Source: Bacillota bacterium (lineage in GTDB: Bacteria; Bacillota; Dehalobacteriia; UBA4068; UBA4997). From it: DNA of 47,108 bases. The stretch lies in contig JAETTP010000014.1 of NCBI GenBank assembly GCA_021769035.1, positions 1 through 47,108 of the forward strand, read 5' to 3'. Position numbers and translations under genes: made by a program. Below the pieces are notes generated by a model. That model did no database searches. It saw only the letters and a list, made by a program, of their open reading frames with translations, and had not been told where the DNA came from. Below, piece by piece: positions 1-47,108 of this stretch (position 1 is its first letter; each line of letters opens with the position of its first letter).

Positions 1-2
1 CT

Positions 3-92
3 TTCTACAACAATATTCGTCCTCATTCTGCTTTAGGTTGGATCTCGCCAAACGCTTTTGATAAAAAACTCCAAAATTCTTACATTGCTTAA
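3..92 (+). mobile_element. C-terminal end of an IS3-family transposase (OrfB), cut by window edge
   Basis: The third plus frame reads FYNNIRPHSALGWISPNAF and ends in TAA at 90-92. The YNxxRPHSALG motif is the hallmark of the C-terminal part of the DDE integrase domain of IS3-family OrfB. Only 29 residues are inside the window, so whether the transposase is intact upstream cannot be judged. It faces a broken recombinase on the opposite strand, about 80 bases away, so the insertion sequence may have truncated that gene. Confidence 0.85.
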
Positions 93-172
93 TCTGCTTT
101 TGACATTTTTGGTTTAGTTTTATTCCGTTTTTTCACTCACTTTTCTGTCCTTTTTTTCGGGAATGGCTCACA

Positions 173-313
173 GTGCTTAATATTTTCAAAACCATTTTCC
201 CCGGCATATTTCTCTAACAGCTGTTTTTGATTTATAATTGAATTACTGTCCCCAACAACATCATCATCTCTTTACAGCCTTTCATACAGAGCTGTAATCT
301 TATCTTTAACCAT
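173..313 (-). pseudogene. Broken N-terminus of a TnpX-like large serine recombinase
   Basis: The minus strand starts with ATG at 313 behind a GGAGGTTTCATA ribosome site. It reads MVKDKITALYERL, then a TAA stop, then RDDDVVGDSNSIINQKQLL and onward to about 173. Large serine recombinases of Tn4451-type and related conjugative transposons begin xxKITALYERLSRDDExxGxSNSIxNQKxLL, so the stop sits where the catalytic-domain serine of ERLSRDD belongs. Similarity ends after NGFENIKH, about 46 residues in, and the remaining ~450 residues are absent. It is therefore both nonsense-mutated and truncated. The start overlaps the stop of the TnpW-like gene by one base, the usual order of this module. Confidence 0.8.
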
Positions 314-450
314 TATGAAACCTCCCTGAGCGGCTTGCTTTTCAATATATCGTGTTGAATAAGGCGCAGGATTTTATTCTCCATTTTTTCTCCATCTTCC
401 TTAAAATATAATCTCACTTTATATGTGGTATTGCCTATACGTTTATACAT
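313..450 (-). CDS. TnpW-like transposon-encoded small protein
   Basis: Forty-five residues from the ATG at 450. The stretch RIGNTTYKVRLYFKEDGEKM followed by ENKILRLI matches the conserved core of small TnpW proteins (RKIGxTTYxVxxxFSxxxxETxxDKxxRLI) that lie just before the serine recombinase in gut Bacillota conjugative elements. TnpW is not known to have a defined biochemical role. An AAAGGAGG sequence lies about 36 bases upstream, so translation may begin further up at a non-ATG codon; the true start is uncertain. The reading frame is also open upstream to 663 but that part overlaps the secreted-protein fragment and looks like fused debris. The downstream recombinase is dead, so this gene is probably a remnant. 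Confidence 0.6.
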   Translation of the reverse strand: MYKRIGNTTYKVRLYFKEDGEKMENKILRLIQHDILKSKPLREVS

Positions 451-583
451 CACATTTTCTTCTTTATTTTTATCTATAGCTGGCCTCCTTTGATTACTAC
501 GATTTTCTGCCTTGTTCTCATTAAGCCGCTGATGTAATGTATTTAGTGGCTTTTGCAACCTGGCGTTACAACCACCGTTTACA

Positions 584-766
584 TCATACATCATCGTTGG
601 TTCTGTTGACCGCCGACATCCAATGTTCTGCCGGGTCTTGATAGGAATTCTGCTGGGCGGCATAAGCCTTATACCCCGGCAAGGAAAACATACCCAGCAG
701 CACTGAAAGCATCAGGATAAATGCCAGTGCCTTTTTATAGTGATTATTTTTAATTGTTCTTTCCAA
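584..766 (-). pseudogene. N-terminal fragment of a large secreted mobile-element protein
   Basis: GGAGGT followed seven bases later by TTG at 766 gives a plausible start. The peptide has a lysine-rich N-region, a hydrophobic core AFILMLSVLLGMFSLPG and a likely signal-peptidase site after KAYAA, then QDPAEHWMSAVNRTND and an early stop. The DPAxHWxxAxNRTNxxDxNA motif opens the mature part of very large secreted proteins carried on conjugative elements of gut Firmicutes. After NRTND the sequence slips: short GATGTA and GGTT duplications shift the frame, and the next open frame runs into the TnpW-like gene. I read this as a truncated, frameshifted remnant; recognition of the family is from memory. 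Confidence 0.55.
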
Positions 767-800
767 AATATCTACCTCCATATCTATTTGTTTTTTGAAA

Positions 801-845
801 ATAAAAAAGGCGCAGAATCAACTTATAATAAGTTAACCCTGCGTC
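801..845 (-). terminator. Rho-independent terminator, minus strand
   Basis: On the minus strand CGCAG pairs with CTGCG and, inside, AACTTAT pairs with ATAAGTT, followed by a TTTTTTATTTT tract. It lies just upstream of the secreted-protein fragment and downstream of a tiny ORF at 875-931, so it either ends a transcript from the right or acts as an attenuator. Confidence 0.6.
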
Positions 846-874
846 TGTTGGTTTGTTTATTCAGCTTTGTTTTA

Positions 875-931
875 CTAATCATTATTCAAAGGCGGCCCTC
901 GCACCGTTTTCTCAAAATCCTTTTCTTTCAT
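875..931 (-). CDS. Possible 18-residue leader or remnant peptide
   Basis: ATG at 931 is preceded by GGGAGG with good spacing and opens an 18-codon frame (MKEKDFEKTVRGPPLNND) ended by TAG. The frame is followed within 30 bases by the minus-strand terminator at 801-845, an arrangement like leader-peptide attenuation, but the gene beyond is broken. It may equally be a leftover end of a lost gene. I recognise no family. Confidence 0.25.
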   Translation of the reverse strand: MKEKDFEKTVRGPPLNND

Positions 932-1095
932 TATTAAATACCTCCCTTATAAATCATCTCTCTCGCTTTTGCAACAAATATAACACAGCTTACGCTGTTC
1001 TATATGGTTCACACCCAGCGACTGGGCTTCCTTTGGTCGCTAAATTCGGTCTGCGCCCTTTGGGCTTGTCCTCATTAAGTGCGCAAAGCGCACAA

Positions 1096-1140
1096 AAGGC
1101 CGCTTGCACTACCTTATTATTTGGTAGTACAAGCGGCCTT
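1096..1140. repeat. Long inverted repeat (18-bp arms, 9-base loop)
   Basis: AAGGCCGCTTGCACTACC at 1096-1113 and its inverted copy at 1123-1140 match at 17 of 18 positions around a TTATTATTT loop. There is no strong T-tract on either side, so it is not a standard terminator. It could be an insertion-sequence end or a folded RNA or DNA element. Confidence 0.7.
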
Positions 1141-1295
1141 AATTTACCCAAATATTTAATTTTCTGCTCATTTAGGGGTTCGAGTCCTTACAGTTGCCTA
1201 AACTGGCATTTTGACATCTTTTTTAACCCGTTTTTCGTGAGATTTGAACTAACGCTCTCTCGGCAAATTTTTTCTCAAATTTGCCCGTTTATGCG

Positions 1296-1325
1296 AAAAA
1301 AACCGCCGTATTCGGCGGTTTTTTC
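1296..1325 (-). terminator. Terminator downstream of the tRNA pair (bidirectional form)
   Basis: AACCGCCG (1301-1308) pairs with CGGCGGTT (1313-1320), flanked by A and T tracts on both sides. It lies about 30 bases beyond the 3' end of tRNA-Arg on the minus strand and should end the tRNA transcript. Confidence 0.8.
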
Positions 1326-1353
1326 TGGCGATATCTTTTTCATCGCCCTAGGG

Positions 1354-1430
<77 letters not shown>

Positions 1431-1435
1431 ACAAA

Positions 1436-1509
1436 TGGAGCGGGTGAAGGGAATCGAACCCTCGTATTCAGCTTGGAAGGCTGACTCTCTACCATTGAGT
1501 TACACCCGC
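1436..1509 (-). tRNA. tRNA-Gly (anticodon UCC)
   Basis: Seventy-four bases with acceptor GCGGGTG/CACCCGC, discriminator U and encoded CCA. The D-arm is ACTCAATGGTAGAGAGT, the anticodon loop CTTCCAA gives UCC, and the T-arm is GAGGGTTCGATTCCC. It is the first gene of the two-tRNA unit. Confidence 0.96.
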
Positions 1510-1575
1510 AAATCCAAAACTACCCAATAATATAGCACAATCTGTGCAAAAAATCAAGCCCTAATTTCTAATTTC

Positions 1576-2181
1576 CTAGGAATTTTCCTTAACAACCTGA
1601 CGCAAAATAGGCAACATCTGTTGCAAGGCTGCCGCCCGGTGGCTAATCAGGTTTTTCTCTGCCATCTCCAACTCCGCCATCGTGCGCTCCCCCTCGGAGC
1701 CCAACAGAAACAGTGGATCGTAACCAAAACCCAGCTCTCCACGGCCGCTATAAGCAATACGCCCCTCGCAACGTCCCTCCGTGGCAAATTGCTGCCCGGC
1801 CGGCCCGGCCAACACCAAAGCGCAGATAAACCGCGCAGTGCGCTCTGCCGCTGGACAATCCTGCATAGCCGCCAAAAGCTTGCGGTTGTTGGCTTCATCG
1901 TCCTTTTGCTCGCCGGCATATCTGGCTGAATGAACCCCCGGCGCACCCTGCAAGTAATCCACCGCCAGGCCGCTATCGTCCGCCAACGTCCAAAGTCCGG
2001 TAGCAGTCGCCCCAGCCTGGGCTTTCAAAGCCGCATTGCCAACAAAATCCGGCGCGTCCTCCGGCGGCAGCTGCAAATCTGGAAAATCACGCAGGCTGAG
2101 CACCTGCCAACCGCTGCCCTGCAAAAGCTCCGCAATCTCCGCCACCTTATGCGCATTTCCACTGGCCACTAAAAGCTGCAT
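1576..2181 (-). CDS. rdgB: XTP/dITP diphosphatase (house-cleaning nucleotide pyrophosphatase)
   Basis: A 201-residue Ham1/RdgB-family enzyme that hydrolyses dITP, XTP and dHAPTP to monophosphates so that deaminated purines are not incorporated into DNA or RNA; cytosolic homodimer. Visible motifs: SGNAHKV near residues 7-13 (substrate triphosphate loop), LADDSGL with the catalytic Asp pair at 68-69, GVHSARYAG, GFGYDPLF for the base pocket, and a C-terminal KNLISHR. Length is normal for the family. The start has a GGGAGGAAGATTAA ribosome site. The leader contains a large hairpin followed by a U-tract (2199-2276), so expression may be attenuated. Confidence 0.95.
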   Translation of the reverse strand: MQLLVASGNAHKVAEIAELLQGSGWQVLSLRDFPDLQLPPEDAPDFVGNAALKAQAGATATGLWTLADDSGLAVDYLQGAPGVHSARYAGEQKDDEANNRKLLAAMQDCPAAERTARFICALVLAGPAGQQFATEGRCEGRIAYSGRGELGFGYDPLFLLGSEGERTMAELEMAEKNLISHRAAALQQMLPILRQVVKENS

Positions 2182-2198
2182 TTAATCTTCCTCCCAAC

Positions 2199-2276
2199 AA
2201 AAAAGGAAGTCCGCTGATAAAAAGACTAGCGGCCGCCAACCCGGCCTTGCCCTTTTATCCCCATGCGGACTTCTGT
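2199..2276 (-). promoter_or_regulatory. Structured leader hairpin with U-tract ahead of rdgB
   Basis: Read on the minus strand, three nested stems fold into one rod: GAAGTCCGC (2273-2265) with GCGGACTTC (2214-2206), GATAAAAG (2259-2252) with CTTTTTATC (2224-2216), and GGCCG with CGGCC at the tip. A CTTTTTTG tract follows and then the rdgB ribosome site. It has the form of an intrinsic terminator placed inside the rdgB leader. AT-rich -10-like sequence (ATAATATAAAC) lies right before it, so the RNA may begin with this hairpin. It matches no riboswitch class I know. Confidence 0.6.
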
Positions 2277-2351
2277 TTATATTATCTTCCGTCCACTGCT
2301 ATTTATACATTTTTGCAAAAAAAATTTTGGCTGAAAAAAATAACAAAGTCA

Positions 2352-2382
2352 TACATATCCGCCGCAGACTAAAGCCATAATA
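2352..2382 (+). promoter_or_regulatory. Possible sigma-G/sigma-F type promoter for the Asn/Gln-repeat gene
   Basis: TACATA at 2352-2357 and CATAATA at 2376-2382 are separated by 18 bases. Forespore sigma-G promoters have a -35 around GYATA and a -10 around CATAMTA, so the -10 fits fully and the -35 at four of five. It lies about 40 bases before the start codon. A sigma-A reading (TATAAG) fits less well. Confidence 0.4.
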
Positions 2383-2422
2383 TAAGTGCAGTTGCAATAA
2401 AAACAAAAAGGAGTGAAAAACT

Positions 2423-2569
2423 ATGGCTAACAATCGTACTAACAATCAGCAGTCCAACCAGCAGACTAACCGTCAGTCCAACCAACAGACCAATCGTCAG
2501 TCTAACCAACAGACTAACCGTCAGTCCAACCAGCAGACCAATCAGCAGTCCAACAACAACTGCCGCTAA
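2423..2569 (+). CDS. 48-residue Asn/Gln-rich tandem-repeat protein (gamma-SASP-like composition)
   Basis: ATG at 2423 follows AAAAAGGAG with eight bases between. After MANNRTNN comes an octapeptide repeated about four times, SNQQTNRQ, then a tail SNQQTNQQSNNNCR. Apart from the first and last few residues it consists only of S, T, N, Q and R, with no hydrophobic residue and no Asp or Glu. DNA repeats of 24 bases drift at third positions (AGTCC/AGTCT, ACT/ACC), so the peptide, not the DNA, is being conserved. Composition and size recall gamma-type small acid-soluble spore proteins, which carry N/Q/S-rich repeats, but I see no true SspE motif. The nearby sigma-G-like -10 fits a forespore role; both points are inference. 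A double hairpin follows the stop. Confidence 0.7.
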   Translation: MANNRTNNQQSNQQTNRQSNQQTNRQSNQQTNRQSNQQTNQQSNNNCR

Positions 2570-2607
2570 CAGTTATTGCAACAGCCTATAAAGCGATTTT
2601 AAACAAT

Positions 2608-2695
2608 CGCCGCCGTTTTCAAAGGGAACGGCGGCGCACTGTTGCTTCGCTTACAATCGCTGCCGTTTCCTAAAAAAAATGGTAGCGATTGTTTT
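2608..2695 (+). terminator. Tandem hairpins ending the repeat-protein gene
   Basis: The first hairpin pairs CGCCGCCGTT (2608-2617) with AACGGCGGCG (2627-2636) but lacks a T-tract. The second pairs CAATCGCTGCC (2654-2664) with GGTAGCGATTG (2681-2691) and runs into TTTTATG, so it is the likely terminator. It separates the plus-strand gene from the convergent gene that ends at 2713. Confidence 0.65.
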
Positions 2696-2712
2696 ATGTA
2701 CGAATGTTTAAT

Positions 2713-3300
2713 TTAAGCCTGATAAGCTTTAGCCGCTGCCGTCAGCTGCTTGCGACAGCGTTTAACCTCCGCGCCGTACTGGTTATTTTTATTATTGGTC
2801 AGGTTCAAAACCGGTGCGTTGGAGGTAATCATCACTGGCACCAGCTGGTCAATCATATCCGGCGAGGCCGCCACCATGCTGATATAAAGATTTTCCTGCA
2901 TCCATTCAGTCAGCTTTGCTTCGCTCTCCGCTGTCAAAGCATAGTTATCGTAACGGTCCACATCTTCCACATCGTCCGTACGCGGCACGGCCTGCAAATC
3001 ATATTTCACAGCCAGCATAGCCGCCAGGGAACGTCGCAGACCAGTGGCCCCGGTGTCGTTGCCCTGCAAATGGCGCACAATCTGAGAAGCCGCGTCTACA
3101 TAAAGCATTGAAAGCTCATTCGTTTTGCCAATACCCAGGCCCAACTCGCGCCCGTTATAAAACACAGCGAAAATGCCCGGCGTCTGCGCAATATTTTCCA
3201 GCTCGCTGGCCGGTATAGCCGCCAATTTTTTGGTGTTGGCCTGCAAATTCAGGGTCATTTGCTGCGCCACCTGCCACAAAACCTGTTCTTTCTCAATCAT
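2713..3300 (-). CDS. Conserved hypothetical protein, GIY-YIG-like N-terminal region
   Basis: A soluble protein of 195 residues with no signal peptide or membrane segment. Around residues 41-95 it reads PGIFAVFYNGRELGLGIGKT, then a spacer and ATGLRRSLAAML. This resembles GIY-YIG domains in which a short beta-hairpin (GIYxVFYxGxxIYVGxT) is followed by SxLRRSLA, although the second Tyr of the motif is replaced here (LGLG), so nuclease activity is doubtful. The C-terminus carries LTNNKNNQYG followed by a basic helix. It is 54 bases downstream of hpt on the same strand and probably co-transcribed. The family assignment is tentative. Confidence 0.6.
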   Translation of the reverse strand: MIEKEQVLWQVAQQMTLNLQANTKKLAAIPASELENIAQTPGIFAVFYNGRELGLGIGKTNELSMLYVDAASQIVRHLQGNDTGATGLRRSLAAMLAVKYDLQAVPRTDDVEDVDRYDNYALTAESEAKLTEWMQENLYISMVAASPDMIDQLVPVMITSNAPVLNLTNNKNNQYGAEVKRCRKQLTAAAKAYQA

Positions 3301-3354
3301 AATAATTGCCTCCTTTAATAATCGTTTGTACTATTTTATTCAGTTATTTAAAGT

Positions 3355-3894
3355 TCAGGATAAAATTAACTCGCCAATATAAGGCAATCCTCTAAAGGAA
3401 TCGTTATAATCCAAACCGTAACCCACTAGAAATTTATCCGGCACTGTAAAGCCCACAAAATCCACCGGCACTTCATATTTCCGGGCCTCCGCCTTATCCA
3501 GCAAAGCGCACAGCTTCAAGCTGGCCGGCTGGCGTTGCTTCAGGCGCTGCAACAAAAGCTGCATAGTAAACCCAGTGTCTACAATATCCTCCACCAGCAG
3601 CACATGCTGCCCGGCAATGTCCCCAATATCCTTGCTGATATGCAAATTGCCGCTGCTTTGGCTGCCAACATAGCTGGCCGCCTGCAAAAAATCCAACCGA
3701 GCCGGTGTTTGCAGGGCCCGCAGCAAATCGGCATAAAACACACAGGCTCCGCGCAACACGCACACCAGCGTAATCTCCGGCGCGTTCAGCTTGGCATAGC
3801 AAGCGTCAATCTCCGCCGCCAGGCTTTGCACCCGTTGTGCAATCTGGGCAGCCGAAAAAACCTCCGCCAATTTGTAGGCCTCTGGCAGTGGCAT
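3355..3894 (-). CDS. hpt: Hypoxanthine phosphoribosyltransferase
   Basis: A 179-residue type I phosphoribosyltransferase of purine salvage that converts hypoxanthine (and usually guanine) plus PRPP to IMP or GMP in the cytosol. The PRPP-binding signature LLVEDIVDTGFTM is at about residues 99-111 with the acidic pair E102-D103. Upstream, LRGACVFYADLL carries the pyrophosphate-loop LRG, and VDFVGFTVPDKFLVGYGLDY near the end is the purine-recognition part with the lysine of PDKFLVGYG. The start codon follows GGAGGGGGTGCTTTT. The gene heads a two-gene unit with the GIY-YIG-like gene and is divergent from the gene at 4072. Confidence 0.95.
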   Translation of the reverse strand: MPLPEAYKLAEVFSAAQIAQRVQSLAAEIDACYAKLNAPEITLVCVLRGACVFYADLLRALQTPARLDFLQAASYVGSQSSGNLHISKDIGDIAGQHVLLVEDIVDTGFTMQLLLQRLKQRQPASLKLCALLDKAEARKYEVPVDFVGFTVPDKFLVGYGLDYNDSFRGLPYIGELILS

Positions 3895-4071
3895 AAAAGC
3901 ACCCCCTCCACAAACGGACTATATTTCTCCATTTATATTAATTCTCGCAGAAACAACAAAACCCTGCAAAAAATTTCGCCCTCTAAAAATTTTCTCCGGC
4001 TTATGTATTTTATCCGCCATCCACTCATATTTTTTAGTAATTTTAAGCAAATTTGAAAAGAGGAATCGGAA

Positions 4072-4776
4072 ATGAATACCAGTAAAATAAGCGCTAAAAA
4101 AATTATGCTGCCGGTCGGCCTGACTCTGCTGCTGATTATCGCCGTCGTTTGCGTCATTCGCCCTAACCTGAATGCGCCCAAGCTGCCGCCCGCCGAGCTG
4201 GCCCAAACCGCCATTGAAAACCTGCTGGCTGCGGAAAGCCTCAGCTTCAGCACCCACAGCTGCCTGCTTTTGGGTGATGAGGAAATGCAGCTGGGCGATA
4301 TTCGCGGCGAAATTAACGGCGCAGACTTCCACGTGACCGGCGAGGTTTTGGGCACGCCAATGGACTTGTATCAAATCGGATCCAAAACCTACCGCCAGGA
4401 TACGCTGACTGAGCAATGGCTGGTGCTGGAGGACCAGCAGCTGCTCAACCAGGAGGCCCTGCTGAATGAGATCAACCCGCGCGCAGCCTTTCAACTTACT
4501 GATATTCTGAACGTCAGCGAAACGGAAACGGAAAATCTGGACGAGGAAAAATGCTACAAGCTCAGTTTTCAACCGCAAACCGCCTCCGGCTATTACGAAA
4601 AGTATTTCGCCAGCCTAACCTATACCATCTGGGTAACGCTGGACGACCACCAGCTACGCCAGGCCCAAATCTGCGCCTCCGCCAGCGCCAACAACATAGA
4701 AAGCACCCTGCAAATAACCACCGAATTTTGGGATTGGAACAACACCCCGGCCATTGAAGCGCCGGTGGTGGAGTAA
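4072..4776 (+). CDS. Membrane-anchored extracellular protein, LppX/LolA-like fold suspected
   Basis: It has 234 residues. Residues 1-12 are basic, 13-29 (MLPVGLTLLLIIAVVCV) form one membrane anchor with no lipobox cysteine, and the rest is a hydrophilic extracytoplasmic domain. That domain has alternating strand patterns with short repeats of the type LxLGDxxxxxGDIRGEIN, VLEDQQLLNQEALL, and a C-terminal TYTIWVTLDDHQLRQAQI. Proteins of this size with YxIGxKxYxQ and TxxIWVxxDDxxxxxA motifs in Bacillota fall with LppX/LprG or LolA-like lipid-handling folds, hence the suggestion, but I have no firm family. The ribosome site is AGAGGAATCGGAA before ATG 4072. It is monocistronic and divergent from hpt. 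Confidence 0.6.
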   Translation: MNTSKISAKKIMLPVGLTLLLIIAVVCVIRPNLNAPKLPPAELAQTAIENLLAAESLSFSTHSCLLLGDEEMQLGDIRGEINGADFHVTGEVLGTPMDLYQIGSKTYRQDTLTEQWLVLEDQQLLNQEALLNEINPRAAFQLTDILNVSETETENLDEEKCYKLSFQPQTASGYYEKYFASLTYTIWVTLDDHQLRQAQICASASANNIESTLQITTEFWDWNNTPAIEAPVVE

Positions 4777-4809
4777 AGTCTTCTGATTTTTTAGCAAAAT
4801 CTGCTTATT

Positions 4810-5922
4810 TTATAAACTTTGCTTTTGATTAGTAAACTTCATAAAAGAATCCGTAATAGCATTAACTTGCAGCTTAAACAAGTCTTTATTCTGTTTCCAA
4901 TCCCGCAACACATTCTTCAAATTAATAGTAAGAATTCTGCTTTCATAATAACCGCCGGTGTAGCCGCCCTTGACCGTATCCCAATCTAAAGCCAATTCCG
5001 GCCGTTCCTTCAAAATATGGGCCGCCGCCTGCCGCAAGGCTGTGTATGTTTGAATATGGCGTTCTTTTTCCGCCCGGTTATTTTTGGCAAACTTATCGTA
5101 AAAACGCAAGGATAAATAAGGACCTTTTTTATCCGTATCGACACGCCAAAACAAATAGAAATCATCTTCGCTGTTTGGATAAGTTTTAATTAAAAATGTC
5201 AACTCCGTCCAGGGACGGCCGCCGATGTTGACGCCCTGCCGAATTTTATAACGCTCATCACCTGGCGCCCACATCGACGCAGGAAATTTAGCTCGGAACA
5301 AATCACAAATAAAATTATGCTGCGCAATATGGTAATTGACAATATTCCATTCCCAAAAATCCGCACCAAAATTGGTTATCACATACTGGCCATATCGTTC
5401 ATACCAAGCTAAACTTTCCTGCAAATAAGTCAGATAGGAATCCAATATTTCACTTTTATTCTTATATTTTGCCAACGCCTGAAAAAAAGCCCAGCCGTCA
5501 ATCTTAACGTCCGCCGCCGTTTCTCGGTCGCAATCATAATAAAAACCAGTTTTAAAATAAACCGTCTTAATTGTGACGCCCGCCTGAATGCCCAATTTCT
5601 TGCGTTCAGGCGGCGTCATATTTTGAATCTGCTCCCGATAGCCGGCAATTTGCCGGTGGCGTTCCTGGGCGCTTATCTTATCTTCAATAATCAGCACGTG
5701 ATTTACTTCGGGCAAAATCAGCAAAATGTCAATTTTCTTCCATTGCTGATAAATTTTCAGCGATAGCTTGTCCGGCAAATCCACTTCGCCAAACAAAGCC
5801 ATTAAATCCTTGGCCAGCGGGAACAACGGCGCTTCCGGCTCGTTATACCAATTCAAGCACCAGCAAAGAAAAGCGTCCTGGGAAAGCTCCTTGGTGGCAA
5901 AATTGAAAATATTATTTTTCAT
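4810..5922 (-). CDS. PD-(D/E)XK nuclease superfamily protein
   Basis: 370 residues. The N-terminus NIFNFATKELSQDAFLCWCL is the conserved opening of the PDDEXK_4 family (Pfam PF14281), and the nuclease core follows: IDILLIL with the metal-binding Asp at 65 and LIIEDKI with Glu 80 and Lys 82. A helical region HRQIAGYREQI, then a C-terminal half with WTELTF, FYLFWRVD and RFYDKF strands complete it. Members are predicted DNA or RNA nucleases, often linked to defence or mobile DNA; the substrate is unknown. Its ATG overlaps the stop of the zinc-ribbon gene by four bases (ATGA), so the two are translationally coupled. No methylase is present, so this is not an ordinary restriction system. Confidence 0.8.
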   Translation of the reverse strand: MKNNIFNFATKELSQDAFLCWCLNWYNEPEAPLFPLAKDLMALFGEVDLPDKLSLKIYQQWKKIDILLILPEVNHVLIIEDKISAQERHRQIAGYREQIQNMTPPERKKLGIQAGVTIKTVYFKTGFYYDCDRETAADVKIDGWAFFQALAKYKNKSEILDSYLTYLQESLAWYERYGQYVITNFGADFWEWNIVNYHIAQHNFICDLFRAKFPASMWAPGDERYKIRQGVNIGGRPWTELTFLIKTYPNSEDDFYLFWRVDTDKKGPYLSLRFYDKFAKNNRAEKERHIQTYTALRQAAAHILKERPELALDWDTVKGGYTGGYYESRILTINLKNVLRDWKQNKDLFKLQVNAITDSFMKFTNQKQSL

Positions 5923-6524
5923 CTGTTCTGCATTCCCTGCAAAAGCTTAACAATCCGCTTTCGATTTTTGGCTGTTTTCATAAAGGTTGGCAAATGGTCG
6001 GCCTGAGCGTGTTGTGAAAAGTAACCGGCCGGCTTCTGCCTCAAATCGGCGCTCAGGTAATCAATTAAATAGTTCAAATGCTCCCGATTAAGCGCCCACA
6101 CCGCTTTTCGGCCCAAATAAGCCAAAAACCACAGTTCAAAGCCGAAAAACGGATCCCGGCCGTTTTGCACCTCGCCATAGTAACTAAAAGCCTGCCTTGT
6201 CCGGTGAACTTTGCCGGAGGTCACCTGGCCGCAAAACGGACAGGCGACGTGCAAAGCCCGGAAATGCTGCTTGCTTTCCGCCTCAATATCCACCCGATAA
6301 TAACGCCCGCATTTTGGGCACTGCTTATGCACGTCGCAGCGATAAACAGTGCGCTCCTTGGTCAAAGCCGCAGCGCAATTTGGGCATTTAAAATAAGCCT
6401 TGCCGTCGCGGCTCGCCGTCACAATGCCCATAGCGTGGCACTTTGGGCACTTAACGGCAATCCCTGTTGAAAAAGCCGCGCTGGTGGAATCGACAAAGTA
6501 ATTTCTATCAACTGTCCGTTTCAT
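5919..6524 (-). CDS. Multi-zinc-ribbon protein coupled to the nuclease
   Basis: 201 residues with at least two zinc-ribbon knuckle pairs: CPKC near 25 and CPNC near 47, then CDVHKQCPKC near 64-73 and CPFC near 96. The second half has WFLAYLGRKAVWALNREHLN followed by a helix and then KTAKNRKRIVKLL, a block recurring in a family of uncharacterised gut-bacterial proteins that are sometimes mislabelled as PriA or TFIIB-like. Likely a nucleic-acid-binding protein. It is stop/start coupled to the PD-(D/E)XK gene and 15 bases downstream of the ucpA-like gene. Function not known; the coupling suggests it guides or regulates the nuclease. Confidence 0.7.
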   Translation of the reverse strand: MKRTVDRNYFVDSTSAAFSTGIAVKCPKCHAMGIVTASRDGKAYFKCPNCAAALTKERTVYRCDVHKQCPKCGRYYRVDIEAESKQHFRALHVACPFCGQVTSGKVHRTRQAFSYYGEVQNGRDPFFGFELWFLAYLGRKAVWALNREHLNYLIDYLSADLRQKPAGYFSQHAQADHLPTFMKTAKNRKRIVKLLQGMQNR

Positions 6525-6539
6525 AAACCACCCAGCCGT

Positions 6540-7334
6540 TTACACGCCCATGCTCATCGTTTCCGGCAAAGTGCTGCCGCCGTCGATAACCACCTGGGAG
6601 CCGGTCAGATAGCTGGCTTCGTCGCTGCCCAAAAAGGCGAAAAGCTCGCCCACCTCGGTGGGCTTGGCCAAACGCTGCATTGGCACCGCCTTGGCAATAT
6701 CCGCAATCGCGCTTTCCGGGTCGGCCGGGTTGGATTCCAGGGCAATCTTCTCCACCATCGGGGTTCTGGCATAGCCCAGCTGAGTGCAATTAACCCTGAT
6801 GTTGCGGCTGGCATATTCCACAGCCAGGCATTTGGTGAGGCCCACCAAAGCGGCCTTGGTCAGCGCGTAAGCGGCCTCGCCCGCATCCGCCACCATATCC
6901 CCCGTTACCGAGGAGGCAATCACAATGCTGCCCTTGCCCTGCTCCAGCATATAAGGAATAACCGCCTGGCAGGTGTTCCACACGCCCTTGATGTTCACGT
7001 CGATATGAAAATCGCGTATTTCGTCGGTCATCTCCTCAAAGGGAGCCAGGCGGCACACGCCGGCGTTGCAGCAGGCAATGTCCAGCCGGCCGAACCGCTC
7101 CGCCGTTTGGGCCGCGGCGGCTTTCAGCTGTTCTTTATCCGTCACGTCCACCAGAGCTGTGATAATTTCCGCGCCATATTCCTGGCGCAAGCAGGCCGCG
7201 GTTTCCTCCACCGCCGCGTCAATATCCACCAGACATAGGCGCGCGCCGTAACCAGCGTAAACCTCGGCAATGCCCGCGCCCAAACCAACCGCCGCGCCGG
7301 TAATCAGGGCAATTTTTCCATCTAATTTTGCCAT
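6540..7334 (-). CDS. ucpA: Short-chain dehydrogenase/reductase, UcpA type
   Basis: 264 residues, classical SDR. Cofactor loop TGAAVGLGAGIA at 12-23, LVDIDA after the second strand suggesting NAD preference, NAG motif at 90-92, catalytic Ser 141-142, Tyr 156 and Lys 160 in SSVTGDMVADAGEAAYALTK, and C-terminal YLTGSQVVIDGGSTLPETMS. The stretches VCRLAPFEEMTDEIRDFHID, NIKGVWN, VTGDMVAD and DGGSTLPET match E. coli UcpA closely, whose substrate is uncertain (linked to furfural tolerance). It follows the TfoX-like gene by 26 bases in one operon with the zinc-ribbon and nuclease genes. Confidence 0.85.
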   Translation of the reverse strand: MAKLDGKIALITGAAVGLGAGIAEVYAGYGARLCLVDIDAAVEETAACLRQEYGAEIITALVDVTDKEQLKAAAAQTAERFGRLDIACCNAGVCRLAPFEEMTDEIRDFHIDVNIKGVWNTCQAVIPYMLEQGKGSIVIASSVTGDMVADAGEAAYALTKAALVGLTKCLAVEYASRNIRVNCTQLGYARTPMVEKIALESNPADPESAIADIAKAVPMQRLAKPTEVGELFAFLGSDEASYLTGSQVVIDGGSTLPETMSMGV

Positions 7335-7360
7335 AATATTTTCTCCTTTGTCAATTAAAT

Positions 7361-7609
7361 TTAGCCAATCTGCTTAAAATAGACTTTCAAATCCGCCTTG
7401 CAGGCCTCGCTCAGCTGTTTAATCTCCACGCCTTGAATGGCTGCCTCCAAATGGTAAAGGATGACCACGCAGGTGTTAGGATAAAGCTCTTTCAGGCGAA
7501 AGACGGCCTGCTTGCTGCCAATTTCCCGCAGCTCCTCGGCGGAATGAATGCCCACCGTGTGCAGCTTTTTTTCCATTGTTTTGCCCAATCCTGCCATTTT
7601 CAATCCCAC
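7361..7609 (-). CDS. TfoX C-terminal domain protein
   Basis: An 82-residue stand-alone TfoX_C domain: GLGKTMEKKLHTVGIHSAEE with ELREIGSKQAVFRLKELYP is the helix-hairpin-like DNA-binding fold seen at the C-terminus of Sxy/TfoX competence regulators, here without the N-terminal domain. Single-domain versions are common in Bacillota and of unknown role. A promoter with TATAAT lies about 20 bases upstream, and it is the first gene of the unit running to the nuclease at 4810. Confidence 0.85.
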   Translation of the reverse strand: MGLKMAGLGKTMEKKLHTVGIHSAEELREIGSKQAVFRLKELYPNTCVVILYHLEAAIQGVEIKQLSEACKADLKVYFKQIG

Positions 7610-7629
7610 CTTTTAAATGCTTTAGCCTA

Positions 7630-7658
7630 ATTATATTACAAATTGCCGCTTAAAACAA
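7630..7658 (-). promoter_or_regulatory. Sigma-A promoter for the tfoX-ucpA-nuclease operon
   Basis: Minus strand TTGTTT (7658-7653), 17-base spacer, TATAAT (7635-7630), placed about 20 bases before the TfoX-like start. The -10 is perfect and the -35 matches four of six. Confidence 0.65.
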
Positions 7659-7700
7659 GGCCTGTTTGCAAATCAAAACCAAGTTAAAGCGGCAAAAGAC

Positions 7701-7742
7701 AAAGGTCTGCTCCTGCCAATCAGCGGGAACAGACCTTTTTTT
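7701..7742 (-). terminator. Terminator after the gltS unit (bidirectional form)
   Basis: AAAGGTCTG pairs with CAGACCTTT around a small internal bulge and an 11-base loop. The plus side is followed by TTTTTTT and the minus side by a T-rich CCTTTGTCTTTTG. It follows the small acidic gene that ends at 7757 on the minus strand. Confidence 0.75.
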
Positions 7743-7756
7743 GGAAACAACAATTT

Positions 7757-7942
7757 TCAGGCTTTGCGTTTGCCGGCGTGAATTTCCGGAATCGCCAGCG
7801 TTTCATATTGAATTTCCAGCTCCTCCAGCTCATCGTCCAGCTCCAAATCCTCCGCTTCCGGCTCGGCCGCCGTGATAACCTCCGGCACCGCCAGATTTTC
7901 CGCCCGAAAGGACAAATGCTTTTCCGTCTTTTCCATTATCAA
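7757..7942 (-). CDS. Small acidic hypothetical protein downstream of gltS
   Basis: 61 residues from TTG at 7942, or 59 from the ATG at 7936; GGGAGG stands six bases before the TTG. The middle is very acidic (AEPEAEDLELDDELEELEIQ) and the C-terminus is basic (HAGKRKA). No cysteine, signal or membrane segment. It starts 17 bases after the gltS stop and is followed by a terminator, so it is the last gene of that unit. I recognise no family. Confidence 0.55.
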   Translation of the reverse strand: MIMEKTEKHLSFRAENLAVPEVITAAEPEAEDLELDDELEELEIQYETLAIPEIHAGKRKA

Positions 7943-7959
7943 AAATGGCCTCCCTTGTT

Positions 7960-9144
7960 TTAGAACATATTAATAAACACCGTAATCGTAATGCTGTTGA
8001 TAAAATCCGCAAACATACTGCCAATAATCGGCACCAGCAAATAAGCCTTAACCGAGGGCACAAATTTATCCGTCAGGGCCTGCATATTAGCCATAGCGTT
8101 GGGCGTGGCGCCCATACCAAAGCCGCAGGAACCAGCCGCTAGCACGGCGGCGTCGTAATCGCGGCCCATAACGTTGTAAATGACAAAATAGGCAAAAGCC
8201 GCCATAAACACCGTTTGCACCAGCAGCAGCACCAACAGCGGCAAAGCCAGCTCCGCCAGCTGCCAAAGCTTCAGCGTAATCATCGCGATACCCAAAAACA
8301 GCGACAGGCAAATGCCGCCAATATCGTTAATCTCGCCCATATGCACGGTGAAACGGCCACCATATTCGCTGAGGTTGCGCATAATGGCCGCGATAATCAT
8401 TGCACCGATGTAAACGGGAAAGGTCATGCCGGTTTTGGAAAGCGCCCAGGAAATAACGGTGCCCAGGCCCATAGCAATCGCAATCTGATAAGCCGCCGGC
8501 GCATAGTTGCGGGCGGAACGGTGGTGCTTCTTCTCGTCGGCCACCAGCTCCGCGTCGTCGGCCTGCACGGCCGTTTTCAGCAAATCGTGCTTCAAGATCA
8601 GGCGGCGGCCCAAAGGCCCGCCCATCAGGGAGCCCGCCAGCAGGCCAAAGGTGGCCGCCGCGGTGCAAAGGGTGGTGGCTCCGGCCAAGCCCAAATCCTC
8701 CAGCACCGGCCCAAAAGCGCCGGCCGTGCCGTGGCCGCCCACCATCGGAATAGAGCCGGTGCACAGGCCAATATAAGGGTCAATGCCCAGCAGGCTGGCA
8801 AAGCCCAGGGCCAAACCGTTTTGGGACACAATCAGCACAATCACGCAGGCCAGAAAAACCAGCAAGCTGACGCCGCCGCTTTTCAACACCTTCAAATTGG
8901 CTTGAAAGCCCACCGAGGTGAAAAACATCACCATACAAACATTTTTCAGCGTTTCGTCAAAGCTGAACTCCACCAGCCCGCTGACATAAAGCGCACAGGA
9001 AGCGACGGCAAAGATCAGGCCGCCCACCACCGGCGCAGGAATACAAAAGGTTTCCAGCACGCTGATTTTCCGGCGCAGCCAAGCGCCCAGATACAGCACA
9101 GCCACCGCCAGGGTTTGATACATATCTAAGGATAATTGAAACAT
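7960..9144 (-). CDS. gltS: Sodium/glutamate symporter
   Basis: A 394-residue GltS-family carrier (ESS family) that imports glutamate with sodium through the cytoplasmic membrane. About ten hydrophobic helices in two inverted halves are visible. Family landmarks are the N-terminal LDMYQTLAVAVLYLGAWLR, the pore loop GGHGTAGAFG near residue 150, and GFGMGATPNAMANMQALT near 345, which mirrors it in the second half. Length is normal. It begins nine bases after the TAXI-protein stop, so both are translated from one message; a binding protein is not part of known GltS systems. Confidence 0.93.
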   Translation of the reverse strand: MFQLSLDMYQTLAVAVLYLGAWLRRKISVLETFCIPAPVVGGLIFAVASCALYVSGLVEFSFDETLKNVCMVMFFTSVGFQANLKVLKSGGVSLLVFLACVIVLIVSQNGLALGFASLLGIDPYIGLCTGSIPMVGGHGTAGAFGPVLEDLGLAGATTLCTAAATFGLLAGSLMGGPLGRRLILKHDLLKTAVQADDAELVADEKKHHRSARNYAPAAYQIAIAMGLGTVISWALSKTGMTFPVYIGAMIIAAIMRNLSEYGGRFTVHMGEINDIGGICLSLFLGIAMITLKLWQLAELALPLLVLLLVQTVFMAAFAYFVIYNVMGRDYDAAVLAAGSCGFGMGATPNAMANMQALTDKFVPSVKAYLLVPIIGSMFADFINSITITVFINMF

Positions 9145-9153
9145 AGCGACCTC

Positions 9154-10167
9154 CTAACTGGCGTCTTGCCCGCCGGAAACAGCCGTAACCGCTCCGCCGC
9201 CGCCCACCGCCACCTGCCGGCCCTGCTCGGTATAGTAGGCCGCCGCGCCAGGGTGAAACGGAATAGGCACAGCCTCCGTAGCCATTCCCAGCTCCGGCAG
9301 AGTATCAAAATTGGTGGCATATTGCACGCTGGCCGCATTATCGAACAGCGTCGCCAAAATTTGCTTAACCGTGTCGTCCGCCAGCTGGTTGCTGGCCAGC
9401 AGCACCGCCTTAACGCCAATCGTCTGCACGTCGGCCTCCTGTCCCTGATAGGTGCCGGCCGGCACGGTGCACTCAATATAGCAATCGTACAGGCTGAGCA
9501 GCTGCGCAATAGCGCGCTCATCCAGAGAAATCAGGCGAATATCCTGCTCCCGGGCCAGCTCCGCCACCGCCGTGGTGGGCGCGCTGGCCGTGCAGAAGAA
9601 AGCGTCAATCTGCCCCTCCGCCAGCGCCGCGGCCGAATCCGCAAAGGACAAGCGGCTGACCTCGCCCAGCATATCCAACGTGAGGCCGTTGGCCTGCAAC
9701 AGGCGCTCCGCATTGCGGGTTACGCCGGAATCCTCCGCGCCCACGGAAACCCTTTGGCCAACCAAATCCGCCACAGTAAAGATGTCGGAATCCGCAGCCA
9801 CCACCAGCTGGCAGGCCTCGGTGTAAAGCCCGGCCACGGCGCTGTAGCCGGCAAGGGGCGCCCCGGCAAAATCGCCCTGGCCGCCGGCCGCGTCCTGCAA
9901 GGTGTCGCTTTGGGCAATCGCCAGCTGCAAAAAGCCCTGCTGCAACAAGCGCAGATTGGCGGCAGAGCCGGCAGTGGTTTTAACATCCACCTGAATGGCC
10001 GCCTTTTCCTCCAGCAGCTGGGCCAGCACGTTGCCCCAGGCATAGTAATTGCCGCCGGCGCCGGCCGTGCCAAAGCGCAGCTGCGCCTCCTTGGGCTGGC
10101 AGGCGCAAAGCAGGCCCAAAACCAACAGCAAACCCAGCAGGCAAATGCCTTTCTTAGTTTTGTTCAC
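9154..10167 (-). CDS. TAXI-family solute-binding lipoprotein
   Basis: 337 residues from GTG at 10167, which has AAAGGAG twelve bases upstream. Signal sequence with lipobox LCAC (lipidated Cys 23), then RFGTAGAGGNYYAWGNVLAQ, the opening of TAXI (TRAP-associated extracytoplasmic immunogenic) binding proteins, KTTAGSAANLRLLQQGFLQL and AIAQSD. A Thermus TAXI protein binds glutamate/glutamine. TAXI proteins normally feed a fused TRAP permease (DctQM), but none is in this window; the next gene is the glutamate carrier GltS and the previous one a chemoreceptor. This suggests a glutamate-sensing or capturing role; ligand and partner are inferred. Confidence 0.88.
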   Translation of the reverse strand: MNKTKKGICLLGLLLVLGLLCACQPKEAQLRFGTAGAGGNYYAWGNVLAQLLEEKAAIQVDVKTTAGSAANLRLLQQGFLQLAIAQSDTLQDAAGGQGDFAGAPLAGYSAVAGLYTEACQLVVAADSDIFTVADLVGQRVSVGAEDSGVTRNAERLLQANGLTLDMLGEVSRLSFADSAAALAEGQIDAFFCTASAPTTAVAELAREQDIRLISLDERAIAQLLSLYDCYIECTVPAGTYQGQEADVQTIGVKAVLLASNQLADDTVKQILATLFDNAASVQYATNFDTLPELGMATEAVPIPFHPGAAAYYTEQGRQVAVGGGGAVTAVSGGQDAS

Positions 10168-10190
10168 GTTCGTCAGCTCCTTTCCAAAAC

Positions 10191-10221
10191 ACGCCCCTGC
10201 TGCCCAAACAGCCAGGGGCGT
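10191..10221 (-). terminator. Hairpin between the chemoreceptor and TAXI genes
   Basis: ACGCCCCTG and CAGGGGCGT pair perfectly with a 13-base loop; the minus strand continues with GTTTTGG, a weak U-tract. It may partly terminate the chemoreceptor message or stabilise a processed end. Confidence 0.5.
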
Positions 10222-10229
10222 ATTAAAAA

Positions 10230-12257
10230 TTATCTTATATGAAAACGGCTAATCAGTTCGTTCAAAGTTCTGGCTTGCTCGGAAAGCTCCTTGGAAACTG
10301 CGGCGCTTCTTTCCGCCGCTGAGGAGTTGGTCTGCACCACCGTGGAAATCTCTTTAATACCGTTTTCCACCGAAACAATCATCTCCGATTGCCGCATGCT
10401 TGCTTCGGCAATCTCATCCATCAATGTTTTAATCGACTGAATACAATCATTGATAAGCTGCATTGTCGAAACGGCAAGATTAGTGGAATCAGTGCCAATT
10501 TGCACATCCTTAATGGAATGGTTGATTAAAGTGTTGGTGTTTTGGGCAGCCTCGGCCGATTTTGCCGCCAGGCTGCGCACCTCGTCCGCCACAATGGAAA
10601 AGCCCTTGCCGGCCGCTCCAGCATGCACCGCCTCCACCGAAGCGTTCAGGGCCAGAACATTGGTCTGGAAAGCAATATCCTCAATTGTTTTGGTAATGCT
10701 GACAATCTGAGCAGAGGATTTGGCGATATTGTTGGTGGCGTCCAGCAGTTGCTCCATTTTGGTGTCGGCCTCGGCTGCGTAGCCGGTGGCCTTGGCAACC
10801 AGCTCGCTGGCGTCGCCGCAGCGCACGGCGCTGTCCTGAATTTGCGAGGTTATCGCCGTCACGTTGTTCACCAATCCCTCAATGGAAACCGCCTGCTCCA
10901 TAGTGCCCTGAGAAAGCGCCTGCGCATCGGTGGAAACCCTGTCGGCGCTGACATCCACCTGATTAGCCACCTGGGATATATCCCGGATAACATTCATCAG
11001 GTTGGCGTGGATTGATTGCAGACTGGCCGCCAAGGCCCTAAAATCGCCTATATAATAGGATTCATTTTGGCTAACGTCCACAGTCAGGTTACCTTTGGCA
11101 ATCTCGCCCAAAATCCGACCGACGTCGTCAATGGTCTGTTGCAGGCAGCCGCAAACACGGTGCGTGGTTTTGGCAATCAGACCGATTTCATCAGTGCGTT
11201 CGTAAAAAGCGGCCAGCTCCTGGTCGGCTGAAAGGTTGAGGTCGCCCAGCCGGTTTATCGCCCGCTCCACCACCATAAGCTCCCGGCCCTCGCGCCGTAA
11301 AATCAGCAAATTAACCAGGATAATCAAAGCGGCCATCAAAGCGCACAGCACGCCCACCAAAAGCCGCACTGTTGTCACAGCGCCGTAAACCTCGCTGATA
11401 TTGTCGCGCACCATAAAAACCCAACCGCGATCCTTGAGATATTTGTAAACCACCAGCTGTTCAACACCGTTTTCGTCTTGATAGGTGTAGGTGCTGGCCT
11501 GCGTGCTGCCGTCCGCCTGAATCCGTCGGATAATCTCCTGATAGCCGGCGTCGGCCGTTTGCGTGTTCAGCAGAGCCTCATCCTCGTGGTACAGATAAAC
11601 GCCGTTTTCCACATTCAAAAACACATACTCGCTATTAGGCAGGCCTTTAATATCCAAATCCAGCAGCGAATCCATCAAACGGCTGGCGTAAACGCCGGCC
11701 CCCACATAACCGATACATTTCTGCTCCACAAAAATGGGATAATACATAGAAATAATCATGCTGCCGGTGCCGGGCGATTTCATAATCCCCAAATTGGTTA
11801 ACTGCTGCTGCGCCAAAATAGTTTTTTGAAAGGTTTGTAACGAATCCCCCGTGCGCGTGGTTATGCCGATAGCGCTCGGCGAGGTGTGCGTTAAAACATA
11901 GGTGTTAGGGGTGGCAATATATAGACCCTCAAAAATTCCCTTAACAGAAGCAAAATTCTCCGTGTATTGCTGAGCCCTGGCCAGCAGCTCTGGATTTTCT
12001 GGATTAAGCAACAAATTCTGCACATCGCCCCCCAGGGCAAAGGCGGTCATATATTCCTCTGCGGAGGCAACATAATCATTAATGATGGCGGCCCGCGCTT
12101 CCACAGCGTCGGTCATCTGATTGGTAATATCATTTTTAACCATTGAGGCAGCATTGGTTGATACAATTATCCAAAGCAACAACATCCCGGCCAGCGTTAT
12201 TACTGTTGTCACAATACTAATCCGTGTCGCCAATTTTTTGTTTATAAGTATTTTCAT
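10230..12257 (-). CDS. Methyl-accepting chemotaxis protein with dCache sensor
   Basis: 675 residues: TM helix at about 12-34, an extracellular double-Cache sensor to about 290 (LYIATPNTYVLTHTSPSAIG, YYPIFVEQKCIGYVGAGVYA), second TM at 298-322, HAMP region, then the cytoplasmic signalling rod. The rod tip, EDIAFQTNVLALNASVEAVH then AGAAGKGFSIVADEVRSLA, is the CheA/CheW contact hairpin, but the usual EAARAGE has become EAVHAGA. It couples ligand binding outside to CheA. Gene order places it right before the TAXI and GltS genes. No other che or flagellar genes are in this window. ATG has GGAGGAAGTAT upstream. Confidence 0.92.
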   Translation of the reverse strand: MKILINKKLATRISIVTTVITLAGMLLLWIIVSTNAASMVKNDITNQMTDAVEARAAIINDYVASAEEYMTAFALGGDVQNLLLNPENPELLARAQQYTENFASVKGIFEGLYIATPNTYVLTHTSPSAIGITTRTGDSLQTFQKTILAQQQLTNLGIMKSPGTGSMIISMYYPIFVEQKCIGYVGAGVYASRLMDSLLDLDIKGLPNSEYVFLNVENGVYLYHEDEALLNTQTADAGYQEIIRRIQADGSTQASTYTYQDENGVEQLVVYKYLKDRGWVFMVRDNISEVYGAVTTVRLLVGVLCALMAALIILVNLLILRREGRELMVVERAINRLGDLNLSADQELAAFYERTDEIGLIAKTTHRVCGCLQQTIDDVGRILGEIAKGNLTVDVSQNESYYIGDFRALAASLQSIHANLMNVIRDISQVANQVDVSADRVSTDAQALSQGTMEQAVSIEGLVNNVTAITSQIQDSAVRCGDASELVAKATGYAAEADTKMEQLLDATNNIAKSSAQIVSITKTIEDIAFQTNVLALNASVEAVHAGAAGKGFSIVADEVRSLAAKSAEAAQNTNTLINHSIKDVQIGTDSTNLAVSTMQLINDCIQSIKTLMDEIAEASMRQSEMIVSVENGIKEISTVVQTNSSAAERSAAVSKELSEQARTLNELISRFHIR

Positions 12258-12287
12258 ATACTTCCTCCAGCAAAAGATATTAATGAT

Positions 12288-15200
12288 TTACTTACCCCAA
12301 AGACTCAGCAGCATTTGGGCCGCCTCCGCCCGCGTGGCCGCGGCCTGAGGGGACAGACGACCTTGCGCGTCGCCGCTGAGCACGCCCTGCTGCACCGCCC
12401 AAGCAAAAGCTGGCTGCGCCGAACGGGAAATTTCCCCAACGTCGCGGAAGCTGCTTAAACCGGGATAATCCATCAGCATAGGGCTGCCCGCCTGCCGCCA
12501 AAGGATCACCGCCAGCTGCTCCCGGCTGATGGCCTGATTAGGCGCAAAACGCCCGGCCTCCACGCCCTGCACCAGCTGCTGATCTGCCGCCCAGGCCACA
12601 GCCCCGGCAAACCAGTCCGTCGGCTGCACATCGGCAAAGGCCGCCGCAGTCGGTCCCTCTGGCCGACCGGCCCGGTTATACAAAACCTGCACCAACTGCG
12701 CGCGGCTGAGCGGCTCGCCAGGGGCAAAACGCGCCTCCTCTACGCCGTTCATCAATCCTTGGCCGTAAACATACTGCACAGCCGGGCCAAACCAGGCCTC
12801 CGCCGACACGTCGGCAAAGGGCAGAGCCGGCGCGCCCGCCTGATAAAGCGCGGCGTTGTAGGTAACCGCCGCCAGCTCCGGCCCGTTGGTGAAAGCCACG
12901 CCGCCGTCCGCCACTCGGTTAGTAGCCGGGTGAGAAGCGGCAAAGGTCAGGCCGTTTATCACCGTGCCGGAGCCAACCAACAGATAGCGCTCGTTCTCGT
13001 GGCCGGATTGCGGGCCCACGCCGCCGGGCACGGTTGGGTCGTTCCAGGTAACGTCCACGCCGTACCAAAAGCCGTCCTCCATCTGCACCAAGTTCCACAT
13101 ATGCGCCTCACCGCCGCCGTCCTTGGCATAGCGAGCATAGCCGTCGGCCAGCACGCAAGGTATGTTCAGCTTATCGCAAATCACCTTAAAAGCGCGGGAG
13201 TAGCCGTCGCAAACCGGGCCGTTGCTTCCGAAACGCCCCTCCAGGGCGCTCAGACACTCGTGCGGCTCATTGCCAATGCTGAACAAATCGGCGGAGGTGT
13301 TATATTCGTTATGTAGGGTCAGCCAGCTGTTTAGGGCCCGCAGCTGCTCCACCCGGCTGCCGGCCGAAGGCATGGCCTGCAAAATTTGGTTCACCGCCGC
13401 TTCGCGCCGTTGCAAGCCCTGGCTCACCGCACCCGGAGCCGTCCAAGCGGCGGAACGCAGACTGAAAGCTTGGTTATCCGCCAACGTGAAGAAGAAATAG
13501 GCCTCCTCCACCACCCGGTTGTCGTATTTTACAGAAACGGTTAAAATGCGCACCTTGCTTTTGCCGCTGAGCCAGAAGATTTCCGGGTGGTCGCGGTCAA
13601 AGGCCTGAAAGGTGGTGGTTATGTAGGTGCAGGCGTCCTGACGCTGCTTTTCGTAATCAGCGTTGCCGCTTTTCGTCAATCTGGTAACGAATATGCCGTT
13701 AAAAGTGCTGCTCAGCACCACGTCGCCCTCCTGCAAAGCCGGGTAATCAATGGCCCGATCGCCGGCCGTCACGTCCACCAGCAGATATTCGTCCTGCGTG
13801 AAAGGCCGCTCGTCACTCGTAAAGCCGCCCGCCAAAACCGGCTGCGGCGTGCTGGTGACAGTTTCCGCCTGATTCACAGTGAAACGCCGGCCGCTTATAT
13901 GTTTGGGGTTTTTGGCCCGCAAAGTGTAATATTCATCTTCAATCAAGTAATCCGCCAGCTCGTCGTTGTTGCTGCCGCTTTGCAGCGTTTGATACAGGGT
14001 TTTGGTATAGGCCGGCATATCCACCCGATCATACCAACGCACCTGCGGCTCCGGCTTCACAATCGCTTGCAGATAGGACTCGCCCAGGCCGGAAATGGTA
14101 AAATCCGGCGATTCACTGGTGACCAGCTCGTCTACACGCTCCACCGAGGGGCCGTCGTCATAATCATCACCGCCGCTATCGTCGCTGCCGGAAGGCTCCG
14201 GCGTTGGTTCTGGTATATCCAGCCAGTTGGCCGCCACAATATAGGTTCCGGCTGCCGCGTAAGCATATTCCGCACCGGCCGCCAGCTGCAAATCTGCCTG
14301 CACCTGCCAGCCGGCAAACTGCCGGCCTGCCGGCGGCGTGAAAGCGCACTCCGGCAGGGTGAAATTAAAGCCGGGAGCCGTCACAATATCAGACATAACG
14401 CCGCTGCCGCCGTTGGCGTTAAACTGCACCGTCACAATGACCTCCGGCGGTAAATCTTGCCAAACGGCGCTAATCGTAATTTCCCCGGTTGCAGGCGCAA
14501 TCTGGCTTAAATCCACCGTTTCGCCGGCGGCATAAGCCTGAGTGGAGCCGGCAACCTGCCACTGCAAAAACTCTTTTCCGACCGGCGGCGTGAATGAACA
14601 TTCCGGCAGTGTCAGCGGCGTCGTGTTATCCGTCACCACGTCCGGCATTGCCCCACTGCCACCGTTGGCGTCAAAATGCACCGTGAGGGCGTCCCGCCAA
14701 AGCGAGGTGACAACAACCTCTCTGGTCGAGGTTATCAGCTGGCTTAAAATCAGCGTGTCGCCCTCGTTGTGCAGTTGAGCGTCGCCATCAAGGTGCCAAC
14801 CCTGAAAGAGCTTTCCCGCCGGCGGCGTAAATGTGCAATTAGGAAAGGTGAAGCTATCCCCCACCGCCACCGTCTGCGAGGCAATAGCGCCGCTGCCGCC
14901 GTTGGCCTCAAAGGTTACGGTGTAGGGCAAATCACTGATGGTGATTTGCGGAACAACCAAGGACATAGCAACGCCGGAATCATCCACCAGGCCAGCCGCA
15001 GTTTCAATCGTTATCGATAGACTGCCGGCCTGAGCGGTTCCGCTGAAAGCCAGCTCCAGCGTATGGTTGGCGTTATCCACCGTCACCGCATTCAGTGTCA
15101 GGCCCGTTTCCGCCGTATTGATTGTATAATTGCTCACATTGGCGGCCGCAGTTTCATCAAAAACAGTTTCTTCATTAAAAGTTAGGGTCACAAACGGGTT

Positions 15201-15326
15201 CACCACGCCCACGCCCATTTCAGCAGGGCTTTGGCCAGCTATCTCCGGCAAGGCCCAGGCTGTTTGCGGCAACAGGCAGAAAGCTATAAATGCGGCCCAG
15301 AAGCCAAAAAACCGCTTAATCTTCAT
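12288..15326 (-). CDS. Secreted SLH-anchored transglutaminase-like surface protein
   Basis: 1012 residues. Signal peptide ending at AWA-LP (about 25); a Big/SbsA-like domain (30-130, NPFVTLTFNE...); three InlB_B repeats starting VTFEANGGSG, VHFDANGGSG and VQFNANGGSG with GWHL/QWQV/GWQV ends; a Ser/Asp/Gly linker at about 370-390; a transglutaminase-like core around 680-800 with catalytic Cys in PVCDGYSRAFK, His in EAHMWN and Asp in VDVTWND; and three C-terminal SLH domains (FADV..W, FADV..W, FRDV; SRAQ, SREQ, TRAE motifs) for binding pyruvylated cell-wall polymer. Likely a cell-surface protease or crosslinking enzyme; substrate unknown. Start has AAGGAGAGATAATT. It ends 30 bases before the chemoreceptor start. 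Confidence 0.9.
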   Translation of the reverse strand: MKIKRFFGFWAAFIAFCLLPQTAWALPEIAGQSPAEMGVGVVNPFVTLTFNEETVFDETAAANVSNYTINTAETGLTLNAVTVDNANHTLELAFSGTAQAGSLSITIETAAGLVDDSGVAMSLVVPQITISDLPYTVTFEANGGSGAIASQTVAVGDSFTFPNCTFTPPAGKLFQGWHLDGDAQLHNEGDTLILSQLITSTREVVVTSLWRDALTVHFDANGGSGAMPDVVTDNTTPLTLPECSFTPPVGKEFLQWQVAGSTQAYAAGETVDLSQIAPATGEITISAVWQDLPPEVIVTVQFNANGGSGVMSDIVTAPGFNFTLPECAFTPPAGRQFAGWQVQADLQLAAGAEYAYAAAGTYIVAANWLDIPEPTPEPSGSDDSGGDDYDDGPSVERVDELVTSESPDFTISGLGESYLQAIVKPEPQVRWYDRVDMPAYTKTLYQTLQSGSNNDELADYLIEDEYYTLRAKNPKHISGRRFTVNQAETVTSTPQPVLAGGFTSDERPFTQDEYLLVDVTAGDRAIDYPALQEGDVVLSSTFNGIFVTRLTKSGNADYEKQRQDACTYITTTFQAFDRDHPEIFWLSGKSKVRILTVSVKYDNRVVEEAYFFFTLADNQAFSLRSAAWTAPGAVSQGLQRREAAVNQILQAMPSAGSRVEQLRALNSWLTLHNEYNTSADLFSIGNEPHECLSALEGRFGSNGPVCDGYSRAFKVICDKLNIPCVLADGYARYAKDGGGEAHMWNLVQMEDGFWYGVDVTWNDPTVPGGVGPQSGHENERYLLVGSGTVINGLTFAASHPATNRVADGGVAFTNGPELAAVTYNAALYQAGAPALPFADVSAEAWFGPAVQYVYGQGLMNGVEEARFAPGEPLSRAQLVQVLYNRAGRPEGPTAAAFADVQPTDWFAGAVAWAADQQLVQGVEAGRFAPNQAISREQLAVILWRQAGSPMLMDYPGLSSFRDVGEISRSAQPAFAWAVQQGVLSGDAQGRLSPQAAATRAEAAQMLLSLWGK

Positions 15327-15456
15327 AATTATCTCTCCTTAATGCAAACCTAAGATTAATATAGCACTTTTCGGCCAATTTTGCAATATTAATCCCAACA
15401 AATTACAGCAGCTTTTTCAAAATTGTAATATTCCTTTTTTTATTTGTTGATAGCCA

Positions 15457-15485
15457 TTGCAATTTTAGCCGCAAAGTGTTATCAT
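15457..15485 (+). promoter_or_regulatory. Promoter for the ywlE-rpiB-ywlG unit
   Basis: TTGCAA, a 17-base spacer and TATCAT, 35 bases before the ywlE start; both boxes match sigma-A at four or five of six positions. The rest of the gap from the SLH gene (15327-15456) is AT-rich and holds nothing else I can name. Confidence 0.55.
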
Positions 15486-15520
15486 TCCTATTATACAAAT
15501 ATCTGTAAAGGAGGGCTAAT

Positions 15521-15976
15521 ATGCCAAAAATTGAACGGTTGCTGCTGGTTTGCACCGGCAACACCTGCCGCAGCCCGATGGCGGAAGCATTGTGCCAGCA
15601 CTATCTGCCAGAGGTGGAAACGCTTTCCGCCGGGGTGGGGGCCGCCCCAGGCCTGCCGGCTTCAATCGGCGCGCAGGAGGCTATGGAGCGGCGCGGCCTG
15701 CACCTGGAGCACCACCGCAGCCGGGCCCTTTCCGCCTATCTGCTGGCCGATGCCGACCTGGTGCTGTGCATGGGCCAAAGCCACAAGCAGGTTATTCTGC
15801 AAGCCCTGCCGGAGCTGGCCGCCAAAGTGTTCACCCTGGCAGAATATGTGGACGAGCCTGACCAAGATATTGCCGACCCTTTCGGCGGCGACAGTGAGGC
15901 CTATGAAGCCTGCGCCCAGCAAATTGAGGCGCTGGTGCAAAAGCTGGCCGCTAAATTAGAGGAAAAGCCGGAATGA
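15521..15976 (+). CDS. ywlE: Low-molecular-weight protein phosphatase, YwlE-like (protein-arginine phosphatase)
   Basis: 151 residues. The P-loop VCTGNTCRSPMAE holds the nucleophile Cys 11 and Arg 17; the general-acid Asp is in ADPFGG (Asp 119). The Thr at position 15 of CTGNTCRS is what separates YwlE arginine phosphatases from tyrosine phosphatases, which have Ile there, so the likely role is removing phosphate from protein arginines marked by McsB for ClpCP. Gene order ywlE-rpiB-ywlG is the same as in B. subtilis (ywlE-ywlF-ywlG), supporting orthology. AAAGGAGGGCTAAT precedes ATG. No mcsB or clpC lies in this window. Confidence 0.88.
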   Translation: MPKIERLLLVCTGNTCRSPMAEALCQHYLPEVETLSAGVGAAPGLPASIGAQEAMERRGLHLEHHRSRALSAYLLADADLVLCMGQSHKQVILQALPELAAKVFTLAEYVDEPDQDIADPFGGDSEAYEACAQQIEALVQKLAAKLEEKPE

Positions 15977-16032
15977 CAGCGAATAATCAATAGCAATAAA
16001 AAATTGCCCAAACCCAAAAAGGAGGCTGAACA

Positions 16033-16551
16033 ATGAACAACTCTTCTGAGAAAATTGCCCTGGGCTGCGACCACGCCGCCTATCAGCTGAAAGAGCAGGT
16101 GAAAGCCCACCTGCAAGACCTGGGGCTGGAGCTTAAAGATTTTGGCACCTTTGACGAAGCCTCGGTGGATTATCCGGACTATGCCTTTTTCGTCGGCAAG
16201 GCCGTCGTTAGCGGAGAGTGCTCCCGCGGCATCGTGCTTTGCGGCACTGGCATTGGCATAAGCATTGCCGCCAACAAAATCCCCGGCATACGCGCGGCCC
16301 TGTGCCATGATCTTTTCACAGCCCAAGCCTGCCGCGAGCATAACAACGCCAACGTGCTGGCCTTAGGCGCCCGCGTGCTGGAGCCCAAGCTGGCCCTGGA
16401 AATTGTGGACCTTTGGCTGCAAACCGAGTTCGCTGGCGGCCGGCACCAACGCCGACTGGACAAAATCACCGGCATTGAGGACACCTGCGCCGTGGAGCAC
16501 GCCCAGGAGCTGGCGAACATCGTCCAGGAGCATCCACGAACAGAAAATTGA
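16033..16551 (+). CDS. rpiB: Ribose-5-phosphate isomerase B
   Basis: 172 residues of the RpiB/LacAB family, which interconverts ribose 5-phosphate and ribulose 5-phosphate in the pentose phosphate pathway. Substrate-loop ALGCDHAAYQLKE with Asp 13 and His 14; catalytic Cys 70 in IVLCGTGIGISIAANK; His in CHDLFTAQ and REHNNANVLALGAR; normal C-terminal LDLW-like helix plus about 25 extra residues compared with the usual ~148. AAAAAGGAGGCTGAAC precedes ATG. It lies 56 bases after ywlE and 33 before ywlG. Confidence 0.95.
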   Translation: MNNSSEKIALGCDHAAYQLKEQVKAHLQDLGLELKDFGTFDEASVDYPDYAFFVGKAVVSGECSRGIVLCGTGIGISIAANKIPGIRAALCHDLFTAQACREHNNANVLALGARVLEPKLALEIVDLWLQTEFAGGRHQRRLDKITGIEDTCAVEHAQELANIVQEHPRTEN

Positions 16552-16584
16552 CAGCCTACAACAGACGAAAAGGAGCGATAACCA

Positions 16585-17166
16585 ATGACAACCCCTGATT
16601 ATCTGGAGCAGGAGCCGGCCCCAGAACAGCTGCAAAAGCTGCACGACGAGGCGGCCGAGCTTTTTTATGATTTTCTACTGGCCGCGGCCCCGCCCAAAGA
16701 CGGTCTGATGGTGATTGGCTGTTCCACCAGTGAAATTTTGGGCGGCCACATCGGCAAAAACGGCAGCCGCCGCCTGGGCGAGGTGCTGGCGGAAGCAGCC
16801 TTGGCCGAAGCCGAAAGCTACGGCCTCACCGCCGCCGCCCAGTGCTGCGAGCACCTTAACCGCGCCCTGGTGATTGAAAAGGCCGCCGCCCTGCGCCACC
16901 GCCTGAACATCGTCAGCGCCGTGCCCAAACCCACCGCCGGTGGCAGCTTTGCCGCAGCCTTTTATCAACAGCTTAAAGAGCCGGTGCTGGTGGAAACTAT
17001 CCAAGCCGATTGCGGGCTGGACATCGGCCAAACCCTGATTGGTATGCACCTGCGCCGGGTGGCCGTGCCACTGCGCCTCACCCAGAAAAACCTGGGCCAG
17101 GCTATCATCACCGCCGCCACCTGCCGCCCACCGTTGATTGGCGGCCAACGCGCGGAATATAAATAG
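16585..17166 (+). CDS. ywlG: TIGR01440/DUF436 family protein (YwlG)
   Basis: 193 residues. The conserved string MVIGCSTSEILGGHIGKNGS near 41-60, the CCEHLNRALVIEKAA block and C-terminal GMHLRRVAVPLRL mark the YwlG family, found beside rpiB in many Bacillota. Function is not established; the fold is alpha/beta with conserved Cys, His and Glu that could bind metal. Third gene of the ywlE unit. Confidence 0.88.
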   Translation: MTTPDYLEQEPAPEQLQKLHDEAAELFYDFLLAAAPPKDGLMVIGCSTSEILGGHIGKNGSRRLGEVLAEAALAEAESYGLTAAAQCCEHLNRALVIEKAAALRHRLNIVSAVPKPTAGGSFAAAFYQQLKEPVLVETIQADCGLDIGQTLIGMHLRRVAVPLRLTQKNLGQAIITAATCRPPLIGGQRAEYK

Positions 17167-17174
17167 GCCCTACT

Positions 17175-17672
17175 ATGCTAAATCAAGCCGAAAACACCCT
17201 CCGCTTGCCCAGATACGCCGAGCTGCCCCAGCTGGAGCTTTATATGGACCAGGTGCTGCTGATTTTGGAGCAAGCGCTGGCCCCTGACCTGCCGGAGCTG
17301 CCGGAGGAGCCGCGGCGCGGCAAGCAAAGTGAGCGGCCCGTCACGGCCAGTATGATTAACAATTACGTTAAGCAGGGCCTAATCGGGCCGCCACGCAAAA
17401 AACGCTATACCAAACAGCAGGTGGCCAGCTTGCTGCTGATTTGCCTGTTGAAAAATTTGCTGCCCATTGCCGACATCAAGCTGCTGCTGCAAACTGCGGA
17501 GGGCCAAGGCTTTGCAGCCTTTTACGACAGCTTTTGCGGCCAGCTGGAAGCTTGCCTAAGTAACCTTTGGGCGGTGTCCCCTGCCGATCAGCCGGAACTG
17601 CCGCAGGCGGCGGCGCAAGCCCTGGCACAGAAATTTTATCTGCAAAATCGGCTACAAAACCGCAATCTTTAA
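17175..17672 (+). CDS. DUF1836 domain protein, MerR-like DNA-binding
   Basis: 165 residues. RPVTASMINNYVKQGLIGPP with RKKRYTKQQVASLLLI is a helix-turn-helix of MerR type (KRYTKxQ wing), the core of DUF1836. No metal or effector domain is recognisable in the rest, which is helical. Probably a small transcription regulator of unknown target. It follows ywlG by eight bases and is in the same unit. Confidence 0.8.
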   Translation: MLNQAENTLRLPRYAELPQLELYMDQVLLILEQALAPDLPELPEEPRRGKQSERPVTASMINNYVKQGLIGPPRKKRYTKQQVASLLLICLLKNLLPIADIKLLLQTAEGQGFAAFYDSFCGQLEACLSNLWAVSPADQPELPQAAAQALAQKFYLQNRLQNRNL

Positions 17673-17706
17673 TCAACATTATATAGTATGAAAGGATTTT
17701 TTTGCT

Positions 17707-18876
17707 ATGCAGGAATTATCATTAAAATATGGCTGCAATCCCAACCAGAAGCCGGCCCGGATTTACGCCGCCGGGGAGTTGCCTATCACCATCTTAAACG
17801 GCAGCCCCGGCTATATCAATCTGCTGGACGCTTTCAACAGCTGGCAGCTGGTGCGAGAGCTTAAAGCAGCCTGCGGCCTGCCCGCGGCGGCCTCCTTTAA
17901 GCACGTCAGCCCGGCCGGAGCCGCCGTGGCCGTGCCCCTGGACAACACACTACGCCAGATTTACTTTGTCGAGGGTCTGGAGCTTTCCCCTATCGCCACT
18001 GCCTATGTGCGGGCCCGCGGTGCAGACCGTATGTCCTCCTATGGCGATTTTGCCGCCCTCTCCGACGAGTGCGACGAAGCTACCGCCCGCTTTTTGCTGC
18101 GCGAGGTTTCCGACGGTATCATCGCCCCGGGCTACACCCCGGCGGCCTTGGAAATTCTGCGCCAAAAACGCAAGGGCAGTTATCTGGTTATCCAAATCGA
18201 CCCGGATTATCAGCCGGAGCCGCTGGAAACCAAGCAGGTTTTCGGCGTCAGCTTTGAGCAGCTGCGCAACGACGTGCATTTGAACGCCGGCCTGCTGCAA
18301 AACCGACCCACCCGGAACCAGACTATCCCGGAGGAAGCGGTGCGCGACCTGCTGATTGCCCTGATTACCCTCAAATATACGCAGTCCAATTCCGTTTGCT
18401 ACGCCAAAGGCGGCCAGGCCATCGGCATTGGCGCAGGCCAGCAATCCCGGATTCATTGCACCAGACTGGCCGGCAACAAAGCAGATATTTGGTTCCTGCG
18501 CCAGCACCCCAAGGTTCTGGCCCTGCCCTTTAAGGCGGATATTCGCCGACCGGACCGCGACAACACGATTGACGTTTACATCTCCGAGGAATGGGAGGAC
18601 GTTCTGGCCGAGGGCGCTTGGCAGCAGTTCTTTACCAGCCGGCCGGAGCCTTTGACCGCCGCCGAAAAGCGGGAATGGCTGGCCCGGCTGCAAGGCGTTT
18701 CCCTGGGCTCCGACGCATTCTTCCCCTTTGGCGACAACATTGAGCGCGCCCACAAAAGCGGCGTGCAGTATATCGCCCAAACCGGCGGCTCCGTGCGCGA
18801 CGACCATGTGATTGCCACCTGCGATAAATACAACATCGCTATGGCTTTCACCGGCGTGCGCTTGTTCCACCATTAA
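17707..18876 (+). CDS. Stand-alone AICAR transformylase (PurH C-terminal type)
   Basis: 389 residues. This is the folate-dependent formyltransferase step of de novo purine synthesis, AICAR to FAICAR. The Lys-His pair of SFKHVSPAGAAV (K65, H66) is the catalytic motif, and SNSVCYAKGGQAIGIGAGQQ the nucleotide region. The C-terminal SGVQYIAQTGGSVRDDHVI matches PurH. The IMP cyclohydrolase domain of bifunctional PurH is absent, so cyclisation must be done by another protein (for instance a separate cyclohydrolase), as in a set of Clostridia. A ribosome site AAAGGATTTTTTTGCT precedes ATG. Confidence 0.9.
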   Translation: MQELSLKYGCNPNQKPARIYAAGELPITILNGSPGYINLLDAFNSWQLVRELKAACGLPAAASFKHVSPAGAAVAVPLDNTLRQIYFVEGLELSPIATAYVRARGADRMSSYGDFAALSDECDEATARFLLREVSDGIIAPGYTPAALEILRQKRKGSYLVIQIDPDYQPEPLETKQVFGVSFEQLRNDVHLNAGLLQNRPTRNQTIPEEAVRDLLIALITLKYTQSNSVCYAKGGQAIGIGAGQQSRIHCTRLAGNKADIWFLRQHPKVLALPFKADIRRPDRDNTIDVYISEEWEDVLAEGAWQQFFTSRPEPLTAAEKREWLARLQGVSLGSDAFFPFGDNIERAHKSGVQYIAQTGGSVRDDHVIATCDKYNIAMAFTGVRLFHH

Positions 18877-18900
18877 TAAACCGCAAAAGGAGGCCGCATA

Positions 18901-19119
18901 ATGAGTAATCGAGAAAAATGTATTGCCATTTTGGACAGTTTTAACGAACACCAATTAGCCAACATTGCCAATATGCTGCAAGCAGCTTTGGACGCGGTCA
19001 GCGAAGCAACCGACGACGCTTTTTGCAATAAGCTGGCAGACGATTATCAAACCGATCCTGACAAAGGGCAGTTTATCAGCCTGGCTGAGGCGGCCAAAAT
19101 TCTTGGGGTTGAATTATGA
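18901..19119 (+). CDS. Antitoxin of a RelBE-like pair
   Basis: 72 residues, acidic, with a helical N-terminus (LDSFNEHQLANIANMLQAAL) and a C-terminal FISLAEAAKILGVEL. The gene begins 24 bases after the AICAR transformylase with AAAGGAGGCCGCATA before ATG and its stop overlaps the toxin start by four bases (ATGA). The fold class is unclear (not a clear RHH or Phd), so the antitoxin call rests on the coupling to a RelE-type toxin. Confidence 0.75.
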   Translation: MSNREKCIAILDSFNEHQLANIANMLQAALDAVSEATDDAFCNKLADDYQTDPDKGQFISLAEAAKILGVEL

Positions 19120-19364
19120 ATTATCAAATTTTAATTGATAAACCAGCATTAAAATTTTTGCAGAAGCAACCTGCAAGCCAACGTGAACGCCTGTTAAAAG
19201 CAATTAGCCAGTTGCCGACAAGCGGCGACATCAAGCCGCTTTCAGCACATCAAAACCAGTATCGTTTGCGAGTTGGCCCTTTCCGCATAATCTACACAGT
19301 AAAAAATGACTTGCTCATTGTGCAGGTATTAAATATCGGCAATCGCGGCGATATTTATAAATAA
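19116..19364 (+). CDS. RelE/ParE-superfamily toxin
   Basis: 82 residues of the RelE/ParE fold: ILIDKPALKFLQKQPASQRE, then LSAHQNQYRLRVGPFRIIY, the YRLRVGxYRVIY block of RelE mRNA interferases with basic residues. Family toxins cut mRNA on the ribosome under stress and are held off by the antitoxin. The pair sits at the end of the purine unit, followed by a strong terminator. Confidence 0.88.
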   Translation: MNYQILIDKPALKFLQKQPASQRERLLKAISQLPTSGDIKPLSAHQNQYRLRVGPFRIIYTVKNDLLIVQVLNIGNRGDIYK

Positions 19365-19371
19365 ACCGCAA

Positions 19372-19405
19372 AAGCCCTCAGTTTGTTAACAACTGAGGGC
19401 TTTTT
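19372..19405 (+). terminator. Terminator of the ywlE-to-toxin unit
   Basis: AAGCCCTCAGTT and AACTGAGGGCTT pair perfectly, followed by TTTTTC on the plus strand. On the minus strand a weaker TTTTG follows, so it could also catch the riboswitch transcript coming from 19911. Confidence 0.9.
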
Positions 19406-19650
19406 CTTATTTAAAAAGAATGTTTGGAAAACATTACACAACCGAAACAGAATGGGGTGCGGCGGCTGGTTGGAGGGGAGCCGCCCAGCCGCCGGCCCCA
19501 AAAAGGGGTAAAAAGAAAGTTAAAAAAGGGAAAATTAAAAACACTAACCGAACGTTGAAAACAGCATTCAATCTCAGGCAAATGCTTCCTAAAGCAAAGT
19601 TTCCATCCAAAGGCTGGATGGAAACAAAAAACGGCTCAGCAGGTGAACCG
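19406..19650. other. Gene-free stretch behind the riboswitch terminator
   Basis: Both strands have open frames here but with no family resemblance and no sensible start. Composition alternates between purine-rich (GGGGTAAAAAGAAAG) and GC-rich tracts. A 10-bp perfect hairpin, GTTTCCATCC with GGATGGAAAC, sits at 19599-19625, next to the riboswitch terminator. This is where the controlled gene should be; nothing recognisable remains. Confidence 0.5.
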
Positions 19651-19651
19651 T
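19625..19651 (-). terminator. Riboswitch expression-platform terminator
   Basis: Minus strand ACGGTTCA pairs with TGAGCCGT (one G-T pair) around a five-base loop and continues in TTTTTTG. It lies 75 bases after the cobalamin aptamer, typical of a transcription-terminating B12 riboswitch. Confidence 0.75.
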
Positions 19652-19725
19652 AAAAGAACGAATGAAATATAAGCAGGTGCTGATATTTCTTGCCAAAGCC
19701 TCCCACCCTAAAGACAAAAGCAACA

Positions 19726-19893
19726 TTTACGGTAAATATCCTGACTTATGACTCCTTCTCCCAGAACGCCTTCTCAAGCCGAAAAGAGCAATGGCTCAAT
19801 GGCATAAAATCCTGTTCGTCGTCAAATACAGTAGAGTTTGGGCTGCGCCGGATTCACACCGGCTTCCTTTTTAAGCTGTAAAAGCACCGTAAA
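19726..19893 (-). ncRNA. Cobalamin (B12) riboswitch aptamer, apparently orphan
   Basis: On the minus strand the closing stem TTTACGGT (19893-19886) pairs with ACCGTAAA (19733-19726). Inside is the B12-box core, GGAAGCCGGTGTGAATCCGG followed by CGCAGCCC, then TCTACTGTA, a variable arm, and ATAAGTCAGGATATTTACC, all hallmarks of the class. A perfect sigma-A promoter starts the RNA about 18 bases upstream, and a terminator follows at 19625-19651. Normally B12 binding shuts off cobalamin synthesis, transport or B12-independent enzyme genes. Here the minus strand beyond the terminator has no recognisable gene before the opposing toxin gene. Confidence 0.9.
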
Positions 19894-19917
19894 CTTTCAA
19901 TATTCAGTTATGCTATT

Positions 19918-19946
19918 ATTATACACATCCGGCATTGATTTGTCAA
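19918..19946 (-). promoter_or_regulatory. Consensus sigma-A promoter of the riboswitch RNA
   Basis: TTGACA (19946-19941), exactly 17 bases, TATAAT (19923-19918). Both boxes are perfect; start expected near 19911. Confidence 0.92.
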
Positions 19947-19965
19947 GCCAAAAGGGCAAATTTTT

Positions 19966-20475
19966 CTACAAATTTTCCCCAGGCCCGGCCGCCACCCCGG
20001 CCACCAAACGGTCGGGGATTTCCGGCATCAGCTCGTCGTTAATCACCTGCAAAACCGTGTTGATAACGTCCAGCTGCTCCGGCTGGAAATGCTCCCGAAT
20101 CCGCTGCATAACCTGGTTTTGGTAGGAAGCGCTGATATTATAATACTGATAATATTTATCCGTCACCATCAGCTGATATTCCCGCCGGTCGTCGGCTGAG
20201 CGCACCTTTTTGATGTAGCCCTTGCTAATCAGGCTGTTAATTTTGTAGGCCGCATTGGGCGGCGATATTTTGATGAATGAGGAAAACTCCTTAACCGTGG
20301 GGTTGTTCAGGGCGTGAATAGTTTCCACACAGAGGGTTTCCACCGTGGTGAGGGAGGTTTCGCGCCCGTGCAGCTGCGAGAACATCTCCTGATAAAAATG
20401 GATTTTAAATTTAGCGTATATCTCCGCAAAATTTTCTTCCAAATTTTTAGTCAGTTGCTTATTCTCATCAGCCAT
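19966..20475 (-). CDS. MarR-family regulator, probable fatty-acid-synthesis repressor (FabT-like)
   Basis: 169 residues from the ATG at 20475, chosen because AGGTGATTGAA gives correct spacing; a GTG nine bases upstream is possible. Winged helix: VKEFSSFIKISPPNAAYKIN is the recognition region and KGYIKKVRSADDRREYQLMV the DxRR wing typical of MarR. N- and C-terminal helices form the dimer. It is the last gene of the fab operon, 48 bases after fabZ; FabT and similar MarR proteins in Bacillota sit with fab genes and bind AT-rich operators in response to acyl-ACP. The AT-rich repeats at the operon promoter are the likely target. The regulator role is inferred from position. Confidence 0.8.
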   Translation of the reverse strand: MADENKQLTKNLEENFAEIYAKFKIHFYQEMFSQLHGRETSLTTVETLCVETIHALNNPTVKEFSSFIKISPPNAAYKINSLISKGYIKKVRSADDRREYQLMVTDKYYQYYNISASYQNQVMQRIREHFQPEQLDVINTVLQVINDELMPEIPDRLVAGVAAGPGENL

Positions 20476-20523
20476 TTCAATCACCTGTCAATCCCCAAAC
20501 TTTTTTCTGCGTAAAATTAAGGC

Positions 20524-20952
20524 TTATTCACCAATAGCAAAGGAAAGCTCTGCCGCCGCGGCCACCTTGCCGTTCACCTTGGCCACGCCCTTGCCGATCC
20601 CCAGCGGCCCGCGCCGGTTAATCAGCTCACATTCCAGCTCCAAAATATCCCCCGGCTCCACCTTGGCGCGGAAACGGGCGTTTTTCACCCCGCCGAAGAA
20701 CACCAGCTTGCCAGCGGCCTCTGGGTCGGTCAAAATAGCCACCGCACCCACCTGGGCCAGAGCCTCCAAAATCAGCACGCCGGGCATCACGTGCCGGCCG
20801 GGAAAATGCCCGCAAAACTGCTGCTCATTGGCGGAAACGCATTTGTAGCCCTTGGCCCACTGGCCCGGCTGATAATCGGTTATTCTGTCCACCAGCAAAA
20901 AAGGATAGCGGTGCGGCAGAATTTTTTCAATTTCATTAGAGTTTAACTGCAT
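20524..20952 (-). CDS. fabZ: 3-hydroxyacyl-ACP dehydratase FabZ
   Basis: 142 residues from ATG 20952, which follows GGAGGACAAAAAA; a TTG 21 bases upstream would place the ribosome site inside the gene. Catalyses dehydration of 3-hydroxyacyl-ACP in each elongation round. Catalytic His 14 in LPHRYPFLLVDR and Glu 63 in MPGVLILEALAQVGA are present, as is the FFGGVKNARFR block. Hot-dog fold, cytosolic. Lies 32 bases after fabF. A 17-base palindrome overlaps the gap. Confidence 0.95.
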   Translation of the reverse strand: MQLNSNEIEKILPHRYPFLLVDRITDYQPGQWAKGYKCVSANEQQFCGHFPGRHVMPGVLILEALAQVGAVAILTDPEAAGKLVFFGGVKNARFRAKVEPGDILELECELINRRGPLGIGKGVAKVNGKVAAAAELSFAIGE

Positions 20953-20965
20953 TTTTTTGTCCTCC

Positions 20966-20982
20966 TGCGCCAATTTGGCGCA
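20966..20982. repeat. 17-base palindrome between fabF and fabZ
   Basis: TGCGCCAA-A-TTGGCGCA. It lies between the fabF stop and the fabZ GGAGG. It may be a protein-binding site, or a hairpin near the fabZ ribosome site that tunes its translation. The GC-rich arms do not resemble the AT-rich repeats at the operon promoter. Confidence 0.6.
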
Positions 20983-20984
20983 AT

Positions 20985-22226
20985 TTAACGGTTCAGATTG
21001 CCAAATATCAGAGAAGCGTTGTGGCCGCCGAAGCCAAAGGAGTTAGACATCGCCACCGCCACGGCCGCCTCGCGCGCCTGATTGGGCACAATATCCAGGT
21101 CGCAGTCCGGGTCCGGCACCTGATAATTGATGGTGGGGAGTATCACGCCCTCGTGCACGGTCAAAGCCGTAAACACCGCTTCCACCGCGCCGCTGGCCCC
21201 CAGCATATGCCCAACCATTGATTTGGTGGAGCTAATTTGCAATTTCGCAGCCGCTGGGCCAAAAACCTGCTTAACCGCGCCAATTTCCGCCTTATCATTC
21301 AGCTGGGTGGAGGTGCCATGGGCGTTCAGATAAACCACCTCTTCCGGCTTCACGCCGGCGTCCGCCATTGCCAGCCGCATGCAGTTGGCCGCGCCGGAAC
21401 CGTCCGGCAAAGGAGCCGTGATGTGATAAGCGTCGCAGTTGCTGGCGTAGCCCAAAAGTTCGCAGTAAATTTTGGCGCCGCGCTTCAGCGCGTGCTCATA
21501 TTCCTCCAGCACCAAAATTCCCGCGCCCTCGCCCATCACAAAGCCGCTGCGCTCCTTATCAAAGGGAATGGAGGCCCGGTTGGGATCCTGGCTTTCACAC
21601 AGGGCTTTCATAGAGGTGAAGCCGCCAATGCCCAGCGGGGTAATGCTGGCCTCCGCCCCGCCGCAAACCATCAGGTCGGCGTAGCCGTCGCGCACCTGGC
21701 GGAAAGAGTCGCCCACCGCGTTGGTGCCGCCGGCGCAGGCCGTCACCGGGCAAGTGCACATGCCCTGCAAGCCGTAAGTAATCGCAATATGCCCGGCTGC
21801 CATATTGCCAATCGACATCGGAATGAAAAAGGGCGAAACTCGGTCAAAGCTGTGATCCAACCCTTTGGAATGTTCCCTCTCAATGGCGCTCAGGCCGCCA
21901 ATACCGCTGGAAACGGAAACGCCAATCCGCCCTCTGTCCTCCTGCTCAAGTTGCAGGCCGCTGTCCTGCATGGCCTCCTGGGCAGCAATCAGAGCAAATT
22001 GGGTAAAGCGGTCCAGCTTGCGCGCTTCCTTTTTGTCCAAATGCTCCTCCACCCGCAGATTTTTCACCTCCGCCGCCAGCTTCGCTTTATTATCGCTGAC
22101 GTCAAAAGCAGTAATCTCGCCAATGCCGCAGGCTCCCTGGCGGGCCGCCGCAAAGCTGGCCTGGGCCGTATGGCCAAGGGGCGTCACTGCGCCAAGGCCG
22201 GTTATCACAACTCGTCTTTTTTCCAT
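20985..22226 (-). CDS. fabF: 3-oxoacyl-ACP synthase II FabF
   Basis: 413 residues, the main elongation condensing enzyme. The Cys-His-His triad is complete: Cys 164 in CPVTACAGGTNA, His 303 in NAHGTSTQLND and His 340 in SMVGHMLGASGAVEA, with the C-terminal SFGFGGHNASLIF. Homodimer, cytosolic. Starts 18 bases after fabG. Normal length. Confidence 0.97.
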   Translation of the reverse strand: MEKRRVVITGLGAVTPLGHTAQASFAAARQGACGIGEITAFDVSDNKAKLAAEVKNLRVEEHLDKKEARKLDRFTQFALIAAQEAMQDSGLQLEQEDRGRIGVSVSSGIGGLSAIEREHSKGLDHSFDRVSPFFIPMSIGNMAAGHIAITYGLQGMCTCPVTACAGGTNAVGDSFRQVRDGYADLMVCGGAEASITPLGIGGFTSMKALCESQDPNRASIPFDKERSGFVMGEGAGILVLEEYEHALKRGAKIYCELLGYASNCDAYHITAPLPDGSGAANCMRLAMADAGVKPEEVVYLNAHGTSTQLNDKAEIGAVKQVFGPAAAKLQISSTKSMVGHMLGASGAVEAVFTALTVHEGVILPTINYQVPDPDCDLDIVPNQAREAAVAVAMSNSFGFGGHNASLIFGNLNR

Positions 22227-22244
22227 TATTAAAAACTCCTTAAA

Positions 22245-23006
22245 TTACATTGCCATGCCGCCGTCGACCCGCAAAACCTGCCCGGTGATGTAAGCCGCTT
22301 CTTTGGAGGCCAAAAACAAGGCTGCCGCCGCCACATCCTCCGGCTGGCCAATCCGCCCGGCCGGGATACTCTCCAGCATTTTGCTGCGGGCCGCTTCCGG
22401 CAGGCTGGCTGTCATCACGGTTTCAATAAAGCCCGGCGCCAGCGCGTTCACCGTCACCTTACGGCTGGCCAGCTCCTTAGCCAGAGATTTGGTCATGCCG
22501 ATAATCCCCGCCTTGCTGGCTGCGTAGTTCACCTGGCCGGCGTTGCCGCGCAGGGCCACCACGCTGCTGATATTGATAATCCGGCCAAAACGCTGCTTCA
22601 TCATCAGCTTGCTGGCCTGCTTCATACACAAAAACGCACCCCGCAGGTTGGTAGCCAGCACCGCGTCGAAATCCTCCTCGGAAAGACGCAACAGCAAAGC
22701 GTCGCGGGTGATACCGGCATTGTTCACCAAAATATCCACGCCGCCCAGCTCCTGCACCATAGTGGCAAAAAGCTGCTCCACCTGCGCGCCGTCGCTGACG
22801 TCGGCATAGCAGCAGGCGGCCTTAACCCCCAGGGCCTCAATCTCCGCCACGGCGGCCTGGGCCTCGTCCTCGCTGCCCACATAGTTAAGCATAATATCCG
22901 CCCCGGCCCGGGCCAGCCGCAGGGCAATGGCCTTGCCAATGCCCCGATTGCCGCCGGTCACCAGAGCGCGCAGGCCGTGTAAATCGGCAAAATTAAATTC
23001 ACTCAT
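22245..23006 (-). CDS. fabG: 3-oxoacyl-ACP reductase FabG
   Basis: 253 residues, SDR family, NADPH-dependent reduction of 3-oxoacyl-ACP. GGNRGIGKAIA cofactor loop at 18-28, NNAG at 95-98, Ser 148, Tyr 161 and Lys 165 in NYAASKAGIIG, C-terminal ITGQVLRVDGGMAM. ATG overlaps the fabD stop by four bases, so the two are coupled. Confidence 0.96.
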   Translation of the reverse strand: MSEFNFADLHGLRALVTGGNRGIGKAIALRLARAGADIMLNYVGSEDEAQAAVAEIEALGVKAACCYADVSDGAQVEQLFATMVQELGGVDILVNNAGITRDALLLRLSEEDFDAVLATNLRGAFLCMKQASKLMMKQRFGRIINISSVVALRGNAGQVNYAASKAGIIGMTKSLAKELASRKVTVNALAPGFIETVMTASLPEAARSKMLESIPAGRIGQPEDVAAAALFLASKEAAYITGQVLRVDGGMAM

Positions 23007-23944
23007 TGCAACGCCCCCTGGCTGTGCAGGGCGGCCACCGTCTGGCGGAAGCTTTCCGCGTCCTCAATGGCGTAGGTTTTAATCCCTTTCACCGTTTTAC
23101 GGATAAAACCGGAAAGCGCCTTGCCCGGCCCAATTTCAATCACCGTATCAATCCCCTGATCCGCCATATAACGCACGGTATCTTCAAAGAGAACGCTCTG
23201 GTGCACCTGCTTTTCCAGCAGCTCCGGCAGGGTTTCATCATTGCCAAGCGGCCGCGCCGTGGCGTTGAAGATAACCGGGAAGTTCATATCGCCAAATTCC
23301 GCGCTTTGAAATTCCTCGTGCAGCTTTTCCGCCGCCGGGTCCATCAAAGCGGTGTGGAAAGGCCCGCTGACCTTTAAGGGCACGCAGCGTTTGGCTCCGG
23401 CCGCCAAAGCCAGGCGGGCGGCTTCCTCCACCGCCGGCAGCGCGCCGCCGATAACCAGTTGCATCGGGCAGTTGTAATTGGCGATAGAAACCACACCCAA
23501 AGCGGAAGCCTGCTGGCAAATCTCCTGTAGCTTTTCCCGCTCCAGGCCCAGCACCGCCGTCATGCCGCAGGGAATATCCCGCACAGCCTCCTCCATCGCC
23601 TGCCCGCGCACTGCCGCCAGGGTGACAGCCGTCTGCGCGTCGAAAACGCCGGCGGCCTGCAAAGCGGAATACTCGCCCAGGCTCAGGCCGGCCGCCATCT
23701 GCGGCTGCAAGCCCTCCTTTTGCAGCAGGGCGTTCACGCCGGCCGCAAACGCCACCATGCAAGGCTGGGTGTATTCAGTGCGCGTCAGCACCTCCTCCGG
23801 CCCCTCAAAGGAAATCTGCTTCAAATCAAAATCAACATCCAGATTATCAATAACCTCGCGGTACAACGGAAACTCCTGGTAAAAGTCGCGTCCCATACCA
23901 GCGTGCTGGCTTCCCTGTCCCGCGTAGACAAAAGCTAAGTTCAT
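23003..23944 (-). CDS. fabD: Malonyl-CoA:ACP transacylase FabD
   Basis: 313 residues. AGQGSQHAGMGRDF opens the oxyanion region; nucleophile Ser 88 lies in GLSLGEYSAL; the partner His is in SGPFHTALM near 197. Loads malonyl groups onto ACP. It starts 58 bases after the fabK-like gene with GGAAGCAAAAG before ATG, and is coupled to fabG. Confidence 0.96.
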   Translation of the reverse strand: MNLAFVYAGQGSQHAGMGRDFYQEFPLYREVIDNLDVDFDLKQISFEGPEEVLTRTEYTQPCMVAFAAGVNALLQKEGLQPQMAAGLSLGEYSALQAAGVFDAQTAVTLAAVRGQAMEEAVRDIPCGMTAVLGLEREKLQEICQQASALGVVSIANYNCPMQLVIGGALPAVEEAARLALAAGAKRCVPLKVSGPFHTALMDPAAEKLHEEFQSAEFGDMNFPVIFNATARPLGNDETLPELLEKQVHQSVLFEDTVRYMADQGIDTVIEIGPGKALSGFIRKTVKGIKTYAIEDAESFRQTVAALHSQGALQ

Positions 23945-24002
23945 CTTTTGCTTCCTTTCCGTACTGAATTTACAAATCTTTTCTTATTTTAGCCAATTTT
24001 TT

Positions 24003-25079
24003 TTATAATATTAAACGCCATTCCCGGCAGAGCTCATCTAAAAGCTCGTCGACATGCAGCATTTTGCGCACCCGGCCCACATTGCTGCCGCAAAAGAACA
24101 GGCCCTTTTCCCAGTTGCCCTGCACGGCCTCAATCAGGGCCTGCGTGATACAGTAGGGCGTACTGGCCGGCTGGCAAACGCTGATACAGCGCGAGCAACG
24201 CTCCGGCGCAATCCGGCCCAAGGCGGCAAGCCGCTCCAGCAGAGGGCTTTTCAGGGCCCGGCCCGGCATACCCACCGGGCTTTGCACAATCTGCACGTCC
24301 TCCGGCTTGGCCTCCAGCATAATCCGCTTATATTCGGGCGAAGCGTCGCACTCGTGGGTGGCGATGAAGCGCGTGGCAATCTGCACGCCGTCCGCGCCGG
24401 CCTGGATATAATCCGCCACATCCTGGCCACTGTACACCCCGCCGGCCACGTAAACCGGAATCCGGCAATTATACTTGGCCTCGAACGGCTGTAATTCCGC
24501 CAAAACCTCCTGCATAATCTGACGCAAGGGTTTGGCCTCGCCATTTAAGAGTTCTTCTCGCTTAAAGCCCAAATGCCCGCCGGCCTCCGCGCCCTCAACC
24601 ACCACAAAATCCGGTGCGCGGCCAAAGCTGCGATCCCAACGGCGGCAAATGGTGCGGGCCGCTTTGCCACTGGAAACAATCGGAGCCAGCAGCACGTCTT
24701 TGTTCTGGGCCTCCGCCACCAGTCCCGGCAAATCCAAGGGCAGGCCGGCCCCGCAGATAATCGCGTCTGCGCCGGCCTCCGCCGCCGTTTGCACCGCCTG
24801 GGGATACTGGCTGGTGGCCACCATAATATTCACGCCCACCAGACCGCGTCCGGCCGCCAAACGCAGGGCCTTTTTGATTTCGTCCCGCAGGCATTGCAGA
24901 TTGGCCCGCAAGGGATTTTGCCAAAAATCCTTTTCCCGGAAACCGGTGTTGGCGCTGCTGATAACGCCCATGCCTCCGCAGGCCGCCACGCTGCCCGCCA
25001 AACCGCCCAGGGAAACGCCAATGCCCATACCGCCCTGAATGATGGGCAGGCTCATTCTTCTGCCTTTGATTATCGGCAT
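24003..25079 (-). CDS. Nitronate-monooxygenase/FabK-like flavoprotein with C-terminal Cys cluster
   Basis: 358 residues, FMN TIM barrel of the 2-nitropropane dioxygenase superfamily: PIIQGGMGIGVSLGGLAGSV at the start, VVVEGAEAGGHLGF with the active-site His, and YVAGGVYSGQDVADYIQAGA for the phosphate. It is a paralogue of the adjacent fabK, but has GGHLG instead of GGHIG and an extra C-terminal segment RCSRCISVCQPASTPYC with four cysteines that might bind an Fe-S cluster. Such paralogues recur next to fab genes in Bacillota; whether it is an enoyl reductase, nitronate oxidase or another flavin enzyme is unknown. Confidence 0.8.
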   Translation of the reverse strand: MPIIKGRRMSLPIIQGGMGIGVSLGGLAGSVAACGGMGVISSANTGFREKDFWQNPLRANLQCLRDEIKKALRLAAGRGLVGVNIMVATSQYPQAVQTAAEAGADAIICGAGLPLDLPGLVAEAQNKDVLLAPIVSSGKAARTICRRWDRSFGRAPDFVVVEGAEAGGHLGFKREELLNGEAKPLRQIMQEVLAELQPFEAKYNCRIPVYVAGGVYSGQDVADYIQAGADGVQIATRFIATHECDASPEYKRIMLEAKPEDVQIVQSPVGMPGRALKSPLLERLAALGRIAPERCSRCISVCQPASTPYCITQALIEAVQGNWEKGLFFCGSNVGRVRKMLHVDELLDELCREWRLIL

Positions 25080-25131
25080 ATAAATTGCTCCTTAATGAAG
25101 CTTTTTTAAACCGTTCATAAAAAACTTCAGT

Positions 25132-25146
25132 TTAATTTCAAATTAA
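25132..25146. promoter_or_regulatory. AT-rich 15-base palindrome after fabK
   Basis: TTAATTT-C-AAATTAA, just after the fabK stop in the 70-base gap to the fabK-like gene. Similar AT-rich inverted repeats occur at the operon promoter (27451-27513), so it may be another operator for the MarR regulator. The match is short and the region is AT-rich throughout. Confidence 0.35.
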
Positions 25147-25149
25147 GTT

Positions 25150-26088
25150 TCAGATTATTTTGTTGTCGGCCAGGCCTTGGGCCACCGCCGGCAGGCCGGC
25201 CATCAACTCCTCAAAAATCCGGCGCAGCGGCTTAATCTCTTTCAGCTGGCCCGCCACCTGACCGGCCATCAGGCTGCCCCGCTGCACGTCGCCCTCAAAC
25301 ACGGCGCGGCGCAGGCCGCCCAAGGTGAATTTTTCCAGCTCCAGCAGCTCCGCCCCGGATTTTTCCAGCTTCAGATAATCCCGCGTCATGGCATTTTTCA
25401 AAATGCGCACCGGCGCGCCGGCAATCCGGCCGGTTACCGTTGTGCTGTTATCGCGGGCTTTCAAAACGGCCTCCTTGTAATTGGCGTGGATGGGACATTC
25501 CTCGCTGACCAGCAGGCAAGTGCCTAACTGCGCGCCAACCGCGCCCAAAGCAAAGGCCGCTAAAAGCTGCCGGCTATCGGCAATACCGCCGGCAGCCACC
25601 ACCGGCAGGTGCACGGCGTCCACCACCTGCGGCACCAGGGCCATAGTGGTAAGCTCGCCGATATGGCCGCCGGATTCGCAGCCCTCGGCAATCAGCAAAT
25701 CGGCCCCGGCCTGCTCCAAACGGCGGGCCAAGGCCGCACCGGAAACCACCGGAATCACCTTAATACCAGCCGCTTTCCACATCTCCATATATTTGCTGGG
25801 GCTGCCGGCTCCGGTCGTCACCACCGGCACGCCCTCGCGCACCAGCAGTTCCGCCATTTTGTCGCACTCCGGGTTCATCAGCATTAAATTAACGCCAAAG
25901 GGCTTATCCGTCAGGCTTTTGGCCCGTTTGATGTGCTCCTCCAGCATTTCGGCGTTCATGCCGCCGCTGCCGATAATCCCCAAACCGCCGGCGTTGCTGG
26001 CTGCCGCCGCGAACTCGCCGGTGGCTATGTTGGCCATACCGCCCTGTATAAAAGGAAATTCCAAGCCTAAAATTTCCCGCAAAGTCAT
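25150..26088 (-). CDS. fabK: Enoyl-ACP reductase II FabK
   Basis: 312 residues from ATG 26088, which has GAGGTG ten bases upstream; six earlier codons are unlikely. FMN-dependent NAD(P)H enoyl-ACP reductase, final step of each elongation cycle, insensitive to triclosan. FIQGGMANIATGEFAAAASN, GVNLMLMNP, and EGCESGGHIGELTT with the catalytic His 142, then AAGGIADSRQLLAAFALGA and GAQLGT. No fabI is nearby, so this is probably the main enoyl reductase. Confidence 0.95.
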   Translation of the reverse strand: MTLREILGLEFPFIQGGMANIATGEFAAAASNAGGLGIIGSGGMNAEMLEEHIKRAKSLTDKPFGVNLMLMNPECDKMAELLVREGVPVVTTGAGSPSKYMEMWKAAGIKVIPVVSGAALARRLEQAGADLLIAEGCESGGHIGELTTMALVPQVVDAVHLPVVAAGGIADSRQLLAAFALGAVGAQLGTCLLVSEECPIHANYKEAVLKARDNSTTVTGRIAGAPVRILKNAMTRDYLKLEKSGAELLELEKFTLGGLRRAVFEGDVQRGSLMAGQVAGQLKEIKPLRRIFEELMAGLPAVAQGLADNKII

Positions 26089-26134
26089 TCCTAAATCACA
26101 CCTCAATTATTTCTGGATTATTAAAAAATTTCGC

Positions 26135-27124
26135 TTACCAGGTCAGCAGGCAGGCTCCCCAGGTGAAGCCCGCGCCGAAGCCGACGCAAATCACCTTTTG
26201 GCCGCGCTGCAACAAACCTTGCTCCCACATATCGTTCAGAGCCAGCGGTATACTGGCCGACGAAGTGTTGCCATAATGCTGCAAGTTGATGAAAAACTGT
26301 TCCGGGCGGGCGTGCATTTTTTTCACCACGTGTGAAATAATGCGATTGTTGGCCTGATGACAGACTACATGGTCAATATCCGCCAGCTGCAAACCACATT
26401 TAGTCAACAGCTGCTCAATGCTGTGCGGAATAATATCCACCGCAAAGCGGAAAACCTCCTGCCCCTGCATATGCACCACGCCCGGCTTATCGTCCGCCAG
26501 GCCGGTGCAAAAAAGCATTTGCTCGTTGTCCGTGCGGCTGCCGCAAACAGCGTAATAGGGGTTCTCCGCTGAAAGCTCCAACACGGCCGCTGCCGCCCCG
26601 TCGCCAAAAAGCACGCAGGTGTTGCGGTCGGTAAAATCCAACACGCGCGAGGGAGTTTCGCTGCCCAAAACCAAAGCATAGGGCCGCTCCGCCGGGGCCG
26701 CCAGTAGTATTTGCCTGGCGGTTTGCACGCCATAGAGAAAACCGGCGCAGGCGGCGTTCATATCAAACATCACCGCGTCCTCCGGCAGGCCCAGGCGCTG
26801 CTGCAAGCAACAGGCCACCGAGGGCGATTGCCGATCCGGCGTGAAAGTGGCCACCAGGCAAACGCCAATCTGGCCGGCCTCCACGCCGGCTCTGGCCATG
26901 GCCTCCTTGGCGGCGGCCTCCGCCAGCTCCACATTTTGCTGCTCCGCGCAGAAGTAACGCTCCTTTATGCCGGTGCGGCTGACAATCCATTCATCGCTGG
27001 TGTCCACCAGCTTTTCCAGATAGCTGTTCGGCACCGGGCCGGCGGCCGGCAGGGCGTGGCCCACAGCCAGCATACGCAGGCCAATCTGCGGCCAGGCCGC
27101 CCGCATTGCTTCCAGTGTAATCAT
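26135..27124 (-). CDS. fabH: 3-oxoacyl-ACP synthase III FabH
   Basis: 329 residues. Starts fatty-acid synthesis by condensing acyl-CoA with malonyl-ACP. Triad Cys 126 (NAACAGFLYG), His 256 (VCHQANNRI) and Asn 286 (HYGNTSSASIP); TSDEWIVSRTGIKER near 42-56. About 15 extra residues at the N-terminus precede the usual start, so an internal start (M18) is possible, but ATG 27124 overlaps well with spacing from acpP (nine bases). Cytosolic dimer. Confidence 0.95.
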   Translation of the reverse strand: MITLEAMRAAWPQIGLRMLAVGHALPAAGPVPNSYLEKLVDTSDEWIVSRTGIKERYFCAEQQNVELAEAAAKEAMARAGVEAGQIGVCLVATFTPDRQSPSVACCLQQRLGLPEDAVMFDMNAACAGFLYGVQTARQILLAAPAERPYALVLGSETPSRVLDFTDRNTCVLFGDGAAAAVLELSAENPYYAVCGSRTDNEQMLFCTGLADDKPGVVHMQGQEVFRFAVDIIPHSIEQLLTKCGLQLADIDHVVCHQANNRIISHVVKKMHARPEQFFINLQHYGNTSSASIPLALNDMWEQGLLQRGQKVICVGFGAGFTWGACLLTW

Positions 27125-27133
27125 TTTGGCTGC

Positions 27134-27367
27134 TTATTTTTCAGCGTTGGCGTCGATATAAGCCACCACGTCGGCAACCGTCTTCATCTTGGCAATATCC
27201 TCATCAGGGATTTTGATGGAGAAGCTATCCTCCAGCGCCATATTCAGCTCCACAGCGTCCAGAGAGTCTGCGCCCAAATCCTCAAACAGAGTGGCTTCCG
27301 GAGTGACAACGTCCTCATCGCAGCACAGGGTTTCAACAATAATGTCCTTAACCTTATCAAAAGTCAT
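27134..27367 (-). CDS. acpP: Acyl carrier protein
   Basis: 77 residues, acidic, four-helix ACP with the phosphopantetheine serine at 35 in [16 protein letters not shown]. Carries growing acyl chains for all neighbouring Fab enzymes. First gene of the operon with AAAGAGGTATAAAAAC before ATG and a 160-base leader. Two adjacent cysteines (CC at 15-16) are unusual for ACP. Confidence 0.97.
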
Positions 27368-27450
27368 GTTTTTATACCTCTTTCTTAAATGTTTTTTTCT
27401 TTAATTAAATTTTCTTTTTGAATAAAAAGCTTAGCCCGAAATTTGTCAGC

Positions 27451-27513
27451 AGTTAATATTCAGTTAATAAAAAATTTAACTAAATTTTTTTACTTAAAAT
27501 TTTTTAACTAAAC
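27451..27513. promoter_or_regulatory. AT-rich repeat cluster at the fab promoter, likely MarR operator
   Basis: TTTAACTAAA occurs at 27475-27484 and 27503-27512 (28 bases apart) and an inverted pair with AGTTAAT at 27451 and 27462. They lie just downstream of the -10, where a repressor would block transcription. The fab operon encodes its own MarR protein, so autoregulation is the simple reading. No published consensus was matched. Confidence 0.5.
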
Positions 27514-27526
27514 TTTTTATTGTAAA

Positions 27527-27555
27527 AGAATACCACGTTTTAAGAAGATTGTCAA
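27527..27555 (-). promoter_or_regulatory. Promoter of the fab operon
   Basis: TTGACA (27555-27550), 17 bases, TATTCT (27532-27527); perfect -35, -10 at four of six. Start expected near 27520, 150 bases before acpP, leaving a long AT-rich leader (27368-27520) that contains the repeats. Confidence 0.75.
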
Positions 27556-27640
27556 GCAAAAGTTGTAAAAATATACAAGCCGGCGGCATTTTTTTTTCGA
27601 CTCCTCCTCCCAACGACCAACCAACCCACCGCCGGCAGAC

Positions 27641-27680
27641 AAAATACAACCGCCTGCCCTCAAGCAAGCGGTTGTATTTT
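27641..27680 (-). terminator. Terminator of cysE
   Basis: Minus strand ATACAACCGC pairs with GCGGTTGTAT and runs into TTTGTC; the plus side also has a TTTTTATTT tract. It separates cysE from the fab promoter. Confidence 0.75.
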
Positions 27681-27700
27681 TATTTATAATGATATGTTGG

Positions 27701-28351
27701 CTATTTTTCCTGCTCCTGGCAGACCTTGCGCAAATCCTCGGCCAGCGTGTTCAAACGCTGCTGCAACTGGTCGATTTCCTGCTGGATAGGATCCGGCAGG
27801 CTGACCTGGTCCAGCTCCCAGCTGCAATATTGCTGCTGGTTGTCGCCCTTGGTGACAATCACGCCCGGCACGCCCACCACCGTGGCGTTGGGCGGCACCT
27901 CTTTAAGCACCACCGCGTTGCCGCCAATGCGGGCGTTATCGCCCACCGTGAAAGGACCCAAAATTTTGGCCCCGGCCCCCACCAAAACGTGGTTGCCCAA
28001 GGTGGGGTGGCGTTTGCCCTTGTCCTTGCCCGTGCCGCCCAGAGTGACCCCGTGATAGATGTTGCAGTAATCGCCAATCTCCGCGGTTTCGCCAATCACA
28101 ATGCCCATGCCGTGATCGATAAACAAGCATTTGCCGATTTTGGCCCCAGGGTGAATTTCCACCCCGGTCAAAAAGCGGGCAAACTGTGAAATACCCCGAG
28201 CCAGCGTGCGCAGCTTATGGATATGCAGCCAGTGCGAAATCCGATGCCAACGCACCGCGTGATAGCCCGGATACATAAAAAACACCTGCCAGGGCCCGCT
28301 GGCCGCCGGGTCCTGCGAGGCTATATATTTGGCGTCTTCCCAAAAACCCAT
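27701..28351 (-). CDS. cysE: Serine O-acetyltransferase
   Basis: 216 residues, EpsC/CysE type. Makes O-acetylserine from serine and acetyl-CoA, the first step of cysteine synthesis. N-terminal helical DPAASGPWQVFFMYPGYHAV; left-handed beta-helix with hexapeptide repeats starting GVEIHPGAKIG; His/Asp of DHGMGIVIGETAEIGD; GVTLGGTGKDKGKRHPTLGN and GAGAKILGPFTVGDNARIGG. Short class of Gram-positive bacteria lacking the long N-terminal domain of E. coli CysE. No cysK is beside it. Single-gene transcript. Confidence 0.94.
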   Translation of the reverse strand: MGFWEDAKYIASQDPAASGPWQVFFMYPGYHAVRWHRISHWLHIHKLRTLARGISQFARFLTGVEIHPGAKIGKCLFIDHGMGIVIGETAEIGDYCNIYHGVTLGGTGKDKGKRHPTLGNHVLVGAGAKILGPFTVGDNARIGGNAVVLKEVPPNATVVGVPGVIVTKGDNQQQYCSWELDQVSLPDPIQQEIDQLQQRLNTLAEDLRKVCQEQEK

Positions 28352-28496
28352 GTTATAAAAAATCCTTTCATTAAAATATGTTTTAATTCTTCTGCGTTTT
28401 AATTCATTTTATCATAACATTATACGCGGAAACGCGCCAAAATGCAAGCAGTTTAGCGAATAAAGCTAAAAAATAAAGCCCTGCCAAGAAAATTTG

Positions 28497-28525
28497 TTGA
28501 AATATCTACTTTACAGTGCTATAAT
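28497..28525 (+). promoter_or_regulatory. Promoter of the orphan FtsE-like gene
   Basis: TTGAAA, 17 bases, TATAAT; start near 28532, 32 bases before the ATG. Confidence 0.75.
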
Positions 28526-28563
28526 ATATACATAATGTTTTGTGATAAGGAAGTGGCCTTGAA

Positions 28564-29304
28564 ATGCCGATTGTTCGTTTGGAGGGCGTTACTAAATTTT
28601 ATAAATATGAACGCAAAAAACGTATGGCAGTGCAGGATATTGACCTGACCATTGAGCAGGGCGAGTTTGTGTTTTTGAACGGCAGCAGCGGCGCCGGCAA
28701 AAGCACCGTGCTGCGCCTGCTGGGCGGCGATATTTGGCCGGACAAAGGCACCGCCTTTTTGGACAACACCAATATGAGCCACCTTTTCGGCCCCTGGCAA
28801 ATCCGCCTGCGCCGCACTTTTGGCATTGTCTGGCAGGAACCGCGCCTAATCCGCAAGCTTAACATTTACGATAACCTGCTGCAAACCGCCAAAGCCGGCG
28901 GCCTGCGCAACAAATCGCCGCAGGCGGTGGCCAAAGCTCTGGCTTTGGTGGGTATGCAGCACGTGGAAAAATGCTTCCCGGCAGAGCTGTCGCTCAGCGA
29001 TATTCGCCACGTGGAACTGGCCCGCGCTCTGGTGTGCAGCCCGCCAATCCTGCTGCTTGACGAGCTGACCGCCAATCTTGAGGACGACAGCATTTGGGAC
29101 ATCTTCCACCTGCTGATGGAGTTGAACAGCAAGGGCATAACCGTGGTGATGGTGACGCACGCCAGCCGTTACGTCAACATAATGCGCCGCCGAGTTGTTA
29201 CTTTGGTGGACGGCCACCTGGCCGGCGATGTACATAACGGCCGCTACGCCCAAACCGTCAACCAACCGCCGACGGTAATTAAGGCGCTTAAAGGCAAAAG
29301 ATAA
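28564..29304 (+). CDS. FtsE-like ABC ATPase with a degenerate signature motif, no FtsX partner
   Basis: 246 residues. Walker A GSSGAGKST at about 40-48, Q-loop WQEPRLI, Walker B ILLLDELTANLED and His-switch VTHAS follow the FtsE/LolD/MacB pattern (KxYxxxxxAVxDIDLTIEQGEFVFLxGSSGAGKST). The ABC signature, LSGGEQQRV in relatives, is ELSLSDIRHVELARA here, so the Gly-Gly is lost and ATP hydrolysis in a dimer is doubtful. FtsE works with the membrane protein FtsX in division or sporulation, but no ftsX is next to it and the gene is monocistronic with its own promoter and terminator. Confidence 0.85.
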   Translation: MPIVRLEGVTKFYKYERKKRMAVQDIDLTIEQGEFVFLNGSSGAGKSTVLRLLGGDIWPDKGTAFLDNTNMSHLFGPWQIRLRRTFGIVWQEPRLIRKLNIYDNLLQTAKAGGLRNKSPQAVAKALALVGMQHVEKCFPAELSLSDIRHVELARALVCSPPILLLDELTANLEDDSIWDIFHLLMELNSKGITVVMVTHASRYVNIMRRRVVTLVDGHLAGDVHNGRYAQTVNQPPTVIKALKGKR

Positions 29305-29312
29305 TTATAGCT

Positions 29313-29352
29313 AAAAAAAATACCACCGAACAAATTTCGGTGGTATTTTTTT
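29313..29352 (+). terminator. Bidirectional terminator after the FtsE-like gene
   Basis: AAAAAATACCACCG pairs with CGGTGGTATTTTTT around a nine-base loop. It also follows the minus-strand gene ending at 29361, serving both convergent genes. Confidence 0.9.
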
Positions 29353-29360
29353 AGCAGATT

Positions 29361-29606
29361 TTAGCCATTTTCTTTATCGTTATCACCTCTTATGGTTTCA
29401 TACATTTGTTTTTGAAGCTCGTAGATCTCCTTACACAAGTCCCCAGTAACATTATAAAGTATGTTCAAAGCACCTTTAAACTCACTAATAACCATATCCT
29501 CATCAGCAGCTATCATCATCACAAAAGCAAGGCTATTTATATCCTCCGCTTTACCATGTAAATTATTAACCTGATGAGCGGCACTCCTTAATGTTATTTC
29601 TTCCAT
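29361..29606 (-). CDS. 81-residue helical hypothetical protein, divergent from XRE regulator
   Basis: From ATG 29606, which has GGGAGGGATAGAATT upstream; earlier in-frame codons overlap the operator palindrome. Predicted all-helical, acidic C-terminus (RGDNDKENG), no signal peptide. AT-rich codons unlike all flanking genes. It shares a 100-base control region with the XRE gene. Small phage or plasmid proteins have this look; I recognise no family. Possible partner of the regulator in a small acquired module. Confidence 0.6.
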   Translation of the reverse strand: MEEITLRSAAHQVNNLHGKAEDINSLAFVMMIAADEDMVISEFKGALNILYNVTGDLCKEIYELQKQMYETIRGDNDKENG

Positions 29607-29631
29607 AATTCTATCCCTCCCTCTAAAAATA

Positions 29632-29676
29632 ATACTCAATTATTGAGTATTTGTCAATACTCAAATTGTGAGTAGT
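29632..29676. promoter_or_regulatory. Two palindromic operators between divergent genes
   Basis: Site 1 at 29632-29650 is ATACTCAA-TTA-TTGAGTAT; site 2 at 29657-29676 has ACTCA-AATTG-TGAGT. Both share the ACTCA/TGAGT half-site and lie between the divergent 81-residue gene and the XRE gene, as expected for the binding sites of the XRE repressor. Confidence 0.75.
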
Positions 29677-29707
29677 GTATTATAAATAAAGGAAGGGAGG
29701 TTTCAAT

Positions 29708-29935
29708 GTGGATTATCGTATTCGTATCCGAAATGTCAGAGAAGACCACGATTACACCCAAAAACAAATTGGGCAGCTTTTAAACAAATCCCAACAGGGA
29801 TATAACCACATTGAAACCGGCAACGCTGAATTAAAAATAGATGATTTGATTACCCTATGCCAATTTTATAATCTATCAGCAGACTATCTAATTGGATTAA
29901 TTGACACGCCTATATCATACGAAACTAGAACTTAG
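29708..29935 (+). CDS. XRE-family helix-turn-helix regulator
   Basis: 75 residues from GTG 29708 with GGAAGGGAGG upstream. RIRNVREDHDYTQKQIGQLL followed by NKSQQGYNHIETGNAELKID is a complete XRE/Cro helix-turn-helix, then LCQFYNLSADYLIGL, the usual end of this family. No extra domain. Probably represses its own and the divergent promoter via the ACTCA palindromes. AT-rich, likely acquired. Confidence 0.88.
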   Translation: MDYRIRIRNVREDHDYTQKQIGQLLNKSQQGYNHIETGNAELKIDDLITLCQFYNLSADYLIGLIDTPISYETRT

Positions 29936-29948
29936 TAAACAAAACCTA

Positions 29949-29977
29949 TTGACATTCAGATTAAAAAATGTTATAAT
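29949..29977 (+). promoter_or_regulatory. Consensus sigma-A promoter of a small RNA
   Basis: TTGACA, 17 bases, TATAAT; both perfect. It lies 13 bases after the XRE stop and drives transcription into a gene-free stretch ended by a terminator at 30078. Confidence 0.88.
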
Positions 29978-29983
29978 ATAAAC

Positions 29984-30078
29984 ACAAAGAGCCAACCCTC
30001 AAACCGGGTCTGCCCTCAAAATTCGTTTATTGCAAAAGCAATAGCCGCGTCCATTGGCACTGGGCGGCTATTTTTTTA
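29984..30078 (+). ncRNA. Candidate small RNA of about 95 bases
   Basis: A perfect promoter is followed about 95 bases on by a strong terminator (AATAGCCGC with GCGGCTATT, then T7), with no ribosome site or ORF between. The RNA carries two C-rich CCCTCAAA motifs (29996 and 30013), a small ATTGC-AAAA-GCAAT hairpin and then the terminator. C-rich single-stranded motifs are used by Bacillota sRNAs to pair with Shine-Dalgarno GGAGGG sequences. No known RNA family was recognised. Confidence 0.6.
30040..30078 (+). terminator. Terminator of the small RNA
   Basis: AATAGCCGC (30040-30048) pairs with GCGGCTATT and is followed by seven T. Confidence 0.85.
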
Positions 30079-30191
30079 TTGCAAATAATATGGATAAACG
30101 CAATCCGGCGCAAATCAAAGCATAAGCCAGCATTTATGGAATAATTACCAATATTTAGGCTATAATTAAACAAAACAGCAAAATTCAAGAC

Positions 30192-30258
30192 TTGCTTTGA
30201 TTGGCATAATTATATATCATATTAACAGTTGTTAGCACTCAAACCTTTAGAGTGCTAA
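30192..30258 (+). promoter_or_regulatory. groESL promoter with CIRCE operator
   Basis: CIRCE is perfect: TTAGCACTC (30232-30240), nine bases, GAGTGCTAA (30250-30258). It binds the HrcA repressor. A sigma-A promoter TTGCTT, 17 bases, TATCAT (30192-30220) starts transcription just ahead of it. A further TATAAT at 30161 may mark a second promoter. The stretch 30079-30190 is otherwise AT-rich with nothing else visible. Confidence 0.95.
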
Positions 30259-30319
30259 CAACAAAAAAACAGTCAAACAAAGTTAATTATTATAAAGTAT
30301 TTTTCAGGAGGGAAAAAAC

Positions 30320-30610
30320 ATGAACATCAGACCTATTGGCGAGCGTGTGGTTATCAAGCCCATGCAAAAAGAGGAAAAAACCCAGAGCGGCATTTTGCTG
30401 CCGGACAGCGCCCAGGAAAAACCGATTGAGGGCGAGGTTGTGGCCGTTGGCCCTGGCCGTATCAATGAAAAAGGCGAGCGCGTGCCGCTGGAAGTTAAGG
30501 TTGGCGACGTGGTTGTTTTCGCTAAGTTTATCGGCACCAACGTTAAGCAGGACGGCGTTGATTATCTGATTGTCAACGGCGAACGCGATATTCTTTGCGT
30601 AATTGAGTAA
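30320..30610 (+). CDS. groS: Co-chaperonin GroES
   Basis: 96 residues. The mobile loop that contacts GroEL is around 17-35 ([18 protein letters not shown]) and the roof loop follows at [16 protein letters not shown]. Forms the heptameric lid of the folding chamber. CIRCE control and the groEL gene 88 bases downstream confirm it. GGAGGGAAAAAAC precedes ATG. Confidence 0.98.
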
Positions 30611-30682
30611 CTCATATATACGACAACAAAATCGGCGTATATATCATCTAAAAAGTTGTTAAAAACAATCTTAAAAAATTAG

Positions 30683-32323
<1,641 letters not shown>

Positions 32324-32380
32324 GTGAACACTTAACGAAATCAAGCCGTAGGCGCAGATTGAGTTTAGTGTGAACTTATC

Positions 32381-32680
32381 CCTGAGGGCGCAGCCCGAAT
32401 GGGATTATCTGTGACATTGTTAATATAGCCCCGCCTAAAGCGATAGGTAAACTCCCCTGAAGGCGCAGCCCGAATGGGATTATCTGTGACATTGTTAATA
32501 TAGCCCCGCCTAAAGCGATAGGTAAACTCCCCTGAGGGCGCAGCCCGAATGGGATTATCTGTGGCATAGTTAATATAGCCCCGTATAAAGCGATAGGTAA
32601 ACTCCCCTGAGGGCGCAGCCCGAATGGGATTATCTGTGGCATAGTTAATATAGCTATGCATAAAGCGACAAGTAAATCCC
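32381..32680. repeat. Four tandem 75-bp repeats between groEL and its terminator
   Basis: Units start at 32381, 32456, 32531 and 32606, each opening CCTGAGGGCGCAGCCCGAAT (unit 2 has one change) and ending near AGGTAAACTCC. Units 1 and 2 are nearly identical; 3 and 4 share TGTGGCATAG; unit 4 diverges at the end, so the array grew by steps. Each unit has a GGGC-GCA-GCCC hairpin and CCCGAATGGG. The spacing is contiguous, not spacer-separated, so it is not CRISPR. A minus-strand frame of 25-residue repeats (YINNVTDNPIRAAPSGEFTY) is open across all copies but has no good start. Confidence 0.9.
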
Positions 32681-32719
32681 AAACCCCTTGCGGTACTATC
32701 CCGGCAAGGGGTTTGTTTT
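32681..32719 (+). terminator. groESL terminator beyond the repeats
   Basis: AAACCCCTTG and CAAGGGGTTT pair with an inner GC extension, followed by GTTTTG. As no other terminator lies after the groEL stop, the repeats would be in the groESL 3' untranslated region. Confidence 0.75.
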
Positions 32720-32780
32720 GCCTGTGTAACATTTTCTGCCTTAACCCCGCATATAGTTTAAATACAAAGGGGGCATAGGC

Positions 32781-33293
32781 ATGTATCAGATTGGGGACAA
32801 AGTGGTTTATCCGGTGCACGGGGCCGGCGTGGTGGAAGCGATTGAAAGCAGAGAGATTGCCGGGCGCAACCGGCAGTATTACGTTTTGAATCTGCCGTAT
32901 AGCAGTCTGCGGATTATGGTTCCGCTGGAGGAGGCGGAAAATGTGGGCCTGCGCAGCCTGATGCCCACCGAAGCCTACGACAGAGTGCTGCAAATTTTGG
33001 AGGGCTGGCAGGAGGAGGCAGCCAGCCCGGCCGTGCAGGCTATGAACCTGGAAAAATGGAACAATCGCTTCCGGCTGCAAATGTCCAGCATTAAAAACGG
33101 CGACGTGTACGAGCTGGCGGAGATTGTGCACAGCCTGGACGCCCGCAACCGCCTGCGGCCGCTTTCCGCCGGTGAGCGCAAAATTTTTGACCAAGCGCGG
33201 GAGATTTTGTTCAGCGAGCTTTGGCTGGTCAGCCAAGTCTGCCAGCCGGAAATCGCCCAGCGTATTCAGCAAATATTGGACTCTCCTCTTTAA
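32781..33293 (+). CDS. CarD-family transcription regulator
   Basis: 170 residues. The RNA-polymerase-binding Tudor-like domain spans residues 1-60 (GDKVVYPVHGAGVVEAI, YYVLNLPYSSLRIMVPLE) and a helical DNA-minor-groove domain the rest (SPAVQAMNLEKWNNRFRLQM, GDVYELAEIVHSL). CarD/CdnL proteins stabilise open promoter complexes, often at rRNA genes. AAAGGGGGCATAGGC precedes ATG. A small hairpin (33283-33302) overlaps the stop. Confidence 0.93.
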   Translation: MYQIGDKVVYPVHGAGVVEAIESREIAGRNRQYYVLNLPYSSLRIMVPLEEAENVGLRSLMPTEAYDRVLQILEGWQEEAASPAVQAMNLEKWNNRFRLQMSSIKNGDVYELAEIVHSLDARNRLRPLSAGERKIFDQAREILFSELWLVSQVCQPEIAQRIQQILDSPL

Positions 33294-33302
33294 ATAGAGG
33301 AG
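33283..33302 (+). terminator. Short hairpin at the carD stop
   Basis: CTCCTCT pairs with AGAGGAG; the carD TAA is in the loop and GGTTCTTATTT follows. Weak U-tract, so perhaps partial termination before pnp. Confidence 0.4.
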
Positions 33303-33426
33303 GGTTCTTATTTATTACAACAGTTTTTCAGAAAAATCCAGGCCGCGGCAGGAAAAATTAAATATCTGTCGAATGTAATTATGTTAAATTATATTAATAG
33401 GAAAAGCAAAGATTCAGGAGGCAACA

Positions 33427-35553
33427 ATGACAGAAATTTTAAGAAAAAGCCTTGAGGTTGGCGGCCGCACGCTGACCTTGGAAACCGGACGTATGGCGAA
33501 ACAGGCCAGCGGCGCAGTTTTTGTGACCTACGGCGACACCGCAGTGCTGGCGACAGCCACCGTGGCCGCCAAAGCCAAAGACGGCATTGACTTTTTTCCG
33601 CTGACCGTGGATTACGAAGAAAAAATGTACGCTGTGGGGCGGATCCCCGGCGGCTTTATCCGGCGCGAGGGCCGCGCCAGCAACCAGGCCATTTTGAACG
33701 CGCGCCTGATTGACCGGCCCCTGCGGCCCCTATTCCCCAAGGCCTATCGCAAGGACGTGCAGGTGGTGGCCACTATCCTTTCCGTGGACCACGATTGTCC
33801 GCCGGAAATCACTGCTATGTGCGGCGCTTCCGCCGCCCTGCACATCTCCCACGCCCCTTTCAACGGGCCAATTGCCGGCGTTATTATGGGTATGGTGGAC
33901 GGCCAGTTCATCATCAACCCCACCGTGGAGCAAAAGGCTAACAGCGTTATGCACATTGCCGTGGCCGGCACCAAAGACGCTATTATGATGGTGGAAGCCG
34001 GCGCAGCCGAAATCCCGGAGGAAACTATTCTGGAGGCAATTTTAACCGCCCACGAGGAAATTAAACGCATTGTTGCCTTTATCGAGGAGTTCCGCACCGA
34101 AGCCTTGGCCCTGGGCCTGGCTAAGGAAAAGGAGATTTTTGAGGAGGAGCACGTAAACGAGGAACTGGAGGCTGCCATTCAGGCCCACAAGGAGGAGCTG
34201 GCCGCCGCCGTGCACAAATGCGCGGTGGAAAAGCTGCCCAAGCAGGAGCGCGAGAACCTGCTGGAGAGCACCAAAGCGGCCATTGCCGAGCAGTTTGCCG
34301 GCGAGGAATATGCCGACGAGCAGGATAACATCGCCAACTTCATCGACAAAATGGAAAAAGAGGTTTTCCGCACCATGATTGCGCGGGACAAGCTGCGTAT
34401 CGACGGCCGCGCCCTGAACGAGGTGCGCCCCATCACCTGCGAGGTGGATATTCTGGCTAAGGTGCACGGGTCTTCCCTGTTCACCCGCGGCCAAACGCAG
34501 GTTTTGAACGTTTGCACACTGGGCATGCTCAGCGACGCGCAAACCCTGGACGGCCTGGGCCTGGAAACCTCAAAACGCTATATGCACCAATACAACTTCC
34601 CGCCCTACAGCACCGGCGAAACCCGGCCTATGCGCGGCCCTGGCCGCCGGGAGATTGGCCACGGCGCTTTGGCGGAGCGCGCCCTGGAGCCGGTTATCCC
34701 CAGCCCGGAGGAATTCCCCTACGCCCTGCGTCTGGTATCCGAGGCGATTGAAAGCAACGGCTCCACCTCTATGGCCTCCGTTTGCTCCAGCACTATGAGC
34801 CTGATGGCAGCCGGCGTGCCGATTTCCGCCCCTGTTTCCGGCGTGGCAATGGGCTTAATCAGCGACGGCGAAAATATGACTATCCTCACGGATATTCAGG
34901 GCATGGAGGATTTCCTGGGCGATATGGACTTCAAGGTGGCCGGCACCAGCCGCGGCGTCACCGCTATCCAGATGGATATTAAAATCGCCGGTATCAACAA
35001 GGAGATTTTAACCCGGGCCCTGGCCCAAGCCAAGGAGGGCCGCGCATTTATCCTAGGCAAAATGCTGGAATGCATTGCCGAGCCCAGAGCAGACATCTCC
35101 CCCAACGCTCCCCGCATTATTTCTATGCAAATCCACCCGGACAAAATCCGCGAGGTTATTGGCAGCGGCGGCAAGGTTATTAAAAAGATTGTGGAGGAAA
35201 CCGGCGCCCAGATTGATATTGACGACGAGGGCATGGTTTCCATTGCCAGCGTGGAGGGCGAAGCCGGCCTGAAAGCGAAAGCTATCATCGAGGCCATCAT
35301 TGCCGAGCCGGAAGTGGGCAAAGTTTACACCGGCAAGGTGGTTGGTATTAAAGATTTCGGCGCGTTTGTGGAAATTATCCCTGGCGTGTTCGGCGGCAAA
35401 GGCAAGGAAGGCATGGTGCACATCTCCGAGCTGGATAAAACCCGCGTCGGCCAGGTGACGGATATTTGCCACGAGGGCGATATGCTGACCGTTAAGGTAA
35501 TCGCTATCGACTCGCAGGGCAAAATCAAGCTGTCCCGTAAGGCGACTTTATAA
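33427..35553 (+). CDS. pnp: Polyribonucleotide nucleotidyltransferase (PNPase)
   Basis: 708 residues. Two RNase PH domains (1-230, and 310-540 with [14 protein letters not shown] and [20 protein letters not shown]), a helical linker, KH domain [20 protein letters not shown] near 575 and a C-terminal S1 domain ([20 protein letters not shown]). Phosphorolytic 3'-5' RNA decay and RNA tailing in the degradosome. The neighbouring rpsO usually found before pnp is not present. CAGGAGGCAACA precedes ATG. Confidence 0.97.
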
Positions 35554-35574
35554 ATCGCTAAGTGTGAACGCAAA

Positions 35575-35610
35575 AATTTGAGCGGCCCATTTTAATGAGC
35601 CGCTCAAATT
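35575..35610 (+). terminator. Hairpin after pnp
   Basis: AATTTGAGCGGC pairs with GCCGCTCAAATT around a 12-base loop; only a weak T-tract (AAAATT) follows, just ahead of the next ribosome site. Confidence 0.6.
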
Positions 35611-35630
35611 AAAATTGGGAGGCAAAATTT

Positions 35631-36425
35631 ATGCCCGAGCCAGAAAAAACAATCCTAACCAAAAAATCTCTCTTCAAAAAAATAAATATTATTTTAATTG
35701 TTATCTCCTGCCTGTTTTACCTGTTGCTGATTCGGGCCAGTATCCTGGCCACCAGCCGCTACGACCAGATGGTGCAGGCCACCAATGAATACATAAACTG
35801 CGCCAAGGCAGACGCTCAACTAGCCGCTGGCTCAGATTACCTGACCGAACAGGTTCGGCTTTATGTAACTACCCTGGACAGACAAAATATGGATAACTAT
35901 TTCATTGAAGCCAACCAGAACCGCCGCCGTGAACAAGCCCTGGAAATGCTGCTGGCCTACAATCCCAACGAAACTACCTATGAATACCTACAGGAAGCCA
36001 TGGAGCAATCCACCCAGCTAATGCAGCGGGAATTTTACGCTATGAAGTTGGCCGCAGTATCCCACGGCGTCGCCATAGAGGATTTGCCGGCCAGCCTACA
36101 GGAGGTGCGGCTTTTTGATGAGGACTTGCAGCTTTCCGACGCGGAAAAATTGGCCAAAGCCTACGAACTGGTTTTTGGCGAACGCTACAACCTCTCCAAA
36201 AGCCTGATTAACATTAACGTAAACAAATCCACCGATAGCCTGCTGCTGGCCACCCAACAGCAACAGCAGGAGGCCTTGCACGACCTGCACGTTACCATGC
36301 AGCAGCAATGCCTGCTGATCAGCCTGATATTTGTGGAAATTCTGATTTTTGCCCTGCTGTTTATGCACAGACACCACACCACCGCCCCGCCGGAACCGGA
36401 GGAACCGAAAAAGCCGCAGGCTTAG
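35631..36425 (+). CDS. Sensor-only membrane protein (two TM, helical extracellular domain, no output domain)
   Basis: 264 residues: TM1 at 18-40 (INIILIVISCLFYLLLIRAS), a helical outer domain 41-225 and TM2 at about 228-248, then a short Pro/Glu-rich tail. The outer domain carries GSDYLTEQVRLYVTTLDRQN and NYFIEANQNRRREQALEML, a block I know from the sensor region of Bacillota diguanylate cyclases and related signalling proteins. Those continue into GGDEF or kinase domains after TM2; here only about 16 residues (PPEPEEPKKPQA) follow, so any signal must go through another protein. GGGAGGCAAAATTT precedes ATG. It overlaps the end of glk by four bases. Confidence 0.7.
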   Translation: MPEPEKTILTKKSLFKKINIILIVISCLFYLLLIRASILATSRYDQMVQATNEYINCAKADAQLAAGSDYLTEQVRLYVTTLDRQNMDNYFIEANQNRRREQALEMLLAYNPNETTYEYLQEAMEQSTQLMQREFYAMKLAAVSHGVAIEDLPASLQEVRLFDEDLQLSDAEKLAKAYELVFGERYNLSKSLININVNKSTDSLLLATQQQQQEALHDLHVTMQQQCLLISLIFVEILIFALLFMHRHHTTAPPEPEEPKKPQA

Positions 36426-37411
36426 CCCAACAACCGGCTTTCCGCATAGCAAGCGGCCCCCAACGAGGGAGTGTTTTCCTGCCGGATGATATAAACCGGC
36501 AGCTGACGCAGCTGGGCCTGAAACGGACAGGCTTTGGCAAAAGCCTGCCGAAAAAGCTCTTTATCAAACAGAGGGCCGATTTTGGCAAGCACCCCGCCGC
36601 CAATATACACACCGCCGCTGCTTAAATAGCACAAGGCCAAATTGCTGAATATCGCCCCGGCGGCCTCGCTGAAAACCTGAAAGACTTGCCGACAGGCGGC
36701 GGCCAACTCTGGCGCCGCCTCCTGCTGCCCCAAGGCGCAGGCCGTCACCTCCGCCGGCTGCGACATACGCCGGGCTGAAGCCGGATAAACTGCCCGTAGA
36801 ATATTCACCAACCCCCGGCCGGAAAGTAAATCTTCATAGCAGGGGCGCGCAATAAACTCCCGCAGCCGCCGCCATATTTCCACCTGAGCCTGGTTTTCCG
36901 GCGCCCAGCTGCAATGGCCGGCCTCCGTGCTGAGGATTTGCCCTCCCGGCAGCCGGGCCGCCACCCCCAGACCGGTGCCGGCCGCGGCCGCCAGGCAAAC
37001 GCCGGCCAGCCCCGGCCCGTCGGCCGCACCGGGGTTCACCACCTCCAGCGCACCGCTGGCCACCACTGCCGGCAAGGCGTGGGCAAATGCCTCCAAATCG
37101 TTCAGCACGGCCCAGCGCTCAACCTGAGGCAGGCCCTGGCGCAAGCCTGCCAAATCCAACCGGCAGGGGTTGTTGGTGAGGCGCAACCGGCCGTCCTCGC
37201 TGTTGGTGGGGCCGGCCACAGCCAGCACTGCCGCCGCCACCGTCTGCTCGCCGCACAGCTGCCGCAGGTGCGGCAGCAAGCCCTGCTCATCGGCGAAATC
37301 CGTGGGTACGGTCAGCTCCGCCACGGCCTGCGGCAGCGCGGCGCAGCTGCTCTGCCAGACGGTTAGGGCCGTTTTACTGCCGCCGCAATCAATCGTTAAT
37401 ATTCGTGACAT
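36422..37411 (-). CDS. glk: Glucokinase (Glk family)
   Basis: 329 residues from ATG 37411 (GGAGGTTTGATTGTA upstream). ILTIDCGGSKTALTVW is the phosphate-1 loop, AVAGPTNSEDGRLRLTN with NNPC follows, and TEAGHCSWAPENQ is the sugar-binding motif with His and Glu. YEDLLSGRGLVNILRAVY and GGVYIGGGVLAKIG complete Pfam PF02685. Phosphorylates glucose with ATP to glucose 6-phosphate. Divergent from the mutase that converts this product onward, so both probably serve one sugar pathway. Confidence 0.88.
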   Translation of the reverse strand: MSRILTIDCGGSKTALTVWQSSCAALPQAVAELTVPTDFADEQGLLPHLRQLCGEQTVAAAVLAVAGPTNSEDGRLRLTNNPCRLDLAGLRQGLPQVERWAVLNDLEAFAHALPAVVASGALEVVNPGAADGPGLAGVCLAAAAGTGLGVAARLPGGQILSTEAGHCSWAPENQAQVEIWRRLREFIARPCYEDLLSGRGLVNILRAVYPASARRMSQPAEVTACALGQQEAAPELAAACRQVFQVFSEAAGAIFSNLALCYLSSGGVYIGGGVLAKIGPLFDKELFRQAFAKACPFQAQLRQLPVYIIRQENTPSLGAACYAESRLLG

Positions 37412-37592
37412 TACAATCAAACCTCCTTAATGCGCCATTATCTTAAAAATGGTTTTTAAAATTGGCAAAAAAATCTTTAATAAAAGGTTGCTATTCCCAG
37501 CATTTTTTATTACAATTATATCATACAAAGCGGCTTATGCCCAGTTATTAAACAAAAAAAGTAACCCGTAAACCAAAAAGAGGAGTGATTTT

Positions 37593-39365
37593 ATGTTATC
37601 AGCAGAAATTTCGGCCCGCTATCAGGAATGGCTGGACGCCCCCTGGTGCGACGAGGCCACCAAGGCCGAGCTGCAAGGTTTGCAGCACAATGAAAAGGAA
37701 ATTGAAGACCGCTTTTACTGTGAGCTGGAGTTTGGCACCGGCGGCATGCGCGGCTTGCTTGGCGCAGGCACCAACCGCATGAATATTTACCTAATTCGCC
37801 GCCTGACCCAAGCCCTGGCCGATTGTATCAGCGAGCACGGCGACGAGGCCAAAGCCCGCGGCGTGGCTATCTCCTATGATTCCCGCCGCTTCTCCCGCCA
37901 ATTTGCGGAGGAGGCCGCGCTGGTGCTGGCCGCCAACGGCATCAAGGCCTATCTTTTTGCCGAGCTGCGCCCCACCCCCACCCTCTCCTTTGCAGTGCGG
38001 GAAAAACACGCCATTGCCGGTATTATGATAACAGCCAGCCACAATCCCAAGGAATACAACGGTTATAAGGTTTACTGGGAAGACGGCGGTCAGCTACCCC
38101 CGGAGCAGGCTGATGTGATTATTGCCAAAATGCAGGAGCGCAACTCATGGCAGGTGGCGGTGGCCGACCTGGCGGAGGCGCAGGCCCATGGCCTGCTGGA
38201 AATTATGGGGCCAGAGCTGGACGACGTTTACGTGGAACGCGTGCGGGAGCAAATGCTGAACCGCCAGATGTCCGCAGCCCGCGGCGGCAACCTGAACCTG
38301 GTTTACACCCCTCTGCACGGCACCGGCTACAAGCTGGTGGAGCGCATTTTGCGGGAAAACGGCTTTGCCAGCTTACATATTGTTCAGGAACAGGCTGTGC
38401 CGGACACGGAATTCCACACCGTGGCCGTGCCCAATCCGGAGGAGGCCGACGCTTGGCGGCTGGCAGAAAAGCTGGCCGACAAACTGGAGGCCGCAGGCTC
38501 AGGCCCAGTTGACCTGCTGCTGGCCACCGATCCTGACGCCGACCGCCTGGGCGTTTGCTGCCGCAAGCAAGGCGGCGGCTATCAACGGCTGACCGGCAAC
38601 CAGGTTGGCGTGCTGTTGGCCTACTACGTCATCAAGCAGGCCAAAGATATGGGCAACCTGCCGGTGGACGCAATGGTTATTAAAAGCGTCGTTTCCACCG
38701 CCCTGGCCAACAAGGTGGTCAGCGGGCTGGGCGTCACCGTTAAAGACGTGCCGGTGGGCTTCAAATATATCGGCGAGCAAATTAAGCTGATGGAAGAAAG
38801 CGGCCGCGGCAGCTTCTTGCTGGGCTTTGAGGAAAGCCTGGGCTACCTTAAAGGCACCTACGCCCGTGATAAGGACGCGGTGCTGGCGGCGGCCCTGGTA
38901 GCGGAAGCCGCGCTTTACTACAAGGAAGTGCTTAACCTGACGCTGCTTCAGGTGTTGGATAATATCTACGCCAAATTTGGTTACTTTTTGGATACGCAAG
39001 TGGCCTGCACCCTGTCCGGCATCGACGGCAAGGAGCAGATTGTCGAGATTATGCGAATTCTGAGAGCCGACGAGCGGCCGGAAATCGGCGGCCTGGCGGT
39101 CAGCCGCCGGGAGTATTTTGATCGGGCCGAGGTTTGGGAAAGCGAGAGCAACTCCGTCAAGCCGTTGGATTTCCCCAAGGTGGATATGCTGGGCTTTGCC
39201 CTGGCCGATGGAGGCTTCATTCGGGTGCGCCCCTCCGGCACGGAGCCGAAAATCCGCTTTTACTTCTGCATTTCCGGCCAAAATGCGGACGACGCCGCAG
39301 CCAAGGTGCAGACTGTGCAGCAGGACTTCTTTAAGCCCATCAGCCAGTATATCAAAAAGATTTAA
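37593..39365 (+). CDS. pgcA: Phosphoglucomutase/phosphomannomutase family (PgcA-like)
   Basis: 590 residues, alpha-D-phosphohexomutase with four domains. FGTGGMRGLLGAGTNRMN opens domain 1; the phosphoserine loop ITASHNPKEYNGYKVYW has Ser 149; the metal loop LLATDPDADRLGV has three Asp; GFEESLGYL is the sugar-binding loop, and RPSGTEPKIRFYF the phosphate-binding loop. Interconverts glucose 1- and 6-phosphate. AGAGGAGTGATTTT precedes ATG. Confidence 0.95.
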   Translation: MLSAEISARYQEWLDAPWCDEATKAELQGLQHNEKEIEDRFYCELEFGTGGMRGLLGAGTNRMNIYLIRRLTQALADCISEHGDEAKARGVAISYDSRRFSRQFAEEAALVLAANGIKAYLFAELRPTPTLSFAVREKHAIAGIMITASHNPKEYNGYKVYWEDGGQLPPEQADVIIAKMQERNSWQVAVADLAEAQAHGLLEIMGPELDDVYVERVREQMLNRQMSAARGGNLNLVYTPLHGTGYKLVERILRENGFASLHIVQEQAVPDTEFHTVAVPNPEEADAWRLAEKLADKLEAAGSGPVDLLLATDPDADRLGVCCRKQGGGYQRLTGNQVGVLLAYYVIKQAKDMGNLPVDAMVIKSVVSTALANKVVSGLGVTVKDVPVGFKYIGEQIKLMEESGRGSFLLGFEESLGYLKGTYARDKDAVLAAALVAEAALYYKEVLNLTLLQVLDNIYAKFGYFLDTQVACTLSGIDGKEQIVEIMRILRADERPEIGGLAVSRREYFDRAEVWESESNSVKPLDFPKVDMLGFALADGGFIRVRPSGTEPKIRFYFCISGQNADDAAAKVQTVQQDFFKPISQYIKKI

Positions 39366-39558
39366 CCTGCCTCAACTGGAAAATTTTGGCTGAATTTGAC
39401 GCCATTTTTTCCCGCCGCAGCCTGTATAAGCACCGGGCATTTGGGCAATTTTATTAATGTAAACAAACCACAAACGCAGGGCCGAAAGCCGCTGGCCTAC
39501 ATAATCAGGCCGCAACCCGGCAGCAGCCCTGCCAATGAAATTGCAGGGAGTGAGAAAA

Positions 39559-39921
39559 ATGTCCTTAAAAAGAGGCGATATTTACTTTGCAGAATTAAAC
39601 CCGGTGCAGGGCTCCGAGCAGGGCGGTATGCGCCCGGTGCTGGTTGTGCAGAACGACGTGGGTAACAATTATAGCCCCACCACCATTGTCCTGCCGATAA
39701 CCTCGCGCCTGCAAAAGCCCAAACTGCCCACCCATGTGGCCCTCAGCCGGCAGGAATCCGGCCTGACGCGGGATTCCGTGGTGCTGGCCGAGCAAATCCG
39801 CACAATCGACAAAGTGCGTTTGCAGCAAAAGGTGGCCTGCCTGGACGCCATCACGATGAACCGTATCAATCAGGCAATGGAAATCAGCATGGGCATTGCC
39901 CCAGAGAGGTTTTTGAACTAA
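39559..39921 (+). CDS. ndoA: MazF/NdoA-type endoribonuclease toxin
   Basis: 120 residues from ATG 39559 (GGGAGTGAGAAAA upstream; the frame opens 24 bases earlier without a ribosome site). RGDIYFAELNPVQGSEQGGM with RPVLVVQNDVGN is the PemK/MazF fold; the catalytic Arg 25 and Thr 48 of B. subtilis NdoA are both present. Cuts mRNA at UACAU-like sites in Bacillota. The usual antitoxin (MazE/NdoAI) is not upstream, where the gap to pgcA is 190 bases with no ORF; a 37-residue acidic protein begins one base after its stop instead. Confidence 0.9.
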   Translation: MSLKRGDIYFAELNPVQGSEQGGMRPVLVVQNDVGNNYSPTTIVLPITSRLQKPKLPTHVALSRQESGLTRDSVVLAEQIRTIDKVRLQQKVACLDAITMNRINQAMEISMGIAPERFLN

Positions 39922-39922
39922 A

Positions 39923-40036
39923 ATGACTGACGACAAAAACACCGCCTATTTGGAAAAGATTGACGAAGCTATCGCCCAGCTTGAAGCCGGCTTAGGTCAA
40001 CAGCATGATTTAATTGAAGTTGATGAAGATGATTAA
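39923..40036 (+). CDS. 37-residue acidic protein directly after the MazF toxin
   Basis: ATG at 39923 starts one base after the toxin stop, so it depends on coupled translation. The peptide MTDDKNTAYLEKIDEAIAQL then EAGLGQQHDLIEVDEDD has a helix followed by an acidic tail. AYLxKIDxxxxQLxxGKGQxHxLIE resembles the C-terminal toxin-binding part of Phd/YefM-type antitoxins with the DNA-binding part missing, so it may be the antidote. Too short for reliable assignment. A terminator follows within 10 bases. Confidence 0.55.
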   Translation: MTDDKNTAYLEKIDEAIAQLEAGLGQQHDLIEVDEDD

Positions 40037-40042
40037 ATACAC

Positions 40043-40087
40043 AACCCCCGCCTACACCTGAAAAATGGTGCAAGCGGGGGTTATTTT
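40043..40087 (+). terminator. Terminator between mazF unit and the serpin gene
   Basis: AACCCCCGC with GCGGGGGTT plus an inner CACC/GGTG, followed by ATTTTAT. Convergent genes on both sides. Confidence 0.85.
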
Positions 40088-40097
40088 ATCCCTGAGC

Positions 40098-41435
40098 TTA
40101 TTCATTTATATCCGCCACAACCCCAATGAACAGCGGCAGATTGCCCCTCTCGCAATCCAGCAGCAGATACACAAAGGGCCGGTTCAGATAAACATATTTA
40201 ACTTCCTCCGGCGGCATATAGGCACTGGTGGCGTTCATCACCACCGCCGTGGCCGCGGCAGCCTTAGTGCCCTGCGCGTCCACCTCAATATGGCATTTTT
40301 GCAGCACCTGACTGATATAAAGCGGATAGCCGGCGTAATTGCCAATGCCGGAAAAATCCGCCAAATCGGGGTCAAAAGCGTTCTGCACGCCAAAGGCTTG
40401 CAACATCGCGTTCATTTGCAGGCTGTAATCACAGGAAAACTCGGGGATAGCCGTTTCCACCTTAACCGCCCGTCGGTTGGCCAGCAAAGCCAGCAGCTTC
40501 TCACCGGAAAGCCCGGCCACATAATCCGCCAGCGAAACGTCCGTATTAGGCAGCAAGGCAACAAAGGCATATTTCTGCCCCTCATAGTACTTGATAAAGC
40601 CGCAGGCCTGCTCGTCCTCCAGATAGGAGTGCTCCGCGCCATACATCATCTGCACCTTGCGCTCCTGGCCGTCGGCGGTGGTGAAAAAGCCGTCCTCAAT
40701 TTGCTGCGGCTTAAAAGGAGTTTCCCACTTGGCCTCAAAGGCCAGCGCATTAATCAGGCACATCACCATATCGTCCGGTATTTGCTGCAAAATTTGCGGA
40801 ATCATACCCTTGGTGTTCAGCTTCACCCAATCGTTAATCTGCTGCAAGGTGGCCGCGTTGAACGGCACGGCGTAAAGCTGCGCGTCATAGCAATCCTTAT
40901 TTACCTGCAAAAACGAATCCTCAATGGCAAACTCAGGGTCGGCCCGGAACCAAATAGAGTTAGCCAGGTGCAGCACCTCGTCCTCAGTTCCGGTTTGCAT
41001 AAGACCGGCCAAATAGCTGTTCAACTCCGCACAATTAAGCCCCAACGCCTTTTCCAGCTGGGCCAGCGTTTCCGCCTCCGCACCGTTGGCCGTCATACCT
41101 AACGCATAAACCAACGACACCGGCGAAAGCAGCAGGTTATCCGGCTGTTTGGCCTCCGCGGCCGGCTGCGCCACGGTTTGCTGCAACATACGCACCGCCA
41201 AATCGGCCAAGGCCGTTTCCGCTTTGGCTGCGGTTTCCGGCTCCACCAGCATTTTCTCCCCTGTTTCCGGCACAGGCTCCGGCTGGGTGCCGGCAGGCGG
41301 ATTAGGCAACAGGCGCGCCGTCAGCTCCTCGCCCTCCAATGTGTTCTGGGCGTGATGGCTGTGCCTGGTGCAGCCGCCGCAAAGCAGAGCCAGCGCCAAC
41401 AAGACCAGCAACGCCCAAAAGCAAAACTTACGCAT
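40098..41435 (-). CDS. Serpin-family protease inhibitor, predicted lipoprotein
   Basis: 445 residues. Signal sequence with LLCGGC (Cys 22) as a lipobox-like site, a charged spacer to about 60, then a whole serpin: NLLLSPVSLVYALGMTANGA, FNAATLQQINDWVKLNTKGM, KAFE-like WETPF, and at the C-end the hinge DAQGTKAAAATAVVM followed by NRPFVYLLLDCERG. The Ala-rich hinge is what inhibitory serpins need to insert their reactive loop into sheet A. The target protease is unknown; exposed on the cell surface. Follows ilvA by 32 bases. Confidence 0.92.
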   Translation of the reverse strand: MRKFCFWALLVLLALALLCGGCTRHSHHAQNTLEGEELTARLLPNPPAGTQPEPVPETGEKMLVEPETAAKAETALADLAVRMLQQTVAQPAAEAKQPDNLLLSPVSLVYALGMTANGAEAETLAQLEKALGLNCAELNSYLAGLMQTGTEDEVLHLANSIWFRADPEFAIEDSFLQVNKDCYDAQLYAVPFNAATLQQINDWVKLNTKGMIPQILQQIPDDMVMCLINALAFEAKWETPFKPQQIEDGFFTTADGQERKVQMMYGAEHSYLEDEQACGFIKYYEGQKYAFVALLPNTDVSLADYVAGLSGEKLLALLANRRAVKVETAIPEFSCDYSLQMNAMLQAFGVQNAFDPDLADFSGIGNYAGYPLYISQVLQKCHIEVDAQGTKAAAATAVVMNATSAYMPPEEVKYVYLNRPFVYLLLDCERGNLPLFIGVVADINE

Positions 41436-41467
41436 AAAATATCCCTCCTATACACAAACAAATGAAA

Positions 41468-42706
41468 TTAGTAAATCCGCTTCACCGCAAAGCCCTCGTC
41501 CTGCAAGGCCTCCAGAACCTCCTGAATATGCAGGTGGCCGTTGGTTTCCACCGTCACCTCCAGCACCACCTTGTTGGAATAGCGGTCAATCGCCTTAAAT
41601 TGATCATGCTCCAGCTCGATAACGTTGGCGTTGTGCTCTGCCAACAGCTGCGCCACCTTAGCCAGCTGCCAGGGCTTATCCGGCAGCTCCACGGAGAAAC
41701 ACATAATCCGGCCGCGGCTAATCATACCCTGATTGATAATGGAGGAAATTGTCACCATGTCAATGTTGCCGCCGGAAAGCGGGCAGATGATTTTTTTGCC
41801 GGGCTGGGCGCGCTTTTTCACGGCGGCCAGCGGGATAACGCCGGCGGTTTCCACAACCAGCTTTTCCTTTTCCAGGGTCAGCAAAAAAGCCTCCATAATA
41901 TCCTTTTCTGTCACCGTCACAATATCGTCCAGATAGCGAGCGCACAAAGCATAGGTGAGTTCGCCCGGGCGGCGCACCGCCACGCCCTCCGCACAGGTTT
42001 TCAGGGTTTCCAGGGTGCTGGGGCGGCCTTGCTCAATGGAGCGCTTCATAGACATCGCCCCAACCGGCTCCAAGCCAATCACCTTGATTTTGGGATTTTT
42101 CTCCTTGGCTGCCATAGCAATGCCCGCCGCCAGGCCGCCGCCGCCAATCGGCACCAAAATTTCATCAGCCTCCGGCAGCTCCGCCAAAGCCTCCAGCGCA
42201 ATGGTGCCCTGGCCGCAAATCACCTCGTAGTCCTCAAAAGGGTGAATAAAGGTGTAGCCGTACTCCTCTGCCAGCTGCACTGCCTTTTCATAGGCCTCGT
42301 CGAACACATCGCCGCTGATTACCACATCAGCCCCCAGGTTCTTGGTGGCCTCCACCTTCAAAAGCGGCGTCACGTTGGGCATCACAATCGTTGCCTTAAC
42401 GCCCTTTTGGCGGGCAGAAAGCGCGCAGCCCTGGGCGTGGTTGCCGGCAGAAGCCGCAATAATTCCCCTGGCGCTCTCCTCCGGCGAAAGATGACTTATC
42501 TTGTTGTATGCGCCGCGGATTTTGAAAGAACCGGTGCGCTGCAAATTTTCCGGCTTAACGTAAACCTCGCAATTATATTCCTTACTGAAAAAGTTGCTGT
42601 AGCGCAACGGCGTCGGCAGCACAATGCCCTGCAAATTGGCCTGCGCCTGCTCCACGTCCGCCAGATGGTCCCGCTTCAGATACTCCTCAACCTGCTGTTT
42701 ATCCAT
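41468..42706 (-). CDS. ilvA: Threonine ammonia-lyase
   Basis: 412 residues, PLP fold type II. Schiff-base Lys 62 in TGSFKIRGAYN, SAGNHAQGCALSA, GGGGLAAGIAMAA (PLP phosphate loop), and a C-terminal ACT domain with SVELPDKPWQLAKVAQLLAE. Deaminates threonine to 2-oxobutyrate. The short form with one ACT domain is mostly the catabolic or moderately regulated type. Follows metG by 59 bases. Confidence 0.93.
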   Translation of the reverse strand: MDKQQVEEYLKRDHLADVEQAQANLQGIVLPTPLRYSNFFSKEYNCEVYVKPENLQRTGSFKIRGAYNKISHLSPEESARGIIAASAGNHAQGCALSARQKGVKATIVMPNVTPLLKVEATKNLGADVVISGDVFDEAYEKAVQLAEEYGYTFIHPFEDYEVICGQGTIALEALAELPEADEILVPIGGGGLAAGIAMAAKEKNPKIKVIGLEPVGAMSMKRSIEQGRPSTLETLKTCAEGVAVRRPGELTYALCARYLDDIVTVTEKDIMEAFLLTLEKEKLVVETAGVIPLAAVKKRAQPGKKIICPLSGGNIDMVTISSIINQGMISRGRIMCFSVELPDKPWQLAKVAQLLAEHNANVIELEHDQFKAIDRYSNKVVLEVTVETNGHLHIQEVLEALQDEGFAVKRIY

Positions 42707-42765
42707 AAATTATATGCCTCCACATCTATCCTAATATATAAAATTTTTATTCGCAATATTAATTA

Positions 42766-44715
42766 TCAGCGCACGCTGCCGCCCGGCCCAATCTCCGCCG
42801 GCACCTGCAACACCCGCAGATTTTCGCCGTCGCCGGCGGCCAAAATCATACCGCGGGATTCAATGCCCCGCAGCTTGGCCGGCTTCAAATTCGCCACCAG
42901 CACCAGCTGCTTGCCCACCAGCTCCTCCGGCTGATAGAACTTGGCAATGCCGCTGACCACGGTGCGCTCCTCATTGCCCAGCTTGACAGTCAGCTGCAAA
43001 AGCTTGTCCGCCTTTTTCACCTTTTCGCAGGCAATCACCTGGCAGACCCGCAAATCAATCCGCTCGAAGTCCTCAATGCTGATTTCCGGCTTAACCGGCT
43101 CCATAGCCGCAGCCTCGGCTTTCGGCAGTTCAGCCTCCGCCGGCGGTTCAGCTTGGGCCTGCTCCGCTTGGGCCGCCTCCCAGTCAATCCGGGGGAAGAG
43201 GGCCTCGCCCCGACAAATTTTGGTGCCGGCCGGGAAGCCGCCCCACTTTAAGGCCTGCCAATCCTGCCCGGCCGCCTCCGCGCTCAGGCCCAGCTGCTGC
43301 CAAACCTTGGCCGCCACATTGGGCATAACCGGGGAAATCAAAATAGTCACCTGGCGCAGCACCTCCGCCAGATTATACATCACGGTTTTCAGCTTCTCCC
43401 GCTCGCCGTTTTTGTTCAGCGTCCAGGGAGCCGTATCGTCGATATACTTGTTGGCCTTGGCCACCAGCTTCCAAACCTCGCCAATCGCGTTAGCAATATC
43501 CACCTTGTCCATATATTTAGCCATCGCTTCCGGGGTTTGGGCCGCCAGCGCCAGCAGCTCCGCGTCAAACTCCGTGCCCTCGCTACCGGGAGCCACCTCG
43601 CCGCCCAGGAATTTCTCAATCATCGCCGTGGTGCGGGAAAGTAGATTGCCATAATCATTAGCCAGGTCGATATTAATGCAGTTCACCAAAGCTTCCTCGC
43701 TGTAATTGGCGTCCATACCGTAGGCCATTTCGCGCAGCAGGAAAAAGCGAATCGCGTCAACGCCGTATTTTTCCACCAGCACCACCGGGTCCACCACATT
43801 GCCCTTGCTTTTGCTCATCTTACCGTCCTGCATCAGCAGCCAGCCGTGCGCCACCACCTTTTTAGGCAACGGCAGCCCGGCCGCCATCAGAATAATCGGC
43901 CAGATAATCGCGTGGAAACGAATAATATCCTTAGCCATCAAATGCACGTCCGCCGGCCAATATTTCTGATACTTACTATCGTCCGCCGAGCCCAGGCCCA
44001 AAGCGGAAATATAGTTCACCAGCGCGTCAAACCACACGTAAACCACGTGCTTTTCGTCAAACGGCACCTTAATGCCCCAATCAAACGTGGTGCGAGACAC
44101 GCACAAATCCTCCAACCCCTGCTTCACAAAGTTAATCATCTCGTTGCGGCGGCTTTCCGGCTGGATAAAATCCGGGTTGGCCTCGATAAACTCCAGCCAG
44201 CGGTCGGCATATTTGCTCATCTTGAAGAAGTAGCTTTCCTCCTGCGCCATTTGCACCGGCCGTCCGCAATCCGGGCAAACGTGGCCCTCCGCCAGCTGGT
44301 GCTCCGTGAAAAAGGTTTCGCACGGCGTGCAGTACCAACCGGAATATTCCGATTTATAAATATCCCCCTGCTCGTAAATCTTCTTGAACAGACTTTGCAC
44401 CACCTGCTCATGTCGCTTTTCCGTGGTGCGGATAAAATCGCTGTAATCAATATCCAAAAGCTGCCACAGCTTCTGAATCCCCTCCACAATGCCGTCCACA
44501 AAAGCCAGCGGCTTCATTCCGGCCTCCGCCGCCCGCTGCTGAATTTTCAGGCCATGCTCGTCGGTGCCCGTCAGGAAGTAAGCGTCAAAGCCCCGCTGCC
44601 GCTTGTAGCGCGTCATCGCGTCGGCCGCCACCGTGGTGTAGGCATGGCCGATATGCAGCTTATCGCTAGGATAATAAATCGGCGTGGTGATATAAAAAGT
44701 CGGCTTTTCTGTCAT
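42766..44715 (-). CDS. metG: Methionyl-tRNA synthetase
   Basis: 649 residues from ATG 44715, chosen for the GGGGGAAAGAACG ribosome site; the longer frame adds five residues. Class I synthetase: HIGH at 21-24 of DKLHIGHAYTT, KMSKSKGNV, zinc knuckles CTPCETFF and CPDCGRPV. C-terminal EMAP/Trbp tRNA-binding domain (DFERIDLRVCQVIACEKVKK, LRGIESRGMILAA). Charges tRNA-Met. Confidence 0.97.
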   Translation of the reverse strand: MTEKPTFYITTPIYYPSDKLHIGHAYTTVAADAMTRYKRQRGFDAYFLTGTDEHGLKIQQRAAEAGMKPLAFVDGIVEGIQKLWQLLDIDYSDFIRTTEKRHEQVVQSLFKKIYEQGDIYKSEYSGWYCTPCETFFTEHQLAEGHVCPDCGRPVQMAQEESYFFKMSKYADRWLEFIEANPDFIQPESRRNEMINFVKQGLEDLCVSRTTFDWGIKVPFDEKHVVYVWFDALVNYISALGLGSADDSKYQKYWPADVHLMAKDIIRFHAIIWPIILMAAGLPLPKKVVAHGWLLMQDGKMSKSKGNVVDPVVLVEKYGVDAIRFFLLREMAYGMDANYSEEALVNCINIDLANDYGNLLSRTTAMIEKFLGGEVAPGSEGTEFDAELLALAAQTPEAMAKYMDKVDIANAIGEVWKLVAKANKYIDDTAPWTLNKNGEREKLKTVMYNLAEVLRQVTILISPVMPNVAAKVWQQLGLSAEAAGQDWQALKWGGFPAGTKICRGEALFPRIDWEAAQAEQAQAEPPAEAELPKAEAAAMEPVKPEISIEDFERIDLRVCQVIACEKVKKADKLLQLTVKLGNEERTVVSGIAKFYQPEELVGKQLVLVANLKPAKLRGIESRGMILAAGDGENLRVLQVPAEIGPGGSVR

Positions 44716-44811
44716 CGTTCTTTCCCCCATTATTGCTTATATATAACTGTATATTATTCTGTAATAAATTGCGTTTTCCTCTTTTTAACCCTCACTTTCC
44801 CAGCAATTATC

Positions 44812-44854
44812 TTGACAAAGCCGCTGCCGACTGCTATAATTAAACTATCAGTTC
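44812..44854 (+). promoter_or_regulatory. Perfect promoter and operator for the TetR/nitroreductase unit
   Basis: TTGACA (44812-44817), 17 bases, TATAAT (44835-44840). Directly after is a palindrome AACT-ATC-AGTT (44843-44853), where a TetR protein would block the polymerase. The ribosome site is AAGGAGGTTG. Confidence 0.85.
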
Positions 44855-44885
44855 AATTAATTTCACGATAAGGAGGTTGAACCCA

Positions 44886-45515
44886 ATGGGACGCCGCAAA
44901 AAGGAAGCGCCCAGCGCCCACCGGGAGCACATTGCCGCCGCTGCGGCCCAGCTTTTTCAGGCCCGCGGCATCGACGGCGCTTCAATGGACGAGATTGCCC
45001 AAGCTGCCGGCTACAGCAAAGCCACTCTGTACGTTTACTTTGCCAACAAGCAGGAAATCGTCAGCCTGCTGGCTCTGCAAAGCATGCAGATGATGTACAA
45101 GTGCATTGCCCAAGCGCTGGCCCAGCCCGACAATATCCGCGATTGCTACCAGCGGCTTTGCCAAAACTTGCTGCAATATCAGGCGGAAAAACCCTTTTTT
45201 TTCCAAATGGTGTTGACAAAAATCAACGGCCTGGCAGAGGGCCAGCCCTGCCTGCCGGAAGAAAAAAGCACCTATGAGGTTGGCGAGGACATCAACCGCC
45301 TGCTGGTGGATTATCTGCTGGCCGGCGTTGCCAAGGGAGAACTGCGGCCCGACCTGAAACCGCTGCCAACCATTTTCAGCCTTTGGGGCATGCTCGGCGG
45401 CCTGATTCAGTTGGCTAACAACAAGGAACTTTATATCTCGCAGGCAATGGAGCTGCCCAAGGAGCAATTTTTGGCCTACGGCTTTCAGCTGCTTTACAGC
45501 TCTATCGCAAACTAA
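44886..45515 (+). CDS. TetR-family regulator
   Basis: 209 residues from ATG 44886. HTH MDEIAQAAGYSKATLYVYFANKQEIV is classic TetR N-domain; the helical C-terminal ligand domain is divergent, so the effector cannot be told. It is divergent from metG and 24 bases before the nitroreductase, which it probably represses along with itself. Confidence 0.92.
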   Translation: MGRRKKEAPSAHREHIAAAAAQLFQARGIDGASMDEIAQAAGYSKATLYVYFANKQEIVSLLALQSMQMMYKCIAQALAQPDNIRDCYQRLCQNLLQYQAEKPFFFQMVLTKINGLAEGQPCLPEEKSTYEVGEDINRLLVDYLLAGVAKGELRPDLKPLPTIFSLWGMLGGLIQLANNKELYISQAMELPKEQFLAYGFQLLYSSIAN

Positions 45516-45539
45516 AAACAACAGAAAGGATTTACTGCT

Positions 45540-46205
45540 ATGGAACTTTTAGAAGCTATTGAAAAACGTCACTCCGTCCGCTCCTACACGGAACAGGAAA
45601 TTGCCGACCCCACCAAAAGCACCTTGCAGGCTTACATTGATAATTGCAATCAGGAAAGCGGCCTGCATTGCCGCCTGATCCTCAACGAGCCGCAGGCATT
45701 TGCCTGCCGCCTGGCGCGTTATGGCAAATTTTCCGGCGTACGCAATTATATCGCTATGATTGGCCCCAACACCGCGGATTTGGCCGAAAAATGCGGCTAC
45801 TACGGCGAAAAAATCGTCTTAAAGGCCCAACAGCTAGGCCTGAACACCTGCTGGGTAGGGCTTACCTACAGCAAGATAAAAAGCGTGCTGCAAATTGCCC
45901 CCGGCGATAAGCTCTGCCTGGTGATTGCCATTGGCTACGGCGCCACGCAGGGAGTCGCCCACAAGGTCAAGCAGCCGCAGCAAGTTGCCCAAGCCGCCCA
46001 GCCCGCGCCGGACTGGTTTCAAAAGGGCGTAAAGGCCGCGCTGCTGGCACCGACGGCCGTAAACCAGCAAAAATTTATGTTCACCCTAAACGGCAACCAA
46101 GTTACCGCCAAAGCCGGCCTGGGTTTTTACAGCAAGGTTGATTTGGGCATTGTCAAGCTGCATTTTGAAATCGGCGCCGGCCCGGAAAATTTCACCTGGG
46201 CTTAA
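45540..46205 (+). CDS. Nitroreductase family protein (TM1586 type)
   Basis: 221 residues. The N-terminal IEKRHSVRSYTEQEI is the FMN-binding start; YYGEKIVLKAQQLGLNTCWV and a C-terminal DWFQKGVKAALLAPTAVNQQ follow the TM1586 subgroup (Pfam PF14512), a fused two-half nitroreductase. FMN enzyme reducing nitro or quinone compounds; true substrate unknown. Controlled together with the TetR gene upstream. Confidence 0.88.
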   Translation: MELLEAIEKRHSVRSYTEQEIADPTKSTLQAYIDNCNQESGLHCRLILNEPQAFACRLARYGKFSGVRNYIAMIGPNTADLAEKCGYYGEKIVLKAQQLGLNTCWVGLTYSKIKSVLQIAPGDKLCLVIAIGYGATQGVAHKVKQPQQVAQAAQPAPDWFQKGVKAALLAPTAVNQQKFMFTLNGNQVTAKAGLGFYSKVDLGIVKLHFEIGAGPENFTWA

Positions 46206-46241
46206 TCCTCCGGTGACAAAACCGCACAGCGTGAAATAACG

Positions 46242-46270
46242 TTGACACCGCCCGCCCAATATGCTATTAT
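46242..46270 (+). promoter_or_regulatory. Promoter of the partial gene at the window end
   Basis: TTGACA, 17 bases, TATTAT, 34 bases before ATG 46305; no terminator separates it from the nitroreductase. Confidence 0.75.
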
Positions 46271-46304
46271 TTTTAATAGTAGGAAAAGATTGGAGGATTG
46301 CCCT

Positions 46305-47108
46305 ATGAAAATGACCTTAACCCCATTGGATTCTCCGCTTTGGGAGGTTTACCGCGGCGCGTATGGCAGTGTGCAGGAGGAGATTGCCATTCTGGCCGGG
46401 CCGGAAAAGGACGCGCCCGAAGCCCTCAGACTGCGCCGGCTGGATACCGCCGCCAAAAGCGATTTTCAGGTGGCTTTTGACAATCTATGCGAAAACCTCA
46501 GCCACCAAATGACCTTTTATGAGGCCAATTATCTGGCCCTGCCTTATCTGGCGAAGCTGCTTTCCCGCAAAATCGCGGAAAAGGATTTCCAATGGCAGGT
46601 GACAATTTTCTCGGAAATAGGCTGTTGCCTGGCCGCCGATATTCCCAACCAACGCAGCCGCGCCTTTGAGGCCGCTATGCCGCCGGAAATTCTGGCAAGC
46701 TACCGGGCCGCGGAGCAGCGCTTGCAGGATTACGCCAAAAATTTCATTCTGAACAATTTGGCAGAAATAGCCGGCCTGCCTGAATACGACCGCGAATTTT
46801 TGCTGGTTGGCCTGCTGGGCATTTTCGGCAGCCACGTTTTAGCCAGCGTTCTAATTTTATCTGACGACAACAACTGCGGCCTGGCCTGCCCCAAATGTGA
46901 ATTTTACGACGAGGAAACCTATCTTGACGACCCGCAATTTCAGGCCGCTGTGGAAACGCCGCCCACCGAGCCCTGGGACGGCCAGTCCTTTGACCGGTCG
47001 CAGGTTTGGCTGCCGGCGCTGCTGACAAAGCTGGGTGGCACTGAAAAGCTGAACCCTGACCTGCTGCCCTATTACTTTGGCAATTTCACCTGCCCGGAAT
47101 GTGGCCAC
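46305..47108 (+). CDS. Partial hypothetical protein with zinc-ribbon cysteines, possibly HEAT-like immunity family
   Basis: The frame from ATG 46305 (TGGAGGATTGCCCT) stays open to the window end, 268 residues so far. DSPLWEVYRGAYGSVQEEIA and then FDNLCENLSHQMTFYEANYL, ALPYLAKLL resemble a group of bacterial HEAT-repeat proteins of unknown or immunity-like role (WxxLRxAYGSA, LCHQGxxYxASYAAVPHL). CPKC at about 188-191 and CPEC at about 264 near the end could form a zinc site. Function unknown. Not complete, so length cannot be judged. Confidence 0.75.
   Translation, partial: MKMTLTPLDSPLWEVYRGAYGSVQEEIAILAGPEKDAPEALRLRRLDTAAKSDFQVAFDNLCENLSHQMTFYEANYLALPYLAKLLSRKIAEKDFQWQVTIFSEIGCCLAADIPNQRSRAFEAAMPPEILASYRAAEQRLQDYAKNFILNNLAEIAGLPEYDREFLLVGLLGIFGSHVLASVLILSDDNNCGLACPKCEFYDEETYLDDPQFQAAVETPPTEPWDGQSFDRSQVWLPALLTKLGGTEKLNPDLLPYYFGNFTCPECGH

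Follow-up and report, generated by a model that had tools for sequence, protein, structure and literature searches.

The gamma-SASP has been reported from bacilli only, with none in any of the clostridia surveyed, and the majority of minor SASPs are restricted to bacilli as well (PMC3533761); a role of the gamma-SASP as a reserve is hypothesised (PMC8452069). The Asn-rich repeats of another spore protein, GerG, form gels (PMC5241399), and CsfG of B. subtilis is a small RNA under forespore sigma factors (as cited in PMC9147052). The locus that we compare with these systems lies in a window of 47,108 nucleotides (the whole stretch of DNA analysed), which forms a single contig in the 2.2-Mb genome of an uncultured relative of Peptococcus and whose edge (1..92, + strand) carries what looks by eye like the tail of a reading frame for an IS3-type integrase. 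Encoded in the genome are SigA, SigF with SpoIIAB, SigE with SpoIIGA, SigG and SigK, together with SpoVAC/AEB-type proteins and one alpha/beta SASP gene adjoining GPR. An endospore gene set (sigF, sigE, sigG, sigK, spoVA, ssp, and gpr), known from genes alone, is present, and the preliminary description's question whether the organism has sigG, sigF, and spo genes is answered in the affirmative.

The reading frame at 2423..2569 (+) encodes an Asn/Gln octapeptide-repeat protein of 48 residues, MANNRTNNQQSNQQTNRQSNQQTNRQSNQQTNRQSNQQTNQQSNNNCR, which is recognized as a gene from its open reading frame, its conservation in the genus and a codon comparison. An N-terminal MANNRTNNQQ leads into the octapeptides, of which four had been described as SNQQTNRQ; three units are exact, but the fourth reads SNQQTNQQ and is followed by the terminal SNNNCR. 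The peptide comprises 15 Asn, 15 Gln, five Ser, five Thr, five Arg, and one Cys, and it lacks acidic residues as well as Val, Ile, Leu, Phe, Tyr, and Trp; Glu and Asp are absent from all eight versions in the genus, and the charge is +3.5 to +4.5. Neither Pfam nor NCBIfam profile libraries contain a match to it.

The gene is present in eight of the nine genomes of the genus, which supplies the homologues in relatives that the preliminary description had called for; the one without it, G003, has a completeness of 81% and misses the adjoining GIY-YIG gene too. A good ribosome site precedes the ORF, and this site, the start and the stop are kept in the eight genomes, where the product has 44, 48, or 55 residues, always with an M-x-NNR N-terminus and in seven of eight cases with an NNNCR C-terminus. 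In close pairs, the synonymous to non-synonymous changes number 3:0 (G000/G005), 1:0 (G004/G008), and, apart from one 4-codon gap, 8:0 (G000/G004), whereas between subgroups of the genus dN is ~0.17 to 0.26 and dS is ~0.8 or higher, often saturated. Synonymous sites are not as constrained as non-synonymous ones, and the repeat units differ in their codons, as the preliminary description had observed; its expectation of protein-level selection is borne out by the synonymous-only change in the close pairs, which indicates that the peptide gene is under purifying selection at the protein level.

Upstream of the ORF, the −35 element TACATA (2352..2357, +; core ACATA at 2353..2357) is separated by 18 bases from the −10 element CATAATA (2376..2382, +), and the start codon lies 40 bases after the latter. 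The arrangement ACATA-N18-CATAATA is unchanged across the eight gene-bearing genomes, the −35 core being identical in each, and it recurs in a sister genus (G009), where the peptide ends in NCR. As a regulon marker, the literal pattern CATAN{17,19}CATAATA was rejected: among its 12 genome sites, only that of the peptide lies outside other coding sequences ahead of a gene. Since the literal pattern fails to define a regulon, a forespore promoter matrix was built instead from 30 SASP genes of the order, with no peptide-gene site included, so that the matrix was learned from other genes and circular reasoning was avoided. These SASP promoters mostly read [GA][ACGT]ATA, 17 or 18 bases, and then CATAATA, CATACTA, CACAATA, AATACTA or similar; spoVA gene starts, examined for a sigma-G site, gave no clear one and were left out of the training. 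A few of the 30 training sites (e.g., L048 and L058) are possibly misassigned, and a second matrix from 23 chosen SASP sites gave the same result.

On the SASP-trained matrix the peptide promoter scores 15.0, whereas the best of 129 control gene starts from the loci under study reaches 12.2. In the whole window, three sites on the two strands score at least 13, with 0.4 expected at 14.3 or more: the peptide promoter, the promoter of a divergent RNA, and a site at 14213 within coding sequence. We take the last to be a chance match, as it falls within a gene for a 1012-aa protein encoded on the opposite strand; by eye, the product of this gene (12288..15326, −) has repeated segments resembling an InlB-like beta-grasp and C-terminal repeats of S-layer type. 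The sigma-G-like promoter (TACATA-18-CATAATA) proposed in the preliminary description gains support from this matrix, which was derived from SASP genes of the order only, and by its promoter type, which it has in common with SASP genes of its lineage, the peptide gene would belong to the sigma-G regulon. Sigma-F and sigma-G promoters resemble one another (PMC3789822), so that "forespore" is a firmer assignment than "sigma-G". Counting against the reading that we prefer below, the single SASP gene of the genus uses a −10 variant unlike that of the peptide, its promoter being [AG]G[CG]ATA-N18-AATACTA in all nine genomes. We note that this alpha/beta SASP gene (L017, L062, L063, and L065-L070) has a 5′ leader of 65-161 nt from the −10 element to the ribosome site, a distance of ~17 nt in most other genera; the leader starts with a conserved ATGCTTTTGA segment that could fold into a GCTTTTG/CAAAAGC hairpin.

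Outside the genus, searches with the protein and with profiles returned low-complexity look-alikes, such as TNKQ runs in G033, and one useful lead in G021, which led to a search by position. The positional marker was the convergent gene downstream of the peptide, encoding a GIY-YIG protein (PF20815; 2713..3300, −) and found in 29 of the 35 genomes of the order. Small ORFs stand beside this gene in seven other genera (G009, G010, G022, G026, G027, G030, and G034) and one gene away from it in an eighth (G020 and G021). These nine counterparts are basic, 36 to 72 residues long and rich in N/Q/S/T/K, with VILFYW at most 8% and Cys in every one; none of the nine matched a Pfam family, and for the eight that were also compared with NCBIfam nothing credible emerged. 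Their promoters all exceed every control start (Mann–Whitney p = 3e-7), so that, with those of the genus, 17 of 17 such ORFs outscore the 129 controls. When the loci were scanned with the promoter as sole criterion, mostly these ORFs were recovered and, in addition, a true SASP, Tlp (PF19824), in G032, which is an unplanned positive control. This Tlp-type gene (L116:2852-3091, +) adjoins hpt, in a genome without matches to PF00269 or GPR. Several genera lack such an ORF at the GIY-YIG locus, among them G033, which also gave no match to SASP, SpoVA, and GPR families. We infer that the counterparts and the peptide form one rapidly evolving family that keeps its position, promoter and composition, a homology that alignment alone cannot prove.

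A second promoter of sigma-G type, GTATA-N17-GATAATA (2280..2308, −; −35 at 2308..2304, −10 at 2286..2280), lies 45 bp from that of the peptide and points away from it, scoring 14.3-17.6 in all eight genomes that carry the peptide gene. Four bases past its −10 element begins a candidate forespore small RNA (2199..2275, −), delineated by alignment and fold tests as a 77-nt hairpin with a terminal U-run, which occurs with its own promoter in the same eight genomes at lengths of 77-91 nt. The fold is far more stable than those of shuffled sequences (z = −4.7). Pairing holds in 97% of the cells at its 25 pairs, compared with 36-54% in slid controls, and at four pairs both sides have changed in the genus alignment; the core GGGCAAGG(C/U)CGG is invariant save for the single C/U position. 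The flanking gene downstream encodes an rdgB-type XTP/dITP diphosphatase (1576..2181, −); in G002, however, the frame behind the hairpin does not start like rdgB, which rules out that the hairpin is simply an rdgB leader. An Rfam search of the hairpin stretch gave no match, and a covariance model run on the loci of the other genera found nothing convincing. Neither this RNA nor the order-wide counterparts figured in the preliminary description.

What else might the peptide gene be? Its repetitive, low-complexity sequence could suggest that the ORF is spurious, or that the element acts as RNA and not as protein, but this is hardly credible given close pairs with synonymous-only change, repeat units that differ in their codons, and a ribosome site, start and stop conserved in eight genomes. 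Small low-complexity, Cys-containing proteins are common in spore coats, and CATAATATA in the window also suits a sigma-K −10 element, so a coat or exosporium protein made in the mother cell under sigma-E or sigma-K deserves mention; it is improbable, since G001, G002, G006, and G007 have lost the TA that a sigma-K −10 requires, whereas all eight genomes retain the sigma-G form.

Equally improbable, in our judgement, is a joint action of the peptide and the divergent hairpin RNA, for instance as a forespore RNA–protein particle or as regulator and target. The peptide is basic, and the two sigma-G-type promoters are 45 bp apart in every one of the eight genomes, but proximity by itself is weak evidence, and the search of the loci with counterparts in other genera did not find the RNA, so that the peptide family does not need it. 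Unlikely, by analogy with the gel-forming repeats of GerG, is a self-associating spore protein, whose Asn/Gln repeats and near-terminal Cys would build a gel or a disulfide-linked network by comparable physics; the variable copy number of the repeats agrees with this, as do the near-C-terminal Cys in seven of eight genus members and the Cys in all nine counterparts, whereas the member without Cys (G007), the short chain, and its charge of +3.5 to +4.5 speak against it.

The reading that we prefer, with a probability of roughly 65%, is a lineage-specific, fast-evolving small spore protein, forespore-made, sigma-G-controlled, disordered, and SASP-like in role. It is supported by the genus-wide conservation and synonymous-only change in close pairs, by the sporulation sigma factors and the GPR, SpoVA, and SASP genes of the genome, by the SASP-trained matrix and the same-position counterparts of like promoter and composition in eight genera, and by the recovery of Tlp in the promoter-only scan. 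It is weakened by the lack of a GPR-type site for breakdown in germination, by the likeness of sigma-F and sigma-G promoters, and by a counterpart homology that is drawn from position, promoter and composition, not from alignment. Sigma-G RNA polymerase would transcribe the gene in the engulfed forespore, from the same kind of promoter as the SASP genes of the order; the product, a basic and nearly all-polar Asn/Gln repeat chain of 44-55 residues, is expected to be disordered and would accumulate in the spore core. There, in the role hypothesised for gamma-SASP, it could serve as a soluble filler and as an amide-rich store from which outgrowth would draw nitrogen and amino acids, and it could perhaps bind nucleic acid weakly through its spaced Arg/Lys. 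Evolution is fast while position, promoter and composition stay fixed, which suggests that composition, not exact sequence, is selected.

We offer more tentatively, as a possibility, that the gamma-SASP niche is filled, in a clostridial lineage with no known gamma-SASP, by a family of disordered forespore proteins that spans the order and is selected for composition, and that in this genus an undescribed small RNA under sigma-G control joins the peptide to make a two-part spore module of peptide and RNA. The reserve protein of gamma type that bacilli store has been reported missing in clostridial lineages, and a short peptide of fixed position, sigma-G control and conserved composition suggests that clostridial reserve-type proteins exist and change too fast for homology searches. 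Such fast-changing proteins should be traceable by promoter and position, and for forespore small RNAs outside bacilli the divergent hairpin adds a concrete candidate.

How closely, then, does the locus resemble the known systems? The candidate RNA resembles CsfG in being small and, to judge from its promoter, under forespore sigma control. GerG of C. difficile is likewise a spore protein with an Asn-rich repeat region of variable copy number (PMC5241399), but it is much larger and species-specific, has other repeats (GMPNNMSNNMNSNM), and controls Csp levels; no homology is claimed. The minor SASPs of bacilli (SspG to SspP, and Tlp) are, like the peptide, tiny, hydrophilic and narrowly distributed, and they are under sigma-G, as the peptide probably is, although the peptide matches none of their families and the Tlp of G032 is unrelated to it in sequence. 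The gamma-type SASP, SspE, is also small, repetitive and Asn/Gln-rich, with sigma-G forespore expression (presumed for the peptide) and a possible reserve role. The proposal of a gamma-SASP-like spore protein in the preliminary description stands for composition, size and presumed compartment, but not for the family. Gamma-SASP membership was judged by a match to the PF04259 or NCBIfam SASP_gamma profile, and the peptide has none, with the reservation that low complexity may weaken such scores; across the genomes of the order no protein reaches the PF04259 cut-off, whereas that of B. subtilis does. Further unlike SspE, the peptide has shorter repeat units, a Cys near the C-terminus and no acidic residue. 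Without Glu or Asp there is no GPR-type cleavage site, a Glu-containing one having been sought in all eight genus peptides, so that another peptidase would be needed for its breakdown. In sum, as far as sequence can tell, the peptide would act like a gamma or minor SASP without being a member of the gamma-SASP family, and it probably represents a type of small spore protein not described before.
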